DNA of 64,000 nt, taken from an uncultured Rhizobiaceae group bacterium (GTDB lineage Bacteria; Pseudomonadota; Alphaproteobacteria; Rhizobiales; Rhizobiaceae). A program made the position numbers and the translations under genes. Shown here piece by piece: positions 1 through 64,000 of this stretch (position 1 is the first letter of the stretch; the number at the start of each line of letters is the position of its first letter). Location of the stretch: the NCBI GenBank assembly GCA_947501445.1, contig CANMVS010000018.1, positions 1 through 64,000 on the forward strand, given 5' to 3'. Under the pieces are notes generated by a model, which was not told the DNA's origin, made no database searches, and saw only the letters and a list, made by a program, of their open reading frames with translations.

Positions 1-75
1 GGCAGGCGCGAAAGCGCCGGTGCGCCGTGAATAGAAAACAAATCAACCCCGCCTGCCAAACCCACGCGTTCACAG
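1..75. repeat. Direct repeat, left copy
   Basis: Positions 1-75 match 356-430 with about five mismatches at a constant offset of 355. The copy starts at the window edge, so its true left boundary is unknown. It contains the small hairpin-forming GC-rich stretch around 5-27. The 280 bases between the copies are GC-rich with several short inverted repeats. No protein-coding role is evident. Confidence 0.8.
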
Positions 76-355
76 GACCACCCCTCTGCGCTGCGACCCG
101 ATCACTGATGGCTTTGTATAAATGTCTTCGCGCCGTACCGCGCCTTCGGCGCTGGCTCCAGACGGGACGGGCCATCAGGCCCGACGCGCGTTCGCGCTTG
201 CCGCTTCGCGGTAACTGTGCGCTCTCGATGGGGCACGGTAAATTGCTGGGGAAATCTCTCGGGAATCTCTGTTCGCAGCACTCGGTGCCATCCTGCATGG
301 CACTCAAACAGGCCGCGACCGCGGCCCGGCCAATAATTTGGCCGCGCCCTGCGCA

Positions 356-430
356 GGCAGGCGCGCCAGCGCCGATACGCCGTGAATAGAAAACAAATCA
401 ACCCCGCCAGCCAAACCCACGCGTTCACAG
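356..430. repeat. Direct repeat, right copy
   Basis: This is the second copy of the 75-bp unit at 1-75, in the same orientation. Differences are clustered near the left end (four changes in about 15 bases) with one more change further right. It ends about 40 bases before the stop codon of the convergent Lrp-type regulator. Confidence 0.8.
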
Positions 431-472
431 AACGTATCTTCTACTCGGGTAACCGTGTCCTCTCGATAGGAC

Positions 473-940
473 TCAGGTCACATCCTTGACCGACTGCATG
501 ACGACATAGGTCGAGGTGTTGGCGACATTGGGGAGCGCCGAAATCGCTTCACCGAGTACGCGGCGATAGGATTGAATATCGGTGGTGCGGATTTTCAGCA
601 GATAGTCGAATGAACCCGCAATCATGTGGCATTGTTCAATTTCTGTTATCTGCTGCACGGCATCATTGAAGGCCTTTAGCGCACTTTCCCGGGTATCGAG
701 CAATTTGACCTCCGTAAAAGCAACATGCTCAGGACCCATCATCTGCGGATTGAGAACGGCTTTGAATCCGAGAATGAACTTCTGGTCGAGCAGCCGTTTC
801 AGCCTTACCTGACACGGGCTTTTTGAAAGGCCGACCCGTTTGGCAAGATCAGTAACCGCCAAACGACCTTCCTTTACCAACACGTCGATTATGCGAACGT
901 CATGTTGGTCAAGTTGGCTGTACCGTTCAATAAGGTTCAC
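473..940 (-). CDS. Lrp/AsnC family transcriptional regulator
   Basis: A DNA-binding regulator of the Lrp/AsnC (feast/famine) family, usually an amino-acid-responsive octameric or dimeric protein. Residues about 12-60 form the helix-turn-helix (the stretch around LAKRVGLSKSPCQVRLKRL is typical), and residues about 70-150 form the ligand-binding alpha/beta domain with the conserved GSFDYLLKIRT segment. At 155 residues it has the family's normal length. The start is GTG at 940 with a strong GGAGG ribosome-binding site seven bases upstream. It faces away from the uspA-symporter pair across a 493-base gap, so control of that symporter is plausible, but this is inference. Confidence 0.9.
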   Translation of the reverse strand: MNLIERYSQLDQHDVRIIDVLVKEGRLAVTDLAKRVGLSKSPCQVRLKRLLDQKFILGFKAVLNPQMMGPEHVAFTEVKLLDTRESALKAFNDAVQQITEIEQCHMIAGSFDYLLKIRTTDIQSYRRVLGEAISALPNVANTSTYVVMQSVKDVT

Positions 941-1433
941 TATCTGGCCTCCAAACAGTTAAAAAAAAGGGCAAATCGCCTGCGAATAACCGATTTTACG
1001 GAAAAATGACTTCTGCATCAATGATAGTGTGCGCCGCAATGTTGCTGGAGGGTCACTTTATTTACCGGGTTCGTTACTGAATCGGCAATAACGTGTTGGC
1101 AAATTATTTGCAATTATGGGACGAGTTCTTGCACATTGTTACAAATTGATACGTGAATTGACGCGAAACCTTTGCGCGTCAACTTGGAAATAGCTTGGTC
1201 CGGCGCTTCGGTTGCGGGACATTGCGGGTTTCAAACAGGAGGGGAGCAGGGCAAAAATGTGATCAGATTGTTGGATGTATGGCGAATGAAACACCCACAT
1301 ACATGCACCACAACAGCAGCCTGATTCAATTTTCAATCTCATCTTTCCTTTGGTCACATGGCGGTGAAGCTGTTCCGCAGAAGAACGCACATCACATCTG
1401 CCGGGGGAACATACGTAACGGGAGAGTTGTTAA
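941..1433. other. Divergent intergenic region, Lrp and uspA
   Basis: This 493-base gap separates the divergent Lrp-type gene and the uspA/symporter pair and should carry both promoters. It contains an A-run just upstream of the Lrp gene (960-968) and an inverted repeat at 1158-1182. Short frames inside it do not look coding. No operator could be assigned with certainty. Confidence 0.5.
1158..1182. promoter_or_regulatory. Inverted repeat upstream of uspA
   Basis: Arms TTGACGCG and CGCGTCAA (8 bp) are separated by nine bases. It could be an operator or a hairpin in a leader transcript. It lies about 250 bases upstream of the uspA start, so any link to that gene is uncertain. Confidence 0.4.
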
Positions 1434-1871
1434 ATGACTACCAAGATAATTGTCGGCGTCGACGGCAGTGGTTCTGGGGAACGCGCCATAGACCACGCAA
1501 AAAAAATGGCGAAACTGATTGGCAAATGCGAATTGCTTGTCGTCTTTGTGATCGAATGGTCACCCTATGCTTTTCAAACACCCGAACAGAATGCCGAACG
1601 TCACAAACGGCGTGAGGAAGAAATCAAGGACGCAACGGACCATATCGTCCAGCCTGCGGTTGACAGGATAAAACAGGATGGACTGACCGCACGCGGCATC
1701 GTCAGACATGGCCACGTCGCCGATCTGCTGAGTTCGACAGCTGTCGATGAGGGCGCTGAACTGATTGTCGTTGCCCGATCATCTGAACATGGATTGGCAA
1801 GCCGTGTCTTTGGCACATCAACCGCAAATCTTGTCATGCACGCATCTGTCCCCGTGACTGTTGTCGGATAA
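1434..1871 (+). CDS. Universal stress protein, UspA family
   Basis: A 145-residue single-domain UspA protein, of the alpha/beta Rossmann-like fold that often binds ATP. The N-terminal strand IIVGVDGSG with its Asp and the C-terminal segment GLASRVFGTSTANLVMHASVPV match the family. The first glycine of the usual G-x2-G-x9-G-[ST] nucleotide motif is not clear (ARSSEHG), so ATP binding may be weak. The start is ATG with a GGGAGAG site eight bases upstream. It ends 11 bases before the AGCS symporter gene, so the two are probably cotranscribed, an arrangement also seen where Usp proteins accompany transporters. Confidence 0.92.
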   Translation: MTTKIIVGVDGSGSGERAIDHAKKMAKLIGKCELLVVFVIEWSPYAFQTPEQNAERHKRREEEIKDATDHIVQPAVDRIKQDGLTARGIVRHGHVADLLSSTAVDEGAELIVVARSSEHGLASRVFGTSTANLVMHASVPVTVVG

Positions 1872-1882
1872 GGATACACCTA

Positions 1883-3424
1883 ATGAAAAGCACAGCTTTA
1901 ACAACTCTGGCATTTTCAATCGCCGGAACACTCACCGCCTATGCGCAGGAAACCAAAAGCGTCGACCAGGCGGTCAATGACGCATTTGCTGCAGCGACCG
2001 GTCCCTTTGTCAGCTTCATATTTGCGCCCATACCGGGAACAAGTTTCCCCTGGATCGTCATGTGGCTGGTCATTGCAGCCAGTGTGTTTACGATCTATTT
2101 CGGCTTTATTCAGGTTCGCGGTTTTGTACATTCAATCCAATTGGTCAGCGGCAAATACTCCGACCCGAAAGATGCTGGTGAAGTCAGTCATTTTCAGGCA
2201 CTTACAACAGCCCTGTCCGGTACAGTCGGCCTGGGTAATATTGCCGGTGTTGCGGTTGCCGTCGGCATTGGTGGTCCGGGCGCAACTTTCTGGATGATCC
2301 TTGCCGGTCTGCTTGGCATGGCTTCAAAGTTCACCGAATGTACTCTTGGCGTGAAATACCGCAATGAATATGAAGACGGCACCGTTTCGGGCGGTCCGAT
2401 GTACTATATGTCCAAAGGCTTTGCCGAACGGGGTTTGCCAGGCGGAAAGGTACTGGCTGTCATATTCTCGATCTTTTGCATCATGGGTGCATTGGGCGGC
2501 GGCAATATGTTCCAGGCCAATCAGGCGCACGCCCAGATCGCCGGAATATTTGGCGATTTCCCGGGTTGGATAACCGGTTTGGTCTTTGCGGTCATTGTGT
2601 TCGCTGTCATCGTCGGCGGTATCAAATCCATCGCCAATGTTACAGAAAAAGTCGTACCTTTCATGGGTATTCTATATGTCGGTACGGCGATTGTTATCCT
2701 GCTCATCAACTACGACAAAATCGGTTGGGCCTTTGGGCAGATCTTCAGTGGTGCCTTCACCGGTCTCGGTGTTGCAGGCGGCATTGTCGGCGCATTGATC
2801 CAGGGTTTCAAACGGGCAGCCTTCTCCAATGAGGCTGGCGTCGGATCTGCCGCCATTGCGCACTCCGCCGTGCGCACAAAAGAACCCATCACGGAAGGTG
2901 TTGTCTCACTGCTTGAGCCTTTCATCGACACCGTTGTGATTTGCACCATGACAGCCCTTGTCATCACCATCTCGGGCCTGCTCATCATGGATCCTGCAAC
3001 AGGCAACTTCGTGCTTGATGGCAATTCCATCAAAACTGTGGGTGATGTTTCGGGTGTCTCATTGACCTCGGCAGCCTTTGCGACCGGTTTCATCTGGTTC
3101 CCCTATGTACTGGCCATTGCTGTTGTGCTGTTTGCCTTCTCAACCATGATCTCATGGTCCTACTACGGCTTGAAGGCATGGACCTATCTGTTCGGCGAAG
3201 GAAAAGTGCAGGAGCTGACATTCAAGCTGCTCTTCTGTGTCTTTGTTGTCATCGGTGCCGCAGCAAGTCTTGGCCCGGTCATTGACTTCTCCGACGCAGC
3301 AATTTTTGCCATGGCGGTGATCAATATCACGGCGCTCTATTTCCTGATGCCGGTCGTCAAAAAGGAAATGAATTCCTATTTCGGGCGTTTGAAAACGGGC
3401 GAAATCAGGAAATTCCAGCACTAA
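1883..3424 (+). CDS. Alanine/glycine:cation symporter (AGCS family)
   Basis: An inner-membrane secondary transporter that takes up alanine, glycine or a related amino acid with Na+ or H+. The 513-residue protein begins with a signal-like segment ending TAYAQ and then shows the family's conserved blocks: LSGTVGLGNIAGVAVAVGIGGPGATFWM near residue 113, the GGPMYYM loop near 171, and FSNEAGVGSAAIAHS near 314. About ten to eleven membrane segments are visible. The start has an AAGGA site. It follows uspA by 11 bases and is followed by a clear intrinsic terminator. Substrate specificity cannot be read from sequence. Confidence 0.93.
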   Translation: MKSTALTTLAFSIAGTLTAYAQETKSVDQAVNDAFAAATGPFVSFIFAPIPGTSFPWIVMWLVIAASVFTIYFGFIQVRGFVHSIQLVSGKYSDPKDAGEVSHFQALTTALSGTVGLGNIAGVAVAVGIGGPGATFWMILAGLLGMASKFTECTLGVKYRNEYEDGTVSGGPMYYMSKGFAERGLPGGKVLAVIFSIFCIMGALGGGNMFQANQAHAQIAGIFGDFPGWITGLVFAVIVFAVIVGGIKSIANVTEKVVPFMGILYVGTAIVILLINYDKIGWAFGQIFSGAFTGLGVAGGIVGALIQGFKRAAFSNEAGVGSAAIAHSAVRTKEPITEGVVSLLEPFIDTVVICTMTALVITISGLLIMDPATGNFVLDGNSIKTVGDVSGVSLTSAAFATGFIWFPYVLAIAVVLFAFSTMISWSYYGLKAWTYLFGEGKVQELTFKLLFCVFVVIGAAASLGPVIDFSDAAIFAMAVINITALYFLMPVVKKEMNSYFGRLKTGEIRKFQH

Positions 3425-3450
3425 AAGAAACTAAACTTGAATATATATAT

Positions 3451-3477
3451 GCGGGGCAGGTTCTGCCCCGCTTTTTT
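3451..3477 (+). terminator. Rho-independent terminator after the AGCS gene
   Basis: A perfect 9-bp stem, GCGGGGCAG with CTGCCCCGC, and a three-base loop, followed directly by a run of T. It lies about 27 bases after the symporter stop codon and just before the end of the convergent SDR gene. Confidence 0.9.
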
Positions 3478-3496
3478 GTGCATTTTCTGTAAAAAA

Positions 3497-4243
3497 CTAA
3501 TAGGTGGCGCGGCCACCCGACAGGTCAAAAACACCGCCTGTCGTAAAACTGTTTTGTGCCGAAGCAAGCCAGACGATCATTGCGGCCGCTTCATTCAATT
3601 CCAAAAAACGCCCCCGTGGTATCTTGGACAGCATGAAATCAATGTGCTCTTTCGCCATCTGATCAAAGATACGCGTGCGGGCGGCTGCGGGTGTGACACA
3701 ATTGACTGCAACATCGCAATCAGCAAGCTCCTTGCCCAGCGATTTGGTAAAACCAATGACACCGGCCTTGGACGCGGAATAGGCTGAAGCGTTGGGATTG
3801 CCCTCTTTGCCGGCAACTGAAGCGATATTGACAATGCGGCCATAATTTTGAGACCGCATCTGTGGCACAACCACTTTATTGACGTGAAAAGTGCCATTGA
3901 GATTAACAGCAACTATGTGCTGAAATTCCTCAACGTCGTAATCGGCTACCGGCGCGTTTGACCCGGCGATGCCCGCAGAATTTATCAGGATATCAACACG
4001 CTGCAGATCCTGCATCGTCTGCACAAAGGCATCGCTGACACTATTCCAGTCGGCCACATTGACCTTCACCGCCGTCGCACCCTTGCCCAGATCACGGGCT
4101 GTCTGTTGCGCCAGATCCAGATCCATGTCCCAGATTGCCACCCGCGCGCCTCCCGCGGCAAGACGCTCGGCTACCGCGCGACCAATGCCCTGTGCACCAC
4201 CTGTGACGATGGCTGTTTGATTTTCGAAATCTGTCGTGCTCAT
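3497..4243 (-). CDS. SDR family oxidoreductase (FabG-like)
   Basis: A classical short-chain dehydrogenase/reductase of 248 residues, probably NAD(P)H-dependent and cytoplasmic. It shows the TGGAQGIG cofactor motif near the N-terminus, an NSAGIAG segment for the NNAG motif, the catalytic serine in NIASVAG, and YSASK for the YxxxK pair. Resemblance is to 3-oxoacyl-ACP reductase and sugar-acid dehydrogenases of the FabG type; the substrate is unknown. A TTG codon directly precedes the ATG at 4243, and the ATG is chosen. It stands alone, convergent with the symporter gene. Confidence 0.9.
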   Translation of the reverse strand: MSTTDFENQTAIVTGGAQGIGRAVAERLAAGGARVAIWDMDLDLAQQTARDLGKGATAVKVNVADWNSVSDAFVQTMQDLQRVDILINSAGIAGSNAPVADYDVEEFQHIVAVNLNGTFHVNKVVVPQMRSQNYGRIVNIASVAGKEGNPNASAYSASKAGVIGFTKSLGKELADCDVAVNCVTPAAARTRIFDQMAKEHIDFMLSKIPRGRFLELNEAAAMIVWLASAQNSFTTGGVFDLSGGRATY

Positions 4244-4623
4244 CAAGTCTTTTCCCGTCTGTAACGCGTGCTGAATATTCAGGCGCTGAATACCGCGCGG
4301 CCAACTCGAAGTCCACGCCTTGCGTTCATGCTCGCAGTTTCTGACAGCATGCGCAAACAGTGGATCGCTTCAACAAGCCGGTTGATGCGCAATCTGCCCG
4401 ATAGCCCCGCGCGATGTGCGCGCGAAAGCTCTGCTTGGAGCAAATCAGGTTTTGATGGGATCGGCAAAACCTGAAGGCATCAACAAAATCAATGGCTGAC
4501 ACCGTTGTCCCGGTTCTGACAAAACGGGAAACGATCTGGTTTAACCGCCTCGCATGCTATAGAAAGTCAACTGCACAGGCGGCTTCACCGCCCTTTCACC
4601 GCCATTGTATCACCGGAGTTTCA
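4244..4623. other. Intergenic region, SDR and phosphatase
   Basis: This 380-base divergent gap carries one copy of the 103-bp dispersed repeat (4437-4539) and a GC-rich stretch with a short palindrome near 4407-4424. No gene was recognised in it. The promoters of the SDR gene and of the phosphatase gene are expected here. Confidence 0.5.
4437..4539 (+). repeat. Dispersed 103-bp palindromic repeat, copy 1
   Basis: Full-length copy, with the GAGCAA end on the left and the GATCTGG end on the right. It has the two inner hairpins of the family: one with CAGGTTTTG and CAAAACCTG arms, the other around the CCGTT and GAAACG segment. It is diverged relative to the copies at 6487 and 41447. Confidence 0.85.
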
Positions 4624-5181
4624 ATGCCCATCTATTTCATTCGCCATGGCCAGTCCGAATTCAATGCAGCTCATCAACCCGGTGAGGACGATCCGCTGAT
4701 CTTTGACGCACCATTGACTGAAAAAGGCCGTCGTCAGGCTGATGAAGCCAGAGCGCTGGTGGCGGAACTGAACATAAAACAGGTTATCACATCACCACTG
4801 ACCCGGGCGATCCAGACATCATTGCGTATCTTTGGTGACACGGCACCAATCACCGTGAGTGCCGCCCATCGTGAAAAACTGATTCACAGTTGTGATATGG
4901 GCAGTCATCGCGATCAGTTACAGGAGCAATTCCCGGAACTTTCCTTTGCTCACCTGGACGAGATCTGGTGGCACGATGGACCGAAAAACGCCCATGGCGT
5001 GCCCGTGGAGCCGGATCATCTGTTTGACCAGCGTATGGAAGCCTTCCGTATCAGTCTGCAACATATGCAGGACAGGCCACTTGCCATCGTTGGCCATGGA
5101 GACGCCTTTAGGGCACTCATAGGGCGGGGGATGGAAAATTGCGAAATCCACCGGTATCACACCATTGAAAATCTGGATTAA
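4624..5181 (+). CDS. Histidine phosphatase family protein
   Basis: A 185-residue member of the phosphoglycerate-mutase-like (histidine phosphatase) superfamily. The RHGQSEFN motif at residues 7-14 carries the phospho-accepting histidine, and the second catalytic histidine is in VGHGDAFRAL near residue 156. The arginine of the ITSPLTRAIQT segment is also typical. The start is the ATG right before the PIYFIRHG strand; the open frame extends upstream but that extension lies in the repeat region. The substrate is unknown; small members act on sugar phosphates, phosphoproteins or SixA-type targets. Confidence 0.88.
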   Translation: MPIYFIRHGQSEFNAAHQPGEDDPLIFDAPLTEKGRRQADEARALVAELNIKQVITSPLTRAIQTSLRIFGDTAPITVSAAHREKLIHSCDMGSHRDQLQEQFPELSFAHLDEIWWHDGPKNAHGVPVEPDHLFDQRMEAFRISLQHMQDRPLAIVGHGDAFRALIGRGMENCEIHRYHTIENLD

Positions 5182-5266
5182 GCGACAGACTTAGACGCCA
5201 ATGCCCGCTTCAGTCTCGTCACAGTGCGGCTGGACTGACTCTTTTTGAGGCACTGCAAAGAAGGTA

Positions 5267-5422
5267 TTATGGCGCATTACCCTCTCCCAGATTGGGGTCA
5301 CCCCCACCGGCAATTTTTTCCAGTGTGTCAGTCTCTAATTGGCGTTTATCTGCATTCTCTGTAGAGCCTGTTTTGTCTTGTGCATCTGATCCGTTCATAT
5401 GCGGTGGTTTTCGACTGGTCAT
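5267..5422 (-). CDS. Small peptide with double-glycine-like motif
   Basis: A 51-residue hydrophilic peptide starting at ATG 5422 (an upstream in-frame ATG at 5449 would add nine residues). Near the C-terminus it has LETDTLEKIAGG, which fits the double-glycine leader pattern L-x4-L-x2-I-x-GG of secreted peptides processed by C39 peptidase ABC exporters. Only 11 residues follow (GDPNLGEGNAP). No exporter or maturation gene is nearby, so a role as a secreted peptide is speculative. The rest is rich in Asp, Glu, Lys and Thr with no other recognisable feature. Confidence 0.45.
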   Translation of the reverse strand: MTSRKPPHMNGSDAQDKTGSTENADKRQLETDTLEKIAGGGDPNLGEGNAP

Positions 5423-5569
5423 CTCGTTCTCCAAATGCAGTATTTTCAATCCTCATATCACTTGATCTATGCACCGGCTCGCGTTGATACAACGGTTTAA
5501 TCCATTACATTTACGCAATCATTGATCTGGTCTGCGCCATCAAACACCATTGAAAAACATGTGAACCAA

Positions 5570-6355
5570 TCAACGCGGGCCAGTGGTTTCCGGTTCCGGG
5601 GATTTTACATCCAGATGCGGATAGGCGCTCTCCATGACATCCGTGCCCATGACCCGGTCCCAAAACCTGAAATAGAGGCCATAATTGACCCTGAAATTGT
5701 GGTGATGCAGATTGTGATGCGTCGCGGTAATGACATGTTTGCCAAGAAAACCCCGCATCCAGGACGTCGGAAATATCTCCCATCCGGTGTGATTGAGAAC
5801 ACTGGCGACTGTCATCAAAGTCAGAATGAACATGGCACCCCAGATATGCAGCGGCACGAAGAAAACAATCAGCGGCAAAAAGACAGCCGTCAACAGCGAT
5901 TCCCACGGATGAAACGAAAACGCCGCCCAGGGTGTCGGGTCATGTGACATATGATGGGTCTTATGCATGCGCGCAAAGAGTTTCGGATGATGCATAAGAC
6001 GATGAGTCCAATAAAAATAGGTGTCGTGAAGAAACAGATAGAGCAGCACACTCACCGGCAGATACCACAGGCCGAACAGGCTGATATCTGTGTAAAGCGC
6101 TGTACCGCCAGCCTTCCAGGCCTCGATCACGATGGCCCCAGGAAAGGCAAAAATCATGGAGGATACCAGCGACCATTTGATTTCGTAGGCGATGAGGCGC
6201 CTGTCTGGTGATACATCGCTGAGCTGCAGAGCCTGCACTTTTTTCGGATCACGCCCCCACAAGAGCCAGTAAAACAGGCCGGCAACAACGAAATACCGCA
6301 CGGCGATAATCACAAACAGAGCGATAAAACTGATTAAAAATCCTTGCGTGAACAT
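5570..6355 (-). CDS. Sterol desaturase / fatty acid hydroxylase family
   Basis: An integral-membrane di-iron hydroxylase-like protein of 261 residues. The histidine clusters of the family are present in order: HDTYFYWTHRLMHH, then HKTHHMSHD, then HNLHHHN near the C-terminus, which would bind the di-iron centre. Four hydrophobic segments flank them. Known members hydroxylate or desaturate lipids, sterols or carotenoids; the substrate here is open. The start is ATG 6355 with AAAGGA upstream. The frame is open further upstream to 6553, but that part is translated repeat copy 2 and not protein. Transcribed alone. Confidence 0.9.
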   Translation of the reverse strand: MFTQGFLISFIALFVIIAVRYFVVAGLFYWLLWGRDPKKVQALQLSDVSPDRRLIAYEIKWSLVSSMIFAFPGAIVIEAWKAGGTALYTDISLFGLWYLPVSVLLYLFLHDTYFYWTHRLMHHPKLFARMHKTHHMSHDPTPWAAFSFHPWESLLTAVFLPLIVFFVPLHIWGAMFILTLMTVASVLNHTGWEIFPTSWMRGFLGKHVITATHHNLHHHNFRVNYGLYFRFWDRVMGTDVMESAYPHLDVKSPEPETTGPR

Positions 6356-6790
6356 CGTTTTCCTTTGTTGGCACCCCGGGTCTATGTACCAAGATCTGGC
6401 CTTTGCAGCCAGGCATGGCCTCTTGACCACCTCATCGCACAGACGATTGGAAAGTTCTTTACACCATAGGCAATAAAGGCACCTCTTAGAGCAATTCAGG
6501 TTTTGACGGATTCGGCAAAACCAGAATGCATCAACAAAATCAAACGTCGACACCGTTGTCCCGTTTCTGACAAAACGTGAAACGGTCTAGAAGCCAAACA
6601 TGGCCATCAGATGTTGGTTGGCACGACCAATGCCCCGTTGCCTATGCAAGGCTACAGGAACATTGGCAAATATCATGGCCAGTCTGGGGTCTCGCAACAC
6701 GGTTGATTAAAATAAAAAATCAATTCATGTTGCTGTCTACCGGTTAAAAACAGATTTTTACTCGGAAACAATCAAATGAGGTGGCAGTAT
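6356..6790. other. Intergenic region, hydroxylase and large exported protein
   Basis: This 435-base divergent gap contains repeat copy 2 (6487-6591) and A+T-rich sequence from about 6705 to 6775, which probably carries the promoter for the large exported protein. No further gene was recognised. Confidence 0.5.
6487..6591 (+). repeat. Dispersed 103-bp palindromic repeat, copy 2
   Basis: A well-preserved full copy with both ends visible: TAGAGCAATTC at the left and GAAACGGTCTAGA at the right. The ends read as short inverted repeats (TAGAGC against TAGACC). The inner arms CAGGTTTTG and CAAAACC.G form one hairpin and CCGTTTC with GAAACGG the other. Confidence 0.9.
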
Positions 6791-9319
6791 ATGCACAATT
6801 TATTCGAGTTGTTTCGCCAAACTTTCAAACCATCTCAAGTGACAACCCAATCTTCCTGCCTGGAAGAAGCTCTGCAATATTCACGCTGGCACCTGGCGTG
6901 CCTCATGGTGATCGGGTCCATTGTTGTATTTACCCAGATTACTCAGATTGCTCATGCGCAGGACAAACCAGCGACAGATGCAACTGAAACAGCTGCAGGC
7001 GCACCGGACGATCTGAGCTGGCCTCGAAGCTTCGAAACGCCCTCGGGCGCAACGATGGTGCTGCATCAACCGCAGGTCACTGCCTGGGACAAATTCACCG
7101 ATCTCACTGCCATGGTGGCAGCCGAATACAGTGACAAAGGGTCTGAGAACAAGGCGCTTGGTGTTATCAGTGTCGCTGCAAAGACGGTGGCGGACAAGGA
7201 TGCCGGAACCGTTGTTGTTTATGACATAACGGTCAAGGATCTGAATTTCTCAACCCTTGATCGCGCGAAACTCGCCGATGCGGCTCTGGAGGTTGGAAAG
7301 CTGTTGCCAACTGATCAGATCACCATGTCACTGGACCGCCTGACAGCAGGCCTTGCGGGCTATGAACAGGTGCAAAACGTCGAGGATCTGCAGACCGAGG
7401 CACCACCAATCCATGTTGAAAAGTCGCCGGCGATTCTCGTGCAGACCAATGGTGAAGGTGTTACCGCCGGTGTTGAGCTTACCAAGGGTTTATCCTTTGT
7501 CGTCAATACCAACTGGGACATATTGAAAACTGAAGATCCTGCCGCCTATTTTCTTCGCGATGACAAGTCCTGGCTGACGGCAGATGAACTGACCGGCCCA
7601 TGGCAACCCGTCGATGGGTTGCCAAAAGTCTTTGATGATCTGCCCGATAATGACAATTGGAAAGAAGCCAAAGCCGCCATCCCGGGACAACCGTTCGACG
7701 GCGCACCACCTATAGTCGTCTATTCCGACAAGCCCGCAGAACTGATCAACATCGATGGAGAACCGAAACTTGATCCAGTGGGTGACACGGACCTTGCCTG
7801 GGTCAGCAATACCAAGAGTGATCTGTTTTTCCAGCAGCCGGAAAACAACTGGTATTTTCTCACATCCGGACGGTGGTTTCGTACCGCTGACCTGATGAAC
7901 GGCCCATGGACTTTTGCAACACCTGATCTGCCCGCAGATTTTTTGAAAATACCGGCTGATCAACCCTATAGCACCGTACGTGTGTCCATTCCGGGCACAT
8001 CGGAAAGCGACGAAGCGCGCCTGCAGGCCAGCATTCCTCACACGGCCCGGGTTGAACGGGACAAGGTATCAATTGATGTCACCTACACGGGTGACCCGGA
8101 ATTTGTTGCGATCAAGGGAACCTCTCTTGCCTATGCAGTCAACACAAGTTTTACCGTTATTCGTGTCGGCGAGCAGTATTTCGTCATCTACGAGGGTGTC
8201 TGGTTCGTTGGCGATACACCTACAGGCCCCTTCGCTGTCACAGACACGGTACCAGACGAAATCTATGAAATTCCGCCAACATCACCGGTCTATAATGTGA
8301 CCTATGTAAAGGTCTACAGCAGCACGCCGACTGCCGTTTGGTTTGGCTATACCGCCGGGTACCGCTGGGGTTATCTGGCGTGGGGAACCTATGTCTATGG
8401 TACCGGCTACTACTATCCGCCCTACTGGTACCGCAGACCGCTTTATCCTCCCATCTATTATCCGCGGCCGGTGTTCTACGGCGGCGGCGTCTACTATACC
8501 AATAATGGTGGCTGGGGACGTTATGGCTATGCCTATGGACCTTATCGTGGGATCGAGGCGGGTGCCTATTACAATCCGACGACCGGCAGATACGCCCGGG
8601 GCGGAACCGCCTATGGCCCCTATGGCCAGCGCAGCTATTTTGCCGCCGGCAACGTCAATACGGGTCGCGGCGTTGTTGCACGTGGTGGCAGCAGCCCCTA
8701 TGCAAGCTGGGGTTCTGTCGGGGTAACCAATGGCTCGAACTGGGCCGTTGCACGCGGCTATTCCAACAATAACGGCGGCGGTGTCGGGGGCTGGAATACA
8801 TCTCGCGGTAATCAGGGTTTCGTTGGTAAAACCGCCAACAGCGACCTTTATGCCGGCCGCAACGGCAATGTCTACCGCAAGACAGATGATGGCTGGCAAA
8901 AATACAATGATGGTGGCTGGAACCCGGTTAATCCACCCGACGCCAACTCCTTGACCTCCCTTGGTAAGAAGGATGGCAGCAGCAAACGCGACGGTCAGGC
9001 CAAAACGCGCCAGAACGGAGAGACCAAGCAAAAGACACGCGACGCGGTGACAAAAAAACCGACTGCCAGTAACAGCAAACGCACGACGCAAAAGCCGGCT
9101 GCCAAACCCAAAACACGGCAGACTCAAAAGAAGCAGCCACAACGCAAACCTGCGCAAAAGACAACAAACCGCAAACCGCAATCCGGCACGGTTCACAACA
9201 ATCTGAACCGTTCTTACAACAACCGTCAGCGCGGTAATGCACGTGCGAGCCAGGCGCGCCAGCAACCTCGTGGTGGTCAACAGCGCAGCGGCGGCGGTGA
9301 ACGGCGGTTACGTCGATAA
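6791..9319 (+). CDS. Large exported Tyr/Gly-rich protein
   Basis: An 842-residue protein of unknown function. A hydrophobic segment near residues 28-52 ends in AHAQ, suggesting a long signal peptide or anchor. A Glu/Asp-rich folded part follows to about residue 500, with repeated segments that end in a WF/WY..GPW or GPF pattern (around DELTGPWQPV, DLMNGPWTFA and DTPTGPFAVT). Residues about 515-680 are very rich in Tyr, Gly and Pro. The last 120 residues are a basic, Lys/Gln/Thr-rich tail ending RRLRR. ATG 6791 is preferred because GAGGTGG lies five bases upstream; an ATG at 6776 is the alternative. A surface or cell-envelope role is inferred only. Confidence 0.8.
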   Translation: MHNLFELFRQTFKPSQVTTQSSCLEEALQYSRWHLACLMVIGSIVVFTQITQIAHAQDKPATDATETAAGAPDDLSWPRSFETPSGATMVLHQPQVTAWDKFTDLTAMVAAEYSDKGSENKALGVISVAAKTVADKDAGTVVVYDITVKDLNFSTLDRAKLADAALEVGKLLPTDQITMSLDRLTAGLAGYEQVQNVEDLQTEAPPIHVEKSPAILVQTNGEGVTAGVELTKGLSFVVNTNWDILKTEDPAAYFLRDDKSWLTADELTGPWQPVDGLPKVFDDLPDNDNWKEAKAAIPGQPFDGAPPIVVYSDKPAELINIDGEPKLDPVGDTDLAWVSNTKSDLFFQQPENNWYFLTSGRWFRTADLMNGPWTFATPDLPADFLKIPADQPYSTVRVSIPGTSESDEARLQASIPHTARVERDKVSIDVTYTGDPEFVAIKGTSLAYAVNTSFTVIRVGEQYFVIYEGVWFVGDTPTGPFAVTDTVPDEIYEIPPTSPVYNVTYVKVYSSTPTAVWFGYTAGYRWGYLAWGTYVYGTGYYYPPYWYRRPLYPPIYYPRPVFYGGGVYYTNNGGWGRYGYAYGPYRGIEAGAYYNPTTGRYARGGTAYGPYGQRSYFAAGNVNTGRGVVARGGSSPYASWGSVGVTNGSNWAVARGYSNNNGGGVGGWNTSRGNQGFVGKTANSDLYAGRNGNVYRKTDDGWQKYNDGGWNPVNPPDANSLTSLGKKDGSSKRDGQAKTRQNGETKQKTRDAVTKKPTASNSKRTTQKPAAKPKTRQTQKKQPQRKPAQKTTNRKPQSGTVHNNLNRSYNNRQRGNARASQARQQPRGGQQRSGGGERRLRR

Positions 9320-9350
9320 TGGAGCAATTCGGGTTATTGAAATTGGATAA

Positions 9351-9382
9351 TCCGGAGGCAAATTGCCTCCGGATTTCTTTTT
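9351..9382 (+). terminator. Rho-independent terminator
   Basis: Perfect 10-bp arms TCCGGAGGCA...TGCCTCCGGA around a short AAT loop, followed by TTTCTTTTT. It lies about 30 bases after the large exported protein gene. The preceding bases GGAGCAATTC may be a remnant of the dispersed repeat's left end. Confidence 0.88.
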
Positions 9383-9422
9383 GGCTAGAAGCAGAACAAA
9401 CCCGGCCCTGAAGCAATGTGCG

Positions 9423-9797
9423 TCAGAGCGTTTGCCCCACATCAATGCGGTTACCATCCAGGTCTTCAAACACAAAGGAACGCAAACCATAGTCCTTGTC
9501 TTGAAGTCTTTTGACAATTCTCAAACCATGTTTTTCACAAAGCGCGTAAACGGCCGTGGCGTCCGAGACCAGCATATGTGCAATATTGAACGGCGCTTTA
9601 TGCATTGGCTGCAACGTCAAATGCAGCTCCGCATCATCCTTCTGCAAGATCATGAAGCCCGGGGGTGTGCCATTTTCAAAAACCTTGTCAAATCCAAACA
9701 TGGCATTGTAGAGCCGATGGGATTTTTCGATGTCTTTGACCGGCAAACAGGCCGCAATTCTTCCGAATTTCAATTGTTCTGAATGTTTTGAGGTCAT
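9423..9797 (-). CDS. VOC family protein (glyoxalase-like)
   Basis: A 124-residue protein of the vicinal-oxygen-chelate superfamily, cytoplasmic. The pattern is typical: an opening strand with AACLPVKDIEKSHRLYNAMFGF, a central AELHLTLQPM, and the closing FVFEDLDGNRIDVGQ, where DLDGNRI is the family's hallmark. It could be a bleomycin-resistance-like binding protein or a small dioxygenase or lyase; metal ligands cannot be fixed without structure. The start ATG 9797 has AAGGAC in its ribosome-binding site; the frame's upstream extension is dropped for lack of one. Confidence 0.85.
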   Translation of the reverse strand: MTSKHSEQLKFGRIAACLPVKDIEKSHRLYNAMFGFDKVFENGTPPGFMILQKDDAELHLTLQPMHKAPFNIAHMLVSDATAVYALCEKHGLRIVKRLQDKDYGLRSFVFEDLDGNRIDVGQTL

Positions 9798-10035
9798 GGT
9801 CCGTCCTTTTATTATGAACGACAAGAGCCAATCAATCAGACGGTGCTTTTTGGATGGATTGTCGTGGAACAGGGCGGTGCCTGACGCATAATTATCACAG
9901 TGATTGCCCGCGATCAATATTCCCTCAGCAAACAAAATTACCGGCAACGGACCGCCGAATGCAGCCCTATGTTGCCAAGTTGGAAATCACCAACCCGGAC
10001 ATTCCTGCAAGCGGCAGCGGCAGAAGGATCCGGAG

Positions 10036-11085
10036 TTACGCCGGTTTTGCAAATTGCAATTGAACCTTCATGGCTTTCGACCGGTCACCGGCCAGTTCAA
10101 ATGCCGCAATGGCTTCATCAACAAAATAGGTTTGGGTGATCAGATGTTTGACATTTATTTCACCCCTATTGATAAAATCGATGGCCTGTTCAAACTCAGC
10201 GTGGAACCTGTGGGTCCCCTTGAAAACAATCTCCTTGCCAACAATGGCATCGACAGGAAGACCAAGATTGCCAGCGACACCCACTTGCACGATCGTTCCA
10301 CGCGGACGCAAAGCACCAATTGCCGAATGGATTGCAGGCCCCGCGCCAGAGCACTCAAATACGACGTCAAACAACTCTCGCAATGATACGTCTTCATCAA
10401 GGCCGCTGGCATTTTCAGCAATGTTAATGGTCCGCCCGGCCCCCATTTTCCTTGCGACAGACAAGGTGAAGTCAAATCGATCGGTCACCACGATGTCAGC
10501 AGCGCCTGCCTGGGCGCAAACTGCAACACAAAGAGAACCGATCGGGCCAGCACCTGTGACCAAGACCCGTTTGCCAGCCAGATCACCCGCCTGATTGCGC
10601 GCGTGTAAACACACCGCCAAAGGCTCTGCGCAGGCAGCTTCGCCATAACTCACGGCATCATCAACCTTATGGCATTGTTGTTGGTCAACAACGATTGCGC
10701 CAGTAAATGCTCCCTGCACATGCGGCATCGTTCTTGCTGATCCAAAGAAGCGCATTTCGGTGCAATGCTGGAAATTCCCTTCCTCACAATAGCGACATTC
10801 AAAACATGGCTTGCTTGGATTGATCGCCACCTTGTCGCCGATTTTGAACGCTGTAACGGCTTCCCCGACCTTTGAAACAACGCCGGCGACTTCGTGGCCC
10901 AGTATGATGGGTTCGCGCACACGGATGGGCCCAAATCCCCCGTGTTGATAATAATGCAGATCAGAGCCGCATATGCCGCCCCTTTGCATGGTCACCAGCA
11001 CATCGGATGGGCCAATTTCGCCAATCTCATGCTCTTCAATTCGAAGATCGTTCACCCCGTGTAGCCGACAAGCTATGGTTTTCAC
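10036..11085 (-). CDS. idnD: L-idonate 5-dehydrogenase-like Zn alcohol dehydrogenase
   Basis: A 349-residue zinc-dependent medium-chain dehydrogenase. The catalytic-zinc segment CGSDLHYYQHGGFGPIRVREP followed by GHEVAG is characteristic of L-idonate 5-dehydrogenases, which oxidise L-idonate to 5-keto-D-gluconate. Structural-zinc cysteines are in CFECRYCEEGNFQHC, and the NAD(P) site is GAGPIGSLC. The start is GTG 11085 with GAGGTAC upstream, ten bases after the dctM stop. It closes the TRAP operon next to uxuA, which supports a role in sugar-acid use; the substrate may be L-gulonate or a related acid. Confidence 0.85.
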   Translation of the reverse strand: MKTIACRLHGVNDLRIEEHEIGEIGPSDVLVTMQRGGICGSDLHYYQHGGFGPIRVREPIILGHEVAGVVSKVGEAVTAFKIGDKVAINPSKPCFECRYCEEGNFQHCTEMRFFGSARTMPHVQGAFTGAIVVDQQQCHKVDDAVSYGEAACAEPLAVCLHARNQAGDLAGKRVLVTGAGPIGSLCVAVCAQAGAADIVVTDRFDFTLSVARKMGAGRTINIAENASGLDEDVSLRELFDVVFECSGAGPAIHSAIGALRPRGTIVQVGVAGNLGLPVDAIVGKEIVFKGTHRFHAEFEQAIDFINRGEINVKHLITQTYFVDEAIAAFELAGDRSKAMKVQLQFAKPA

Positions 11086-11095
11086 TGTTGTACCT

Positions 11096-12373
11096 CTAGC
11101 GGATCAGCACTGACGGAAGCCATGTCGCCAGTGCGGGAACGTAGGAAACCAGAAGCAGCACAAGGATATTTGTCACCAAAAACGGGAAGATCGCCCTGAC
11201 GACAGGTGTTAGGGGAACGCGTGCAATATTGGCGCAGACGAACAGACACACGCCAAGGGGTGGTGTGGTCAGGCCAATCATCAGGTTCAATACGGCAAAC
11301 GTGGCAAAATGCAGTGGTTCAATCCCGACCGCCTCAGCCAGGGCAAGCAAGGGCACAAAAAGGATTATGAGTGCAGCAATTGTTTCCATGAACATGCCGA
11401 CGAAGAGCAGCAGAATGTTGATAATCAGGATGACCAGAATTTTATTGTCGGTCACTGATAATACGGCGTTGGCAATGGCTTGCGGGATCTGTTCAGAAAC
11501 CAATATCCATCCGAATACATTGGCAAACCCAACAAGAACCAGGATGGCAGCAGATGAAACTGCGCTGTCGATGACAATGGATGGCACGTCCCGAATTGGC
11601 AGTTCGCGATAGATGAAAGCCCCAACAGCAAATGCATAGACACTTGCAACCACGGCGGTTTCTGTCGGCGTGGCTATACCGCTCAACAATCCGTAGATGA
11701 TGATGCCGGTCATGGCGAGTGCCCAGAATGCCCCGCCAAAGGACCGAATAATTTCAATACCGCCGAGCCATGGTTGTCTCGGGAAATTCTTTTTGCGTGC
11801 AATCAGATAGGTTGTAACCATCATGGCCAGACCCATCAGAACACCGGGCACCGCTCCGGCCAGAAACATTTGACCAACAGAGATACCGGACAGCGCACCA
11901 ACAATGATCATCGGCACACTAGGCGGAATAATCGGGCCAACGGTCGACGAAGCAGCGGTCACCGCAGCAGAGAAATCGGCTGGATAGCCTGCCTTTTTCA
12001 TACCGGGAATCATGACCCCGCCAATGGAGGCAGCATCGGCAACGGCAGTGCCGGTTATGCCGCCAAACAGCATTGATGCGCCAACATTGGTCAGCCCCAA
12101 ACCGCCTCTGATCCAACCAACCAATGCATTTGCAAATCTGATGATACGCTCTGTAATGCCGCCCCGGTTCATCAGGTTTCCCGCAAGAATGAAACCCGGG
12201 ATACTGAGCAGAACGAAGACGTCCATTCCGGCATACATCTTTTGCGGGATAACCACCGCGGGGATGCCCATGAACAGGAGATAGGCCAGGGATGACAGGC
12301 CCAGCGTAACGGCAACCGGAACACCAATGGCAAGGCCAAAAATGAAAACGCAAACAAGTATGAGCAGGCCCAT
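11096..12373 (-). CDS. dctM: TRAP transporter large permease DctM
   Basis: A 425-residue inner-membrane protein with about twelve hydrophobic segments, the main translocation subunit of a tripartite ATP-independent periplasmic transporter. Family blocks include the N-terminal GLAIGVPVAVTLGLSS, IPGFILAGNLMNRGGITERI and TASSTVGPIIPPSVPMII. The start ATG overlaps the stop of the small permease by one base (TAATG), showing translational coupling. The longer open frame upstream overlaps dctQ and is not used. By context, the transported compound is probably a hexuronate, aldonate or similar acid. Confidence 0.93.
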   Translation of the reverse strand: MGLLILVCVFIFGLAIGVPVAVTLGLSSLAYLLFMGIPAVVIPQKMYAGMDVFVLLSIPGFILAGNLMNRGGITERIIRFANALVGWIRGGLGLTNVGASMLFGGITGTAVADAASIGGVMIPGMKKAGYPADFSAAVTAASSTVGPIIPPSVPMIIVGALSGISVGQMFLAGAVPGVLMGLAMMVTTYLIARKKNFPRQPWLGGIEIIRSFGGAFWALAMTGIIIYGLLSGIATPTETAVVASVYAFAVGAFIYRELPIRDVPSIVIDSAVSSAAILVLVGFANVFGWILVSEQIPQAIANAVLSVTDNKILVILIINILLLFVGMFMETIAALIILFVPLLALAEAVGIEPLHFATFAVLNLMIGLTTPPLGVCLFVCANIARVPLTPVVRAIFPFLVTNILVLLLVSYVPALATWLPSVLIR

Positions 12374-12870
12374 TACGTGTAATCCTGAAAAGAGGCAGGG
12401 CGTCCGTCTTCCTTGCGCACCACCATTGCAATAATGCGCAGCACTGCAAAAAGGAAAAGAATGACAAGCAGTGCAAAGACGGAAAAATGCACAAAGGTCA
12501 TTTGAAGGCCCATCGCCGGAGATGTTTGCAACGCGCCTATTTCGACATAACGCCAGGCAGGTATGAACAACATTGCGCACATGCCTGCAGTCAATACAGC
12601 CGATAGCAGGCGCATTCTTGTGGACCAGGTTTCTCCAAATGCTTCGCAAAAAATATCGACATTCACCAGATCACCCGACCTCAGTGCCAATCCTGCACCA
12701 ATGGCTGCAACATACAGCAACGAAAAACGGGTCAATTCCTCAGTCCAGATTGGTGATGATCCGTAAATCCGGCCCAGCACCTGCGTCAGAACAACCACGA
12801 TCAAAAGTGCAAAGGATACACCAATGGCGAACCGGCATAATCTGACCAGCCACAATTCAACATTCTTCAC
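12373..12870 (-). CDS. dctQ: TRAP transporter small permease DctQ
   Basis: A 165-residue four-helix membrane protein of the DctQ family. Typical segments are the first helix followed by LGRIYGSSPIWTEELTRFSLLYVAAIGAGLALRSGDLVNVD, in which the WTEELTR pattern is diagnostic. It works with DctM and the periplasmic binding protein DctP. It starts at ATG 12870 with AGGGTG upstream and overlaps dctM by one base. Between dctP and this gene lie a truncated repeat and a strong hairpin, which may set expression of the permeases below that of the binding protein. Confidence 0.92.
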   Translation of the reverse strand: MKNVELWLVRLCRFAIGVSFALLIVVVLTQVLGRIYGSSPIWTEELTRFSLLYVAAIGAGLALRSGDLVNVDIFCEAFGETWSTRMRLLSAVLTAGMCAMLFIPAWRYVEIGALQTSPAMGLQMTFVHFSVFALLVILFLFAVLRIIAMVVRKEDGRPASFQDYT

Positions 12871-12897
12871 CCTGAGCCCCTCCAGATATCATCGGGA

Positions 12898-12924
12898 AAC
12901 TGCCGGACATGATGTCCGACAGTT
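12898..12924 (-). promoter_or_regulatory. Hairpin between dctP and dctQ
   Basis: An almost perfect palindrome with CGGACAT and ATGTCCG arms around one base, extended by AACTG and CAGTT with mismatches. In the transcript it would fold into a stable hairpin upstream of dctQ. It has no T-run, so partial termination, mRNA stabilisation of dctP, or an operator are all possible. Confidence 0.5.
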
Positions 12925-12946
12925 CCGGGAGCCGTTGATGGTTTCG

Positions 12947-13014
12947 CCTGCATGCATCGACAAAATCAAAGGCCGACACAGTTGTCCCGTTTCCTAAAAA
13001 CGTGAAACGGTCTA
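12947..13014 (+). repeat. Dispersed repeat, copy 3 (left end lost)
   Basis: Matches the right two-thirds of the repeat (from GCATCGACAAAATC to GAAACGGTCTA) and lacks the first hairpin. Its right end directly abuts the 3' end of dctP, and the complement of GGTCTA supplies the TAG stop codon of dctP. Confidence 0.85.
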
Positions 13015-13989
13015 ATTGGCGAAAAGACCCTCAACGATTGGTTTGATTTCCGGCTTGACGTTTTTCAAAACAGCGTCTTTCGCTGCAGCCTGAAAGGCAG
13101 CGCCGTCAACCTCTACAAAGGTCATGCCTTTGGATTCCAGAAAGGCCTGGTCTTGTGCGAGACTGTCAAGCAACAGACCACGCTCGTATTCCTGCGCTAC
13201 CAGTGCGGCAGCTTCAACGGCGGCCTTGTCGGCGTCCGACAATTTTGCCCAGGTCGCTTCTGCTATTGTCAGATAAATCCAGGAACGCACATGCTCGGTT
13301 TGGTTCACATGCGACTGAACCTCATTGAAGTTGGCAGACCGGATTAAAGCCAGAGGATTTTCCTGGGCACCAATCACGCCGCTTTGCAACGATGTAAAGA
13401 CTTCCGAAAATGCCATTGGTGTTGGTGCCGCACCGAGCGAATCCCACACATCAACGAACAATGGCACATTTGGCACGCGCATTTTCAAGCCATTCAGATC
13501 AGACGGGCTTTTGATGGCGCGATTTGATGTCAGGTTACGCGGCCCCCGTGCAAAATAGGCGATCGGGCGAACTTTGGCCTTTTCGATGATCTGCGCCTTG
13601 ATATTATCGCCGATTTCACCGCTGGCAACTTCGTCCATATGGTCCAAAGACTTGTAAGCGTAGGGAACAGCCAGAAGCGCTGCCATAGGTGCCCAGTTTT
13701 GCAGGCTCTCTCCGGTGATTGTCATGTCAACCGTTCCGAGCTGCATGCCATTGATGAGATCGATTTCCTTACCCAGGGATTCATTCGGGAACACCTGAAC
13801 CTCAATACGCCCGTCTGTAAGCGCTGCAAGTTCTTCACCGAATTTCAAGGCAGCCAGATGCCAGGCATTCTCTTCATTGGCCAGATGACCAAGCTTCAAC
13901 GTCATTTCAGCACTGAAAGCTGCTGTAGATGTGATAGCGGCAACAGCGCCAACTGCTATCAATGTGGTAAATTTGGAAAAAAGCCTCAT
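13012..13989 (-). CDS. dctP: TRAP transporter substrate-binding protein DctP
   Basis: A 325-residue periplasmic solute-binding protein. A signal peptide (FTTLIAVGAVAAITSTAAFSA) leads into MTLKLGHLANEENAWH, and the later segment RNLTSNRAIKSPSDLNGLKMRVPNVPLFVDVWDSLGAAPTPMAFSEVFTSLQSG, with its carboxylate-binding Arg region, is classic for the DctP family. The start is ATG 13989 with a strong GGAGGAG site. It is the first transporter gene after the GntR regulator. Its TAG stop codon lies within the end of repeat copy 3, so the repeat may have changed the C-terminus. Confidence 0.93.
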   Translation of the reverse strand: MRLFSKFTTLIAVGAVAAITSTAAFSAEMTLKLGHLANEENAWHLAALKFGEELAALTDGRIEVQVFPNESLGKEIDLINGMQLGTVDMTITGESLQNWAPMAALLAVPYAYKSLDHMDEVASGEIGDNIKAQIIEKAKVRPIAYFARGPRNLTSNRAIKSPSDLNGLKMRVPNVPLFVDVWDSLGAAPTPMAFSEVFTSLQSGVIGAQENPLALIRSANFNEVQSHVNQTEHVRSWIYLTIAEATWAKLSDADKAAVEAAALVAQEYERGLLLDSLAQDQAFLESKGMTFVEVDGAAFQAAAKDAVLKNVKPEIKPIVEGLFAN

Positions 13990-14023
13990 AATTTTACTCC
14001 TCCAGGATTTTATTGAGCTGCAT

Positions 14024-14737
14024 TCAGGGACCCAATTCCCGTGAATTCTCAAAATAGTCAGGATACAACTCCTGAACTTTCGGAAGCGACTGCAGGATTC
14101 TGCGCAAATGTTTGCGCATCGCCTTTTCTGCCCCTTCCGAATTCTGTTGTTCGATACAGTCAACAATTTGCGTGTGCTGCTCGATCAATTTGTCGATTGG
14201 GAACTCTTCAAATGTGATGAAGCGGACCCGATCCATTTGAACCTTGATGGAATCAAGAATTGCCCAGACTTTCCCCAGGCCCGCCCCATCAGCCAGTGTG
14301 TGGTGAAACTTTTCATCCAGCAGGATAAAACGTTCGGGCACATCCTTTGACAGTTGCTTCTGGTGCTCCAGTTGACCGCGCAGGTCCGCTACAAGAGCAT
14401 CATTGGGTGTGCCTGCCAGCGTTTTGACAATATCGGCTTCCACAGCTTCGCGAACAAAACGGCCTTCGAGTACTGCTTCATAGTCAATCCGTTTAACGAA
14501 TGTGCCGCGCTGTGGCCTGATTTCCAAAAGCCCCTCATTGACCAGGGTAATGAAAGCCTCACGGACCGGCTGACGGCTGACATTGTAGTGTTTTGCCAGT
14601 TCCGGCTCTGAAATTTTCGTTGCTGGCCTCAGATCATTTCTGATGATGCGGCTTCGCAAAATCAGCCGTAGTTGAGGACTGACAGCGGTTAACTGATCCA
14701 GTTTCCATTCATCAAGATTGCCCAATATGAGTGACAT
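14024..14737 (-). CDS. GntR family regulator (FadR subfamily)
   Basis: A 237-residue transcription factor. The N-terminal winged helix spans about residues 15-80 (ISEPELAKHYNVSRQPVREAFITLVNEGLLEIRPQRGTFV), and the all-helical FCD ligand-binding domain follows to about residue 225, with the metal-site histidines in EKFHHTLADGAG. Start at ATG 14737 was chosen because it gives normal FadR-type length; the upstream frame extends past the divergent promoter region. It is the first gene of the dctPQM-idnD transcript and diverges from uxuA, so it most likely senses a hexuronate-derived acid and controls both. Confidence 0.9.
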   Translation of the reverse strand: MSLILGNLDEWKLDQLTAVSPQLRLILRSRIIRNDLRPATKISEPELAKHYNVSRQPVREAFITLVNEGLLEIRPQRGTFVKRIDYEAVLEGRFVREAVEADIVKTLAGTPNDALVADLRGQLEHQKQLSKDVPERFILLDEKFHHTLADGAGLGKVWAILDSIKVQMDRVRFITFEEFPIDKLIEQHTQIVDCIEQQNSEGAEKAMRKHLRRILQSLPKVQELYPDYFENSRELGP

Positions 14738-14763
14738 TTTCTCTCTTTTCTGATAAGTTACAT

Positions 14764-14785
14764 ACTTGCCTACTTCCATACAAGT
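14764..14785. promoter_or_regulatory. Candidate GntR operator between gntR and uxuA
   Basis: An inverted repeat with ACTTG and CAAGT arms and a 12-base spacer, in the 131-base divergent region just upstream of the GntR gene start. Position and symmetry make it a candidate site for the adjacent FadR-type regulator. Binding is inferred only. Confidence 0.35.
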
Positions 14786-14868
14786 CAATAGACTGACCTG
14801 AAATAACCGATCAATTTTTGCAGCGTTCCAAAAAATATGCCGACAAATAGCACAGGAGTGTTCGACGA

Positions 14869-16083
14869 ATGAAGCAAACTTGGCGTTGGTTCGGGCCACC
14901 GGATAAAGTGTCCGTAAATGACATGCTTCAAGCTGGTGTTGAGGGTGTCGTAACAGCGCTGCACCACATTCCAAATGGTGACGTCTGGACAGTTGATGAA
15001 ATCAAAAGAAGACAGGATCTGCTCGTTGCGTCGCCACCGGCCATCAGACTGACCTGGGATGTTGTAGAAAGCCTGCCTGTTTCGGAAGAGATCAAGCAAC
15101 AAAGCGGCGACTGGCGCACCCATATTCAAAATTACAAGCAAAGCATGCGCAATCTGGCGGCCTGTGGCTTGAAGGTCATCTGCTACAACTTCATGCCGGT
15201 GTTGGATTGGACCCGCACCGACCTTTCCCATACGCTCCCCAATGGAGCAAAATGCATGCGTTTTGATATCGTCGATTTTGCCGCCTTCGATATTCACATT
15301 CTGGGCCGCAGTGGGGCAAAAAATGATTTCACGCCTCTTGTAGCAGAAGAGGCCACCAAACGATTTTCAGCCATGGATGACGCACACCAAAGGAAGCTGG
15401 CCGAAAATATTGTCTGTGGACTGCCCGGTGCCGAACAGGGCTACACGCTTGAAAATTTGAAAGACCAACTGACCCGCTATGACACTATCCCGGATTTTGT
15501 CCTACGCAGACACCAGATCGATTTTCTTGCAGAGGTACTTCCGCTGGCAGAGCAACTGGGTATTCGCATGTGTTGTCACCCCGATGATCCACCCTTCCCT
15601 TTGCTGGGACTGCCACGCATTATGTCAACCGAAGAAGATTTTCGTCTTTTGACGCAGACTTTGGATTCACCCGCCAACGGCATAACATTATGTGCCGGGT
15701 CATTGGGTGTTCGCCCAGACAACGACCTGACAGGCATGATGGAACGGCTGGGAGACAAAGTTCATTTCATCCATCTGCGCAATGTCACACGTGAGTGTGA
15801 TGGCATTGAAGCATCATTCCATGAGGCGGCACACCTGGAGGGAGCAACAGATATGGTCGCCCTGGTCAATGCTGTTCTGGTTGAAGAAGCGCGCCGAAAG
15901 GAATCTGGCCGTGCCGACCATTCCATTCCCTTTCGTCCCGATCACGGTCAGGACATATTGAGTGATCTGGAAACACGTTCCCAGCCCGGATATCCGGCCG
16001 TCGGCCGATTGAAAGGGCTTGCCGAGCTTCGCGGAATAATAACAACATTGTCTCATCCGTCGATGCGCGCAACCAAACACTGA
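14869..16083 (+). CDS. uxuA: Mannonate dehydratase UxuA
   Basis: A 404-residue enzyme that converts D-mannonate to 2-keto-3-deoxygluconate in glucuronate breakdown. The N-terminus (MKQTWRWFGPPDKVSVNDM...GVVTALHHIPNGDVW) is the UxuA signature, and the metal-binding set appears as CCHPDDPP, the HLRNV segment and DHGQDI. Length is typical for the family (about 395-405). It diverges from gntR-dctPQM-idnD. Together they suggest uptake and catabolism of a uronate or aldonate, although uxaC, an oxidoreductase for fructuronate, and KDG kinase are not in the window. Confidence 0.95.
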   Translation: MKQTWRWFGPPDKVSVNDMLQAGVEGVVTALHHIPNGDVWTVDEIKRRQDLLVASPPAIRLTWDVVESLPVSEEIKQQSGDWRTHIQNYKQSMRNLAACGLKVICYNFMPVLDWTRTDLSHTLPNGAKCMRFDIVDFAAFDIHILGRSGAKNDFTPLVAEEATKRFSAMDDAHQRKLAENIVCGLPGAEQGYTLENLKDQLTRYDTIPDFVLRRHQIDFLAEVLPLAEQLGIRMCCHPDDPPFPLLGLPRIMSTEEDFRLLTQTLDSPANGITLCAGSLGVRPDNDLTGMMERLGDKVHFIHLRNVTRECDGIEASFHEAAHLEGATDMVALVNAVLVEEARRKESGRADHSIPFRPDHGQDILSDLETRSQPGYPAVGRLKGLAELRGIITTLSHPSMRATKH

Positions 16084-16103
16084 TATTGTTGGTTCAACAG
16101 GCT

Positions 16104-18521
16104 TTATCCGCGCATGCGTTCTCCTGCCGGGTCATAGAGCGGCTCGGCGGTTACCCGGGCCGCAAACATTTCGCCTAGAATTTCAATCTCAACCATGGTT
16201 CCATCGCCCGTCAAATCAGGTGGCAGATAGCCGAGCGCCACTGACTTGCCGACATGGTGGGCAAAGCCGCCGGAACTGACATAGCCAACACAGGTGCCAT
16301 CTTTCAAGATGGCCTCATCGCCGCTGACATCCATGTCCTGTGTATCAACCACCATGGTGACCAGCTTTTTGTCGGAACCCGCCTGCCGCTCAGCCAGGGC
16401 AGCCTGCCTGCCGATAAAATCCTTTTCCCAGTGAATGAAACCATCCAGTCCGGATTGGCCAGCGGTAAAATCAGGCCGGAAATCGAGTGTCCACGCACCC
16501 CAGCCCTTTTCAAGCCGCATCGACATCAGCGCGCGGGCACCATAGAGGCGAAGACCAAGGTCTGCACCTTCCTCTTCCAGCCTTTCAAACAGCTTGAGCT
16601 GGTAATGCGGGGCACAGTAAATCTCGTAGCCCAGTTCACCGGAGAAGGAAACGCGCGCGACAATCGCCGGCACACCGCCTACATAGGTCTGACGCACATC
16701 GCGAAAACGCAAAGCTTCGCTGGATACATCGTCACGGCAAAGGCGCGATAGTAGTTGCCTTGAGCGAGGGCCTGATATGGCAAGGCCGTGCCAGTGGTCC
16801 GAAGCGTTTTCGTAGGACACGCCAGTGGCAGGCAGATGTGTTTCGAACCAGCGGCGGTGCATCTCCTGTGCGGCGCCCGAACCCAGAACCATGAAATGAT
16901 CTTCTTCCAGACAGGCAATTGTCAGATCGCCATAGAGCCTTCCCTTTGGGGTCAACAGCGGCGTCAGGGCGAGCCGCCCGGCCTTTGGCACCCGGCCAGC
17001 ACAGATGTGATCCAGAAATGCTCGTGCCCCCGGCCCTTTGACCACATGTTTGGCAAAATTTGCAATTTCGATGACACCAACTGCTTCTCGGACAGCTTTT
17101 ATTTCCCCGGCTATATAATCATGCGCCCGCGATCGGCGGAAAGTGGGTTCTTCATGTGCATCCTGCGCATCATTGGCAAACCACAGGGCATGTTCCAGCC
17201 CGAAACTTGCATCCATGACAGCACCGCGCGCCACCAGTCGATCATACAGTGCTGTTGTTTTCTGCCGGCGCCCCTTGGGTAATGTCTCATTGGGAAACGT
17301 CATGACGAAACGGCGCTCGTAATTTTCCGCAGATTTGACGGTGCCGTATTCCGGGGTTGCAAAGGCACCAAAGCGCGCCACATCCATAGCCCAGACGTCA
17401 ATCGAAGGCTCGCCTTCGATCATCCATTCCGCAAGGCAAAGCCCGACGCCGCCACCCTGGCAGAATCCGGCCATAACGCCCACCGCCACCCAGTAGTTTC
17501 GCATGCCCGGCACCGGACCAATCATCGGATTGCCATCAGGGCCAAAAGTAAAGGGTCCGTTGATCATATCCTTGATACCGGCACGGCCAAGTGCCGGAAT
17601 ACGCTCAAAGCCAAGCTCCAGCCGATCAGCAATACGGTCAATATCCGGCGCCAGCAATTCATGACCGAAATCCTGCGGCGTGCCTTCCACCTTCCACGGT
17701 GTTGCACGGGGTTCATAGGTGCCCAGCAGCATGCCCTGACGTTCCTGGCGAAAATAGATGTTGGCCTCATAATCAATGCCAGCCGGGAGCCTGTCCTGCG
17801 GATCGCGGACAGCGATTTCAGCGATGGGTTCGGTGATCAGATAGTGGTGCTCCATCGGCTGAACAGGCAGATCAATACCGCTCAAATGACCGACCTCACG
17901 CGCCCAGAGCCCACCGGCGTTTACGATGTGCTCGGCATGGATCGTTCCATTTGGCGTCACCACATCCCATGACCCGTCCGCACGCTGGTTGGTCTCGATG
18001 ACCGGCGTATGGGTGTGGAAGGTCGCGCCATAGTGTTTTGCGGCCTTTGCATAGGCATAGGTGACACCCGATGGATCTATATCACCGTCCAGCGGATCCC
18101 AAAGGGCGGCCACATAACGGCTTGGGTCAATGAGCGGGTGGCGGCGGGCAGCCTCCTCGACGGAAATGAACTCCTGATCAAGACCCATGGTGCGTGCCTT
18201 GGAGTGCTCACGTTTGAGATAGTCATACCAGTCCTGATTGGATGCGAGATAGAAACCACCGGTACTGTGCATGCCACACGAGTGGCCCGACAGTTCTTCA
18301 ATCTCCTTGTAGAGATTGATCGTATAGCCCTGCAGGCGAGAGATATTGGGATCGGAACTTATGGTATGGATCTGACCCGCCGCATGCCAGCTTGAGCCTG
18401 ACGTCAGCTCGTTTCGTTCCAGCAGTACGACGTCCTTCCAGCCGAATTTGGCCAGATGAAAAAGGATTGAACAGCCTACGACACCGCCGCCAATGATGAC
18501 CACTTTTGCATTGGTCTGCAT
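16104..18521 (-). CDS. FAD oxidoreductase fused to GcvT (DMGDH/SARDH-like)
   Basis: An 805-residue two-part enzyme resembling dimethylglycine or sarcosine dehydrogenase. Residues 1-400 are a DAO-type flavoprotein: the GGGVVGCSILFHLAKFG dinucleotide motif at the start, then SSWHAAGQ, whose histidine is at the position that holds FAD covalently in DMGDH. Residues about 430-800 are a GCV_T folate-binding domain and its C-terminal barrel (GELGYEIYCAP, YGARALMSMRLEKG). The family oxidatively N-demethylates methylated glycines and passes the methyl to tetrahydrofolate. It follows the MttB-like gene by 28 bases, so it probably removes later methyl groups in a betaine pathway. Confidence 0.92.
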   Translation of the reverse strand: MQTNAKVVIIGGGVVGCSILFHLAKFGWKDVVLLERNELTSGSSWHAAGQIHTISSDPNISRLQGYTINLYKEIEELSGHSCGMHSTGGFYLASNQDWYDYLKREHSKARTMGLDQEFISVEEAARRHPLIDPSRYVAALWDPLDGDIDPSGVTYAYAKAAKHYGATFHTHTPVIETNQRADGSWDVVTPNGTIHAEHIVNAGGLWAREVGHLSGIDLPVQPMEHHYLITEPIAEIAVRDPQDRLPAGIDYEANIYFRQERQGMLLGTYEPRATPWKVEGTPQDFGHELLAPDIDRIADRLELGFERIPALGRAGIKDMINGPFTFGPDGNPMIGPVPGMRNYWVAVGVMAGFCQGGGVGLCLAEWMIEGEPSIDVWAMDVARFGAFATPEYGTVKSAENYERRFVMTFPNETLPKGRRQKTTALYDRLVARGAVMDASFGLEHALWFANDAQDAHEEPTFRRSRAHDYIAGEIKAVREAVGVIEIANFAKHVVKGPGARAFLDHICAGRVPKAGRLALTPLLTPKGRLYGDLTIACLEEDHFMVLGSGAAQEMHRRWFETHLPATGVSYENASDHWHGLAISGPRSRQLLSRLCRDDVSSEALRFRDVRQTYVGGVPAIVARVSFSGELGYEIYCAPHYQLKLFERLEEEGADLGLRLYGARALMSMRLEKGWGAWTLDFRPDFTAGQSGLDGFIHWEKDFIGRQAALAERQAGSDKKLVTMVVDTQDMDVSGDEAILKDGTCVGYVSSGGFAHHVGKSVALGYLPPDLTGDGTMVEIEILGEMFAARVTAEPLYDPAGERMRG

Positions 18522-18549
18522 TTTATAACCTCTTGCTCATGGATGAAAT

Positions 18550-20064
18550 TCAATACCAGGCATCTGGCATGCTGTTTTTCTTCTGGGTGACAAAGGCGCG
18601 CAACGCCTCATCTATTGCCGGGTCGATCGGCGGTGGCTCGTAGTGGCGCAGCATGGTGTTCCAATGCTCGAATGCGCGCTGGGCGCTATCCTTGCTGCCA
18701 CGCTCGGTCCACTGCTCAAAACTCTCGGAGTCTGACAGCAGCGCATCATAATAGGCTGTTTCATAATTTTGCAGCGTATGCTGTGAACCGAGAAAGTGCC
18801 CGGCGGGTTCCACATCGCAATAGGCATCGACGCCAAGCGCATTATCGTCAACCTCTACTCCTGCAAGGAGTTTTTGATAGGCCCCCAGACGGTCCGCATC
18901 GATGACCAGTTTTTCAAACCCGGTCACAAGCCCCCCTTCCAGCCAACCGGCTGAATGGAGTACAAAATTAGCGCCACCCATGATGGTGGAATGCATGCTG
19001 TCAGCGCTTTCGGACATTGCCTGGGCATCAGCAAGCTTGGATGCCGTCAGCGATCCGCCGCAACGCAGCGGAACGCCCAACCGCCGGGCGAGCTGACCGA
19101 TGATGTAGTTGGAAGCAACCGGTTCGGGCATGCCAAAGGTTGGTGCACCGCTTTTCAGGCTCATTGATGAAAGAAAATTGCCCATGACAAAAGGCGCACC
19201 GGGTTTGATCAGCTGGCTGTAGGCGCCACAGACCATAGCCTCGGCCAGCGCCTGCGCAATGGAAGCTGCCGTGGTCACCGGCCCCATTGCCCCGCCCAGA
19301 ATGAAGGGAGCAACAACAATGCCCTGCCCGGCGCTGCAATAGACATCAATGGCCTGTGTCACCACTTTATCCACAAGGAGCGGCGAATTGGTGTTCACAT
19401 TGCCCATAATCACGCAATTTTCGCGCATGAACTCCTTGCCAAAAAGCACACGGGCCATGGCAACGGAATCTTCAGCACGGGATTTCTCGGTTATCGCCCC
19501 AAGGAACGGTTTGTCGGAATAGCGCATGTGGGTGTAGAGCATGTCCAGATGACGCTTGTTGACCGGCACATCACAGGGTTCGCAAATGACCAGTCCCATG
19601 TGGTGCAATGAAGGCAACATGGATACAAGCCGGGCAAGTTTCCCGAAATCCTCCATCGTGCCGTAGCGACGGCCCTTTTCAAGACAGCGTACAAATGGTG
19701 GCCCGTAAACCGGTGCCAGGACCGCATTGCGACCGCCGATTTCAACGCTGCGGGCGGCATTGCGCGCGTGCTGGGTGAAGGATGCCGGAATTGTTGCGCA
19801 CAGGGACCGGGCCATGCCGGCGGGCAGGCGAACACGGGTGCCACGCACATCCGCACCAGCGTTCTTCCAGATGCGCAACGCCTTGGGGTCATCGCGGAAT
19901 TCCATGCCGGTTTCTTCAATGAGACGGTCGGCCTGCTGCTCGATTCGTTCCAGCCCCTCTTCGTGCATATAGGCCACAAAAGGGATATTGCGGGTGATAT
20001 AGGCAGGCACTGGTTGAACCTTGCGTTCACCGCGCCTGTTGCCTCGTCTGGATGCCGCTCTCAT
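18550..20064 (-). CDS. Trimethylamine methyltransferase (MttB) family, non-pyrrolysine
   Basis: A 504-residue TIM-barrel protein of the MttB superfamily. Typical parts are the N-terminal ADRLIEETGMEFRDDPKALRIWKNAGADV and the central MGNVNTNSPLLVDK segment. There is no in-frame TAG, so pyrrolysine is absent and the closer comparison is glycine-betaine methyltransferases (MtgB) and their alphaproteobacterial relatives. No corrinoid protein is encoded beside it. ATG 20064 is chosen because GAGGTG sits just upstream; GTG 20070 is the alternative. It precedes the FAD/GcvT gene and diverges from a LysR gene, together a probable quaternary-amine demethylation unit. Confidence 0.9.
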   Translation of the reverse strand: MRAASRRGNRRGERKVQPVPAYITRNIPFVAYMHEEGLERIEQQADRLIEETGMEFRDDPKALRIWKNAGADVRGTRVRLPAGMARSLCATIPASFTQHARNAARSVEIGGRNAVLAPVYGPPFVRCLEKGRRYGTMEDFGKLARLVSMLPSLHHMGLVICEPCDVPVNKRHLDMLYTHMRYSDKPFLGAITEKSRAEDSVAMARVLFGKEFMRENCVIMGNVNTNSPLLVDKVVTQAIDVYCSAGQGIVVAPFILGGAMGPVTTAASIAQALAEAMVCGAYSQLIKPGAPFVMGNFLSSMSLKSGAPTFGMPEPVASNYIIGQLARRLGVPLRCGGSLTASKLADAQAMSESADSMHSTIMGGANFVLHSAGWLEGGLVTGFEKLVIDADRLGAYQKLLAGVEVDDNALGVDAYCDVEPAGHFLGSQHTLQNYETAYYDALLSDSESFEQWTERGSKDSAQRAFEHWNTMLRHYEPPPIDPAIDEALRAFVTQKKNSMPDAWY

Positions 20065-20158
20065 GAACACCTCGCCCCAATGATTGGAGTTTCACCCTAA
20101 GCGCATTTTGCTGCCGTGTAACGATTGAAAAAACTTGAGCATTGCATAATATGTACTT

Positions 20159-21067
20159 ATGCGAAAACTGCTTCAGAAAATCCAATCACCAACAGCACTC
20201 TTTGCCTTTGAAGCCGCAGCGCGGCATCTTTCATTCACCCGTGCGGCACGGGAGTTAAATGTATCGCAACCGGCTGTCAGCCTGTCTGTCAAGCGTCTGG
20301 AGGAGGCATTGGGGACATCGCTTTTCGAACGTCGACACCGCTCCATCGAACTGACCCCTGCTGGTGAAAAATTCCACGCTGACGTATCATTTGGGTTAAT
20401 GCACATTCTCAATTCAGCTGAGAGTGTATCAAACAGACGCACAGAGGAATATGTGGCGCTATCGTGTTCAACGGCCTTTGCCCACTATTGGATGCTGCCG
20501 CGACTGGCGACTTTCCGGCGCGATAATCCCGATATTGATTTTCGCCTCCAAACCACGGACAAGGACCTCGATATTGCTGAAGAAGGCATTGCCTTTGCTG
20601 TTCGCCTCGGCGCAGGGTCATGGCCAGGATATCATGCCTTGCGGCTTGGACCTGAAAGGGTCTACCCGGTTTGCAGCCCCGCCTATCTGGAGCGGGTTGG
20701 AACGCCCACATCGGATGCACAGCTGATGTCACTGGACCTGCTTCATCTGGAAGAACCATTCCGCCGCCGGACCGGTTGGCGTGAGTGGTTTGCAGCACAG
20801 GGTCTTGAATATGATGACAGCGGTCATGGTCTTCGCCTCAATGATTATGCTTTGGTCATTCAGGCAGCCATTGCGGGCGAAGGTATTGCCTATGGCTGGC
20901 ACCATATTGTTGAAAGGCTGGTGGCGCAGGGTCTGCTTAAACGTTTGGGAAAGAGCGTTTATGACGTGGGCCAGGGTCACTACGTCATCTGGCCGCAACG
21001 GCAGGAACCCGGCCATCGGGCACAAAGGGTTCTGGCATGGCTGAAAACACAGGCCAGCAGACGCTAG
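20159..21067 (+). CDS. LysR family regulator (GcvA-like)
   Basis: A 302-residue LysR-type transcription factor. The winged HTH covers residues about 12-70 (FEAAARHLSFTRAARELNVSQPAVSLSVKRLEEALGTSLFERR), with the FTRAA variant typical of the GcvA/AmpR branch. The remaining part is the periplasmic-binding-like effector domain. It is divergent from the mttB-like gene with a 94-base gap, so it very probably regulates the methylamine/betaine pair in response to a substrate. The start ATG has no obvious ribosome-binding site. Confidence 0.92.
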   Translation: MRKLLQKIQSPTALFAFEAAARHLSFTRAARELNVSQPAVSLSVKRLEEALGTSLFERRHRSIELTPAGEKFHADVSFGLMHILNSAESVSNRRTEEYVALSCSTAFAHYWMLPRLATFRRDNPDIDFRLQTTDKDLDIAEEGIAFAVRLGAGSWPGYHALRLGPERVYPVCSPAYLERVGTPTSDAQLMSLDLLHLEEPFRRRTGWREWFAAQGLEYDDSGHGLRLNDYALVIQAAIAGEGIAYGWHHIVERLVAQGLLKRLGKSVYDVGQGHYVIWPQRQEPGHRAQRVLAWLKTQASRR

Positions 21068-21083
21068 AGTAATTGTTGCTTTA

Positions 21084-21488
21084 TCAGGGCTCTGATGATC
21101 GTTGCAGCCCGTCAGAATTGATCGTTACCCACGCATGTTTTCTGTGCTCGTAGACCGAAAATTTCGGTGCCGGAAAGTCCGGATCAGCAAAGGCACCAAC
21201 AGGAATTGCCGTCACGCCCGGCCATCCTTCGATCACATAGGCAAGTGTCGACCCGCACGTCGGACAGAACCGATAGGTTGCCTTGTGGCCGCTATCGGCA
21301 ATGCGCTCCCACGTCCTGAATTCACCCGTCAGTGTCACATCCGCATCCGGCCATCTTGCCTGGGTAGCAAAGGCGCTGCCGCTGCGTTTTTGGCATTCAA
21401 GGCAGTGGCAGACGGAGACGCGAACCGGATCACCATTGCAATCGGCACGTAATTGACCACACCGGCATGTGGCTGTTCGGCTTGTCAT
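21084..21488 (-). CDS. GFA family protein (glutathione-dependent formaldehyde-activating fold)
   Basis: A 134-residue Zn protein of the GFA/CENP-V family. Zinc-binding cysteines are in TCRCGQLRA near the start, VCHCLECQKRSGSAF near residue 30 and RFCPTCGSTL near residue 80, the exact family pattern. Members are named after a glutathione-formaldehyde adduct enzyme, but most are of unknown activity. Proximity to the methylamine locus, whose enzymes can release formaldehyde, is suggestive but not proof. It starts at ATG 21488; upstream codons run into partial repeat sequence. Confidence 0.88.
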   Translation of the reverse strand: MTSRTATCRCGQLRADCNGDPVRVSVCHCLECQKRSGSAFATQARWPDADVTLTGEFRTWERIADSGHKATYRFCPTCGSTLAYVIEGWPGVTAIPVGAFADPDFPAPKFSVYEHRKHAWVTINSDGLQRSSEP

Positions 21489-21554
21489 GATTGTGGCTCC
21501 CGTTTTCAACGCTGCAAGGCTAGTTGATGTGCGTGCAGGTGACAATGTCGGGCC

Positions 21555-21585
21555 CGCATCGGCAAACAAAACGCAAAACGGTCTA
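21555..21585 (+). repeat. Partial dispersed repeat (right end only)
   Basis: About 30 bases resemble the right end of the 103-bp repeat, ending AAACGGTCTA. The complement of this end supplies the TAG stop codon of the alpha/beta hydrolase at 21583-21585. It is short and diverged, so assignment is less certain than for full copies. Confidence 0.55.
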
Positions 21586-22431
21586 ATTCAAAAATTGCTG
21601 CAATATCTGCTGCTGGTCATCAGCAACGAATGTTGGTGCATGTCCGACATCCGCAATGATCGCATAGTCGGGCCGGGGGCCGCGGCCGCGCATTTCCTCT
21701 GCGATGGATGCTGGCAACACATCTGACCGGTCGCCCCGCATCAGCAATGTGCGCGCGCCCACAGCATCATAATGCGGCCATATATCCAGATCCGCCTTGT
21801 GACGGGTGAACTGCGATACGATACGTGGATCATAATGGACCGTTATCCTGCCGTCATCATTGCGCCGGATCGAGGCGTTGATCACCCGGCGCCAGAAGGT
21901 GTCCGGATTATCACCAAAGGGTGCATAGCTGCGACGCAACCAGTCTTCCATCTGTGTGACCCTGTCAAAAACCGGTGGATTGCCGACGTAGTCGATAATG
22001 CGGGCCTGCGCAGATTGCGGGATATGCGGCCCAATATCATTGATAACCAGATGGGTGATCCGCTCTTTCAACACACCCGCCGCCAGGCGGATACCGATAA
22101 GTGCGCCCATTGAGGTGCCGACCCAACGCAGACAACCCACCCCGTAATGGTCAGCAATACGGCAGGCATGATCTTCGTAGACCGACAGATTGTAATCCTC
22201 TCCACCAATGCGTGACCAGCTCGACAGTCCGCGTCCTATGGTGTCCGGACACACCACAAAATAGTGCTGTGACAGCCGGTGAGCAATTTCATCAAAGTCG
22301 CGGCCATTGCGGGCAAGCCCGTGCCACAACATGACAAAGGGTCTGGATGGATCTCCCCATTCGCTGGCGTGCAACTCGTGACCATCAACCTGAATATAGG
22401 TGGAACGGCGCGTAGTAAGGGGCACGCTCAT
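21583..22431 (-). CDS. Alpha/beta hydrolase
   Basis: A 282-residue alpha/beta-hydrolase-fold enzyme. The oxyanion region is MLWHGLARNGRDF, the nucleophile elbow is GTSMGALIG, and the catalytic histidine is in DVGHAPTF near the C-terminus. The substrate is unknown, likely an ester or amide. ATG 22431 overlaps the livM stop by four bases (ATGA), so it is translationally coupled to the ABC transporter and probably acts on the imported compound or its product. The stop codon is TAG at a repeat end. Confidence 0.88.
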   Translation of the reverse strand: MSVPLTTRRSTYIQVDGHELHASEWGDPSRPFVMLWHGLARNGRDFDEIAHRLSQHYFVVCPDTIGRGLSSWSRIGGEDYNLSVYEDHACRIADHYGVGCLRWVGTSMGALIGIRLAAGVLKERITHLVINDIGPHIPQSAQARIIDYVGNPPVFDRVTQMEDWLRRSYAPFGDNPDTFWRRVINASIRRNDDGRITVHYDPRIVSQFTRHKADLDIWPHYDAVGARTLLMRGDRSDVLPASIAEEMRGRGPRPDYAIIADVGHAPTFVADDQQQILQQFLN

Positions 22432-23525
22432 GCATTTGCCTCCTTTCGGGTCAAAGTGCCAACAATGCCAGCGGGGAAGAAATAGACCAGCAGAACGAAA
22501 ACAAGGCCAAGCCAAAGCAACCAGCGATCAGGATCAAGCAGATCGGGTATCAAAGGCAGTCCCGCAGTTGCTTCCGAGGCAGCCTGCATCAGGTCTTTCA
22601 GATAAAACTGGCCAAGGCTCATCAGTGTGGCACCAATGATGGCACCATATAAGGTGCCCATGCCGCCGATAACCACCATCAGCAGGATGTCAATCATGAT
22701 GGCAAAGGACAGGGTTGTTTCCGGACCGGTATATTTGAGCCAGATGGCCCGCAGGATTCCCGCGCAGGCGGCGATCACCGCGGCGATACAAAAGATTGCG
22801 GTGCGGTAGAGCACCACCTTGTAACCCAGCGCTTCGGCCCGCATTTCGTTTTCGCGAATGGCCTTGAGCACCGTTCCCAAAGGCGATGCAACAATACGCA
22901 GCATTACAAAATACAACACAAGCGAACCAAAAAAGACGAAGTAATAGGCCGCTGTCTTTCCATTGGCCTTAACGCCAAAAATCCGCAAAACCTTGCCATT
23001 CTCATCCGTCAGCAATTTGGTCGCCGATGAAAAGAGCCTGGGTGTCTTGTAGATAATGCCGTCTTCGCCACCGGTAAAATCGGAAAACTGGCTGGCCATG
23101 ACTGCCATGACTGAGGCTGCGGCCAGCGTTACCATCGCAAAGAAAATCGCCTTGACCCTTAACGACAGCAGACCGACAAGCGCCGCCAGGACGAAACTGA
23201 CCGCCAGTCCTGCACTGCCACCAACCAATATTGCGTCCCATCCCGGGCCCATCTGTTTGAGCGCAATGGCTGTTCCATAGGCACCAATGCCAAAAAACAT
23301 GGTGTGGGCAAAGGATACAATGCCGGTATAGCCGATCAGCAGGTCATAACTGGCAACCAGAACGATGAAGATGCAGATGCGTGCGGCAACTTCCTGACTG
23401 CGAATGTCGGGAAACAGCATTGGGGCCAGAAACAGGCCGATACCGATCAGGCCGATCAGGCCATAGACAAATAACCGCACGACGCGCGCGCTGCTGCTGG
23501 CGGCTGTGTTTTTCAATTCACCCAT
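22428..23525 (-). CDS. livM: Branched-chain amino acid-type ABC permease LivM
   Basis: A 365-residue inner-membrane permease of the LivM family. Diagnostic parts are YDLLIGYTGIVSFAHTMFFGIGAYGTAIAL, and KAIRENEMRAEALGYKVVLYR, the cytoplasmic coupling loop that meets the ATPases. It pairs with LivH. It begins ten bases after livH and its stop overlaps the hydrolase start. An insertion of about 50 residues in the middle (around TGGEDGIIYKTPRLFSSA) is common in family members for urea, amide or aromatic substrates, so the substrate need not be an amino acid. Confidence 0.93.
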   Translation of the reverse strand: MGELKNTAASSSARVVRLFVYGLIGLIGIGLFLAPMLFPDIRSQEVAARICIFIVLVASYDLLIGYTGIVSFAHTMFFGIGAYGTAIALKQMGPGWDAILVGGSAGLAVSFVLAALVGLLSLRVKAIFFAMVTLAAASVMAVMASQFSDFTGGEDGIIYKTPRLFSSATKLLTDENGKVLRIFGVKANGKTAAYYFVFFGSLVLYFVMLRIVASPLGTVLKAIRENEMRAEALGYKVVLYRTAIFCIAAVIAACAGILRAIWLKYTGPETTLSFAIMIDILLMVVIGGMGTLYGAIIGATLMSLGQFYLKDLMQAASEATAGLPLIPDLLDPDRWLLWLGLVFVLLVYFFPAGIVGTLTRKEANA

Positions 23526-23534
23526 GACAGTCCC

Positions 23535-24527
23535 CTATTTCACGGCCGGACGCAGCCCATAGGGGCGCCAAAGCAGGATTGCCATCATCAAAAGCATATT
23601 CGAGGCCAGCGCCATTTTGGGTGCAAGGAATGCAACATAATTGCCCATCAAACCCACCATCAGCGCCCCCAGCAAAGTGCCCTCAATGGAGCCCAGCCCG
23701 CCAATGATAATGACAATAAAAACGATGATCATCATTTCGGAACCAATGGCCGCAGTGATCAGGGTTTCATAGCCTGCCCACATGGCTCCGCCCATGGCCG
23801 CAAGGGCCGAACCGAGCATGAACACGCCGATAAAAAGACGGTCGATACGAAACCCCAGAGCTTCGACCATTTCACGGTTCTCCACACCGGCACGCACCAA
23901 TAGACCGATGCGGGTGCGGTTCAGCACAGCATAAAGGCCAAGGAAGACAACAAGACCAAGGCCGAAGGCAAACAGACGGTAGATTTCAATTGACACATCG
24001 CCAAGGATGATGGAACCGGACAGAAAATTCGGCCGGGGCACAGAGATCGGCGAGCCACCCCAGATTGCCAGTATGATCTGTTCCGCCACAATCAACGCGC
24101 CCATGGTTATCAGTATTTGACGCAGATGGTCGCGATAGACCGGCTTGATGATAACCCGCTCAAAAAACCACCCGGCGACAAGCCCGAAAAGCGTTGCTGC
24201 AGATATGGCGGCAAACAGAGCTGCGATATTGAGCAGGATATTGTCAGCACCGACCCAGCTACCCAGCGCAGCCAACACGGAAGCGGCGATAAAGGCACCA
24301 AAGGATATGAAAGCCGAGTGACCGAAATTGAGCACATCCATCAGGCCAAAAACCAGTGAAAGGCCCGATGCCATGAGGAAAATCATCATGCCCATCGCAA
24401 GCCCCGCCACCGTCAATGTGAGCCATGTGGACGGCACTCCAATCAAAACCAGAGCGACAACTGCCAACAGCACGGGCAGGAGGTTGATGCCACCAAAGCG
24501 TTCAATTTGCGTTGCGATTAAATTCAT
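23535..24527 (-). CDS. livH: Branched-chain amino acid-type ABC permease LivH
   Basis: A 330-residue membrane permease of the LivH family with eight or more hydrophobic segments. The segment ASGLSLVFGLMDVLNFGHSAFISFGAFIAASVL and the coupling loop with RAGVENREMVEALGFRIDRLF are typical. It follows livF by 14 bases and precedes livM by nine in one transcript. Confidence 0.93.
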   Translation of the reverse strand: MNLIATQIERFGGINLLPVLLAVVALVLIGVPSTWLTLTVAGLAMGMMIFLMASGLSLVFGLMDVLNFGHSAFISFGAFIAASVLAALGSWVGADNILLNIAALFAAISAATLFGLVAGWFFERVIIKPVYRDHLRQILITMGALIVAEQIILAIWGGSPISVPRPNFLSGSIILGDVSIEIYRLFAFGLGLVVFLGLYAVLNRTRIGLLVRAGVENREMVEALGFRIDRLFIGVFMLGSALAAMGGAMWAGYETLITAAIGSEMMIIVFIVIIIGGLGSIEGTLLGALMVGLMGNYVAFLAPKMALASNMLLMMAILLWRPYGLRPAVK

Positions 24528-24541
24528 CGTTGTGATCCGTC

Positions 24542-25264
24542 CTACTGATGAGAATCAAGAGACAGGCTGAGCAGGCGTGTCTGCAGGTCGCTGTCCTGCG
24601 CCAATGCAGCCATGGTTCCGGTGTGGACAATACGGCCATCGTCGATGACAGCCACCGTTTGCCCCAATGATTTGGCAAATAGAAAATTCTGCTCAACAAG
24701 CAGAATTGTGGTCTCCTGTGCGATCTCGCGAAATGCGTCCACCATGCTGAGGATAATTGCCGGAGCCAGACCTTTTGTCGGCTCATCAATCAAAATGAGG
24801 TCGCGTTTTTCAATCATAGCTCGGGCAATTGCCAGCATTTGTTTCTGGCCACCGGACAGGGACCAGGCCTGTTTGGTCCAGAATTTTTCCATGGCCGGAA
24901 ATTGTGCGTGGACACGGCTCAGACGTTGCCGGTCAAATTGTCCTTTATGGGTGGCAAGGCGCATGTTTTCTTCAACGGTCAACCCACCAAAAATACCCAT
25001 ATTCTCCGGCACGTAGGCTATGCCGCGTCGGGCGATATCGGATGTATGTTCGCGGCTGATTTCTTCGCCGCGAAAACGAATTGAACCGTCACGCGCCTGC
25101 CATAGGCCCATGATTGTGCGCAGCGTTGATGTCTTTCCCGCACCATTGCGTCCCAGCAATACATGGACGCCGCCCTCGGGTATTTCCAGGCTGACACCGT
25201 GCAGAATGTGATATTGGGCTATGTCCGTGCAGACACTGTCCAGCTTGAGAAGTGTTTTACTCAT
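24542..25264 (-). CDS. livF: ABC transporter ATP-binding protein LivF
   Basis: A 240-residue ABC ATPase of the LivF type. It has the Walker A GRNGAGKTS near residue 38, the signature LSGGQKQMLAIARA near 136, and Walker B LILIDEPTKGLAP near 156. It works as a heterodimer with LivG. Its ATG overlaps the livG stop by four bases. Confidence 0.95.
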   Translation of the reverse strand: MSKTLLKLDSVCTDIAQYHILHGVSLEIPEGGVHVLLGRNGAGKTSTLRTIMGLWQARDGSIRFRGEEISREHTSDIARRGIAYVPENMGIFGGLTVEENMRLATHKGQFDRQRLSRVHAQFPAMEKFWTKQAWSLSGGQKQMLAIARAMIEKRDLILIDEPTKGLAPAIILSMVDAFREIAQETTILLVEQNFLFAKSLGQTVAVIDDGRIVHTGTMAALAQDSDLQTRLLSLSLDSHQ

Positions 25265-26025
25265 GATGCCTTTTCCGCAGGCATGCCAAGATAGATGTCA
25301 CGCACCAGCGGCAGCGCAATAATGGCATCGGGTTTGCCATCGGCCACCAGTGCACCATTGTGCAGCACGATGATACGATCAGCGAGCGAGCGCACCACAT
25401 CCATCTTGTGTTCAACAAGCAGGATGGTCTTGGATCGGTCGCGGCGGATTTCCTCTATCAGTTCAAGAATAACCGGTGCTTCGTCGACCGACATGCCGGC
25501 GGTGGGCTCGTCAAACATGAAGATATCCGGCTTCAGGGCCAGCAGCAGTGCAATTTCCAGCTTGCGCTGATCACCATGCGACAGGGCTGTGACCGGCAGC
25601 GCTGCCTTGGCGTCAAGCCGGGTCGTCTGAAGATAATTGAAGGCCGCGTCACGCAGATTGCGATAAGCGCTCGTGCGGCGAAAAAACACCGGTCCCAGCC
25701 CCTGTTGCGCCTGCACGGCAAGACGGACATTCTCCAGCACTGACAGTTTTGGAAACAGGTTCGTCAGTTGGAAAGCCCGCCCTATCCCCGCCTTGGCACG
25801 GGCAGAAGCGGATAAATTCGTTATCTCGCGTTCGGCTTTAAAGACATGCCCGTCTGTTGGGCGCAACTGACCCGATATCAGATTGAAACAGGTGGTTTTT
25901 CCCGCGCCATTGGGGCCGACAATCGCTGTCAGCTCACCGGCCTGAAATGCGCAGCTCACTGCATCGACGGCCACATGGCCGCCAAAACGGATTGTCAGAT
26001 CCTCGACGCGTAGCGAAGCGGACAT
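25261..26025 (-). CDS. livG: ABC transporter ATP-binding protein LivG
   Basis: A 254-residue ABC ATPase. The Walker A is GPNGAGKTTCFN near residue 37, the Q-loop region is RAFQLTNLFPKLSVLENVRLA, the signature is LSHGDQRKLEIA and Walker B is DIFMFDEPTAGM. The LivG-specific RTFQ-type segment is present. It is separated from the upstream livK by 121 bases that hold a hairpin, so the binding protein may be made in excess over the membrane parts. Confidence 0.95.
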   Translation of the reverse strand: MSASLRVEDLTIRFGGHVAVDAVSCAFQAGELTAIVGPNGAGKTTCFNLISGQLRPTDGHVFKAEREITNLSASARAKAGIGRAFQLTNLFPKLSVLENVRLAVQAQQGLGPVFFRRTSAYRNLRDAAFNYLQTTRLDAKAALPVTALSHGDQRKLEIALLLALKPDIFMFDEPTAGMSVDEAPVILELIEEIRRDRSKTILLVEHKMDVVRSLADRIIVLHNGALVADGKPDAIIALPLVRDIYLGMPAEKAS

Positions 26026-26096
26026 GAGGGACCTCCCTGTGTGTCATTCTAGTTTTTCTGGCGGATTGTTCCGGCAAATGCGCTGGCCAGAAGAAC

Positions 26097-26131
26097 GCCC
26101 CCATCGCAGCCACCTGGACAACGACGGGGGC
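26097..26131 (-). promoter_or_regulatory. Hairpin between livK and livG
   Basis: Arms GCCCCCATCG and CGACGGGGGC pair with one mismatch around a 15-base loop. It follows the livK stop by about 16 bases on the transcribed strand. It is not followed by a clean T-run, so it may be an attenuator or a 3'-stabilising structure for livK mRNA. Confidence 0.5.
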
Positions 26132-26146
26132 ATCAGGCGCGCGCTT

Positions 26147-27352
26147 TTATTGCTGATTGTTGCGACCGACCGGGATGTTCAATTCACCGGCGGTAATTTC
26201 GCGAACCAGCTCGGGAATGGCCCATTTGACATCATCATCAACCTTGATCTTGAAGTGGTACATTGATTGCAGGGCCTGATGATCTTCAGGTCGAAACATC
26301 ATCTCTCCCTTGGGTGTGTCCCATTTCATGCCTTCCATGGCGGCAATCAGGTTTTCTGTGTCCCAGTCATCGGTACTCTGCAAGGCCCGTGCAACAGCCA
26401 GGCCCGCGGCCATGCCACCGGCGGTGAAGAAATCCGGCGGTGAATCAAACCGTTTCTGATGTTCACTGACCAGCCAGTCATTGACGGGATTATCGGGGTT
26501 TTCGTAGTAGTAGTAGATCGCCCCTTCCATACCAGGCACCCGTTTGTAGGTGGGCAGAACGGGAAGAATATGTCCGCCCGTCGATATCTCGATACCATAG
26601 CGCTCCGGCTGCATTGCCTTGATCTTGCCCATCGGGTCACCGCCACCTGCCACATAAATCAGGATGACCTTACGGCCTTCCTTATCCTTGAGTGCAGCAA
26701 ACATGCGTTCTGCAGCAGCGGTAAAATCCGTCGTCTTTTGCGGTACATATTCTTCCGCAACGATTGTCGCTCCTGATCCATCCAGGGCTTTTTTGAAGGC
26801 GGCTATACCATCCTTTCCGAAGGCATAATCTTCGGCAAGGGTTGCCACATGCAGATCGGGACCCGGCTTCAAAGCCAGTGCCTGGGCTTGCATGTCCATC
26901 GAAGAATTCCGCGATGTTTTGAACACATAGCGATTTGAATCCGGCCCGGTCAGTGAATCGGCTACTGCCGGTTCAACAATCAGAATCCGTTCATACTCTT
27001 CGGCAATGGGCAACATACCCTTGGTAACCCCGGACGACGTGCCGCCAACAGCGATCAGAACATCGTCATCGCCATAGGCTTCCGCCAATACAGCCCGCGC
27101 CACATCCGGTTTGAACTGTGTGTCCTTTTCAATGATTTCAATATCGCGACCGTTGATTTTCATTGTACCGTCGGTTGCATATTCAAGGCCCAACAGAAAG
27201 CCCGTATGACTTTGCTTGGAAAATACCTCGAATGTTGACCCTGACAGACCGTGAACCAGCGCAATTTTAATCGGGTCTTCGGCCGCCTTGGCGGCCAGAC
27301 CAGCCAATGACAGCATTGACGCCATGGCAATTGTTGATACCAGTGTCTTCAT
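26147..27352 (-). CDS. livK: ABC transporter substrate-binding protein (LivK-like)
   Basis: A 401-residue periplasmic binding protein of the type I (leucine/urea/amide) family. A signal peptide (STIAMASMLSLAGLAAKAA) precedes PIKIALVHGLSGSTFEVFSKQ. The conserved parts include GGTSSGVTKGMLPIAEEYERI for the ligand-binding serines. The start ATG 27352 has a strong GGAGGAGG-type site. The ligand is unknown. It is the first gene of the liv operon and diverges from the PAS-LuxR gene. Confidence 0.92.
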   Translation of the reverse strand: MKTLVSTIAMASMLSLAGLAAKAAEDPIKIALVHGLSGSTFEVFSKQSHTGFLLGLEYATDGTMKINGRDIEIIEKDTQFKPDVARAVLAEAYGDDDVLIAVGGTSSGVTKGMLPIAEEYERILIVEPAVADSLTGPDSNRYVFKTSRNSSMDMQAQALALKPGPDLHVATLAEDYAFGKDGIAAFKKALDGSGATIVAEEYVPQKTTDFTAAAERMFAALKDKEGRKVILIYVAGGGDPMGKIKAMQPERYGIEISTGGHILPVLPTYKRVPGMEGAIYYYYENPDNPVNDWLVSEHQKRFDSPPDFFTAGGMAAGLAVARALQSTDDWDTENLIAAMEGMKWDTPKGEMMFRPEDHQALQSMYHFKIKVDDDVKWAIPELVREITAGELNIPVGRNNQQ

Positions 27353-27500
27353 AATTGTCCTCCTCCGGATCCCGCGATATGAAGCAACAGCCACCGATTT
27401 CCTCTCAATCGGAGACATTGCCGCAACAGGTCCGCTATGCAATGGATAGCCCATTATCGAAGGATTGGACGCCGACACGCAAGATGGTAGAAATACGATA

Positions 27501-28073
27501 ATGATATCAATAAACCGATCATCCGACCCACAGGACATGATGGCCCTGGCGTTCAACGAAGCGCCGGCGGGCATTGTCATGACCCAACATCGGATCATCC
27601 GTTACTACAACAAGGCCTTTGCGCATATGTTCGGTTATGCGGGTGATGCTTTGCGCGATCAATCGTTTGCCATCCTGTATCCCTCACTCGACGAGTTTGT
27701 GAAAATCGGCAATATCGGCCTGCAGCCTTTGCGTGAAACCGGGCGTTATTCCGATGAACGCATCATGGCCCGCAAGGACGGGTCACTTTTCTGGTGCCGG
27801 GTTCGTGGCAATTCCCTGACGCGGGACGAACCGCTCGCCCATGCGGTGTGGAGCATTACGGACCTGTCGCATGAAAGGCCGGTTGTCTCGCTGACATTGC
27901 GCGAAAGACAGATCGTCATGCATCTGGGAGAAGGACGTACCAGCAAGGATATTGCACGGATTTTGGAGATATCGCCGCGCACCGTTGAGGCGTATCGTGC
28001 GCGGCTGCTGAAAAAATATGGTGCCAGCAATGTGGCTGAACTGCTTTCAAATGTGGGAGGCATGCCTGGATGA
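27501..28073 (+). CDS. PAS domain LuxR family regulator
   Basis: A 190-residue transcriptional regulator. Residues about 10-110 form a PAS domain (AFNEAPAGIVMTQHRIIRYYNKAFAHMFGY, ending RKDGSLFWCRVRGNSL), and residues about 130-185 a LuxR-type helix-turn-helix (LTLRERQIVMHLGEGRTSKDIARILEISPRTVEAYRARLLKKYG). The ATG at 27501 is chosen; an upstream in-frame TTG at 27465 would add 12 residues, and neither has a strong ribosome-binding site. Its TGA overlaps the ROK gene's ATG by four bases. It diverges from the liv operon and is a likely regulator of it or of the ROK-cutC pair. Confidence 0.88.
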   Translation: MISINRSSDPQDMMALAFNEAPAGIVMTQHRIIRYYNKAFAHMFGYAGDALRDQSFAILYPSLDEFVKIGNIGLQPLRETGRYSDERIMARKDGSLFWCRVRGNSLTRDEPLAHAVWSITDLSHERPVVSLTLRERQIVMHLGEGRTSKDIARILEISPRTVEAYRARLLKKYGASNVAELLSNVGGMPG

Positions 28074-29053
28074 GCGATACAAACCATCACTTGCCGGGCG
28101 ACACTAATCAGCCCAGAAATTTCTGCCTCGACATCGGCGGTTCTTTCATCAAACTGGGTATTGGCAATGCACAGACACTCAATGAAATTGGTTCGGTGCC
28201 AACGCCAACCGATACCTATCGCGCCTATATCGGCAGCATTGTCGATCTGCTTTTGTCAAATGGCTTTGCCAACCCCGACAGGCTGGGCATTTCCATCACC
28301 GGGGTCATTGACCGGGACAAAGGCGCGGTCAATTCAGCGCAACTGCCATTTCTCGCATCTGTCAATTTTTGCAAGGATCTTGCCAGCGCACTGCGACAGG
28401 AAAACAGCGGTCTTGTTGCCAATCCGATTATCATTGAAAATGACGCTGACTGCTTTGCCATCGCTGAGGCAACCCACGGCGCAGGACGCGGTTTTGACAA
28501 TGTCTTTGCCATAATATTGGGTACCGGTGTGGGTGGTGCACAGATCTACCAGCAAAATCTGATCCGGGGCTTTGGTGGTTCGTCAGGCGAATGGGGACAC
28601 GGCCCCTTTGTGCAAAATCAGGATGGCACTTTACCCGATTTTATTCCTCAAATTGCCTGCACCTGTGGACAGAAGGGATGCGTCAATACCATTGGCGGCG
28701 CACGCGGACTGGAAGCCATTCACAGGACTTCAGGAAAACAAAAATTGAACAGTCAGCAGATCATTGATGGCTGGGCTGCGGCCGATGCGGACTGCAGCCG
28801 GACTGTCGCCCGCTATGTCTCGATCGTTGGCAATGCGCTGGCTTTGACGCTCAATATTACCGGTGCACAAATTGTGCCGGCAGGCGGCGGTCTTTCCAAC
28901 GCACCTGCATTACTGGAAGCGCTCAACCACGATGTGCAGGGTAAAATTCTGCAGCCGCGACCCGATCCGCTCATTGTTAAAGGCACCTTCGGCAAGAACG
29001 GCGGCCTGTGGGGCATCAATGCCCTGTTGCTCAATCAGGCCCGCCAGACATGA
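28070..29053 (+). CDS. ROK family sugar kinase or regulator
   Basis: A 327-residue protein of the ROK (repressor, ORF, kinase) family without an N-terminal DNA-binding domain, so a kinase is likely. The phosphate-1 motif is DIGGSFIKLGIG near residue 22; the ATP-binding GTGVGGAQIY and the EWGHGPF segment hold the sugar-binding Glu and His. The zinc motif CTCGQKGCVNTIGG near residue 200 is clear. Substrates could be glucose, N-acetylglucosamine or N-acetylmannosamine. It is coupled by ATGA overlaps to the LuxR gene before and cutC after it. Confidence 0.9.
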   Translation: MSDTNHHLPGDTNQPRNFCLDIGGSFIKLGIGNAQTLNEIGSVPTPTDTYRAYIGSIVDLLLSNGFANPDRLGISITGVIDRDKGAVNSAQLPFLASVNFCKDLASALRQENSGLVANPIIIENDADCFAIAEATHGAGRGFDNVFAIILGTGVGGAQIYQQNLIRGFGGSSGEWGHGPFVQNQDGTLPDFIPQIACTCGQKGCVNTIGGARGLEAIHRTSGKQKLNSQQIIDGWAAADADCSRTVARYVSIVGNALALTLNITGAQIVPAGGGLSNAPALLEALNHDVQGKILQPRPDPLIVKGTFGKNGGLWGINALLLNQARQT

Positions 29054-29775
29054 GTTCGGTGCGCGTAGAGGTCTGTGTTGATACGGTGCAATCGCTTGAG
29101 GCAGCAATTGCCGGTGGCGCAAATCGAATAGAATTGTGCAGCGCCCTTGCCCTTGGTGGCCTGACACCCTCAATGGCTCTGGCACAGGAAGCCGCCCGCG
29201 CACCCGTGCCGGTCTATGCAATGATCAGGCCTCGCGCCGGTGACTTTATCTACAGCGCAGGTGACGTGGATATTATGGCCAATGAGATTGCATTGCTCAA
29301 GGAGGCCGGTCTGGCGGGTATCGTCATCGGTGCCAGCCGCGACGGCGATCTGGACGCGCCAATACTGAAAAGGCTGTTGGCGGCTGCGGGCGACATGGGC
29401 GCGACGTTGCACCGGGTCTTCGATCTTCTGGACAATCCACTCAAGACCATTGATGTGGCAGTTGATCTTGGCTTTGAGCGCATTTTGACATCAGGCGGAT
29501 CGGTGAACGCATTGGAGGGAAGCCACCGGCTACGAGAGTTTGTCGCTTATGCCGGCGGGCGTATTTCCATCATGGCGGGCGGTGGTATCAACGCCCGGAA
29601 CGTCACCGAAATTATTGCCAGAACCCGGGTACACGAAATTCACGGATCGTTTTCCACCGTTTCCAGACATTACGCACACGACGTGCAGGCACTGGGATTT
29701 GCGACAACACGCTCGTTGAGCACCACTGATGCCGGGACTGTGAGAAATGTGTGCAACCTCATCAACAATGACTAG
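29050..29775 (+). CDS. cutC: CutC family protein
   Basis: A 241-residue TIM-barrel protein of the CutC family. The signature begins VEVCVDTVQSLEAAIAGGANRIELCSALALGGLTPS and continues with MIRPRAGDFIYS and LTSGGSVNALEG. CutC was named for copper homeostasis but its enzymatic role is unsettled, and here it sits with a sugar-kinase-like ROK gene, which argues for metabolism. The start ATG overlaps the ROK stop (ATGA). The stop codon TAG is part of the CTAGACCG end of repeat copy 4. Confidence 0.92.
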   Translation: MSSVRVEVCVDTVQSLEAAIAGGANRIELCSALALGGLTPSMALAQEAARAPVPVYAMIRPRAGDFIYSAGDVDIMANEIALLKEAGLAGIVIGASRDGDLDAPILKRLLAAAGDMGATLHRVFDLLDNPLKTIDVAVDLGFERILTSGGSVNALEGSHRLREFVAYAGGRISIMAGGGINARNVTEIIARTRVHEIHGSFSTVSRHYAHDVQALGFATTRSLSTTDAGTVRNVCNLINND

Positions 29776-29875
29776 ACCGTTTCACGTTTCATCAGAAACG
29801 AGACAACGGTCTCGGCCTTGGATTATGTTGATGCATTCAGATTTTGCCGGATCCGTCAAAACCTGATTTGCTCTG
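29772..29875 (-). repeat. Dispersed 103-bp palindromic repeat, copy 4
   Basis: A full-length copy in the opposite orientation to copy 2. The CTAGACCGTTTCACG end is at the left, where it supplies the TAG stop of cutC, and the GATTTGCTCT end is at the right. Both inner hairpins are recognisable. Confidence 0.9.
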
Positions 29876-29998
29876 AAGGATGAACCTGTCCGTATAAATG
29901 TGATATATGTTCTTTAGGGTCGGTATAACTGAAGTATGATTCAACATCGCACGTCACTTTGGCACGCGCCGGGCAGTTTTTAGGGATAAGGTAACCAG

Positions 29999-31528
29999 TT
30001 GATCGGACGTCATCTTTTTAACCGGCAGAAAATCGGTCTGATTTTTTGCGTTTTTGCACTGATGATTGTGCATTCACCCGTAATTGCGGCTGCTGACAAG
30101 CCAACCTTTACCCGCGAGCAGCTCAGTGAAGATCTGGATGAGACCTTTAGCCTGCTCACCCTCATACAACCCAATGTTGGCCGCCATACAAGCGTCAAGG
30201 AACTCAGAAGACTGCGTAATGCGCTGAAGGCTTCGCTAAAAAAGTCAAATACCGGCGAAGACGCTTATATGAAACTCACATCGCTGGTCGGCGCGGTTTG
30301 CGATGAACATACACAGATACTTCGCTCCGAAGGTCATGCAATCAGGATGCCCGGCGGCTGGCCCTGGTACGAAAAGCCGCTGATAATCAAAGACAAAAAG
30401 CTTTATGTCGAACTGGCTTCCACGGATATCAAGGCGCAGGTGATCTCGGTGAATGGTATTGATGGCAGTGTATTTGCCACTGAAATCGCCAGACGAATGC
30501 CCCATGATGGCTGTTTTCAATCCGGTGTTTTATACGTCGACAGTTATCTGGCCGTCAGCGGCGCTGTCTTTAATGCTCTCGTCGGCCAGCCGGAACAATA
30601 TACGATTGAACTGGCTCTTGATGGCAGCCCGGTTCCGATATCCATCACAACCGATCCGGTGGTGTCCTATGTATCATCCATATTTGCCCGAAAATCTGCC
30701 AGGCTAAGTGCATCGAATAGGCTTTCGGCGCTGCGCAAGAAATATTTTTGGCGTCGCCTGAACTCACCGGTTACACGCAAGGCCGAATTGGAATATTTTT
30801 ACTCAAACATCCATGACATGGCCTATCTGAGAATCGGTTCTTTTGCTGATTATGAAACCGTTAAAGAGGGCATTGAAATTGTCATGCGGGATATTATCAG
30901 CGAAAATCCCAAAGCGCTTTTCATCGATTTAATCGACAACCCGGGTGGTTCGAGCAACAGTGCGCAATTTCTCATGGCATTTTTGCTGCCGCGCGCGCAC
31001 AGGCTTCACAGCCGCGTGCTGACGAAGGATGTTGCACGCAAACCGCCGACCAATTTCAGTTTCATTGATAGCGATGCCGAGGCCACCCGGAAAAGCCGGG
31101 TCAAATTTTTTCGCCGTGTCAAGCCACGTGGTGGCATTCGCTCAGCACCCATGGCCAAACGATCATTTGGCATGCCCGACTACAAGGGAAAAATCTATGT
31201 AATGGTGGGACCGGGATCACATTCCAATGCCATGCGCGTCGCAGCCAATCTGAAAAGGTTGCGCAATGCAACCATTGTCGGCAATGTCACAGCTAGCAAT
31301 ATTACGTCTGCCTGCGCGCGCGCCAGCGGCTCGTATAAACTTAAGAACACCGGTTTTACGCTCTATGTTCCCGAGACCTGCTATGAAAGTCCGGAAAACC
31401 GCATCAAGCAACAGAACACACTGATCCCGGACATTGCGGTTGATGTGTTCAAAGGCCGAACGACGGATATTGCTGCGGTGACACTCAGGACCGCTCTTGA
31501 ACACCATCTGAATCCGCCAGGTCAGTAA
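29999..31528 (+). CDS. Exported S41 (tail-specific protease-like) family protein
   Basis: A 509-residue exported protein. A signal peptide (IGLIFCVFALMIVHSPVIAAA) precedes a region related to S41 C-terminal-processing peptidases: NIHDMAYLRIGSF, ALFIDLIDNPGGSSNSAQFL near residue 306, and VGPGSHSNAM near 403, where a nucleophile serine would sit. The lysine expected about 25 residues later appears as Asn (VGNVTASN), so activity by the Ser-Lys mechanism is doubtful. The start is TTG 29999 with an AAGG site; it is needed for a complete signal peptide. No PDZ domain is obvious. Single gene. Confidence 0.78.
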   Translation: MIGRHLFNRQKIGLIFCVFALMIVHSPVIAAADKPTFTREQLSEDLDETFSLLTLIQPNVGRHTSVKELRRLRNALKASLKKSNTGEDAYMKLTSLVGAVCDEHTQILRSEGHAIRMPGGWPWYEKPLIIKDKKLYVELASTDIKAQVISVNGIDGSVFATEIARRMPHDGCFQSGVLYVDSYLAVSGAVFNALVGQPEQYTIELALDGSPVPISITTDPVVSYVSSIFARKSARLSASNRLSALRKKYFWRRLNSPVTRKAELEYFYSNIHDMAYLRIGSFADYETVKEGIEIVMRDIISENPKALFIDLIDNPGGSSNSAQFLMAFLLPRAHRLHSRVLTKDVARKPPTNFSFIDSDAEATRKSRVKFFRRVKPRGGIRSAPMAKRSFGMPDYKGKIYVMVGPGSHSNAMRVAANLKRLRNATIVGNVTASNITSACARASGSYKLKNTGFTLYVPETCYESPENRIKQQNTLIPDIAVDVFKGRTTDIAAVTLRTALEHHLNPPGQ

Positions 31529-31575
31529 GTCCAATTTGGGCACATATGGTACCGGTGAACACGCTGAAACTGCCA

Positions 31576-31622
31576 GGAGCAATTCAGGTTTTGACGGAAC
31601 CGGCAAAACCTGAAACGGTCCA
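31576..31622 (+). repeat. Dispersed repeat, copy 5 (internally deleted)
   Basis: A 47-bp derivative that keeps the first hairpin (GAGCAATTCAGGTTTTG...CAAAACCTG) joined directly to GAAACGGTCC of the right end. The middle of the element is missing, like the internally deleted forms of miniature elements. Confidence 0.85.
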
Positions 31623-31636
31623 GTTGCAACACAGCT

Positions 31637-32041
31637 TCAATTCGTAAACTTTGATTTTCCGTACATTAACAATGCCCGTGCACAGACCAATCCAACCGCC
31701 AGCTCCAATACTGCCACAGCAACCAGACCATTGGCAGGCATGCCATCCAGCGCAATGCTGATGATACGCGACACACCGTAGGCAAGATACAGAACGGTTG
31801 CCAGGAGTAGTGCTGAAAAGGTCAGTTTTTCCACGAAGGCACCGCAAACAACCAGCACACCGCTGGCAAGCAGCGCTGCGCCCGGCGCCCTGATCTCACT
31901 GAGCAGACTGGCATTGTCACCCAGCACAATACCGTTTGTGGCATGGAACGCAGCGGGTACCAGCAAAATTGAAATGCCAACAACAGTGGCAATCAGCCCT
32001 GCCACAATGAGTGTGACCCTCGTCATTTTGGAACTGGACAT
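31637..32041 (-). CDS. DUF4345 family membrane protein
   Basis: A 134-residue integral-membrane protein with four hydrophobic segments. The segment LLSEIRAPGAALLASGVLVVCGAF followed by YLAYGVSRIISIALDGMP matches the DUF4345 family; function unknown. It is divergent from the AraC-type gene with a 142-base gap, and is probably regulated by it. Confidence 0.8.
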   Translation of the reverse strand: MSSSKMTRVTLIVAGLIATVVGISILLVPAAFHATNGIVLGDNASLLSEIRAPGAALLASGVLVVCGAFVEKLTFSALLLATVLYLAYGVSRIISIALDGMPANGLVAVAVLELAVGLVCARALLMYGKSKFTN

Positions 32042-32183
32042 GATGTTTCCTTTATCCTGCGGGAATAGACTTGCTACAAGTCGCGATTATTCCCGGGATA
32101 AACAATCATCTACAGTCTCGATTTATTTGCATATCGTCCAATATGGTGGATCAGTGCGCACCATTTGTGTTATTCGGTTGCCT

Positions 32184-33155
32184 ATGGAAGAACGCATTAC
32201 CGCACCAAAAAAATTCAATGACCCTGTTGCAGAAACATTACATCTGCTCAAACCGACCGGCATTCTTTACTGTCAGTCGGAGCTGACAGCGCCGTGGGGG
32301 GTGACGGTTCCACCCCTGGAAAATGTCATGATGTTTCAGATCGTCAACGCCGGATGCTGTTGGCTCGAGATCGATGGTCTTGAGCCACGTTTGTTGCAAC
32401 AGGGAAGCTTTACGCTGATACCGCACGGCAATGCGCACAGCGCGCGCAGCGCCCCCGATGTGCAGTGCGAACCTCTTTTTGACATTCCGATCAATAAAGT
32501 CAGCGACCGTCTGGAAACCATGCAGTATGGCGGTGGCGGGCAATGCACACAGATCACCTATGGCGTGCTGCGCATCGATCATATTGCGGCTCAGCATCTG
32601 ATCAGGCAATTGCCAAAATTGCTGCATATCGACGCCTGGAGCGAAGACGCGGGCAACTGGCTGCAAAGCACGATACGCCTTATCGCCCGCGAAGCTGGCA
32701 CATTGCGCCCGGGTGGCGAAACTGTGATCACCCACTTGTCCGACATTCTGGTCATTCAGGCAATTCGCTCGTGGCTGGATAATGCCCCAGAGGCCAGACA
32801 GGGCTGGCTTGCAGCGCTGCGCGATCCGCAGATCGGACGGGCAATGGGTCTTATTCATCAGGCACCGCAAAAGTCATGGAGCGTTGAACGGCTTGCCAGG
32901 GAAGTTGGCATGTCCCGCTCTGCCTTCTCAGCGCGGTTTACCAATATTGTTGGCGAACCGGCAATGCACTACGTCAGCGACTGGCGCATGCAGCTTGCAC
33001 GTAAATATCTGCGTGAGACCTCTCAAACGCTGGCTGTCATTGCCAATCGCCTTGGATACCGCTCGGAAGCGGCATTTTGTAGAGCCTTCAAACGCGCCTT
33101 TGAAGTGACGCCGGGAAGCCTGCGCAGACAATTGCCTGCCGAGCGGATGTTTTGA
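32184..33155 (+). CDS. AraC family regulator with N-terminal cupin
   Basis: A 323-residue transcription factor. The N-terminal half is a cupin-like domain (MMFQIVNAGCCWLEI, then GSFTLIPHGNAHS), and the C-terminal 100 residues are the double helix-turn-helix of AraC proteins (WSVERLAREVGMSRSAFSARFTNIVGEPAMHYVSDWRMQLARKYL, then ANRLGYRSEAAFCRAFKRAF). The start ATG 32184 avoids a longer frame antisense to the DUF4345 gene. It diverges from that gene and precedes the DUF1304 gene by 76 bases; both neighbours are small membrane proteins and likely targets. Confidence 0.9.
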   Translation: MEERITAPKKFNDPVAETLHLLKPTGILYCQSELTAPWGVTVPPLENVMMFQIVNAGCCWLEIDGLEPRLLQQGSFTLIPHGNAHSARSAPDVQCEPLFDIPINKVSDRLETMQYGGGGQCTQITYGVLRIDHIAAQHLIRQLPKLLHIDAWSEDAGNWLQSTIRLIAREAGTLRPGGETVITHLSDILVIQAIRSWLDNAPEARQGWLAALRDPQIGRAMGLIHQAPQKSWSVERLAREVGMSRSAFSARFTNIVGEPAMHYVSDWRMQLARKYLRETSQTLAVIANRLGYRSEAAFCRAFKRAFEVTPGSLRRQLPAERMF

Positions 33156-33231
33156 CGTTGACACTGCAATTGGCCGTTGACCAGAAAATCGTGCAATAGG
33201 TGATACGACCAGTTTTTACCGGGAGAAGATT

Positions 33232-33612
33232 ATGCGTAAACTTGCATCCGCCCTTATTGCGGCCATTGCTGCACTGCATTTGTACATAGCCTGGTTTGAA
33301 ATTTTCGCCTGGGAAACACGCGGGCCAAAGGCCTTTCCTTCGTTTCCCGCTGACCTGTTTGAACCAACAACAGCATTGGCGGCAAATCAGGGACTATATA
33401 ATGGATTTCTGGCTGCCGGTCTTGTGTGGTCCCTGCTTATCAGGGACCAAAAGTGGCGGGTGAATGTTGCGACCTGTTTTTTGATTTTTGTGGCAGTTGC
33501 AGGCCTGTTTGGTGCCTATACAGCGTCCGTGAACATTTTGATGATCCAGACGGTCCCATCGGCAATTGCATTGTTACTCCTGCACCTTGGCAACAGAAGC
33601 AACACGACTTAG
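33232..33612 (+). CDS. DUF1304 family membrane protein
   Basis: A 126-residue membrane protein with four hydrophobic segments. The opening IAALHLYIAWFEIFAWETRGPKAF and the NQGLYNGFLAAGLVWSL segment are characteristic of DUF1304; function unknown. It has a GGGAGAAG ribosome-binding site. Its TAG stop (33610-33612) lies in the TTAGAG left end of repeat copy 6. Confidence 0.88.
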   Translation: MRKLASALIAAIAALHLYIAWFEIFAWETRGPKAFPSFPADLFEPTTALAANQGLYNGFLAAGLVWSLLIRDQKWRVNVATCFLIFVAVAGLFGAYTASVNILMIQTVPSAIALLLLHLGNRSNTT

Positions 33613-33713
33613 AGATTTTCAGATTTTAACGGAAGCGGCAAAACCTGAATGAACCGACAAAATCATGGGCCGACACCGTGGTACTGTGTCTGACAAAAAC
33701 GTCAAACGGTCTT
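33610..33713 (+). repeat. Dispersed 103-bp palindromic repeat, copy 6
   Basis: A full-length but diverged copy from TTAGAGATTTTCAG to CAAACGGTCTTG. The left end abuts and provides the stop codon of the DUF1304 gene. The GGCAAAACCTGAATG and GGCCGACACCG blocks are preserved. Confidence 0.85.
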
Positions 33714-33768
33714 GTGACACCCGAGACAAGGGTACGACCAGCAATGCAGACCTGCGTTTTGCCGCGCT

Positions 33769-34446
33769 TCAGGTGACAACAATGCGTGATTGGCTGGGCA
33801 CACGTGGGTAAAGATCGATAATATCCTGGTTCATCATCCGCACGCAGCCGCTGGATACAGCCTTGCCGATTGTCCAGTATTCCGGTGAACCGTGAATGCG
33901 ATACAATGTATCCACCTTGCCCTTAAATACATATAGGGCGCGGGCGCCAAGCGGATTTTGCAGACCCGGCGGCATGCCACCAAAATCCACCCCCCACTGA
34001 GCAAGTTCCGGCTGCCGTGCGATCATTTCGGCTGGCGGCGTCCACTTCGGCCAAACCTGTTTCCAGCCAACCCGCGCGCTGCCGGACCATGCAAACCCTG
34101 CTCTTCCAAGGCCGACACCGTAACGCAGGGCACGATTGTTTTCCTGAACGAGAAACAGATAAAACGTGCTTGTGTCCACCACAATCGTTCCGACGGGCTC
34201 CGGCCCGAAGTAATCCACTTCACGGCGATAAAACTGCGGTGGCACCCGGGTTAGATCAACCGCCGGAATTGGAAACCGTTCGTTGGGATCAGGGCCATAC
34301 ATCGCTTTGTAGGATTGCGAAATCGGTGAAATACCCGGCACCTGTGGCAATGGGCGTGAGGTGGTGCAACCGGCAACGACAAGCCCCGAGAGGCTTGCCG
34401 CGCCGGCAAGAAAATTTCGCCGTGTTGATTTAACAGACAAATCCAT
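33769..34446 (-). CDS. L,D-transpeptidase (YkuD domain), exported
   Basis: A 225-residue envelope enzyme that would form or edit peptidoglycan cross-links or attach lipoproteins. The N-terminus has a twin-arginine-like signal (STRRNFLAGAASLSGLVVAGC) ending in a possible lipobox cysteine. The catalytic YkuD motif is clear: HGSPEYWTIGKAVSSGCVRM near residues 183-202, with His, Ser-Gly-Cys and Arg. It starts six bases after the DUF411 gene, so the two are one transcript, which places a cell-wall enzyme in a copper-related cluster. Confidence 0.92.
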   Translation of the reverse strand: MDLSVKSTRRNFLAGAASLSGLVVAGCTTSRPLPQVPGISPISQSYKAMYGPDPNERFPIPAVDLTRVPPQFYRREVDYFGPEPVGTIVVDTSTFYLFLVQENNRALRYGVGLGRAGFAWSGSARVGWKQVWPKWTPPAEMIARQPELAQWGVDFGGMPPGLQNPLGARALYVFKGKVDTLYRIHGSPEYWTIGKAVSSGCVRMMNQDIIDLYPRVPSQSRIVVT

Positions 34447-34452
34447 AACGCC

Positions 34453-34908
34453 TTACTTTCCCGCCTCATAAAAAACCGATGGCGTGCCAGGTTTTGGCCC
34501 ACCAAAAGCAAATACGCTGTATCGCGCTTTTGGATCATCACCCATTCCCGTTGCACCCAATGGCATGCCAGGCACTGCCAGTCCACGTACTTGAGGGCGC
34601 CGGGCCAACAGTTTTTTCACCGCCACGGCAGGCACATGCCCCTCAAGGACATATCCGTCGATGACGGCGGTGTGGCATCCTTCCAGATCGCCCGGCACAC
34701 CAGCCTGTTTTTTTATCGGGTCGAGATCTTCAAGATCCGTTGTCTGTGCGTCAAACCCAGCCGCGCGCATTGCGCGGGTCCAGTCCTCACAGCAGTTGCA
34801 CCATGGAGATTTGAAAACCTGCATCTCCGATTTTTCACTGGCCTCAGCGACCGTCATTGCTGTCAATGCAACAAGCATTGCAGGTAGAACTCTTGATAGG
34901 GATTTCAT
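34453..34908 (-). CDS. DUF411 metal-binding protein
   Basis: A 151-residue exported protein. After a signal peptide (VLPAMLVALTAMTVAEAS) comes the DUF411 domain: MQVFKSPWCNCCEDWTRAMRAAGFD with the CxCC cysteines, GCHTAVIDGYVLEGHVPA, and the VRGLAVPGMPLGATGMG tail. Proteins with this domain are linked to copper and silver resistance and probably bind the metal in the periplasm. It is followed by the YkuD gene and lies downstream of the cueR unit on the same strand. Confidence 0.9.
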   Translation of the reverse strand: MKSLSRVLPAMLVALTAMTVAEASEKSEMQVFKSPWCNCCEDWTRAMRAAGFDAQTTDLEDLDPIKKQAGVPGDLEGCHTAVIDGYVLEGHVPAVAVKKLLARRPQVRGLAVPGMPLGATGMGDDPKARYSVFAFGGPKPGTPSVFYEAGK

Positions 34909-35070
34909 ATTAATTTTTCCTGATTGGATGTACCTGCCCGCGCAGTGGTTCGAAACAAATACGAGGGCTCAATTATGCCAATTGTCATCCTGTAGGAACA
35001 ATCCGGACGGAATATTGTCTGTGACAAACCCGGCTGCACCCCAGTAGTGACATTGGCCTGATATTCGTCA

Positions 35071-35451
35071 TCAGGAAATTGGTGGTCGAAAAACGGTTGC
35101 CCTTATACTGCCCAGGATATGATTCATATCAGCGCTACAACGCGCTCCAGTAGCGGCCTCAATATTCAGACCATGGTGAGGCAGGCCATGACCCAGGTCT
35201 GCAGAACAGTGGCGCACCTCGGGGTTGCCAATCATCTCCTGATCCTGGCAACAATGCGACCTGGCCATAGGCATGGACGCATCAGCGCGTATTTCCAATG
35301 CGGACGCAAACGATGCTGTCACTGACTGTGCAGCAGGTGCCCTGTCAAATTGTTGTGCAATAGCAGCACCGCTGGTCGCAAACCCCTGCCCAATCATCAG
35401 GGCATAGGCCGTAAAAGCAACCAAAACAAATGTTCGCACTAAATGTCTCAT
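35071..35451 (-). CDS. Small exported Cys/His-rich protein in the copper cluster
   Basis: A 126-residue protein with a signal peptide-like start (LVRTFVLVAFTAYALMIGQGFATSGAAIAQ). The mature part has paired cysteines (SHCCQD), RHCSAD, GHGLPHHG and ARCSADMNH, a Cys and His content that suits metal binding. It is not recognised as a named family. It lies between cueR and DUF411 on the same strand, with gaps of 245 and 162 bases. Copper binding is inferred from composition and neighbours only. Confidence 0.65.
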   Translation of the reverse strand: MRHLVRTFVLVAFTAYALMIGQGFATSGAAIAQQFDRAPAAQSVTASFASALEIRADASMPMARSHCCQDQEMIGNPEVRHCSADLGHGLPHHGLNIEAATGARCSADMNHILGSIRATVFRPPIS

Positions 35452-35696
35452 ATATTACCAATACTCCGGCCACTCGCCGAACTCCACACCGAAGCGATCA
35501 CTGAGTTGTGAACCGGCAATCAACCCCTGATATCGGCGGATTTATCAACCAGGCATGCTCAATTCGTGCCTCACCGTTACAAAGTGCGCATTGCCAGCAC
35601 CATACGCCGCCAAATCATGGGGTTCTGTATGAACAACAAAGCGTAATCATGGCAAACTGCTCGAAATACGCGCCCGCAGTAAATCTGCCGGCGCGT

Positions 35697-36122
35697 TCAT
35701 TGCCGGTGTTTTCGCGCGGTATGATCTGCGTGTTTATGTTTTCCGGCAAGGTCATCTATTATCGGGCAGTCGGGTTTGTCATCACCGTGGCAGTTCTCGG
35801 CCAGCGCCTGAAGCGTGTGGCGAAGTGACTGCAGTTCAACAAGTTTCAGATCAATTTCTTCAACCTTGGCCAGTGCCAGAGACTTCACATCCGCACTGGC
35901 ACGATGTTTGTCCTCATAAAGCGACAGCAATAACCGGCATTCTTCGATGGAAAATCCAAGGCTGCGCGCCCGCTGCAAGAACCGCAGCAGATGGATATCC
36001 TTGTCACCATAGGTACGATACCCATTGGCACCGCGCAGCGGTGAAATCAGTGAAATTTCCTCATAGTATCGAATTGTCTTTGGCGGCAATCCGGATTGAA
36101 TTGCCGCCTCGCCGATATTCAT
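35697..36122 (-). CDS. cueR: MerR family copper regulator CueR
   Basis: A 141-residue MerR-type regulator. The N-terminus (MNIGEAAIQSGLPPKTIRYYEEISLISPLRGANGYRTY) is typical of CueR/HmrR. The metal-binding loop NCHGDDKPDCPI near residues 110-122 holds the two cysteines that bind Cu(I) or Ag(I), and the His-rich tail HKHADHTARKH is common in rhizobial forms. It is preceded by, and overlaps by four bases (ATGA), a 44-residue Met-rich membrane protein gene. A CueR-type promoter lies at 36297-36327 upstream of that gene, so the unit is probably autoregulated. Confidence 0.93.
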   Translation of the reverse strand: MNIGEAAIQSGLPPKTIRYYEEISLISPLRGANGYRTYGDKDIHLLRFLQRARSLGFSIEECRLLLSLYEDKHRASADVKSLALAKVEEIDLKLVELQSLRHTLQALAENCHGDDKPDCPIIDDLAGKHKHADHTARKHRQ

Positions 36123-36253
36123 CTTGATTTCCCAAAAACATAACCAACGACGCCGCCAATACCCAGCAGCAGAAAAATACCGCCCAGCATGCCCACAGAC
36201 ATCGCAATCATGTGGGTATTGCCCATGGCCATATCACCCATTGAATTCATCAT
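36119..36253 (-). CDS. Met-rich small membrane protein (44 aa) coupled to cueR
   Basis: A 44-residue gene below usual length cut-offs. The N-terminal half is remarkably rich in methionine with one histidine (MMNSMGDMAMGNTHMIAMSV, then GM), like copper(I)-binding Met motifs. The second half is a single membrane helix (LGGIFLLLGIGGVVGYVFG) and a basic end, GKSR. AAAGGACC lies eight bases before the start, and the TGA overlaps the cueR ATG (ATGA). A CueR-type promoter is immediately upstream. Together these support a real, copper-induced gene; its exact job, perhaps delivering or sensing copper at the membrane, is inferred. Confidence 0.75.
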   Translation of the reverse strand: MMNSMGDMAMGNTHMIAMSVGMLGGIFLLLGIGGVVGYVFGKSR

Positions 36254-36296
36254 TGTCAGGTCCTTTCATGGTCCGATTTAAATCGCCCCGACTGTG

Positions 36297-36327
36297 CACA
36301 TAGGCATTCCAGCAGGTGGAAGGTCAA
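36297..36327 (-). promoter_or_regulatory. CueR-type promoter for the small gene and cueR
   Basis: On the minus strand, TTGACC (-35, 36327-36322) and TATGTG (-10, 36302-36297) are separated by 19 bases that contain the dyad CCTTCCA...TGGAATG. The long 19-bp spacer with an internal dyad is the hallmark of promoters activated by MerR-family proteins such as CueR. It lies about 45 bases before the small gene's start. Confidence 0.82.
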
Positions 36328-36385
36328 GGTTTGAAGCGTGTTCTGGTCAATTGGTTCCATTCAAACGAGGCAGGCTCCAACCCAT

Positions 36386-38761
36386 TCACAATCTGGTGTT
36401 ACGCAAACGCAATGCATTACTGATGACTGAGACCGATGACAGGCTCATGGCCGCAGCAGCAATCATTGGTGACAACAGGCTGCCGGTTACCGGATATAAA
36501 ATGCCGGCAGCTATGGGGATGCCAGCCGTATTATAGGCAAAGGCAAAAAACAGGTTCTGCCTGATATTTCTGATGGTTTTTTGTGCCAGCGTACGGGCGC
36601 GCACGATGCCATTCAGATCTCCCTTGACCAGGGTTATGCCAGCACTTTCAACCGCAACATCAGCGCCGGTTCCCATGGCGATACCGACATCAGCCGTGGC
36701 GAGTGCCGGGGCATCGTTGACGCCATCACCTGCCATGACAATTTGCCTGCCTTGAGCGCGCAGTTCTTCGATCAGTGATTTCTTGTCTTGCGGCAACACA
36801 TCGGCGCGCACTTCATCAATGCCAAGCCGGTTTGCGACAGAGGTTGCGGCGCGGTGATTATCACCGGTTGCCATGATGACCTTCAAGCCTGCTGCGTGAA
36901 GTGCATCGATGGCTTGTCTGGTTGTTGCCTTAATCGGATCGGCAACGGCAACGACACCCGCCAATGCACCGTCAATGGCGACAAAAACTGAAGTCTTTCC
37001 GCTGTCACTGGCGTTGTCCGCCTGCGGTTCGAGGGCTGAGACATCAATAGCCAGAAGCGCCATCATCGCACGATTGCCGAGCACCACAGCCTTTTTGTCA
37101 ATGACACCCGAAACACCTTTACCGGTTTCGGAGGTAAATTTGGTTACCGGGCTCAGCGTCAAGCCGCGCTGTTCAGCATTGTTGACAATGGCCTCCGCCA
37201 GCGGGTGCTCTGAGCCCCGCTCCAGTGAAGCGGCCATGGCCAAAACATCGCCCTCTTCAATGGATCCGGTTGTAAAGACGTCACTGACGCCGGGTTTGCC
37301 CTCAGTCAGGGTTCCGGTCTTGTCCACCACCAGAGTGTCAACCGATGCCAATCGTTCCAGCGCCTCTGCTTCACGGATCAAAACACCCGCCCGCGCACCC
37401 CGCCCGGTCGCCGTCATGATTGACATGGGTGTTGCAAGACCCAGTGCGCAGGGGCAGGCGATGATGAGCACCGACACAGCAGAAACAATGGCATAGATCA
37501 ATGCCGGATCGGGGCCCAGAACCATCCAGGCCACGAAGGCTATAATTGCTATAATCACGACCGTTGGAACGAACCATGACGCAACCCGATCCGCCAGACC
37601 CTGTATGGGTGCGCGGGAACGCTGGGCTGCTGCGACCATGGCGACAATCTTTGCCAGCATGGAATCTTCGCCCACATTTGTTGCCTCCATCACGAGACTG
37701 CCGTTCTTGTTGAGCGTACCACCGGTGACATGATCGCCCGGCGTTTTTTCAACGGGAAGCGGTTCGCCGGTGATCATGCTTTCATCAATCGATGATGTGC
37801 CCTCCATAATCACACCATCAACCGGCACACTCTCACCTGGCCGGATGCGCAAATGGTCGCCACCGATAATATTCTCAACAGGCGCATCATATTCGCTGCC
37901 ATCAGCATTGATGCGCCGGGCCATTTTGGGGGCAAGATCAAGCAGGGCCTTGATGGCATCGCCGGTGCGTTCGCGGGCACGCAGTTCCAGCACCTGACCA
38001 ACGAAAACCAGCGCTATGATAACCACCGACGCCTCAAAATAAACCGGTACGTGCCCATCCATTTTCAGGTCCTGCGGGAAAACCCCCGGGATAAAAGTCG
38101 CAATGACGCTGTAAAGATAGGCCGCACCGACGCCCAGCATGATGAGCGTCCACATATTGAAATTTGCAGTTCTGAGTGACGTCCAGCCACGGATGAAAAA
38201 TGGTTGCGCGGCCCAAAGAACGACCGGCGTGGCCAGGATAAATTCAAGATAGAGCGCGGGTTGTTCACCCAGCCAGGCCCGAAATGGCAGACCAATCATG
38301 GCCCCCATCGTCAGCAACAATAATGGAACCGCCGCGATGGCACTGACCCAGAGCCGTTTTGTGAAATCGATCAATTCGTGATTGGGCGCGTCGGAGACAC
38401 CACTCATCGGTTCCAGCGCCATACCACATATCGGACAGGTCCCCGGACCCTCCTGAATGATTTCAGGGTCCATCGGGCACGTGTAGAGCCCGTTTGATAC
38501 AACGGCATCCCTTTTGCTCACGTTTTTGCCCGATAGAAAAAACAGCGGATCGGCAGCAAAGCGGTCATGACATTTTGTACCGCAAAAATGGTAGCTGTCG
38601 TCCTTGTATTCGAAGGATGGCTTGCCGGACCCGGGCACGACTTCCATGCCGCAAACCGGATCGATTACCGCAGCACCGGGCATTGGAGCATCAGCATGGT
38701 GCCCGGAACAATTAGAATGATCCGTGCCCTGAATTGCACTGTTGTGATTTATCTTGTCCAT
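36386..38761 (-). CDS. copA: Copper-translocating P-type ATPase CopA
   Basis: A 791-residue P1B-type ATPase exporting Cu(I) (or Ag(I)) across the inner membrane. In order: a His/Cys-rich N-terminus (DHSNCSGHH), a YHS-type segment (DPVCGMEV...FCGTKC, residues 34-64), a heavy-metal-binding domain ([22 protein letters not shown], 93-114), the TGE actuator motif (331), the membrane CPC site (436-438), the phosphorylated DKTGT (480) and GDGVND (678). It lacks a typical GMxCxxC HMA domain, as in the YHS/HMBD-type transporters. A CueR-type promoter precedes it. It lies upstream of cueR on the same strand of the window but in a separate transcript. Confidence 0.96.
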
Positions 38762-39102
38762 GATTTTTGCCCGATCCTGATCGCTTTGTGGGACACATAG
38801 GGCTTCCAGTTACTGTAAGGTCAAGCCTCAACTGCACAATTGGCTGTTTAGACCCTGTCTTATTCCCGGTCATTGTTTGCCCCCACCGGCAGTTTCAGGA
38901 AAATGCCCCGATTATCCTCAATACAATTGACAATCTGCGTGGCTGCTCATATCAGATGCTCAGGGTAAAGGCCCCTGCCGCTCGCTGGCTTAGCCAGGGT
39001 GAAGCCTTTTTCAAACACCATCCATCAACTTCAGTCTCGTGCGGTTTGATGGCAATGCGAGCACCATTTTCATCCGCATCCAGACACTGATTGAGGTTTG
39101 TG
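38762..39102. other. Divergent intergenic region, copA and MATE
   Basis: This 341-base gap holds the copA promoter at 38794-38824. The rest, from about 38850, contains a short stem CTGGCT-TA-GCCAG near 38985 and no gene. A structured leader for the MATE gene is possible, but no known riboswitch pattern could be matched. Confidence 0.5.
38794..38824 (-). promoter_or_regulatory. CueR-type promoter of copA
   Basis: On the minus strand, TTGACC (38824-38819) and TATGTG (38799-38794) are 19 bases apart, with the dyad parts CCTTACAG and CTGGAAG in the spacer. It has the same -35 and -10 hexamers and spacing as the promoter upstream of the small gene and cueR. The -10 ends about 33 bases before the copA ATG. 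Confidence 0.85.
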
Positions 39103-40491
39103 ATGAATGGATATTCTTCGACCAATGATAATTTCTACCTGACCGGTTCACTGCCGGGCCTGTTTGCCAAAACAGCAGCACCCATTATCGTGATCATGGC
39201 CGTGAATGGTCTTTTTACCCTGGTGGACGCTTATTTTCTGGGTGCCTATGTCGGGGCCGATGCCCTGACAGCGGTTACCCTGATGTTTCCTTTCTATATG
39301 CTGCTGGTGGCTCTATCGACACTCGTATCCAACGGTTTTTCCAGCGTATACGCACGGTTGCTGGGTGCGGACCGGCGGTCACAGGCAGGTATCGTCTATG
39401 GCCAGGCGATCGTATTATCGTTGGTAGTCTGTCTGATTTTGATCGGCCTATTCCTGATTGCGGGAAACGCCATGATTGCATGGGCAGCCCATGGTGCGGA
39501 CAATCTTTCACGCATGGGGTATACCTATATTTCCATCCTGATTTTTTGCTCGCCTTTCGTCTTCATACTGGCGATCAATTTTGACGCGTTGCGCTGTGAA
39601 GGTCTGCTGCCGGCGATGGCTGGCATTACATTGATGTCGGCCCTGTTGAACATCGGCTTTGATTATCTGTTTATCGTTGAGATGGGGTGGGGTGTTGCAG
39701 GATCGGCCTATGGAACGGTCATTGCGCAGGTGATCGCTTTGCTGGTTATTGTGCTCTACCGCAATAGGGCCAGTGTCGGGCAAAATCTACGCCTGCCAAT
39801 CGGCAGCTTCGGGTGGAAACACTGGACAGAATTGCTGGCGCTTGGTGCACCATCCAGTCTTGGTTACATCGGCATTTCACTTTCCGCCAGCCTGACGCTC
39901 TTCTGCCTGCAGATCTGGGCGGGCGACACCTATGAGGCAACGGCTGGTGCATTTGGCATAATCACCCGGTTGATGACATTTGCTTTTTTGCCGCTGCTCG
40001 GCCTCAGCCTGGCATTTCAGACGATCATCGGCAACAATTACGGCGCACGCATGCAGCACCGCTCAAATCAGAGCCTTTTTCTGGCGCTGGTGATGGCATT
40101 CATCTATTGTTCCGTTGTTGAACTGATCTTCGTTCTCACCCGATCACAAATCGGCTTTGTCTTTATGGATGACGCCGCGATTGCTGCGGAGATCAGCCGC
40201 ATCATGCCCTATGCTGTTATGCTGATGTTTGTCTTTGGTCCGTTGATGATGATTGGCACCTATTTCCAGGCCATTGGTGACGCAGCACGCGCAGCATTGC
40301 TGGGTCTGTCACGGACCTATCTCTTCGCGCTGCCGTTGACGTTTTTGTTGCCGTTCCTGTTTGGCGAGCCAGGCATCTGGTATGCCGGCATCGTTGCCGA
40401 GATGCTTGTTCTGTCGCTTACAATAATTGTGCTTCATAGAAGATCGCGGTCGCAAAACCTTCGCTGGGGGCTGTTCCAGCAGTTGGCATGA
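39103..40491 (+). CDS. MATE family efflux transporter
   Basis: A 462-residue inner-membrane protein with about twelve membrane segments in two similar halves, of the multidrug and toxin extrusion family (Na+ or H+ coupled). Opening segment GSLPGLFAKTAAPIIVIMAVNGLFTLVDAYFLGAYVGADALTAV and the second-half LGAPSSLGYIGISLSASLTLF are typical. ATG 39103 has GAGG eight bases upstream and is preferred to TTG 39091. It is a single gene, followed by a hairpin. Substrates are unknown. Confidence 0.92.
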   Translation: MNGYSSTNDNFYLTGSLPGLFAKTAAPIIVIMAVNGLFTLVDAYFLGAYVGADALTAVTLMFPFYMLLVALSTLVSNGFSSVYARLLGADRRSQAGIVYGQAIVLSLVVCLILIGLFLIAGNAMIAWAAHGADNLSRMGYTYISILIFCSPFVFILAINFDALRCEGLLPAMAGITLMSALLNIGFDYLFIVEMGWGVAGSAYGTVIAQVIALLVIVLYRNRASVGQNLRLPIGSFGWKHWTELLALGAPSSLGYIGISLSASLTLFCLQIWAGDTYEATAGAFGIITRLMTFAFLPLLGLSLAFQTIIGNNYGARMQHRSNQSLFLALVMAFIYCSVVELIFVLTRSQIGFVFMDDAAIAAEISRIMPYAVMLMFVFGPLMMIGTYFQAIGDAARAALLGLSRTYLFALPLTFLLPFLFGEPGIWYAGIVAEMLVLSLTIIVLHRRSRSQNLRWGLFQQLA

Positions 40492-40495
40492 GAAT

Positions 40496-40529
40496 GCGGG
40501 TTCGCTGCCGGTATCTGCAGCGAACTCGC
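40496..40529 (+). terminator. Hairpin after the MATE gene
   Basis: Arms of 13 bp, GCGGGTTCGCTGC and GCAGCGAACTCGC with one G-T pair, around an eight-base loop. It starts five bases after the stop codon. No T-run follows, so it may be a Rho-dependent or stabilising 3' structure. Confidence 0.55.
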
Positions 40530-40591
40530 CTGTTGGCGAAAATTATGGCACCCTGCCTGCGAAGATCACAGGATAGGGCATCAGGATTGAC

Positions 40592-41128
40592 ATGACGCAA
40601 AAGCAATCTGCAAATGAAAGCTATTCCCCACTGTCAATTGTCAGCCATTGGCTGGCGGCAATTCTCGTCATCGCACTGTTTTTCACCCACGAAGGCGAGC
40701 GCGGCAGCGCGTCCGCCATTTTTCATGTCAGTGGCGGTGCCATTGCCGGACTGTTTCTTCTGTGGCGTGTATGGCACCGTGTCCGGCGCGGCATGACAGC
40801 AAGTCCGAAACAGGCGGCCGTTTTCAATATTGCCTCAAAAATTGTCATGTGGGGCTTTTTGACAGCCATCGTCGTTGTGGTGCTGACCGGTTATTTCCTG
40901 CCCTGGTCGCGTGGTGCACCGCTGGACATGTTTGGACTGTTTTCCATACCCTCCCCGATGGGTGCCAATCGTCCATTTCATGAATTTGTCGAGGAGGTGC
41001 ATGATATCGCGGGGCACCTGTTTGTACCACTGCTGGTGCTGCATATCCTTGGTGCCGCCAAACATGCATTCATCAACAGGGACGGGATTGCCAGCCGCAT
41101 GTTCAGGCCGCAAAGGGGTGGTCTGTAA
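40592..41128 (+). CDS. Cytochrome b561 family protein
   Basis: A 178-residue four-helix membrane protein of the bacterial cytochrome b561 type, likely a di-haem quinol-linked electron carrier. Haem-ligand histidines are expected in SIVSHWLAAILV (helix 1), in IFHVSGG (helix 2), and in HDIAGHLFVPLLVLHILGAAKHAF (helix 4). The LTGYFLPW segment is typical. It has no clear ribosome-binding site. It is convergent with the antiporter/Rieske operon. Confidence 0.9.
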   Translation: MTQKQSANESYSPLSIVSHWLAAILVIALFFTHEGERGSASAIFHVSGGAIAGLFLLWRVWHRVRRGMTASPKQAAVFNIASKIVMWGFLTAIVVVVLTGYFLPWSRGAPLDMFGLFSIPSPMGANRPFHEFVEEVHDIAGHLFVPLLVLHILGAAKHAFINRDGIASRMFRPQRGGL

Positions 41129-41141
41129 TACAATCCAGCAG

Positions 41142-41896
41142 CTAGAGAACCAGACTTTGATGTACATCATCATGGGCGCATATAATCAATCTGTCTCCCG
41201 ATCGGACACAATTTACCGTTGATTGGGTCTGTGTTGATCCAACCGGACGCACAGCCAGCAAAATGGCTCCCTTAAGTTCAAAATCTGCCGGCAGACGCTC
41301 GGCGGTACCATGATATTCATGCTCTGCAATACTCAGGTTGTTGCCGAGCTGCAGCAAGCGGTGAAAACCACCGGTGCCAAGTCCTGTCGTGCGGATTAAA
41401 ATGCGACCAATCAGTGCACACATGAACCGATCAAGGCTCTGGTTCGTTAGACCGTTTCACGTTTTGTCAGAAACGGGACAACGGTGTCGGCCTTTGATTT
41501 TGTTGATGCATTCAGGTTTTGCCGATTCCGTCAAAACATGAATTGCTCCAGCACAAGAAAGGTCAGACCGATGGCGATGATCAATACAATTGCCTGCATT
41601 GCGATACTGCCATCGCTGGAATCGGCATTGACCAAGGCAACGATGAATGTCGATGCAATTGAAACGAGGCCCAGATTGCCCAGAACCATCAGCGTCACGA
41701 CAATGCGGCGGCGAATTGGATAATTGACAATCATTTCCGCCTCGCCGGTGGTGAACCCGGTTCCCGTCAGCGCTGATACGCACTGAAATCGTGCAACCGT
41801 ATCCGGCAGTCCTGTCAACCGCATCGCCACGGCGGCAATGCGCGCACAGGAAACCGACAGGGCCAGCAGCAGGGCAATGGTCAGTGCAGCACCCAT
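41142..41896 (-). pseudogene. TrkA_C-type membrane protein, split by repeat insertion
   Basis: The 5' part (from ATG 41896) encodes membrane helices and the conserved stretch RLTGLPDTVARFQCVSALTGTGFTTGEAE...RRRIVVTLMVLGNLGLVS. It stops inside the repeat at 41531. After the repeat, another frame continues with NQSLDRFMCALIGRILIRTTGLGTGG and a TrkA_C-like domain (GAILLAVRPVGS...SGDRLIICA). Joined, the two give one protein of about 225 residues, as in proteins with an N-terminal membrane part and a C-terminal TrkA_C domain. The 103-bp copy 7 sits exactly at the junction and shifts the frame. It is the last gene of the operon, eight bases after the unknown gene. Confidence 0.8.
41447..41549 (-). 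repeat. Dispersed 103-bp repeat, copy 7, inside a gene
   Basis: A full-length, well-conserved copy in reverse orientation: TTAGACCGTTTCACG at the left, AATTGCTCC at the right. It interrupts the TrkA_C-type gene. This defines both ends of the element, since the two gene halves flank it directly. No target duplication longer than about two bases is evident. Confidence 0.92.
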
Positions 41897-41904
41897 ATCA
41901 GTCT

Positions 41905-42765
41905 CTATTCACCCGCCGGGCCGAGCAATTCACGGCCAATCTGAAAGGCCTGTTCAATGAATTGCTGCAACCCGCCATCCATATCGTCAACGCTCAAAAG
42001 AGCAGATGCCGTGGCAATAGCGCCCACGAACCCGGCCGTGTGCCAATGACCATGCACAGGTGGCTGCGGCAGACTGGCAGCATCCAGATGCGGCCAGGGG
42101 TTCACGTAGAAATAGGGTTCAGCGTAGGCCTTGTCTCCCGGTGACATGCCAATCCCGATACCGGGCGCGTCATGACCACCGGACGTGTCCAATGAAACGT
42201 AGGTTGCCATATCAAAATGGTGCGGCCAGCAGGTGACCGCACTCGGGCCCGGCGTAATATCAGCATGCAGCGCGGCAAATTTTTGCAACTGACGATCCGC
42301 AAGCGCAAACCAGCTTTCAAGTGTCTTGAGCGCCCGGTCCAGTGATGCTGTGTCAAACTGGCTGATTCCCGATACATCGGCCGGCAGCTTGAACGGATGC
42401 CTGACACCCGAGACCGGTTGAAGACCTGATGTTTCCAACAGCGCATCAAGCCAGGTCAAACAGTCAGCAACGACAATCGTGTCAAGATTGAGCGTATCAA
42501 CGACATGATCATCATTGGTCACCCGCATGGTCAGCGGGGTGAGTGACACGCCAATGCGTATTTGACCATCAAGCCCACTGATGGGTTTGGTTTGAAAGAC
42601 CCGTGCCCCGGCATCCCAATCAAGGCTGGTGTGGCTGTAATCGGGTTTTGGCTTCAGATTTGCTAGCGCAGCCAGCGCTGCAATCTGAACGGCATTGTGG
42701 ACCATGACGCGCGCCTGCAGGAGACAATCGGGGGCGACAGCATCCGGTTCGTTCAAATAGGACAT
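41905..42765 (-). CDS. Conserved hypothetical protein in the Rieske operon
   Basis: A 286-residue soluble protein not assigned to a family. It has a Trp/His-rich middle (PSAVTCWPHHFDMATYVSL), a Gly- and Pro-rich PGIGIGMSPGDKAYAEPYFYVNPWPH, and HGHWHTAGFVGAIATASALL, and an N-terminal GLDGQIRIGVSLTPLTMRV. The PHHFD and YFYVNPWPH elements recall DUF5996-type proteins, but the match is too weak to name. It lies 35 bases after the Rieske-ThDP gene and eight before the broken TrkA_C gene, so it is part of that operon. Confidence 0.75.
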   Translation of the reverse strand: MSYLNEPDAVAPDCLLQARVMVHNAVQIAALAALANLKPKPDYSHTSLDWDAGARVFQTKPISGLDGQIRIGVSLTPLTMRVTNDDHVVDTLNLDTIVVADCLTWLDALLETSGLQPVSGVRHPFKLPADVSGISQFDTASLDRALKTLESWFALADRQLQKFAALHADITPGPSAVTCWPHHFDMATYVSLDTSGGHDAPGIGIGMSPGDKAYAEPYFYVNPWPHLDAASLPQPPVHGHWHTAGFVGAIATASALLSVDDMDGGLQQFIEQAFQIGRELLGPAGE

Positions 42766-42800
42766 AAGATAACTCCGGTATTAATGTGAATGGGACGGGC

Positions 42801-44777
42801 TTAGACGAGCTCGGCATCGGTGATGATCTCAACCAGTGAAGGGCCCTCGTGCGCTATGGCCTCGTTCAGTGCTGCTTCGATTTCACTTGCCTTGGTAATC
42901 CGGGTGCCCTGCCCACCACACAGGCGTGCAAAGGCCGCAAACGAAGGATTGACCAACCGGGTTTCCCACACGGGCCATTGTCCGGCCTGCTGTTCTTTGG
43001 AAATTTTGCCCAACTGGCTGTTGTTGAGCAGAACGTGGGTAATATTCATGCCGTATTTGACCGCCGTGGTAAATTCCATGGCATATTGACCAAAGCCACC
43101 ATCGCCCGAGATGGATATGATCTTGAGGCCGTTGTACTCCTCCAGATCCCGGGTTGCCGCCCAGGCCCCCATGGCAGCAGGAAATCCAAAGCCGATTGAT
43201 CCCAGATAACCTGACATCAATACCCGCTGGCCCTTGCTCTCAAAATAGCGACCAAATGAATAGGTATTGTTGCCGACATCAACGGCAATGATCGCGTCCG
43301 CCGGGCAGGCCCGTGACAACGCATCAAAGACCGCGAAGGAATGCACACCCTGGCCTTTCTCCTCAGCCAGGCGGGTCTGTTTTTCGGCACGCCAAATTTG
43401 CCAGCGATCAGCCAGTTCGCTGACCTGATCTGGCGCGTCGTCCGGTTTTAAGACACCGTCCTGCATGATCTGACAGAACGCACCGATATCACCCCATATG
43501 GGCAGCGCCACACGATGAAACTTGCCCAGCTGCATTCGTTCGTGATCCACCTGCAGTATACGCTTTGATGGTTCAATGCCGGTGTGATTGGAAAACGATG
43601 TCCCAAGCGTGATGATCAGATCCGCTCCGGCAACAAACCAGCTTGCAATGGGCGTGCCGGAACGGCCAAGAACCCCTGCAGCATTGGGATGTGTGTCAGC
43701 AATCAAGCCCTTGCCCTTGAAGGTCGTCAGAACCGGTGCTCCCAGTTTTTCAGCAAGACGGATGACAGCCTGACGGGATCGCACCGCGCCATGGCCGATG
43801 ACTATAATCGGGCGTTTGGCACTGTTGATCATTTGTGTCGCGGCTTCAATGTCGGCGTCGGACGGTTTTATGGCCGTATCGCCCATGCGCCCCGTTGGCC
43901 CGCGCGCCTTGGCCTTGCTGGGTTGCGTTTGCACATCATCGGGAAAAATCAGATGGGCAACATCGCTTTCCACCAGCGCATTCTTGCAGGCAAGTGACAT
44001 CAGCTCCGTATGTTTGGAGGTGCTGAGAACAGGTTGCGAAAACCGCGACACCGCTTCGAAGGCGGACTTCAGATCAATATCCTGAAAGGCACCCGGGCCA
44101 AAGACCTGTGTCTGCACTTGCCCAGTCAGTGCCAATACCGGTGCCCGATCAACTTTGGCATCCCACATGCCGGTCATCAGATTGGTGGCACCAGGGCCGG
44201 CAATCGTCAGGCAGGCTGCCGGTCTGCCGGTTAATTTGCCATAGGCAGAGGCCGCAAAGGCAGCCGCGCCCTCATGGCGTATGCCATAATAGTGTAATTT
44301 GCCGTCCTGCGCGGCCAAACGAATTGCATCGCTCAGCCCCAGGTTGGAATGGCCCACCATGCCAAAAACCGTGCCGACACCCCAGTTGACCATGGTTTCA
44401 ACCATTGCGTCGGTGACAGTGCGTGTGCGCTCCGGTTCAGGTTCAAGCCCGATCAGGATCTCTCCTTCGCGGATTTCGACCGGGTAAAGCTTTTGTCCGG
44501 TATCCTTGTGCCCGCCGGGAGGTGCACCGGTAAGCGGATCAAAATCCCAGCCATGCCACGGGCAGCGAATCCAGCATTGGCCTTCAACACCGCGTTCAAT
44601 GGACCCCTCGCCCAGCGGGCCACCCTGATGGGGACAATGGTTGTCCATGGCTGCCCAGTGGCCATCAAAATGGGAAAGGCAAATTGAAACGTTGCGGGCA
44701 GTCACCGTTTTAACCCGACCATCGGGCAAATCGGCGACATTGCCAACACCAACCCATTGCAGATTTTTATCGCTCAT
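42801..44777 (-). CDS. Rieske domain fused to ThDP-dependent enzyme
   Basis: A 658-residue fusion. Residues 1-112 are a Rieske [2Fe-2S] domain with CPH at 48-50 and CPWH at 72-75. The rest is a full thiamine-diphosphate enzyme of the acetolactate-synthase/pyruvate-oxidase type: the PYR-domain glutamate in YYGIRHEGAAAFAASAYGKLTGRPA, a central domain (RPIIVIGHGAVRS), and the Mg-ThDP motif GDGGFGQYAMEF...NN. Rieske-ThDP fusions are unusual. The iron-sulfur module could carry electrons from a ThDP-bound intermediate, as in an oxidative decarboxylase. It begins one base after the glutamate-synthase-like gene stop. Confidence 0.9.
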   Translation of the reverse strand: MSDKNLQWVGVGNVADLPDGRVKTVTARNVSICLSHFDGHWAAMDNHCPHQGGPLGEGSIERGVEGQCWIRCPWHGWDFDPLTGAPPGGHKDTGQKLYPVEIREGEILIGLEPEPERTRTVTDAMVETMVNWGVGTVFGMVGHSNLGLSDAIRLAAQDGKLHYYGIRHEGAAAFAASAYGKLTGRPAACLTIAGPGATNLMTGMWDAKVDRAPVLALTGQVQTQVFGPGAFQDIDLKSAFEAVSRFSQPVLSTSKHTELMSLACKNALVESDVAHLIFPDDVQTQPSKAKARGPTGRMGDTAIKPSDADIEAATQMINSAKRPIIVIGHGAVRSRQAVIRLAEKLGAPVLTTFKGKGLIADTHPNAAGVLGRSGTPIASWFVAGADLIITLGTSFSNHTGIEPSKRILQVDHERMQLGKFHRVALPIWGDIGAFCQIMQDGVLKPDDAPDQVSELADRWQIWRAEKQTRLAEEKGQGVHSFAVFDALSRACPADAIIAVDVGNNTYSFGRYFESKGQRVLMSGYLGSIGFGFPAAMGAWAATRDLEEYNGLKIISISGDGGFGQYAMEFTTAVKYGMNITHVLLNNSQLGKISKEQQAGQWPVWETRLVNPSFAAFARLCGGQGTRITKASEIEAALNEAIAHEGPSLVEIITDAELV

Positions 44778-44778
44778 T

Positions 44779-46400
44779 TCACATTTCCTCCTGAGTCAAG
44801 CCGCCATAGGCAACACCTGAAAGGGACGCCATTTCCTGTTTCCAGGTTGTCAGATCATCCGGATTGAAATTGGACAGGTGGCTGTGACCACAGGCTCTGG
44901 CCATGACCTGCATGAGTTCCACCGAGGCTTCAAAAAAATTACTCAGCCGCCGAGCCGATTTTTCAATCACCAGCCGACTGACCAAATGGGGTTTTTGCGT
45001 TGCAATGCCCACCGGACAATTATTAGTGTGGCAGGCCCGCATGGCGATACAGCCGATGGCCTGCATGGCCGCATTTGAAACGGCAATGGCATCAGCACCC
45101 AGCGCCATGGCCTTGATGAAATCTGCCGGTTTTCTCAATCCCCCGGTAATGACCAGCGACACATCGCTGCGCCCGCGCCGGTCAAGATGTCGCCTTGCAC
45201 GTGCCAAAGCCGGTATGGTCGGCACAGAGATGTTATCGCGGAATATGAGCGGCGCTGCTCCGGTACCGCCTCCGCGCCCGTCAAGGATGATATAATCCAC
45301 ACCGACATCCAAGGCAGCGTCGATATCCTTCTCAATATGCTGGGCTGACAATTTGTAGCCGATGGGAATACCGCCGGTGCGATCACGCACCTCATCGGCG
45401 AATTGTTTTATGTCGCTCACACGGTCCCAATCGGGAAACCGCGGTGGCGAAATGGCCGCTTCACCCTCTTTCAAGCCGCGCACAGCAGCAATTTTGCCTT
45501 TGACCTTTGGCCCAGGCAAGTGGCCGCCCGTACCGGTTTTAGCACCCTGACCGCCCTTGAAATGGAAGGCCTGAACCCGATCGAGCTTGTCCCAGTCAAA
45601 TCCAAAACGACCTGAGGCCAATTCATAAAAATAGCGGGTGTTTTCTGCCTGCTCCTCCGGCAACATACCGCCCTCGCCCGAACAAATGCCGGTTCCGGCC
45701 AGTTCCGCTCCGCGCGCCAGAGCAATTTTCGCGGGTTCTGAAAGCGCACCAAAACTCATATCTGACACAAAGAGTGGAATTTTCAGCTTCAGTGGTTTTT
45801 GGGCATTTGGGCCGATAACAATGTCGGTTCCAACCGGCTCATCATCGAGCATTGGCATGCGATGCAGTTGCGCCGTCAAAAGTTGAATATCATCCCAATC
45901 GGGCAGTTGCGCCCGAGGCACCCCCATGGATTCGACCAGACCGTGATGACCCGTTTTGGACAGACCGTCACGCGCATAGCGCTGGATCAATGCATTATTG
46001 GGTTCTTCCTCGGTGCCATGCCCCGTGTCGGCATAGGTGCCCAGATAGGCCTTGCGGTTAAACGGCTGCGGGTTTTCAAGGGTCCATGTGACAATCTCAT
46101 CTTCATCAACCAGCACCTTACCCGCCTCAATCCAACTGGAAAATTTCGGCAACCCCTCCTCATTGTTGTACTGAGAGACACCTGAATCGAGCCGATAATC
46201 CCAATAGTGGACGCCGCAAATCAGGCTTTTTCCACGCACGAAACCATCCGCCATCAGGGCGCCGCGATGCAGGCAACGACCGTAGAAGACCGAACATCGT
46301 CATCAAAGCGTACAATGACCAGATCAACCTCGCCTACAAGCGCATGTCTGGGTTTTCGATCCGCAAGGTCAGCGAATTCGGCAATGGCAATTTTTTTCAT
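44779..46400 (-). pseudogene. Rieske plus FMN glutamate-synthase-like protein, frameshifted
   Basis: The main frame from ATG 46254 gives 491 residues of a glutamate-synthase (GltS FMN-barrel) relative: SDMSFGALSEPAKIALARGAELAG, GGRGGGTGAAPLIF, and the 3Fe-4S-type CIAMRACHTNNCPVGIATQ. Reading back, an N-terminal Rieske domain starts at ATG 46400 (MKKIAIAEFADLADRKPRHALVGEVDLVIV) but its frame breaks near 46288-46300: RCLHRGAL and CGVHYWDYR, the two cluster ligands, are in frame with the main part only. One missing base (as from GTTTCGG to GTTCGG) explains it. ATG 46400 overlaps the antiporter stop (ATGA). Sequencing error, a true null or recoding are open. Confidence 0.8.
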
Positions 46401-47680
46401 TTCACGTTCCCAATGTCTTTGTTGTCATAATGGCTGTGTTTCAACGGTTTGGCAGAACCATCAATGGGTTTCACCTCGGCGCAATCGCCCATTTTCTCCA
46501 CCTGTCTTGCGTACCATCGCGCGCCCGGCGCGGCGCTCAGCCCATGCAGCACAGCGCTGATCCACACCGCATTGACCGCCAGCAGAACAATGGGCTCGGC
46601 AAATGAATGATCGATTGTGGATACGACAAGCAGGGCAAATAATGCGGTGGCCAATCCTCGCGGGCCGAACCAGCCGAAAAACAGCCGGGTCACACCAGAG
46701 GCGTCAGTGCCTGTAAGGGCAATCCAGATGGAAAGTGGCCGCACAACGAAAAGGCTGATGAGTATGATGGCCAATGTCGAACCATCAAGGTGGTTGATCG
46801 CCTGCGGTAACAGGGCAAGACCCAGTAGGAAAAAAGCGCCCCAGGTCAGCATTTGACCCTCGCTTTCGGTAAATTCGTAAACGAATTTGCAGCGCCCCTT
46901 CACAACGTGACCAAAACACAGTCCGGCAACAAAAGCAGAGATAAAACCATTACCGCCCACCTGTGTTGCGGCAAGATATGCAGCACCTGCCAGTGCAATG
47001 GCACCGACACCCTCATAGGGTTCAGACGTGGATTTTCTGTTCTTCGCCCAGATGAGGATTGTGCCACCTGCAAGACCGGCAACGATGCCGACCAGGGGCC
47101 CAAGGATCAGTTGTTTGGCACCAAAGACGAGCCAGTCCACATTGCTCTTGTCCGTTTCATTGGCCACCAGACTGGCAAACAACAAAACGACAGGCAGTGC
47201 CAGGCCATCATTGAGCCCGCTCTCAACCGTCAGGGCTCGCCTTGTGCGCTCAGGAACGATTTTGTTGGTAACAACAGCCTGCCCCAGGGCAGCATCTGTG
47301 GGCGCCAGTATTGCAGCCACAAGTGCCACCGCCAATATAGGCCAGCCGGGAAGAAACGGCATAGCCGCCAAAGTCCCAAACAGCAGCGACAACGGCAATC
47401 CAATCAGCAACATGCGCACCGGCCAGACATGCCGTTTGCGCAATACGCCCATATCAATCTGAGCTGCGTCAAGAAAGAGCAGTACAATGAGCGCAATTTC
47501 CGCCACGAGATGCAGGCTCGTTTCCGCACCCTCCTGTGACATGATACCTGTTTGAGACAGCAAATACCCAAATCCGATAAACAGCATCGGTGCCGTGAGC
47601 ATCGTGGTGCTCATACGGTTGGCCACCATCGAAAAGGCAACGGTGAAAAGCGCCAGTAACAACAACCCTGTCATGCCCAT
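46397..47680 (-). CDS. Cation:proton antiporter (CPA1/NhaP-like)
   Basis: A 427-residue inner-membrane protein with about twelve to thirteen hydrophobic segments of the monovalent cation/proton antiporter family. The segment AILAPTDAALGQAVVTNKIVPERTRRALTVESGLNDGLALPVVLLF carries the family's conserved ND pair. The last 40 residues are cytoplasmic. The stop codon overlaps the start of the glutamate-synthase-like gene (ATGA), so this is the first gene of the operon that carries the two Rieske enzymes. It diverges from the ECF sigma gene. Confidence 0.9.
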   Translation of the reverse strand: MGMTGLLLLALFTVAFSMVANRMSTTMLTAPMLFIGFGYLLSQTGIMSQEGAETSLHLVAEIALIVLLFLDAAQIDMGVLRKRHVWPVRMLLIGLPLSLLFGTLAAMPFLPGWPILAVALVAAILAPTDAALGQAVVTNKIVPERTRRALTVESGLNDGLALPVVLLFASLVANETDKSNVDWLVFGAKQLILGPLVGIVAGLAGGTILIWAKNRKSTSEPYEGVGAIALAGAAYLAATQVGGNGFISAFVAGLCFGHVVKGRCKFVYEFTESEGQMLTWGAFFLLGLALLPQAINHLDGSTLAIILISLFVVRPLSIWIALTGTDASGVTRLFFGWFGPRGLATALFALLVVSTIDHSFAEPIVLLAVNAVWISAVLHGLSAAPGARWYARQVEKMGDCAEVKPIDGSAKPLKHSHYDNKDIGNVK

Positions 47681-47835
47681 TCACCCGCCCCGATTTTGAC
47701 TGTTGAACGGCCCACACAACAACATGACCGCCCTGCTTACAGGTTGTCAGATGCCAAGGGCATGAATAAGGTTACAGTATTGAGGGAGATTTTGATAATC
47801 AGCGTCCTATCCCGATTGAGTACCAATGTATCATG

Positions 47836-47848
47836 CGACACCGTGTCG
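47836..47848. promoter_or_regulatory. Palindrome between antiporter and ECF sigma genes
   Basis: CGACAC and GTGTCG arms around one base in the 220-base divergent region. It is a candidate operator shared by the two divergent units; no regulator could be assigned. Confidence 0.35.
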
Positions 47849-47900
47849 GTTCCGGCGATCACGTTGCGTGGGGCTTATTTGACAACCGGGGCTGCCAATT

Positions 47901-48479
47901 TTGGATGATCTGCTGACAGCCCTGCAAAACGGCGATGGCGAACGCACACAATCCTTTGTGCGTGAACATATCGGCTGGATGCTGGCCGTTTCAAATCGGA
48001 TCATGCGGGATCCTCATCATGGTGAGGATGCGGTGCAAAATGCATTCGCAAAGATCTTCGACAAGATTGGTCAATTCAAAGGCGATGCGGCCATCAAAAC
48101 CTGGATGCACAGAATTGTCGTCAATGAATGCCTGATGCTGATGCGTAAACTGAGACGGACGCAAACTGTCATGGTTGACGATCTTCAACCAATGTACGAC
48201 AAAAATGGTTGTCGTATTGAAGAACCGTGGGTGACCATGGAAACACCCGAATCCCTGGCGTTGCAGTCGGATACCAGGGCGCAGGTGAACAAAAAGATTA
48301 TGCAACTGCCGGACAATTATCGTATCGTTCTGGTGCTGCGCGACATCGAAGAACTGACAACGCTGGAGGTTGCAGAAATGCTCCAGGTGAGCGAAGCCAA
48401 TGTGAAAGTGCGGCTGCATCGCGCTCGGGCAGCGCTTAAAAAACTGCTGGAACCCTTGATGCGGGGGCTGCCGGAATGA
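47901..48479 (+). CDS. ECF RNA polymerase sigma factor
   Basis: A 192-residue extracytoplasmic-function sigma factor. Region 2 is at residues about 22-85 (HHGEDAVQNAFAKIFDKIGQFKGDAAIKTWMHRIVVNECLMLMRK), and region 4 at 125-180 (LPDNYRIVLVLRDIEELTTLEVAEMLQVSEANVKVRLHRARAALKKLL). No in-frame ATG fits the N-terminus, so the start is TTG 47901, preceded by CCGGGG. Its TGA overlaps the anti-sigma ATG. It diverges from the antiporter/Rieske operon, which may be its target. Confidence 0.92.
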   Translation: MDDLLTALQNGDGERTQSFVREHIGWMLAVSNRIMRDPHHGEDAVQNAFAKIFDKIGQFKGDAAIKTWMHRIVVNECLMLMRKLRRTQTVMVDDLQPMYDKNGCRIEEPWVTMETPESLALQSDTRAQVNKKIMQLPDNYRIVLVLRDIEELTTLEVAEMLQVSEANVKVRLHRARAALKKLLEPLMRGLPE

Positions 48480-48775
48480 GTGCACAACGCCCAAGGCTCC
48501 TGCGCCGCATCCAGGGATTGATGTTCAAACTCCCATTGATGATAAGCTGCGAGGATTTCGAGGATTTCATCCTTGATTATCTGGATGGTACCTTGCCGTC
48601 GCGACAAAAATTCATATTCGAGATGCATATGAAACTGTGTCGGGAATGCCGGGAGTATCTCGAGGCGTATCGAACCTCATTGGAACTGGCCAAATCAACC
48701 GCACAGGAAGAAGCGCCAAAACAGCCGGTGCCTGAAGATCTGATCGCGGCCGTGCTTGCAGCACGCAAGGGGTGA
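48476..48775 (+). CDS. Anti-sigma factor with zinc-finger (zf-HC2-like)
   Basis: A 99-residue cytoplasmic protein. The motif HMKLCRECREYL near residues 53-64 is the HxxxCxxC of zinc-binding anti-sigma (ASD/ZAS) proteins, preceded by the ILDYLDGTLPSRQKFIFE helix. There is no membrane segment, so it is a soluble type, possibly responding to redox. The start overlaps the sigma stop by four bases (ATGA), as expected for a sigma/anti-sigma pair. Confidence 0.88.
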   Translation: MSAQRPRLLRRIQGLMFKLPLMISCEDFEDFILDYLDGTLPSRQKFIFEMHMKLCRECREYLEAYRTSLELAKSTAQEEAPKQPVPEDLIAAVLAARKG

Positions 48776-48804
48776 TATCAGGGGATTGTTGAATATCGAC
48801 CTAT

Positions 48805-48859
48805 GATTTTGTTGATGCATTCAGGTTTTGCCGATTCCGTCAAAACCTGAATTGCCCTA
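48805..48859 (-). repeat. Dispersed repeat, copy 8 (partial)
   Basis: A 55-bp partial copy containing the first hairpin (CAGGTTTTG...CAAAACCTG) and the GATTTTGTTGATGCATT middle. The right end (GACCGTTTCACG) is missing. It follows the anti-sigma gene by about 30 bases. Confidence 0.85.
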
Positions 48860-49011
48860 AGTACATTCCCAAGCTATTCTAATTAAAGCGCTTTGCAGAT
48901 CACATGCGGGTGCGGACAATACTGATTGTAACTTGGCGGATTCCCATTTTTCGCGATTGCAAGGAACAATGGAGATCCTGAAAACCGGTTTACGCGTGCA
49001 AGGGTGAAGAC

Positions 49012-49698
49012 ATGGCAGACGAACCTGCCCATCGGGTCTGGCCGAAACAGGATATCGATCCGGCAGTTTTGGGTGCGCTTGCGCATCTGTATCGCGGCGA
49101 AGTGTATCGCAGCACCCATTGGCGCACCCGTCTGGACAATACAACAAATTGGGCTGTCGTGACCACAGGCATTGCCCTGTCGGCCACCTATGCCAACGTC
49201 AACGCTTCACCGTTGCCGATGATTCTGGTTGGGTTTCTGGTATCATTTTTCCTTGCATTCGAGGCACGCCGCTATCGCTACTACAATCTGTTTCGCGCAC
49301 GCGCGCGGCTATTGGAGACCGATCTGTATGCACCGATGCTAAGTGGTCGAAAGATCAACCTGGATGACCGCTGGAGTGGCCTGCTGGCCGATGATTACGC
49401 CACCCCGCATTACCACATCAGTTTTATTCGGGCGGCGGGACGTCGATTGCGTAACAATTACTCGTGGATTTTGGCCATTCAGGCCATTGCCTATTACGGA
49501 AAACTGGCCATCCATCCGGTTCCCCTTGCCAGTTTTAGTGATTTTGTCGAAAGGGCTGCGGTGGGGCCCATTCCTGGTGGGCTGGTGATCACCGCTGGCG
49601 TCCTGTTTCACAGCAGTTGGGTGATTTTTGCCTTTGTCACGCTTAAACTCGATCAGAATTACCGACTTCACAGGCAATCCCCCATGGAACACGAATGA
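49012..49698 (+). CDS. DUF2270 family membrane protein
   Basis: A 228-residue protein. The opening LAHLYRGEVYRSTHWRTRLDNTTNWAVVTTGIALSATYAN and the LARYRYYNLFRARARLLETD-type block are typical of DUF2270; here the latter reads EARRYRYYNLFRARARLLETDLYAPML. Four hydrophobic segments are visible, two near residues 48-85 and two in the second half. Function unknown. Single gene with a weak ribosome-binding site, preceded by repeat copy 8. Confidence 0.88.
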   Translation: MADEPAHRVWPKQDIDPAVLGALAHLYRGEVYRSTHWRTRLDNTTNWAVVTTGIALSATYANVNASPLPMILVGFLVSFFLAFEARRYRYYNLFRARARLLETDLYAPMLSGRKINLDDRWSGLLADDYATPHYHISFIRAAGRRLRNNYSWILAIQAIAYYGKLAIHPVPLASFSDFVERAAVGPIPGGLVITAGVLFHSSWVIFAFVTLKLDQNYRLHRQSPMEHE

Positions 49699-49787
49699 AC
49701 GCTCGCCGTTGATTCACTGATTTTGCTGCTGTGCGCCTTGCTGCTCATCGTTTCCAATGATCAGGCAAATCCTGCGCGCGGTTACCT

Positions 49788-49888
49788 GGATCGTTTCGCG
49801 TTTTGTCCGAAACGGGACAAGGGTATCGGCCCAAGATTTTATTGATGCATTCAGATTTTGCCGATTCCGTCAAAACCTGAATTATCCT
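49788..49888 (-). repeat. Dispersed 103-bp repeat, copy 9
   Basis: A full copy from GATCGTTTCGCGTTTTG to AACCTGAATTATCC in reverse orientation. The central TTGATGCATTCAG block is intact. The left end is diverged from the usual TAGACCG. Confidence 0.88.
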
Positions 49889-50189
49889 GGCTATTGTGGT
49901 TGATTCAGGGAGTATACTACCAAAGAACCGACAACGGTTTATACCGGCAGAATTGCAACTTATGCATACAATACTTGAGTGAGACAGGCATTATTTTGGC
50001 CCAAGCCTGTGAATTAATCGATTTTGCATACATATTTGTAATGTTGTGCTTGACAGATACAAAAACAACAATCAGTTTTCTGCAGCAATAAAGGACACAG
50101 CGTTTGTTCCGCTGGCCCAATTGACCAGGCCACTCACGAACATTCTCATTTTTGTTGAAACTGACGCAATCGTCCAGAATTAGTACTAA

Positions 50190-50223
50190 GGCCACGATCA
50201 GTCTTTTTGATGCGATTGTGGCC
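50190..50223. other. Hairpin upstream of LysR, first of two
   Basis: GGCCACGATC and GATTGTGGCC can pair over ten bases with one G-U pair around a 14-base loop. It is separated from the next, stronger hairpin by one base. No T-run follows. Confidence 0.6.
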
Positions 50224-50224
50224 A

Positions 50225-50270
50225 TGCGATCAGGTCGGACGAGGCGCAAAAATTTGCCGACCTGATCGCA
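50225..50270. other. Perfect 14-bp hairpin upstream of LysR, second of two
   Basis: TGCGATCAGGTCGG (50225-50238) and CCGACCTGATCGCA (50257-50270) are perfect inverted repeats with an 18-base loop. It ends 70 bases before the LysR start. It could be a structured leader, a terminator for a small transcript, or an operator. Confidence 0.7.
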
Positions 50271-50340
50271 CCACACCCCTATCATATTTATTCGCACACA
50301 CGTGTTGAAATCAATTAAACGTATTGTATTAATTGATACC

Positions 50341-51300
50341 ATGAATTTATTATCCTTCGACCTCAATCTGCTGCGTGTGCTGGACGCTTTGTTGCGCGAG
50401 CAATCAACGGTCAAGGCCGGGCGGCGCATTGGCCTGTCCCAGCCTGCGGTCTCATCTGCACTTGGGCGATTGCGGTTGTCTCTGGATGATCCGCTGTTCA
50501 TCCGTCAGGGTCAACGGATTGTCCCGACTGATTTTGCCAGAAGCCTCGAGGCGCCCCTGCGCGGCATTTTTGATGATCTGGGAACCCTACTGTCCGAGCT
50601 GGATGAATTTGACCCGTCCGCAACAGTTCAGGATTTCAAGATTGCCGGTTCGGACTTCTTTGCTGATATGCTGATGCCGAAGGTCGCTTCGGCAATAACC
50701 GAGCGCGCTCCCGGGATGCGCGTGCAACTGGTCAATCCGAGACCCGATGATTTCGTTGGCACAATAGAAAGCTATGCTGCCGATCTTGCACTGACACCGC
50801 TGATTGAATTGCCGGACTGGGTCGAGCGGATGCCGGTCTTCAAGTCTCAATTTGTGCTGATCGCAAGAAACGGCAATCCGGAGCTGGACAAGGCTGTGGT
50901 GGAGCCCGGCGGGGTCGTGCCGCTGGACCTGTTTTGTGAATTGAGACACGTGCTGGTCGCACCACAGGCAGGCTGGAAAGGCCCGGGTGATACCGCACTG
51001 TCACGCATTGGGCGTGCCCGCAGAGTTGTAATGACAATGCCGGTGTTCAGTGGTGTTTACAATCTTGTCGCCAGGAGTGACTTTGTTGCCCTGCTACCGC
51101 ATCAGTTGGCTGATGATATTGCACCGCGTCTGGGTCTTTCCGTTTACGATATCCCGGTGTCCGTGGATCCGGCGACAATCTATATGATCTGGCACAAGCG
51201 CCGTACCGGGAATGCTGCACACCATTGGTTGCGCTCACTGGCGCTCGAGATATTGTCGCCGCTTGATGAAATGCATAACGCAGCCAATTCAACGGCTTAA
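50341..51300 (+). CDS. LysR family regulator (NodD/PcaQ-like branch)
   Basis: A 319-residue LysR protein. The winged HTH is MNLLSFDLNLLRVLDALLREQSTVKAGRRIGLSQPAVSSALGRLR followed by DDPLFIRQGQRIVPT, typical of the branch whose members have a NodD-like N-terminus. The effector-binding domain follows. ATG 50341 is chosen for the standard N-terminus MNLLSFDLNLL. No divergent partner is adjacent, since the upstream gap is 642 bases and holds hairpins, so its targets are unknown. Confidence 0.9.
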   Translation: MNLLSFDLNLLRVLDALLREQSTVKAGRRIGLSQPAVSSALGRLRLSLDDPLFIRQGQRIVPTDFARSLEAPLRGIFDDLGTLLSELDEFDPSATVQDFKIAGSDFFADMLMPKVASAITERAPGMRVQLVNPRPDDFVGTIESYAADLALTPLIELPDWVERMPVFKSQFVLIARNGNPELDKAVVEPGGVVPLDLFCELRHVLVAPQAGWKGPGDTALSRIGRARRVVMTMPVFSGVYNLVARSDFVALLPHQLADDIAPRLGLSVYDIPVSVDPATIYMIWHKRRTGNAAHHWLRSLALEILSPLDEMHNAANSTA

Positions 51301-51616
51301 TTTCCTGCTACCCCGGCCTGCAATCCCATTGGCTGCCTGCGGCCTGATGTGACAATACGAGGCACAATTGCCCTTTGCTGTCAGGCATCGATGTTTGGGT
51401 ATCGAAGTCGACAAGCGCAGCCACCACGCCCGGTCTCCCAAATATGATTGTAATTTCTCAATCATAAATGAAGATTAAAGCACCCATACAGAATCGAAAT
51501 ACTCAAAGAATTCCGAATACTCTCGTATAGTTAACATTGATATATATTTTTTATACTTGACTGAAATTCAAATTTACTATTCAATTTCCATAAATAACTA
51601 CCTAAGGATTTTTCAT
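51301..51616. other. Intergenic region before the haem-motif protein
   Basis: A 316-base gap whose right half (51440-51610) is clearly A+T-rich compared with the surroundings, with TATATATTTTTTATA near 51540. It probably holds the promoter of the DUF3365/MscS pair. No gene is recognised, though an in-frame TTG at 51557 extends the frame upstream. Confidence 0.5.
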
Positions 51617-52510
51617 GTGGGAGACTTATCCTCAATATTGAGACGGGCTTTTATTCCGATCTTCATATTACTTCTCATCGCTTGCGTTGCATCAATCGTC
51701 ATAATGCTGCGGGAAGTGGCCATGCGGCATGTGGAAGATGAGGCCAGAGCTCTGTTGACCACGGCACTTGCAGTAAGAAGCTACACTGTAAAAAATGTAT
51801 ATCCGTCACTCGTACAAATTGAGGACGACATATTTCGCCCTGAAACGGTTCCATCATTTGCAGCACAATCAGTTTTTGCAGAAGCGAGTAAAAACAACAG
51901 CACATATACATATCGTGAGGCAGCGCTTAATCCCACCAACCCCAATGATCGCGCTACGGCCTTCGAAACAGAATTGATATTGCAGTTTCGCAAGGACGAA
52001 ACACTATTGGAACTGAGTGGCACCAGGACAGTCGGAAACAAAGCGGTTTTTTATCTGACACAGCCTGTCAGGATCAAGGACGAAGCATGCCTGGCCTGCC
52101 ATTCAACACCGGAAGTGGCACCCGCCTCGATGTTGAAAACCTATGGTGCTGCCAATGGTTTTGGTTGGGAACTGGATGAGATCATCGGCATCCAGATACT
52201 GACCGTACCCATGACGCGGGAAATCCAGACGACTTTGCGATTTGCCGTTTTGATTGTCGTAACAAGTATCGTGCTGTTTTTCATATTTTATCTGACTGTT
52301 TCTGTGGCCCTTCAAAAATATATGGTCAGACCGTTGAAAGTACTCGCCAATGCTGCAGAACGTGCCAGCCTGCATGATACGTCGGAACCTTTACCCAACG
52401 GCGGCTCAATGGAAATTCAAAAACTGTCGCATGCCATAGAAAGACTGCGCAAAAGTCTGCGTCTGTCCATAAAGCAGAGCGACCGCACTTCCGGGGGTAG
52501 CACCCCATGA
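51617..52510 (+). CDS. DUF3365 (Tll0287-like) haem-motif protein with HAMP
   Basis: A 297-residue membrane sensor-like protein. One membrane helix (AFIPIFILLLIACVASIVIM) is followed by a periplasmic DUF3365/Tll0287-like domain with AVRSYTVKNVYPSL and a c-type haem motif CLACH near residue 160 (DEACLACHSTPEVAP). Then come a second helix (LIVVTSIVLFFIFYL) and a HAMP-like region (YMVRPLKVLANAAERAS). No kinase or cyclase output follows. GTG 51617 is chosen because TAAGGA lies upstream; TTG 51557 would add 20 residues. The stop overlaps the MscS gene (ATGA), so the two are coupled. Confidence 0.85.
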   Translation: MGDLSSILRRAFIPIFILLLIACVASIVIMLREVAMRHVEDEARALLTTALAVRSYTVKNVYPSLVQIEDDIFRPETVPSFAAQSVFAEASKNNSTYTYREAALNPTNPNDRATAFETELILQFRKDETLLELSGTRTVGNKAVFYLTQPVRIKDEACLACHSTPEVAPASMLKTYGAANGFGWELDEIIGIQILTVPMTREIQTTLRFAVLIVVTSIVLFFIFYLTVSVALQKYMVRPLKVLANAAERASLHDTSEPLPNGGSMEIQKLSHAIERLRKSLRLSIKQSDRTSGGSTP

Positions 52511-54039
52511 TGCGCATTCTGATTTCCGGCCTCGCCAGTATCATCGCCTGGACGAGCTACTATTTTGTGTCCAATGATACAATCGTTGCCGATGACAGCG
52601 TTGCAAATGTGCTCGAGGTTTTTGCCACTGTCCTGAGCGGTGTTACGTTGATTTTACTGCTTGGCTGGCTCGTTCTTCAATTCATATTCGGTAACATATT
52701 CAATCGGAACGCCACCGGTCTCAGCAAAGTTCTCGTCTATTGCATATTGTCTTTTGTAGTCAGTGCGCTGGTGCTCAAACTTCTCGGCTTTGATATTGGT
52801 GCCGCTCTGGCAACATCGGCAGTCCTTGGTGCCATTGTCGGCCTTGCCATGCAACCGACGCTCGGCAGCCTGGTGTCAGGTCTTGCCATTCAAATGGACA
52901 AAATACTGAACGTTGGAGACAGTATCCGGTTCCGCGATGAGCTCGTACAGATAGTAGCGCTGAACTGGCGACATGCCGTGGCAAGAACCGACAGCAATAT
53001 GTTGATGATCATTCCCAATGCCATTTTGTCAAATGAAGCTCTAACCATCTATCCGGAGGACCGCTCAACACTGTTTGAGTGCAAGATCCCGGTGCCCATC
53101 ACAGTGCCACCTCAACTTGTCAGCAACATCCTGTCGGAAGCCATTGCAGATATGGAACATCTGGATTCAACAAGCCCGGTCATGGTTGCTCCGGTGGATT
53201 TTCAGCCGGTTTACGGCATAACAGAATACCGAATCAAATGTTATGCCCGATTTTACAATGACATTGATGAATTGATTGGCGAAATTTTGCGCAGATCCTG
53301 GTATGCGCTCAATCGCAACGACATCCACATGCCAATGTCATCCTACGTAACACAGAACCCGCACACTGTTCGTTTCACCGGTCGAGACCTTCTGCCTGAA
53401 CTGGTCAGTCTTCTCGATACACATTTTCCCGGATTGACGGAACGATTGAAACAGGATGATCCTGATCTGCAGCATGTTCGGCCGCTGCTATACGCACCCA
53501 ATGAACGCATTGTAACACCGGCTCATACGAGCGAACATTATTTGCTTTTGTTGCGCGGCAAGGTTCGGTTGGGAGAAGAAACCTATACCAATGTTCTGGA
53601 ATACGGTGTTTCAGCAGTGCCGCACTTATCCAAAATGGTTGTCCAGCGGCTGCCAAGATCTGCCTATATGCGCAACATTGTTGACTGGCTGGCTGAGGCA
53701 ATCGGACCCTATGCTGAACGTCTGGCGCGTGAAACGGCGGCCAAGGCCGGATCGTTGGATCAGCTGGTAGAGCTTTTGGCCGCCGAAATCGACAATGACG
53801 AGGATCGGGAAAAATTCATTACCAAGGTTCATCTGCGCCCGATCGACAAGCTGCGCCCAGGTGTCATTTTGCCCCTGCAAACCGATATTTCCGGCCGGAT
53901 CATGACAGTTCCACCATTGGTTTCCGATACGGAAACGCTCTTCATTGCTGTCTCACCCCAATGTCTTTCCGCGCTGGATGACATTCCGAAAGTTCACAGC
54001 GCCATGCAGACTGGTCAACCTGCCGCCAAACAGGCCTGA
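52507..54039 (+). CDS. MscS family mechanosensitive channel with extended C-terminus
   Basis: A 510-residue inner-membrane protein. Four N-terminal helices lead to the MscS core: GAIVGLAMQPTLGSLVSGLAIQMDKILNVGDSI with the pore helix, then the beta domain and C-terminal alpha/beta domain (FECKIPVPITV). After residue about 300 there is an extra region of some 200 residues, with a cupin- or cNMP-like segment (HYLLLLRGKVRLGEETYTNVLEYG) and no recognised name. It starts at ATG 52507, overlapping the haem-motif protein gene, which suggests that the channel is controlled by it. Confidence 0.85.
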   Translation: MMRILISGLASIIAWTSYYFVSNDTIVADDSVANVLEVFATVLSGVTLILLLGWLVLQFIFGNIFNRNATGLSKVLVYCILSFVVSALVLKLLGFDIGAALATSAVLGAIVGLAMQPTLGSLVSGLAIQMDKILNVGDSIRFRDELVQIVALNWRHAVARTDSNMLMIIPNAILSNEALTIYPEDRSTLFECKIPVPITVPPQLVSNILSEAIADMEHLDSTSPVMVAPVDFQPVYGITEYRIKCYARFYNDIDELIGEILRRSWYALNRNDIHMPMSSYVTQNPHTVRFTGRDLLPELVSLLDTHFPGLTERLKQDDPDLQHVRPLLYAPNERIVTPAHTSEHYLLLLRGKVRLGEETYTNVLEYGVSAVPHLSKMVVQRLPRSAYMRNIVDWLAEAIGPYAERLARETAAKAGSLDQLVELLAAEIDNDEDREKFITKVHLRPIDKLRPGVILPLQTDISGRIMTVPPLVSDTETLFIAVSPQCLSALDDIPKVHSAMQTGQPAAKQA

Positions 54040-54048
54040 TACTGTACT

Positions 54049-54153
54049 GGAGCAATTCACAGATTTTGGGCGGAAGCGGCAGAACCTCAATGCATCAAAA
54101 AATCAAAAGGCGGCACCGTTGTCCCGTTTCTGACAAAACGTGAAACGGTCTGG
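54049..54153 (+). repeat. Dispersed 103-bp repeat, copy 10
   Basis: A full copy from GGAGCAATTCAC to GAAACGGTCTGG, diverged in the first hairpin (AGATTTTGGGCGG) and well kept in the second. It starts 10 bases after the MscS stop codon. Confidence 0.88.
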
Positions 54154-54174
54154 TGAAGAAAATACGAGGTCACA

Positions 54175-54975
54175 TTATTGTTGCTGGGACCCGATGGCCT
54201 TTTCATAAAGATGCCAGGTGGCGTGACCCAGAATAGGCAATACGACGATCAGGCCAAGGAAAGCCGGGACCATTGCCAGGATGGCCAGAACTGTAACTAC
54301 AATGCCCCATGAAATCATCGGCAACGGGCTTTTTATGACAGTCTTGAAACTCACGATAATCGCAGAAACAAAATCGAGCTCACGATCAAGCAGCAACGGC
54401 ATCGCAATTACCGTTGCGGAAAACAATACGAACGCAAGCCCTGCACCAAGCACGGTTCCAACGGCCAGAAACCCCAACCCTTCCTGTGTCGTCGATATTA
54501 TTTCAAGGAACTTGGGGATGCTTGAAAAACTCTTGAAACCAAGAAAGAGCGCCAGCAGCAGACGAATCTGATAAATCCACATCCAGAATATGAACAGGAC
54601 CACAAAGGCCATCCAGCTGAATTGCCTTTCACGCTGCCTGAATACAGTCAGCAGTATTTCACGCCATACCAGCGGCCGCCCTGCGGCAAGACGCCGGCTG
54701 ATTTCATAAAGACCCACCGCGGCAAACGGACCAATCAGTGGGAAACCGATTGCAACCGGAATAATCATCCACGGCATATTGAGCAGCCTCAGTGCGACAA
54801 GGATAAACAGGCCTCCCAGGGTAAAAATTCCACCAAAAAACAACCCGTAGAGCGGTGCATGAACAAAGTCGGCAATGCCGGCTTTCAAAGCGGCGGCGAT
54901 GTCTCCATAGGAAACTGCGCCGACCGCTGGCATTTTGGGCGGTTGATAAGATGCTGCATCACTATTGCTTGTCAT
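54175..54975 (-). CDS. DUF2189 family membrane protein
   Basis: A 266-residue membrane protein with six or so hydrophobic segments. The FGGIFTLGGLFILVALRLLNMPWMIIPVAIGFPLIGPFAAVGLYEISRRL block is characteristic of DUF2189. Function unknown. ATG 54975 with AAAGGG upstream is chosen rather than a longer frame that runs into intergenic sequence. Single gene, divergent from the exported repeat protein. Confidence 0.88.
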   Translation of the reverse strand: MTSNSDAASYQPPKMPAVGAVSYGDIAAALKAGIADFVHAPLYGLFFGGIFTLGGLFILVALRLLNMPWMIIPVAIGFPLIGPFAAVGLYEISRRLAAGRPLVWREILLTVFRQRERQFSWMAFVVLFIFWMWIYQIRLLLALFLGFKSFSSIPKFLEIISTTQEGLGFLAVGTVLGAGLAFVLFSATVIAMPLLLDRELDFVSAIIVSFKTVIKSPLPMISWGIVVTVLAILAMVPAFLGLIVVLPILGHATWHLYEKAIGSQQQ

Positions 54976-55349
54976 GATCACCCTTTCCGTAGCGGGAAAA
55001 TGCTCTGGCATTACAGTATTTTGTACCAAGCAAACCTGGCATTGTGCAGGTGCAATTGTAACACAGGTTACACCATGCCGCGAGCCACACGTCTGTTGTG
55101 ACGGCGTCATGCTATGACATTCCAACAAAAGCCACTCACTAGCCGTTGATATCTCCCAAGCACACCAAATTGCCCAAATAGGGCGATAGGACTTGCCGGA
55201 GCCGTCAGCAACGATATTAAATTAAGCGTTCATCTCTATACTGCCGATAATCAACCGCAACGTTCAAAGTCATGCAATTCAAGCTTACTATCAGTCCCCA
55301 GCCCGTTCGAGGCCACCATCCATCAGGTTTAAAATCAGGAGCGACCACT
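54976..55349. other. Intergenic region, DUF2189 and exported protein
   Basis: A 374-base divergent gap without a recognised gene. It contains the dyad at 55057-55072 and an A+T-rich stretch near 55200-55260. Both flanking promoters should lie here. Confidence 0.5.
55057..55072. promoter_or_regulatory. Dyad upstream of the DUF2189 gene
   Basis: TGTAAC and GTTACA arms with a four-base spacer form a perfect 16-base dyad about 80 bases before the DUF2189 start. It is typical in form of a dimeric repressor site; the regulator is unknown. Confidence 0.45.
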
Positions 55350-56033
55350 ATGTCATTTGTCAAACCAACACTATTTGGAGCATTGGCGCTGGCTTTAATC
55401 GTCAATATCCCGGTGGATACGGCCGGTGCAGATACGCTTGGCAAAATTGGTTCGGCTGTCCAGGGCGCTGGCAAGGCGATCAAGAAAGGCGCAGAAAATA
55501 CCGGCAAGGCCATTGTCAAAGGTGCCGAAAATACCGGCGAGTTCATTGGTGAAGGTGCCAGGAAAACCGGGGAAGCCCTGAGCGGCAGCGAACCGGAACA
55601 GCAACTGATCTCCACCCAATTGCCGGAACCTGAACGCACACTTTTTGTACAACAGGCAACGAATGCCTCGACAAATGGCACAATGTTGACCCTGTCCGGC
55701 CTGACCCCGTCCACCTATTATTTTTCTGATCTGCCCATTCGAAACGCCGGGCACCTCAACCACAGCGATTTTGCGGCCCTGTGGCTTGACGGTGGGCTTG
55801 ATGGTTTCAAGGCCGATCCGCCCAACGCGGTTATCACGACACCCGGTCAGATTGATGATGACCCGATCGTGGTAAAACTGCTCAGTGCGACCTATGACGG
55901 ATCCGTGATGCAGTTTCGTTTCAGCATCATCTCCGGCAAATTGCCTGATACCGCCCAGGACATAGCCCTGTTCATAGATGCCAATAAGCCCGATCAACTC
56001 AGAACTGCCGGTGAAATCGAAACGGATCAATGA
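55350..56033 (+). CDS. Exported protein with 11-residue amphipathic repeats
   Basis: A 227-residue protein of unknown function. A signal peptide (MSFVKPTLFGALALALIVNIPVDTAGA) precedes about four imperfect repeats of the form GAENTGKAIVK (residues about 38-80), which would form an amphipathic helix like those of Apo-type or LEA-like proteins. The rest is a globular part with GLTPSTYYFSDLPIRNAGHLNHSDFAALWLDGG. ATG 55350 has AGGAG upstream. Secretion is supported by the signal peptide; the helical repeats suggest membrane or surface association, but this is inference. Confidence 0.75.
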   Translation: MSFVKPTLFGALALALIVNIPVDTAGADTLGKIGSAVQGAGKAIKKGAENTGKAIVKGAENTGEFIGEGARKTGEALSGSEPEQQLISTQLPEPERTLFVQQATNASTNGTMLTLSGLTPSTYYFSDLPIRNAGHLNHSDFAALWLDGGLDGFKADPPNAVITTPGQIDDDPIVVKLLSATYDGSVMQFRFSIISGKLPDTAQDIALFIDANKPDQLRTAGEIETDQ

Positions 56034-56267
56034 TTTGGTAGGGTGATTCCGGGCAATTGCGCCACGGTTTGCCATGCGCGCGACCAATGAGCTTTGCCAG
56101 CGGTGCAACCGTCAATTGGTTCAGCGACGTGGATCAACCGGTGATCACGGCTGATTTAGCTGAAGTGATTCGTGTCATTGCAGCAAACTGCTATCGTAAC
56201 TGTATCTCCTGCATAATCGTTGGTGCCCTTGCCGCGATACCCGCCAGGAGCTGGATGGAGATAGAAC

Positions 56268-57677
56268 TTGGCTCTCATTGAGTTTGTCACCAAGCATTTC
56301 CGCCGTGGAACCAGGCGAGACCAGCTGCCGGGACGCGTGCGCACTGCGTTGAATGAGCGGGAACGGGCCAATGAAATAATGGCCCGCCTGATACAGCTGA
56401 CCATTGTCATGATTTTCTCGCTGATTTATGCCATCAGCCCCAAAACCAGCCCTGACGAAGCCTTTTCACCCGTTCCCTATGTGCTGGGTGCCTATTTGTT
56501 TTTCAGTATCGTTGGATTGATCTGGTCGATTCGTCAGCGATTGCCCCATTGGGCAGTCTATGGATCGATCCTGTTTGATTTCGGGCTGCTCTACAGTTTG
56601 ATGATCAGTTTTCACATTCAATATATGCAACCGGCCTCATTTATTCTGAAAGCACCGACGCTGCTTTATGTCTTTATCTTCATCGCAATTCGTGCGCTGC
56701 GGTTTGAATCCCGCTTTGTGCTTGTATCCGGAATGGCCGCGGCCGCCGGTTGGGCTGCGATGATGTTCTATGTAATCCGCATCGACCCCGGGGATAATAT
56801 GCTGACCCGATCCTACGTCGACTATCTGACGTCAAACTCCATCCTGATCGGCGCGGAGATCGATAAAATCCTGTCCATTCTGCTCGTAACCGGTGTCCTG
56901 ACACTGGTCGTCAATGCTTCCAACAATCTGCTTGTCACCGCCGTAACAGAACAGGTTGCAGCCAGCGATCTCTCGCGTTTCTTCGACACAAGCGTTGCCA
57001 GTGGTATTCGCGAAAATGCCGAACGGCTGGAAGCCGGAAAGGGCGAGACCCGCGAGGCTGCCATATTATTTGTCGACATTCGTGGTTTCACCCGAATGGC
57101 GGCGGACATGGAGGCGTCTGAAGTCATGGCAACGCTTTCTCACTATCAAAGCCGGATCGTTCCCATCGTTCAAAATTGCGGTGGTGTCATCGACAAGTTT
57201 ATCGGTGATGGTATCATGGCCACATTCTCCATCGGTGGCGATCGGCCTGCCAGTTCAGCAGCAGCCGTACAAGCAGCGGAACGCATCCTGCTCGACGTGC
57301 AAAAATGGTCTGCGGAAGATCCGGCGCTCAATGCGGTTCACGCATCGGGTATCGGAATTGGCGTTGCCTCGGGATCCGTTGCATTTGGTGCCGTTGGCCA
57401 GGAGAACCGACTGGAAATCACGGTGATTGGATCTGCTGTCAATTACTCGGCCAAACTGGAGAAGCACAACAAGGTTTTGGGCTCGCAGCTGATTGTCGCC
57501 GACAATACCTACAGGGAAGCGCTGGCAAGCGGGTTCAAGAGCAGCCTGATAGCACAATTCCAGAACACGCAAGTGGAAGGCACCACAGGCCAACAGGCCA
57601 TTGTGGTGCTGGATATCGCAGGCGCAGTACAGCCTTTCGGCAGACAGCAACGTCCAGTCGAGCCTATCAGGCGATAA
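56268..57677 (+). CDS. Membrane class III adenylate/guanylate cyclase
   Basis: A 469-residue protein. Six membrane helices within residues 38-240 lead to a class III cyclase catalytic domain at about 255-450. The two metal-binding aspartates are in ILFVDIRGFTRMAADM and IDKFIGDGIMATF; the transition-state region reads GSAVNYSAKLEK, with Lys where Arg is usual. It would make cAMP or cGMP. The start is TTG 56268 with GGATGGAG upstream, as no suitable ATG exists. A single gene between two exported-protein genes. Confidence 0.88.
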   Translation: MALIEFVTKHFRRGTRRDQLPGRVRTALNERERANEIMARLIQLTIVMIFSLIYAISPKTSPDEAFSPVPYVLGAYLFFSIVGLIWSIRQRLPHWAVYGSILFDFGLLYSLMISFHIQYMQPASFILKAPTLLYVFIFIAIRALRFESRFVLVSGMAAAAGWAAMMFYVIRIDPGDNMLTRSYVDYLTSNSILIGAEIDKILSILLVTGVLTLVVNASNNLLVTAVTEQVAASDLSRFFDTSVASGIRENAERLEAGKGETREAAILFVDIRGFTRMAADMEASEVMATLSHYQSRIVPIVQNCGGVIDKFIGDGIMATFSIGGDRPASSAAAVQAAERILLDVQKWSAEDPALNAVHASGIGIGVASGSVAFGAVGQENRLEITVIGSAVNYSAKLEKHNKVLGSQLIVADNTYREALASGFKSSLIAQFQNTQVEGTTGQQAIVVLDIAGAVQPFGRQQRPVEPIRR

Positions 57678-57792
57678 ACCGGTGACTTTCGGATAAACCC
57701 AGCGTCATCATGGGGAAACATTGATTGAATATGTAAATTAGTCAGTTTTTACTGGTTATTTTTGGTATTTTCTCATTCCTGATTCGTTATTA

Positions 57793-57820
57793 TTGACAAT
57801 GCGACCCGGATATATAAAAC
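57793..57820 (+). promoter_or_regulatory. Sigma-70-like promoter of the barrel protein
   Basis: TTGACA (57793-57798) and TAAAAC (57815-57820) with a 16-base spacer in an A+T-rich region. It lies about 140 bases before the outer-membrane protein start, implying a long 5' leader. Not verified. Confidence 0.4.
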
Positions 57821-57960
57821 TTGCCACAACTCGGATGTTTTGTTGTTTGTTTCACGCAGATTTTAAGAAAAACGATGATGCAATTTGCATTGTCCAGCCG
57901 ATTTTCTGCATCACGGCATGTAAAACCATTTGATGAAATAAATTTGTTTGAGGCGATGGG

Positions 57961-59076
57961 ATGGTTTTTTCGAATTCAGGAAATAAAGGTCGGCGTGGTA
58001 TTGCCAGTGCAAACAAATATCACGCAACCGCTCTTGTATTGTTGTGTCTTTTTGCAACGTCCTCCATTGCCCGTGCGCAAAGCCCGGTTGAAGGATTGGC
58101 GGTTTCTGTCATTGAAAACGCCGATGAACGGATCGGTTCGCGGCTCTCTGCGGTTTTTGAACTGCTGGGTGCGGCACCGAGTATTCACAGCGTGCCTGGA
58201 GCAAATTTTGGCGAGCCGGGCCTGTTAACCTCCAATGATCCGAACAGACCTATTCCAAAATTCGGCGGCTGGGTTTCAACAACCGGCACCTATTGGGAGC
58301 GGCCGGACAAGGGACGGACATCCGGATACGACGGTCACAGGTATGGTGTCGCAGCAGGCGTGGGACTGCCATTCAAAGGCCCCTGGCAGGGGTCGGTTTT
58401 TGTTGGTGCCGATCATTCGTCGGTTGACTATACCAATGGTGAGAATGTCAGCGCAAATGCCGGATTTAGCGGCATTGAAGTTCGCCGCCAGGGCGACAAT
58501 GGTATCATGGCCGGTTTTTCTGCTGTTGTCGGCTATTCCGAAAGTGAAGCCAACCAACCCGTACCGCTCGGACCTTTCACCCGTGCGGCAACTGCTGACT
58601 ATGATTCCTATTTTACCGCATTCATTGGATCGGTGGGAAAACGTGTCAAAGTGTCGGACAGAAACTCAATTCGATTTACCGGCAGCGCCGCCTATGGCGG
58701 TGAATGGACCGAGCAGTATAATTTTATTCTGGGACCCAGACAATTCACCATCGACGAGACCTATACCCATGTGGTTGATTTTCAGTTTGAAGTAGCCCTG
58801 GAGCGGGTTCTGGACATTGGTCAGGGCGGCGCAATCGAAGTTTTTGCCGGTGTTTTGAGCCATAAGGTTGTCGGCAGCGACCAAACTGTCGGCTTTGCCG
58901 GGCGATCCTTTGATATCGGTGATAGCGAATCCGACAGTACCGGTGGTTTTGTCGGTGCCGGAATGACAAGCCGCTTTGGTGATCACTGGCGCGCTGCGGC
59001 GCGGGCGCAGATCTACTATGGATCAGATGAAACATTTGCGACCGGGGGTACGTTAAGGCTCGTGGGCATATTCTAG
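57961..59076 (+). CDS. Outer-membrane beta-barrel protein (autotransporter-like)
   Basis: A 371-residue protein. An N-terminal signal with a 15-residue lead (ALVLLCLFATSSIARAQ) is followed by about 65 residues and then a beta-rich C-terminal domain of some 280 residues with alternating Tyr, Phe and Gly strands (RYGVAAGVGLPFKGPWQGSVFVGADHSSV) and a terminal Phe, as needed for outer-membrane insertion. This resembles the autotransporter beta domain without a passenger. ATG 57961 is the best start; the frame gives a long n-region. Its TAG stop lies in CTAGACCGT, like a repeat end. Confidence 0.78.
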   Translation: MVFSNSGNKGRRGIASANKYHATALVLLCLFATSSIARAQSPVEGLAVSVIENADERIGSRLSAVFELLGAAPSIHSVPGANFGEPGLLTSNDPNRPIPKFGGWVSTTGTYWERPDKGRTSGYDGHRYGVAAGVGLPFKGPWQGSVFVGADHSSVDYTNGENVSANAGFSGIEVRRQGDNGIMAGFSAVVGYSESEANQPVPLGPFTRAATADYDSYFTAFIGSVGKRVKVSDRNSIRFTGSAAYGGEWTEQYNFILGPRQFTIDETYTHVVDFQFEVALERVLDIGQGGAIEVFAGVLSHKVVGSDQTVGFAGRSFDIGDSESDSTGGFVGAGMTSRFGDHWRAAARAQIYYGSDETFATGGTLRLVGIF

Positions 59077-59173
59077 ACCGTCGTTTGGCGTTGCTGTGCC
59101 ACTGAAACGTATTTCGAGCCTTGTCACCAAATTGGTTTTTTGACAGTCCTTACAGTCGCGGAGTTTGGTTCCG

Positions 59174-60274
59174 ATGAAACAGACGGCCATACCTTTCCAC
59201 TTTTTCCGCGGTGGCACGTCACGCGGTGCCTATATGCGCAAATCCGATCTGCCTGAGGCCCATACCTTACTGGCAAAAGTTCTGACCAGCGCGTTCGGTT
59301 CTGGCCATCCACTCAATATTGACGGTATTGGCGGTGGCGCGTCGGTCACCACCAAGGCTGCGATATTGTCGCCATCCAGTGAACCGGACATCGATGTTGA
59401 TTATTTCTTTGCGCAGGTTTCAGTCGATGAATGCCTGGTGGATTTCAATCCCACCTGCGGCAATATACTGGCCGGCGTTGGACCCGCAGCCATTGAAATG
59501 GGCATAGTTCGCGCTTGTGCAGATGAAACCAGGGTTCGCATTCGGGCGGTGAATACCGGCGCGCGTGTTGAAGCCATTGTGCAGACGCCGGGCGGCATAG
59601 TGCGCTATGACGGAGATGCTGCCATTGATGGCGTTCCCGGAACTGCTGCACCCATTGTACTGCACTTCATGGATATTGTCGGTGATGTCACCGGGGCGAT
59701 GCTGCCCACCGGAAAGGCACGTGAAACGATCAATGGGATTGAGGTGACGTGCATCGATGTGGCCATGCCGCTTTGTGTAGCGCGGGCAGAGGATTTTGGT
59801 CTGACGGGAGCGGAAACCACCGAGGCACTAGACTGTAATCATACATTTTTTGAACGGATGGAGCCCATTCGCCGTGAGGCCGAGCGCCGCATGGGCATTG
59901 GTGACGTGCCAACTTCTGTAATCCCAAAATTCGCGTTGGTTTCTTCCGCCCGCCATGGCGGCGGGTTCAGCGCTCGGTATTTCACACCCTTTCACTGCCA
60001 CCCCAGCATGGCTGTTACGGGCGCACAATGTCTTGCTGCCTGCGCGCTTGTGCCCGACTCAGTCGCGCATGGTCTGATGCCGCTTCCGTCGTCTCCTGCA
60101 GATATCAAGATTGAGCACCCCATGGGCACCATCAACGTACATGTGGATTTTTCACGAAATGCAGAGACACTCGATATACGCTCGGCAGGCCTTGGACGCA
60201 CGGCACGGCTGCTCGCGCGCGGTGAACTCTTCATACCGGCGTCAGTGTGGCCGGGTCATGGGCAGGTCAATTAA
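59174..60274 (+). CDS. PrpF family isomerase (4-oxalomesaconate tautomerase-like)
   Basis: A 366-residue protein with the diaminopimelate-epimerase-like fold of PrpF. The opening IPFHFFRGGTSRGAYMRKSDLP, then GIGGGASVTTKAAIL, and the active-site cysteine in NPTCGNILAGVGPAAIE are typical, with a second half GGGFSARYFTPFHCHPSMAVTGA. Related enzymes isomerise methylaconitate or 4-oxalomesaconate. Which substrate applies is not shown by its neighbours. ATG 59174 has GGAG upstream. Confidence 0.88.
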   Translation: MKQTAIPFHFFRGGTSRGAYMRKSDLPEAHTLLAKVLTSAFGSGHPLNIDGIGGGASVTTKAAILSPSSEPDIDVDYFFAQVSVDECLVDFNPTCGNILAGVGPAAIEMGIVRACADETRVRIRAVNTGARVEAIVQTPGGIVRYDGDAAIDGVPGTAAPIVLHFMDIVGDVTGAMLPTGKARETINGIEVTCIDVAMPLCVARAEDFGLTGAETTEALDCNHTFFERMEPIRREAERRMGIGDVPTSVIPKFALVSSARHGGGFSARYFTPFHCHPSMAVTGAQCLAACALVPDSVAHGLMPLPSSPADIKIEHPMGTINVHVDFSRNAETLDIRSAGLGRTARLLARGELFIPASVWPGHGQVN

Positions 60275-60491
60275 TTCCATGGAACTTCTGGTAAATCCAT
60301 GAAACGTCTGACTGGCACAACCCTTCAGATCTTGTGCGGCAGGCATGCCGGTTCAATTTCCCTGCCTGAATGTGCGCCGGGTTTCGGCGCGGCATTTTGT
60401 CTTTCATTCCAAACCAATGTTGCAGGGGTTCCATTTCGGTATTATAAGATGCATATATAATATATCTTTTAACACACGAAAGATCATTGTT

Positions 60492-60659
60492 ATGCCTGTA
60501 ATCAAACTGCTCACGCAGGGCTTCCTGCTACCCGGCACCATTGTCGTCAACTGGATTGGCGTCAGCATCGAAGAAGATTGCGGTATTTTGCGCTCTTTTA
60601 TCAACAGCAGTTTTTGGGGCGCACTTGCTTTGTGGATCGCGCTTGAATTCTACCTATGA
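60492..60659 (+). CDS. Small conserved membrane protein (55 aa)
   Basis: A 55-residue protein. The sequence LLTQGFLLPGTIVVNWIGVSIEEDCGILRSFINSSFWGALALWIAL has two hydrophobic segments joined by a charged loop (SIEEDCGILRSF). It resembles small unnamed proteins I recall from rhizobial genomes, with conserved LLPGT and EEDxGILRSF parts, but this could not be checked. ATG 60492 is chosen; upstream in-frame sequence is not protein-like. Confidence 0.6.
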   Translation: MPVIKLLTQGFLLPGTIVVNWIGVSIEEDCGILRSFINSSFWGALALWIALEFYL

Positions 60660-60736
60660 GGCCAACAGGCGTATCGTCTGAGACGACGGTTGGCATTCAA
60701 CAGGCTCCAAATTCAAAAAAGGTCACCCATTGGCGC

Positions 60737-60778
60737 TATTCAGGTTTGCCGATTCTTTCAAAATCTGAATTGTCTTAA
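60737..60778 (-). repeat. Dispersed repeat, copy 11 (partial)
   Basis: A 42-bp partial copy with only the first hairpin (TTCAGGTTTGCCG...AAAATCTGAATTGTCTTAA). Its left-type end, here TTAAGACAATTC, supplies the TAA stop of the anti-sigma gene. Confidence 0.75.
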
Positions 60779-61539
60779 ATCAAGTCGGACATCTGCCTGG
60801 CGGTTTTTGACAGGAAGTCCTTGTCCGTATCGCCGATCAACAGATATTCAAAACCGTTCTTCGCCCAGGTCGCAGATTCCAGACCTTCCAGATTTTCATA
60901 TCGAATTGCCGAATTTTCTGCATCTTGCGTTTTGATGATGCACAGCGCAATCGGCTGACCAGCGTCACTCAAAAATGCCAGTTGAATCAGCGGCTGGTTC
61001 ATGAATGAAAGAACCTGCGCCCTTTTATAGTCCAGCGTCGGCACGGATTGCATGGCGCTCAGGTCCAGTGTTGTACCCAGTGTTGCAGCGACACGGGTCA
61101 GCTCGCTGGAAAGTTTCGGCTCACTTTGCTGAACTGAAGCCAATGTCTCATTGACATAGAGTGCCTGATAGGTTGCGACAAAGTCACGCCAATTGCGTTG
61201 ATCCTGCCCATGCATCATCCATTGTGATGCGCCAAAACCGATACCCAGCGCAACAATCATCCCTGCGGCCATTTGCGCGTAATTGAAACTCCGATTTGAG
61301 TTTGCAGCAGATTGCGGCAGGCGTGATGCAGCCGGGAAATTTGTTGGCTGCACCGATTGAAATGCCTTTGCGATGGCATCTTTATCCACGGATAGATGTT
61401 TTATTCGCTCGCGCAGTTTCCTGTCCGTTTTCAGGGCTTCACTGATACGCACTATTGGAGCCAATTCATTCTCGCCATCGAGATAGGCGGTCAGTTCCTC
61501 ATCGCTAAATCGTTGGTCCCGGGCAGAAGTGTCGCTCAT
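60775..61539 (-). CDS. Anti-sigma factor, membrane-bound
   Basis: A 254-residue protein. A cytoplasmic N-terminal domain of about 85 residues (FSDEELTAYLDGENELAPIVRISEALKTDRKLRERI) is followed by one membrane helix (AAGMIVALGIGFGASQW) and a periplasmic part. This is the usual form of membrane anti-sigma factors; no zinc-finger motif is present. ATG 61539 overlaps the sigma factor stop (ATGA). It releases or holds the adjacent sigma factor in response to a signal outside the cytoplasm. Confidence 0.88.
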   Translation of the reverse strand: MSDTSARDQRFSDEELTAYLDGENELAPIVRISEALKTDRKLRERIKHLSVDKDAIAKAFQSVQPTNFPAASRLPQSAANSNRSFNYAQMAAGMIVALGIGFGASQWMMHGQDQRNWRDFVATYQALYVNETLASVQQSEPKLSSELTRVAATLGTTLDLSAMQSVPTLDYKRAQVLSFMNQPLIQLAFLSDAGQPIALCIIKTQDAENSAIRYENLEGLESATWAKNGFEYLLIGDTDKDFLSKTARQMSDLI

Positions 61540-62054
61540 TTCGGCGTCCTTTCACCATCAAATTTGTCGGCCATTTTACCGCGGGCGCCCGCTAGTCTGC
61601 TCATAACCGTTCCGACCGGAATGTCGAGAATATCGGCACATTCCCTGTAGCTATAGCCCTCAACATAGGCGAGCACCACCACAGAACGCTGCGCTTCGGG
61701 CAATGCCATTACAGATAATAACACTTCACGGCCCAGAATATTCGCTTCAGGATCAAAATTTCCATCAACAAGGTCGGTTTCTTCAATTGGAACAAGACCG
61801 GCGCCGCGTCGCACCGCACTTTTGCGCAGATCATTGATCCAATGGCGCTGGGCAATGCGAAAAATCCAGCGGTCCAGATGGGTGCCTTCCTGGTATTGTT
61901 CCGCCTTTTCCAATGCCCTCAAACAGACTGCCTGTGCCAGATCATCGGCCAAATCATTCGATTTTGTCAAAACAACACAATAACGCCACAGCCTTGGATA
62001 AAGGGCATCAAGACCGTACCGCACTTTCGATGTCGAATCTTTTTTGAACCACAT
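61536..62054 (-). CDS. ECF RNA polymerase sigma factor
   Basis: A 172-residue ECF sigma factor. Region 2 is YPRLWRYCVVLTKSNDLADDLAQAVCLRALEKAEQYQEGTHLDRWIFRIAQRHWINDLRK, and region 4 is LPEAQRSVVVLAYVEGYSYRECADILDIPVGTVMSRLAGARGKM. It is coupled to the anti-sigma gene by an ATGA overlap. It diverges from the DUF4399 gene with a 73-base gap, making that gene a plausible target. Confidence 0.93.
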   Translation of the reverse strand: MWFKKDSTSKVRYGLDALYPRLWRYCVVLTKSNDLADDLAQAVCLRALEKAEQYQEGTHLDRWIFRIAQRHWINDLRKSAVRRGAGLVPIEETDLVDGNFDPEANILGREVLLSVMALPEAQRSVVVLAYVEGYSYRECADILDIPVGTVMSRLAGARGKMADKFDGERTPK

Positions 62055-62127
62055 TCGAATAAAATGCCCTGCGAAACGTTATTGATTGGCCACGACATAA
62101 AGTGTGAGCCTGTTAGAGGATATTAGA

Positions 62128-62571
62128 ATGAAAAAACTTTTGATTACATCAACACTCATTGCCCTTTTCTTTAGCCATAACGCTTTGGCCGGCGAAACGC
62201 CATCAGCGCCTGATACCAAACAATATTTTGTCAATCTGTCGGACAATGATCGGGTCAGTGGACCGGTTAAAGTGATTTTTGGCCTGTCAGGCATGGGTGT
62301 GGCACCGGCCGGTGTCGATAAACCAAATACCGGCCATCATCATATTTTGCTGGACCGTGCACCTCTGGGCCAGGGTGAAGACGGTATCGAAGAACTGGAT
62401 TACGCCCTTCTGGCTGACGAACACAATATCCACTATGGCGGCGGGCAGACGGAAACCGTATTGGATCTTCCGCCGGGAAAACACACATTGCAACTGGTTC
62501 TGGGCGATATGAACCACATACCGCACAATCCACCGATCTCCTCCGACGTCATTACAATTATTGTAGAATGA
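62128..62571 (+). CDS. DUF4399 exported protein
   Basis: A 147-residue exported protein. A signal peptide (KLLITSTLIALFFSHNALAG) precedes the DUF4399 domain: FGLSGMGVAPAGVDKPNTGHHHILLD, then GGGQTETVLDLPPGKHTLQLVLGDMNHIPHNPPISS. Its histidines (GHHH, MNHIPH) could bind a metal. Function unknown. ATG 62128 is preferred because it starts the signal peptide. It diverges from the sigma/anti-sigma pair. Confidence 0.88.
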   Translation: MKKLLITSTLIALFFSHNALAGETPSAPDTKQYFVNLSDNDRVSGPVKVIFGLSGMGVAPAGVDKPNTGHHHILLDRAPLGQGEDGIEELDYALLADEHNIHYGGGQTETVLDLPPGKHTLQLVLGDMNHIPHNPPISSDVITIIVE

Positions 62572-62659
62572 TTGACTGCCCGGCCGACGGCGCATCGCGT
62601 GGCCGGCCGGGGTGTCGCACCACCCGTATGGACACATCGAAACGATACACGTGCGGACC

Positions 62660-63541
62660 CTATCTATCCATCTGCTCCAGCTCATTGCTGATCCACTCCA
62701 AAAATATCTGGACGGATTTTCTGGTCGTGTGCGACTTTGGGTAGACCAGATAATAATTGCGCATGCCATCGACCTGCTGGTCGACAACCGATTGAATGCG
62801 ACCCTCCGCCATTTCCTGGAATATGAGTTGGCGATCCATAAGCGCGATACCAACACCGGCAATACAGGCTTCGAGTATTTGCGAGCTGTTTTGAAATTCG
62901 AGCTTTGCAGTTGGCGCTGAAAATGTATGGCCGATTTTGCCAAACCATTCGCTCCACTCGGATGGCACCTGTGAATTGTGCAGGAGTGTCGCCCCCTTAA
63001 GGGCCACAATAGTATCAATCGTCCTGGCCATTGCCGGTGCGCAAACCGGCACCAGGCTCTCGCGCAGCAGCAGATGTGCGATCATTCCGGGCCAATCACC
63101 TGCACCACGGCGTATGACAAGATCCAGGTCCTCTCGGTCAAATTCCGATTTTTGTGTGCTGGTCTGTATGGCCAGCTCCCAACCCGGATAATGCGCCTGA
63201 AAGGTATCAAGCCTGCGCATCAGCCAGCGGGTGGCAAAAAAGGGAACCGCGGAAATTCGTATCGTGTGTTCACGCATGGGTGTCGTCAGGGAATTGGTTG
63301 CCTGCACCAGAATCTGAATCCCCTGCTGCACGTTTTTGAAATAAAATTCCCCCTTTTGCGTCAGCGATACGCGCCGTTCGGATCGCAGGAATAACCTGAT
63401 GCCCAGAGTGTGTTCCAACTGCCTGATCTGATGGCTGACGGCCGATGGGCTGATGCATAATTCATCAGCAGCCCTGTTGAAGCTTAAATGCCGGGCGGCG
63501 GCTTCAAATGTGCGAAGCGTATTCAGGCTGGGAAAGGACAC
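62660..63541 (-). CDS. LysR family regulator (GcvA-like)
   Basis: A 293-residue LysR regulator. The start, LNTLRTFEAAARHLSFNRAADELCISPSAVSHQIRQLEHTLGIRLFLR, is typical of the GcvA branch, and the rest is the effector-binding domain. It diverges from the aldehyde dehydrogenase gene across a 125-base gap with a palindromic site, so it likely controls that gene. Confidence 0.92.
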   Translation of the reverse strand: MSFPSLNTLRTFEAAARHLSFNRAADELCISPSAVSHQIRQLEHTLGIRLFLRSERRVSLTQKGEFYFKNVQQGIQILVQATNSLTTPMREHTIRISAVPFFATRWLMRRLDTFQAHYPGWELAIQTSTQKSEFDREDLDLVIRRGAGDWPGMIAHLLLRESLVPVCAPAMARTIDTIVALKGATLLHNSQVPSEWSEWFGKIGHTFSAPTAKLEFQNSSQILEACIAGVGIALMDRQLIFQEMAEGRIQSVVDQQVDGMRNYYLVYPKSHTTRKSVQIFLEWISNELEQMDR

Positions 63542-63578
63542 GCTGTTTTTCCAATCGGCAGATAGATGAGTGTTTACT

Positions 63579-63590
63579 CAACTATAGTTG
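63579..63590. promoter_or_regulatory. Palindrome between LysR and aldehyde dehydrogenase
   Basis: CAACTATAGTTG is a perfect 12-base palindrome, 38 bases before the LysR start and 76 before the dehydrogenase start. Size and place suit a LysR-type operator, but no binding evidence exists. Confidence 0.45.
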
Positions 63591-63666
63591 TTCAATGGCC
63601 TTTTGTCAGCTGGCAACACAACGCATAAAATCGTTGCAGAACAGCAATATTTGGCGAGGCAAAATC

Positions 63667-64000
63667 ATGACGTTATCGGGCAAACAATTGATCAATGGAT
63701 CATGGACGGCCAGCACACATCAAAGCGGTATCGAGGCACGCAATCCCGTTGATAACAGCACACTGCCAACGCAGTTTGTTGATGCAACGCTGGAAGATGT
63801 TGCTTTGGCTGTTGATGCGGCTTCACAGGCGTTTACGCTTTATTCAGCCCTTAGTGATGCAACAAGAGCCACGTTTCTGGATGAAATAGCCCTCGAACTT
63901 GAGGGTGCTGCAGACACAATCATCTCACGATGCATGCTTGAGACCGCATTGCCCGAACAGCGACTGCGCGGTGAGCTTGGTCGCACAACCGGACAGCTGC
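63667..64000 (+). CDS. Aldehyde dehydrogenase, N-terminal part (window-truncated)
   Basis: The first 111 residues of an aldehyde dehydrogenase; the gene runs off the window. The opening SGKQLINGSWTASTHQSGIEARNPVDNSTLPTQFVDAT and the segment ETALPEQRLRGELGRTTGQL are typical of 2,5-dioxovalerate (alpha-ketoglutaric semialdehyde) dehydrogenases of sugar-acid and hydroxyproline catabolism. The catalytic cysteine lies outside the window. Start ATG 63667 has GAGG upstream. It diverges from the LysR gene. Confidence 0.82.
   Translation, partial: MTLSGKQLINGSWTASTHQSGIEARNPVDNSTLPTQFVDATLEDVALAVDAASQAFTLYSALSDATRATFLDEIALELEGAADTIISRCMLETALPEQRLRGELGRTTGQL

Follow-up and report, generated by a model that had tools for sequence, protein, structure and literature searches.

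The five-gene operon on the minus strand of the window, which is the whole 64,000 nucleotide stretch of DNA analysed here from an uncultured Rhizobiaceae bacterium, is real and is one case of a gene set that recurs in marine bacteria and salt-loving archaea. The set appears to be undescribed so far, in that no system with this make-up was found in a literature search that, for part of its extent, covered a share of the matching papers. The preferred reading, plausible if still somewhat short of probable, is that of a stress-induced redox module, in which an ECF-driven operon would provide Rieske ports that link the oxidation of a 2-oxo acid to a glutamate synthase (GltS) core or to the membrane. 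The features concerned are the following.

41142 to 41896, minus strand: gene for a small TrkA_C/TrkH-like membrane protein, split by a repeat into 41896-41531 and 41423-41142
About 41447 to 41548, minus strand: repeat element of about 100 bp inserted in the membrane-protein gene, recognised from its matches in the genome
41905 to 42765, minus strand: DUF5996 protein of 286 residues (PF19459, 1.5e-07)
42801 to 44777, minus strand: Rieske-ThDP gene, intact, an N-terminal Rieske domain on a pyruvate-oxidase-like ThDP enzyme (Pfam and PDB matches)
44779 to 46400, minus strand: Rieske-GltS gene, a Rieske domain with an FMN/3Fe-4S glutamate-synthase core; as sequenced, a frameshift lies in its Rieske segment
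46397 to 47680, minus strand: cation:proton antiporter, CPA1/NhaP2-like (Pfam Na_H_Exchanger, 1.2e-35)
47750 to 47776, minus strand: TGTAACC-N16-CATC, a probable ECF promoter ahead of the antiporter
47901 to 48479, plus strand: gene for an ECF sigma factor, oriented divergently to the operon (Pfam Sigma70_r2/r4_2)
48476 to 48775, plus strand: zinc-finger anti-sigma gene (Pfam zf-HC2), with a 4-base overlap with the sigma gene

The operon runs from the antiporter through Rieske-GltS, Rieske-ThDP and the DUF5996 protein to the small membrane protein, which begins at 41896, and the successive overlap and gaps of -4, 1, 35 and 8 bases bear out the predicted order and spacing. All five genes were located, but two of them, Rieske-GltS and the TrkA_C-like gene, are interrupted and look broken in this strain. 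Of the two N-terminal Rieske domains that had been proposed, that of Rieske-ThDP is intact whereas that of Rieske-GltS is split by the frameshift. The original prediction had overlooked this lesion as well as the repeat, the ECF sigma/anti-sigma pair and the promoter site, and a third Rieske partner is visible only in relatives. Its operon end at 41142 is a read-through across the repeat, an element with at least 42 other matches in the genome at 86–100% identity among the matches listed. The antiporter, Rieske-ThDP and DUF5996 genes are still intact, and the nearest relative (L029) retains the same three. Base composition is uninformative as to a genomic island, with a GC content of 0.56 at 42–46 kb that lies inside the window range of 0.49–0.57.

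The first frame of Rieske-GltS (46400-46254) carries the beginning of the Rieske domain, and the remainder is open from about 46299 in another frame, whose first start codon, at 46254, lies downstream of the first Cys-His motif. Pfam recognises Glu_synthase and the second half of the Rieske domain. Alignment with the intact relatives L030-L032 places a single missing base in the window alone, and as regards a programmed frameshift the relatives read the gene in one frame. Outside the lesion dN is 0.09–0.10 against a dS of about 1.9 or more, which is near saturation, and this signature of selection implies that the lesion is either recent or a sequencing error.

Rieske-ThDP matches Rieske (3.8e-15) and the TPP_enzyme N, M and C domains in Pfam, and its best PDB match is 3eya, pyruvate dehydrogenase [cytochrome] (1.5e-62). 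It aligns over residues 119–654 with PoxB (3eya/3ey9) and pyruvate oxidase (1y9d), presumably from E. coli and L. plantarum respectively, and shares with them the ThDP domains and the glutamate of the RHE motif, which is the catalytic residue, but the N-terminal Rieske domain is its own. The ligands CPH ... CPWH are present in the window and occur as CPH-x21-CPWH in all 83 relatives above the score threshold, so that a loss of the cluster ligands, which might have told against the original prediction, is not what is seen. The active site is distinctive. An invariant Lys stands where both PoxB and pyruvate oxidase have Phe, and Asn where both have His, positions that we take to be active-site residues of the characterised pyruvate oxidases. 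Both replacements are found in 83/83 copies, the stretch with the Lys is also present in four haloarchaeal copies and a mycobacterial one, and the Asn is the same residue as in an acetolactate synthase. Given this departure from the pyruvate oxidases, pyruvate may not be the substrate. Malic-enzyme neighbours were considered as a pointer to pyruvate and set aside as a weak, post hoc hint, being present in 3/112 loci (L083, L098 and L121) from a scan of 80 loci plus L111-L142, of which L131-L142 are short pieces of the own genome. No NCBIfam model reached its cut-off among the 25 best models listed, and in the tree of Rieske-ThDP long branches lead to the mycobacterial and haloarchaeal rows, which makes their placement unsure.

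The second enzyme carries the marks of a glutamate synthase core, namely the Glu_synthase domain and the 3Fe-4S motif C-x5-C-x4-C, both of which it shares with the glutamate synthase large subunit (GltB/GltS). The 3Fe-4S motif and the Rieske ligand pairs CxH ... CxxH are each present in 56/56 relatives above the thresholds. However, Rieske-GltS has only about 540 residues, matches a single region of the large subunit, bears an added Rieske domain and scores far too low for the GltB equivalog (142 bits, with the cut-off at 1047). The redox role given to the operon in the original prediction is well supported by the domains of these two enzymes. A counterpart exists in the type 5 CDGSH iron-sulfur protein, described in PMC3174974 as a tandem CDGSH fused to the FMN-binding domain of glutamate synthase. 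It has the same GltS core, at 57–72% identity depending on the match, and likewise an N-terminal [2Fe-2S] module, but with CDGSH in place of Rieske. The four Rieske-free GltS N-termini from the class sample proved to be twin CDGSH [2Fe-2S] motifs, and as these replace the Rieske domain in GltS relatives the N-terminal module has the look of an Fe-S port that can be exchanged. In the order sample Rieske-ThDP co-occurs with Rieske-free (CDGSH-type) GltS in 1/11 genomes as against 19/33 for the Rieske form (Fisher 0.006); the eleven were sorted by a match start at 127 or later only, and G038, with a match from residue 173, was excluded from both groups.

The divergent ECF sigma factor, the zinc-finger anti-sigma and a conserved site between sigma gene and operon suggest that the operon is induced under stress. 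The anti-sigma translation contains HxxxCxxC in addition to zf-HC2, as in ZAS proteins of the RsrA/ChrR type, while its scores against the NCBIfam anti-sigma, RsrA and ChrR models are all below cut-off. TGTAACC-N16-CATC is the sole conserved block upstream of the antiporter start in 5/5 genomes. All four matches within the 80 best Rieske-ThDP loci and both strict matches in 34 further loci lie at this antiporter-upstream position; a looser pattern also matches away from operon starts (L077 at 11380, L083 at 6209 reverse and L152 at 5633 reverse). The ECF gene adjoins the antiporter in L029-L032, L156 and L164 as well, and is near Rieske-ThDP in L077 and L083, although ECF genes are close to just 6/80 Rieske-ThDP loci. 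PMC3420878 and PMC3511200 give the site of ECF group 16 (SigF/EcfF type) as tGTAACc-N16-CGAA, and peroxide and singlet oxygen as inducers of the Bradyrhizobium EcfF. By these accounts the -35 box and spacing are near-identical to those of the operon site, a likeness of the site alone, but the -10 box is CATC rather than CGAA, and Caulobacter has the membrane protein NrsF as anti-sigma where a zf-HC2 protein is found here.

The pairing of an ECF sigma and a zf-HC2 anti-sigma is a hint of oxidant sensing, and the Rieske ligands sit on N-terminal appendages of both enzymes. The Rieske domains might be docking domains, or sensors of redox state or oxygen, through which the enzymes are switched on or off, rather than carriers of electrons in catalysis. 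This is improbable, since GltS cores need electron entry and the swap for twin CDGSH domains in close GltS relatives fits a port better.

The genes are not scattered in relatives, as they should have been had the operon been a casual assembly, and their association is kept across families, through rearrangements and on haloarchaeal plasmids. Rieske-GltS is near Rieske-ThDP in 56/80 best loci, a count that includes the distant L066 (36% identity) and L033, L087 and L091, which are cut by contig ends. The 80 loci fall into 22 arrangements by content, order and orientation, some cut by contig ends, and 11 have no partner above threshold, among them short contigs and L036 with an antiporter fragment. 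On three haloarchaeal plasmids, all three records with a near full-length Rieske-GltS also carry Rieske-ThDP, in one case with an antiporter 43 bases from Rieske-ThDP. Within the class sample of 289 genomes the three pairs co-occur in 7, 6 and 6 genomes (P 4e-10, 6e-6 and 1e-7); the genomes are not independent, and thinning to one per genus without the own genome gives P of 4e-6, 3e-4 and 9e-6. Among the 397 genomes of the order sample Rieske-GltS is found in 33, Rieske-ThDP in 29 and both in 19 (P 9e-17), with 14 shared genera at genus level (P 1e-9). The interruption of two of the five genes would suit a chance grouping in this one genome, but the conserved association and the co-occurrence in both samples lead us to reject it as next to impossible. 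Neither enzyme strictly needs the other: in the order sample 14/33 Rieske-GltS genomes have no Rieske-ThDP match, and of the 29 Rieske-ThDP genomes nine gave no match to Rieske-GltS and one a partial match only.

The third Rieske protein is a membrane cytochrome-Rieske fusion found in 55/80 Rieske-ThDP loci, with its ligands kept in 66/66 copies above the score threshold. With a Ferric_reduct domain and a weak match to MsrQ (24.6 bits, where the cut-off is 130), it recalls the heme-b membrane subunit of MsrPQ (YedYZ), from which it differs by a C-terminal Rieske domain. In L115 it adjoins a Rieske-FMN reductase fusion. Pfam gave no match for its partner, P250, which would be anchored by the helix predicted at its N-terminus; a fold search gave only weak OB-fold-like matches (best E 0.016).

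The distribution of these proteins bears on whether the enzymes work together at all. Eight class-sample genomes have the membrane Rieske protein without either enzyme, with P250 alongside in 7/8, and where Rieske-GltS stands without Rieske-ThDP the antiporter is present in 6/14 loci and the membrane Rieske protein in 4/14. Together with the shared ECF site, this would suit enzymes and an antiporter that are each useful in oxidative or salt stress and are merely co-regulated, without mutual electron transfer. We regard this as rather unlikely, because co-regulation alone hardly explains the recurrence of three Rieske-fused partners together, the rarity of Rieske-ThDP in genomes with Rieske-free GltS, or a co-occurrence that persists when the genes lie apart, on three contigs in G183 and 18–47 kb from each other in G069 and G203.

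The frequency of the membrane Rieske protein also lends something to a catabolic direction, in which Rieske-GltS would oxidise glutamate or another amino acid, Rieske-ThDP the resulting 2-oxo acid, and electrons would leave via the membrane cytochrome b-Rieske protein to the quinone pool or periplasm. Rieske-ThDP is similar to PoxB, an enzyme that delivers electrons to quinone, and an additional negative charge on the substrate would go well with the invariant Lys of the ThDP pocket. However, glutamate synthases normally run reductively and this genome yielded no complete membrane Rieske protein, so that this direction is doubtful.

The proposed tie to ion transport stands as a gene association, with the antiporter in 33/80 Rieske-ThDP loci, besides the 6/14 loci of Rieske-GltS and the haloarchaeal plasmid given above. 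The antiporter belongs to the Na_H_Exchanger superfamily but, at 121 bits, does not reach the cut-off of 355 for the NCBIfam K+/H+ antiporter (NhaP2) equivalog. The TrkA_C label is tentative, with weak profile evidence behind it (in one comparison, an hhalign probability of 63% at E 7e-5; weak matches to KtrA at E about 0.5, another potassium transport protein at 0.09 and TrkH at E 9). A Pfam TrkA_C match was found neither in the window pieces nor in one of the intact relatives (L030-L033 and L046), a genome search with PF02080 did not match the locus, and NCBIfam and Pfam gave the protein no name. The DUF5996 gene is near Rieske-ThDP in 7/80 loci and near Rieske-GltS in L122. Its product gives a confident predicted model (mean pLDDT 90), with no PDB match better than E 0.07 and nothing in the literature search.

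In the stress-induced redox module that we prefer, the ECF sigma factor, held by an anti-sigma of the zinc-thiol type, would switch on the antiporter-led operon. In their intact form the ferredoxin-type N-terminal Rieske domains of both enzymes would be built-in one-electron ports. Rieske-ThDP would catalyse the oxidative decarboxylation of a 2-oxo acid, and the electrons would leave by way of its Rieske domain. One acceptor would be Rieske-GltS, with an FMN/3Fe-4S core that would reduce an imino acid; the other, in the majority of the relatives studied, would be the membrane cytochrome b-Rieske protein together with its membrane-anchored partner. The simplest reaction of Rieske-GltS would be the formation of glutamate from 2-oxoglutarate and ammonia without NADPH, while the antiporter and the K+-type membrane protein may tune the balance of cations and pH as part of this response. 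A bolder version is unlikely as a whole. Here, in oxidative or salt stress, Rieske-ThDP would oxidise a 2-oxo acid and drive Rieske-GltS by direct exchange of electrons between the two Rieske domains, with glutamate made without NAD(P)H, the antiporter and a K+ channel-like protein would balance the matching K+ or Na+, the cytochrome b-Rieske protein would be the alternative outlet in most versions, and gene transfer would have shared this Rieske-wired metabolism between marine alphaproteobacteria and haloarchaea.

If the preferred reading is right, Rieske domains would serve as a general plug, joining unrelated flavin and thiamine enzymes in one electron circuit, a role outside the bc1 complex and the oxygenases in which they are usually studied. 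Proteins that now go by no more than the names thiamine pyrophosphate-binding protein or glutamate synthase-related protein, and that occur in common marine bacteria and salt-loving archaea, would gain a testable function, and the control of carbon, nitrogen and cations would be joined in one regulated unit.

The operon lies in a genome of 6.82 Mb, and its closest counterparts at this locus, from a scan of GTDB genomes, belong to Hoeflea poritis, Nitratireductor sp. XY-223 and two alphaproteobacterial MAGs. The five-gene minus-strand order and tight spacing claimed in the original prediction are borne out, with successive spacings of -4, 1, 35 and 8 bases from the antiporter to the membrane protein. 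Pfam likewise backs the domains claimed for the first three genes and assigns the fourth, given in that prediction as an unknown protein, to DUF5996; the small membrane protein, described as of TrkA_C type, is without Pfam confirmation.

Operon genes and the divergent regulatory pair
47680-46397, minus strand, antiporter (Pfam)
46400-44779, minus strand, Rieske-GltS (Pfam; frame interrupted as sequenced)
44777-42801, minus strand, Rieske-ThDP (Pfam; intact)
42765-41905, minus strand, DUF5996 protein (Pfam)
from 41896, minus strand, small TrkA_C-like membrane protein (no Pfam support)
47901-48479, divergent from the operon, ECF sigma gene (Pfam)
48476-48775, divergent from the operon, zf-HC2 anti-sigma gene (Pfam)

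The DUF5996 protein (41905-42765) has a confident predicted structure (mean pLDDT 90) and a conserved WPHHFD motif, and comparison of its fold with the PDB gave no match. A cytochrome b561-type gene (40592-41128) is convergent with the operon, and a b561 gene also lies upstream in two loci of relatives, L055 and L059 (25-27% identity). Past the far end of the operon is a P-type metal ATPase gene (36386-38761) whose N-terminus appears YHS-like by eye.

The scan returned 247 stretches encoding relatives of Rieske-ThDP, and the best 80 of these were examined as loci, with partner genes scored by profile searches above set thresholds. Within these best 80, Rieske-GltS is found in 56 loci (in one, L066, as a distant relative), a membrane protein that combines Ferric_reduct with a Rieske domain at the C-terminus in 55, its partner P250 in 55 and the antiporter in 33; DUF5996 (7), the TrkA_C-like protein (5), the ECF gene (6) and the anti-sigma gene (6) are also present. 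Counted over those loci that reach 15.5 kb, 64 in all, the numbers are 46 for Rieske-GltS, 48 each for the membrane Rieske protein and P250, and 31 for the antiporter. The 80 loci form 22 arrangements by content, order and orientation, some truncated at contig ends, and Rieske-ThDP is without a partner in 11, including L036, which has an antiporter fragment. Three loci have malic enzyme genes next to module components (L083:14928-16577, L098:10038-11798 and L121:2888-4504), possibly hinting at pyruvate supply.

Membrane Ferric_reduct proteins with a C-terminal Rieske domain
L044:10653-11720
L055:5890-6954
L083:11913-12941

P250 usually follows the membrane Rieske gene; it has no Pfam match, a predicted N-terminal helix and invariant Cys/His positions, and its predicted structure is weakly OB-fold-like on fold comparison. 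The membrane Rieske protein also occurs without other module genes (L111-L114, L116-L118), and in L115 its gene adjoins one for a fusion of Rieske and NADPH-dependent FMN reductase domains (6058-7185).

Ligand conservation is complete among the copies compared. CPH-x21-CPWH and a G-K-x-x-K-E stretch are present in all 83 Rieske-ThDP copies, the 3Fe-4S and Rieske ligands are retained in 56/56 Rieske-GltS proteins, and the membrane proteins keep their Rieske ligands in 66/66. The Lys stretch extends to the haloarchaeal and mycobacterial copies. In PDB alignments PoxB (3eya) and pyruvate oxidase (1y9d) differ, having Phe in place of this Lys and His in place of an Asn, the latter being shared with acetolactate synthase (6lpi). 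Rieske-ThDP is pyruvate-oxidase-like, and the name "pyruvate oxidase" should be avoided.

The association also holds at genome level. Among 289 genomes of the class, 13 carry Rieske-ThDP, 8 Rieske-GltS and 14 the membrane Rieske protein, with overlaps among the three sets of 7, 6 and 6; among 397 genomes of the order, 33 carry Rieske-GltS, 29 Rieske-ThDP and 19 both. Co-occurrence persists where the genes are separated: in genome G183 they occupy three contigs, and in G069 and G203 distances of 18-47 kb lie between them. In G287 they are on different contigs and may or may not be neighbours. Counting against the association in the order sample, 14 of the 33 Rieske-GltS genomes gave no Rieske-ThDP match; of the 29 Rieske-ThDP genomes 9 had no Rieske-GltS match, and one more, G038, had only a partial match. 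The analysis covered the Rieske-GltS loci of all 14 genomes in the former group: the antiporter adjoins Rieske-GltS in 6, a TrkA_C-like protein is near in 3, 2 have the ECF pair and 4 have the membrane Rieske-P250 set, so that 10 have at least one partner and 4 have none within the stretch examined. Since the antiporter adjoins Rieske-GltS in genomes lacking a Rieske-ThDP match, its association is tied to Rieske-GltS itself.

A natural exchange of the Rieske end is also found. Four GltS proteins of the class sample (69-70% identity) have an unmatched N-terminus that starts with two CDGSH motifs, Pfam-confirmed in one of the proteins, and a Vibrio plasmid copy has the same twin-CDGSH N-terminus; this form is the known type 5 CDGSH protein (PMC3174974).

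Twin-CDGSH GltS relatives
L127:3732-5327
L128:4108-5640
L129:3697-5217
L130:3738-5309
L151:4689-6239

With order-sample proteins assigned to either form by match start, Rieske-ThDP accompanies the CDGSH form in 1/11 genomes and the Rieske form in 19/33 (Fisher 0.006, or 0.02 when counted by genus), and in the class sample the figures are 0/4 versus 7/8. Rieske-ThDP thus tracks with the Rieske end more than with the GltS core.

Rieske-ThDP occurs in 5 of 72,556 plasmid records, four haloarchaeal and one from Mycobacteroides. Near full-length Rieske-GltS is found on three plasmids, all among these four haloarchaeal ones, with the Rieske domain Pfam-confirmed in two, and in Halorubrum ~17 kb separates Rieske-ThDP from Rieske-GltS. 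The Halorarius plasmid has an Na/H antiporter gene that adjoins an ion-channel gene and starts 43 bases past Rieske-ThDP, with Rieske-GltS 4 kb further, and in Mycobacteroides an FMN reductase lies ~2 kb and an antiporter ~3 kb from Rieske-ThDP. For Haloferax, Halorubrum and Salinirubellus, the stretch examined showed no antiporter.

TGTAACC-N16-CATC with its flanks is the sole block conserved ahead of the antiporter start, in 5/5 genomes. With a 14-18 base spacer the pattern has four matches in the best 80 of 247 loci, each upstream of an antiporter start; the window holds the antiporter-upstream site and one other match with a 14-base spacer, and a narrower pattern has two matches in the whole genome, one being the site upstream of the operon's antiporter. 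The two strict matches in 34 further loci both lie at ECF-antiporter promoters in other families. A looser pattern precedes Rieske-ThDP in L077 and L083, but matches three other places too. Zinc-thiol anti-sigma factors are oxidant-responsive. Group-16 ECF factors are reported to recognise tGTAACc-N16-CGAA, and both peroxide and singlet oxygen to induce EcfF, which belongs to this group (PMC3420878, PMC3511200).

In the sequence at hand two operon genes are interrupted. The Rieske-GltS frame shifts within the Rieske segment, where alignment with three intact relatives reveals one base missing in the window alone. The remaining 500 codons have dN of 0.089-0.101 against dS of 1.9-2.7, the latter near saturation, a constraint equal to that on the intact Rieske-ThDP gene; since these codons are still constrained, the lesion either arose recently or is a sequencing error. 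A ~100-bp repeat (41447-41548) splits the membrane-protein gene. This repeat has at least 42 further genomic matches (86-100% identity) and resembles a miniature mobile or REP-like element, and a portion of it has inverted matches as well. A search of the nearest relative, L029, gave no Rieske-GltS, and by eye only a short stretch there resembles the membrane-protein start. Both genes may be on their way out in this lineage, with the antiporter, Rieske-ThDP and DUF5996 retained.

Functions throughout are inferred from sequence. Among the matches listed, no description of a system of such make-up was found in the open-access literature. Of the redox pathway originally proposed, a redox role as such is very likely, given the domains present and their conserved ligands. 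The favoured view is that the Rieske domains would act as electron ports, because three Rieske proteins recur, co-occurrence is Rieske-specific, another [2Fe-2S] module substitutes for Rieske in GltS and a Rieske-FMN reductase adjoins the membrane Rieske protein in L115. Glutamate is a K+ counter-ion during the salt response and many carriers have marine or saline names, an impression rather than a count. These two points motivate a bolder reading, in which the module would support Rieske-wired glutamate synthesis without NAD(P)H under oxidative or salt stress, with cation balancing by the antiporter.
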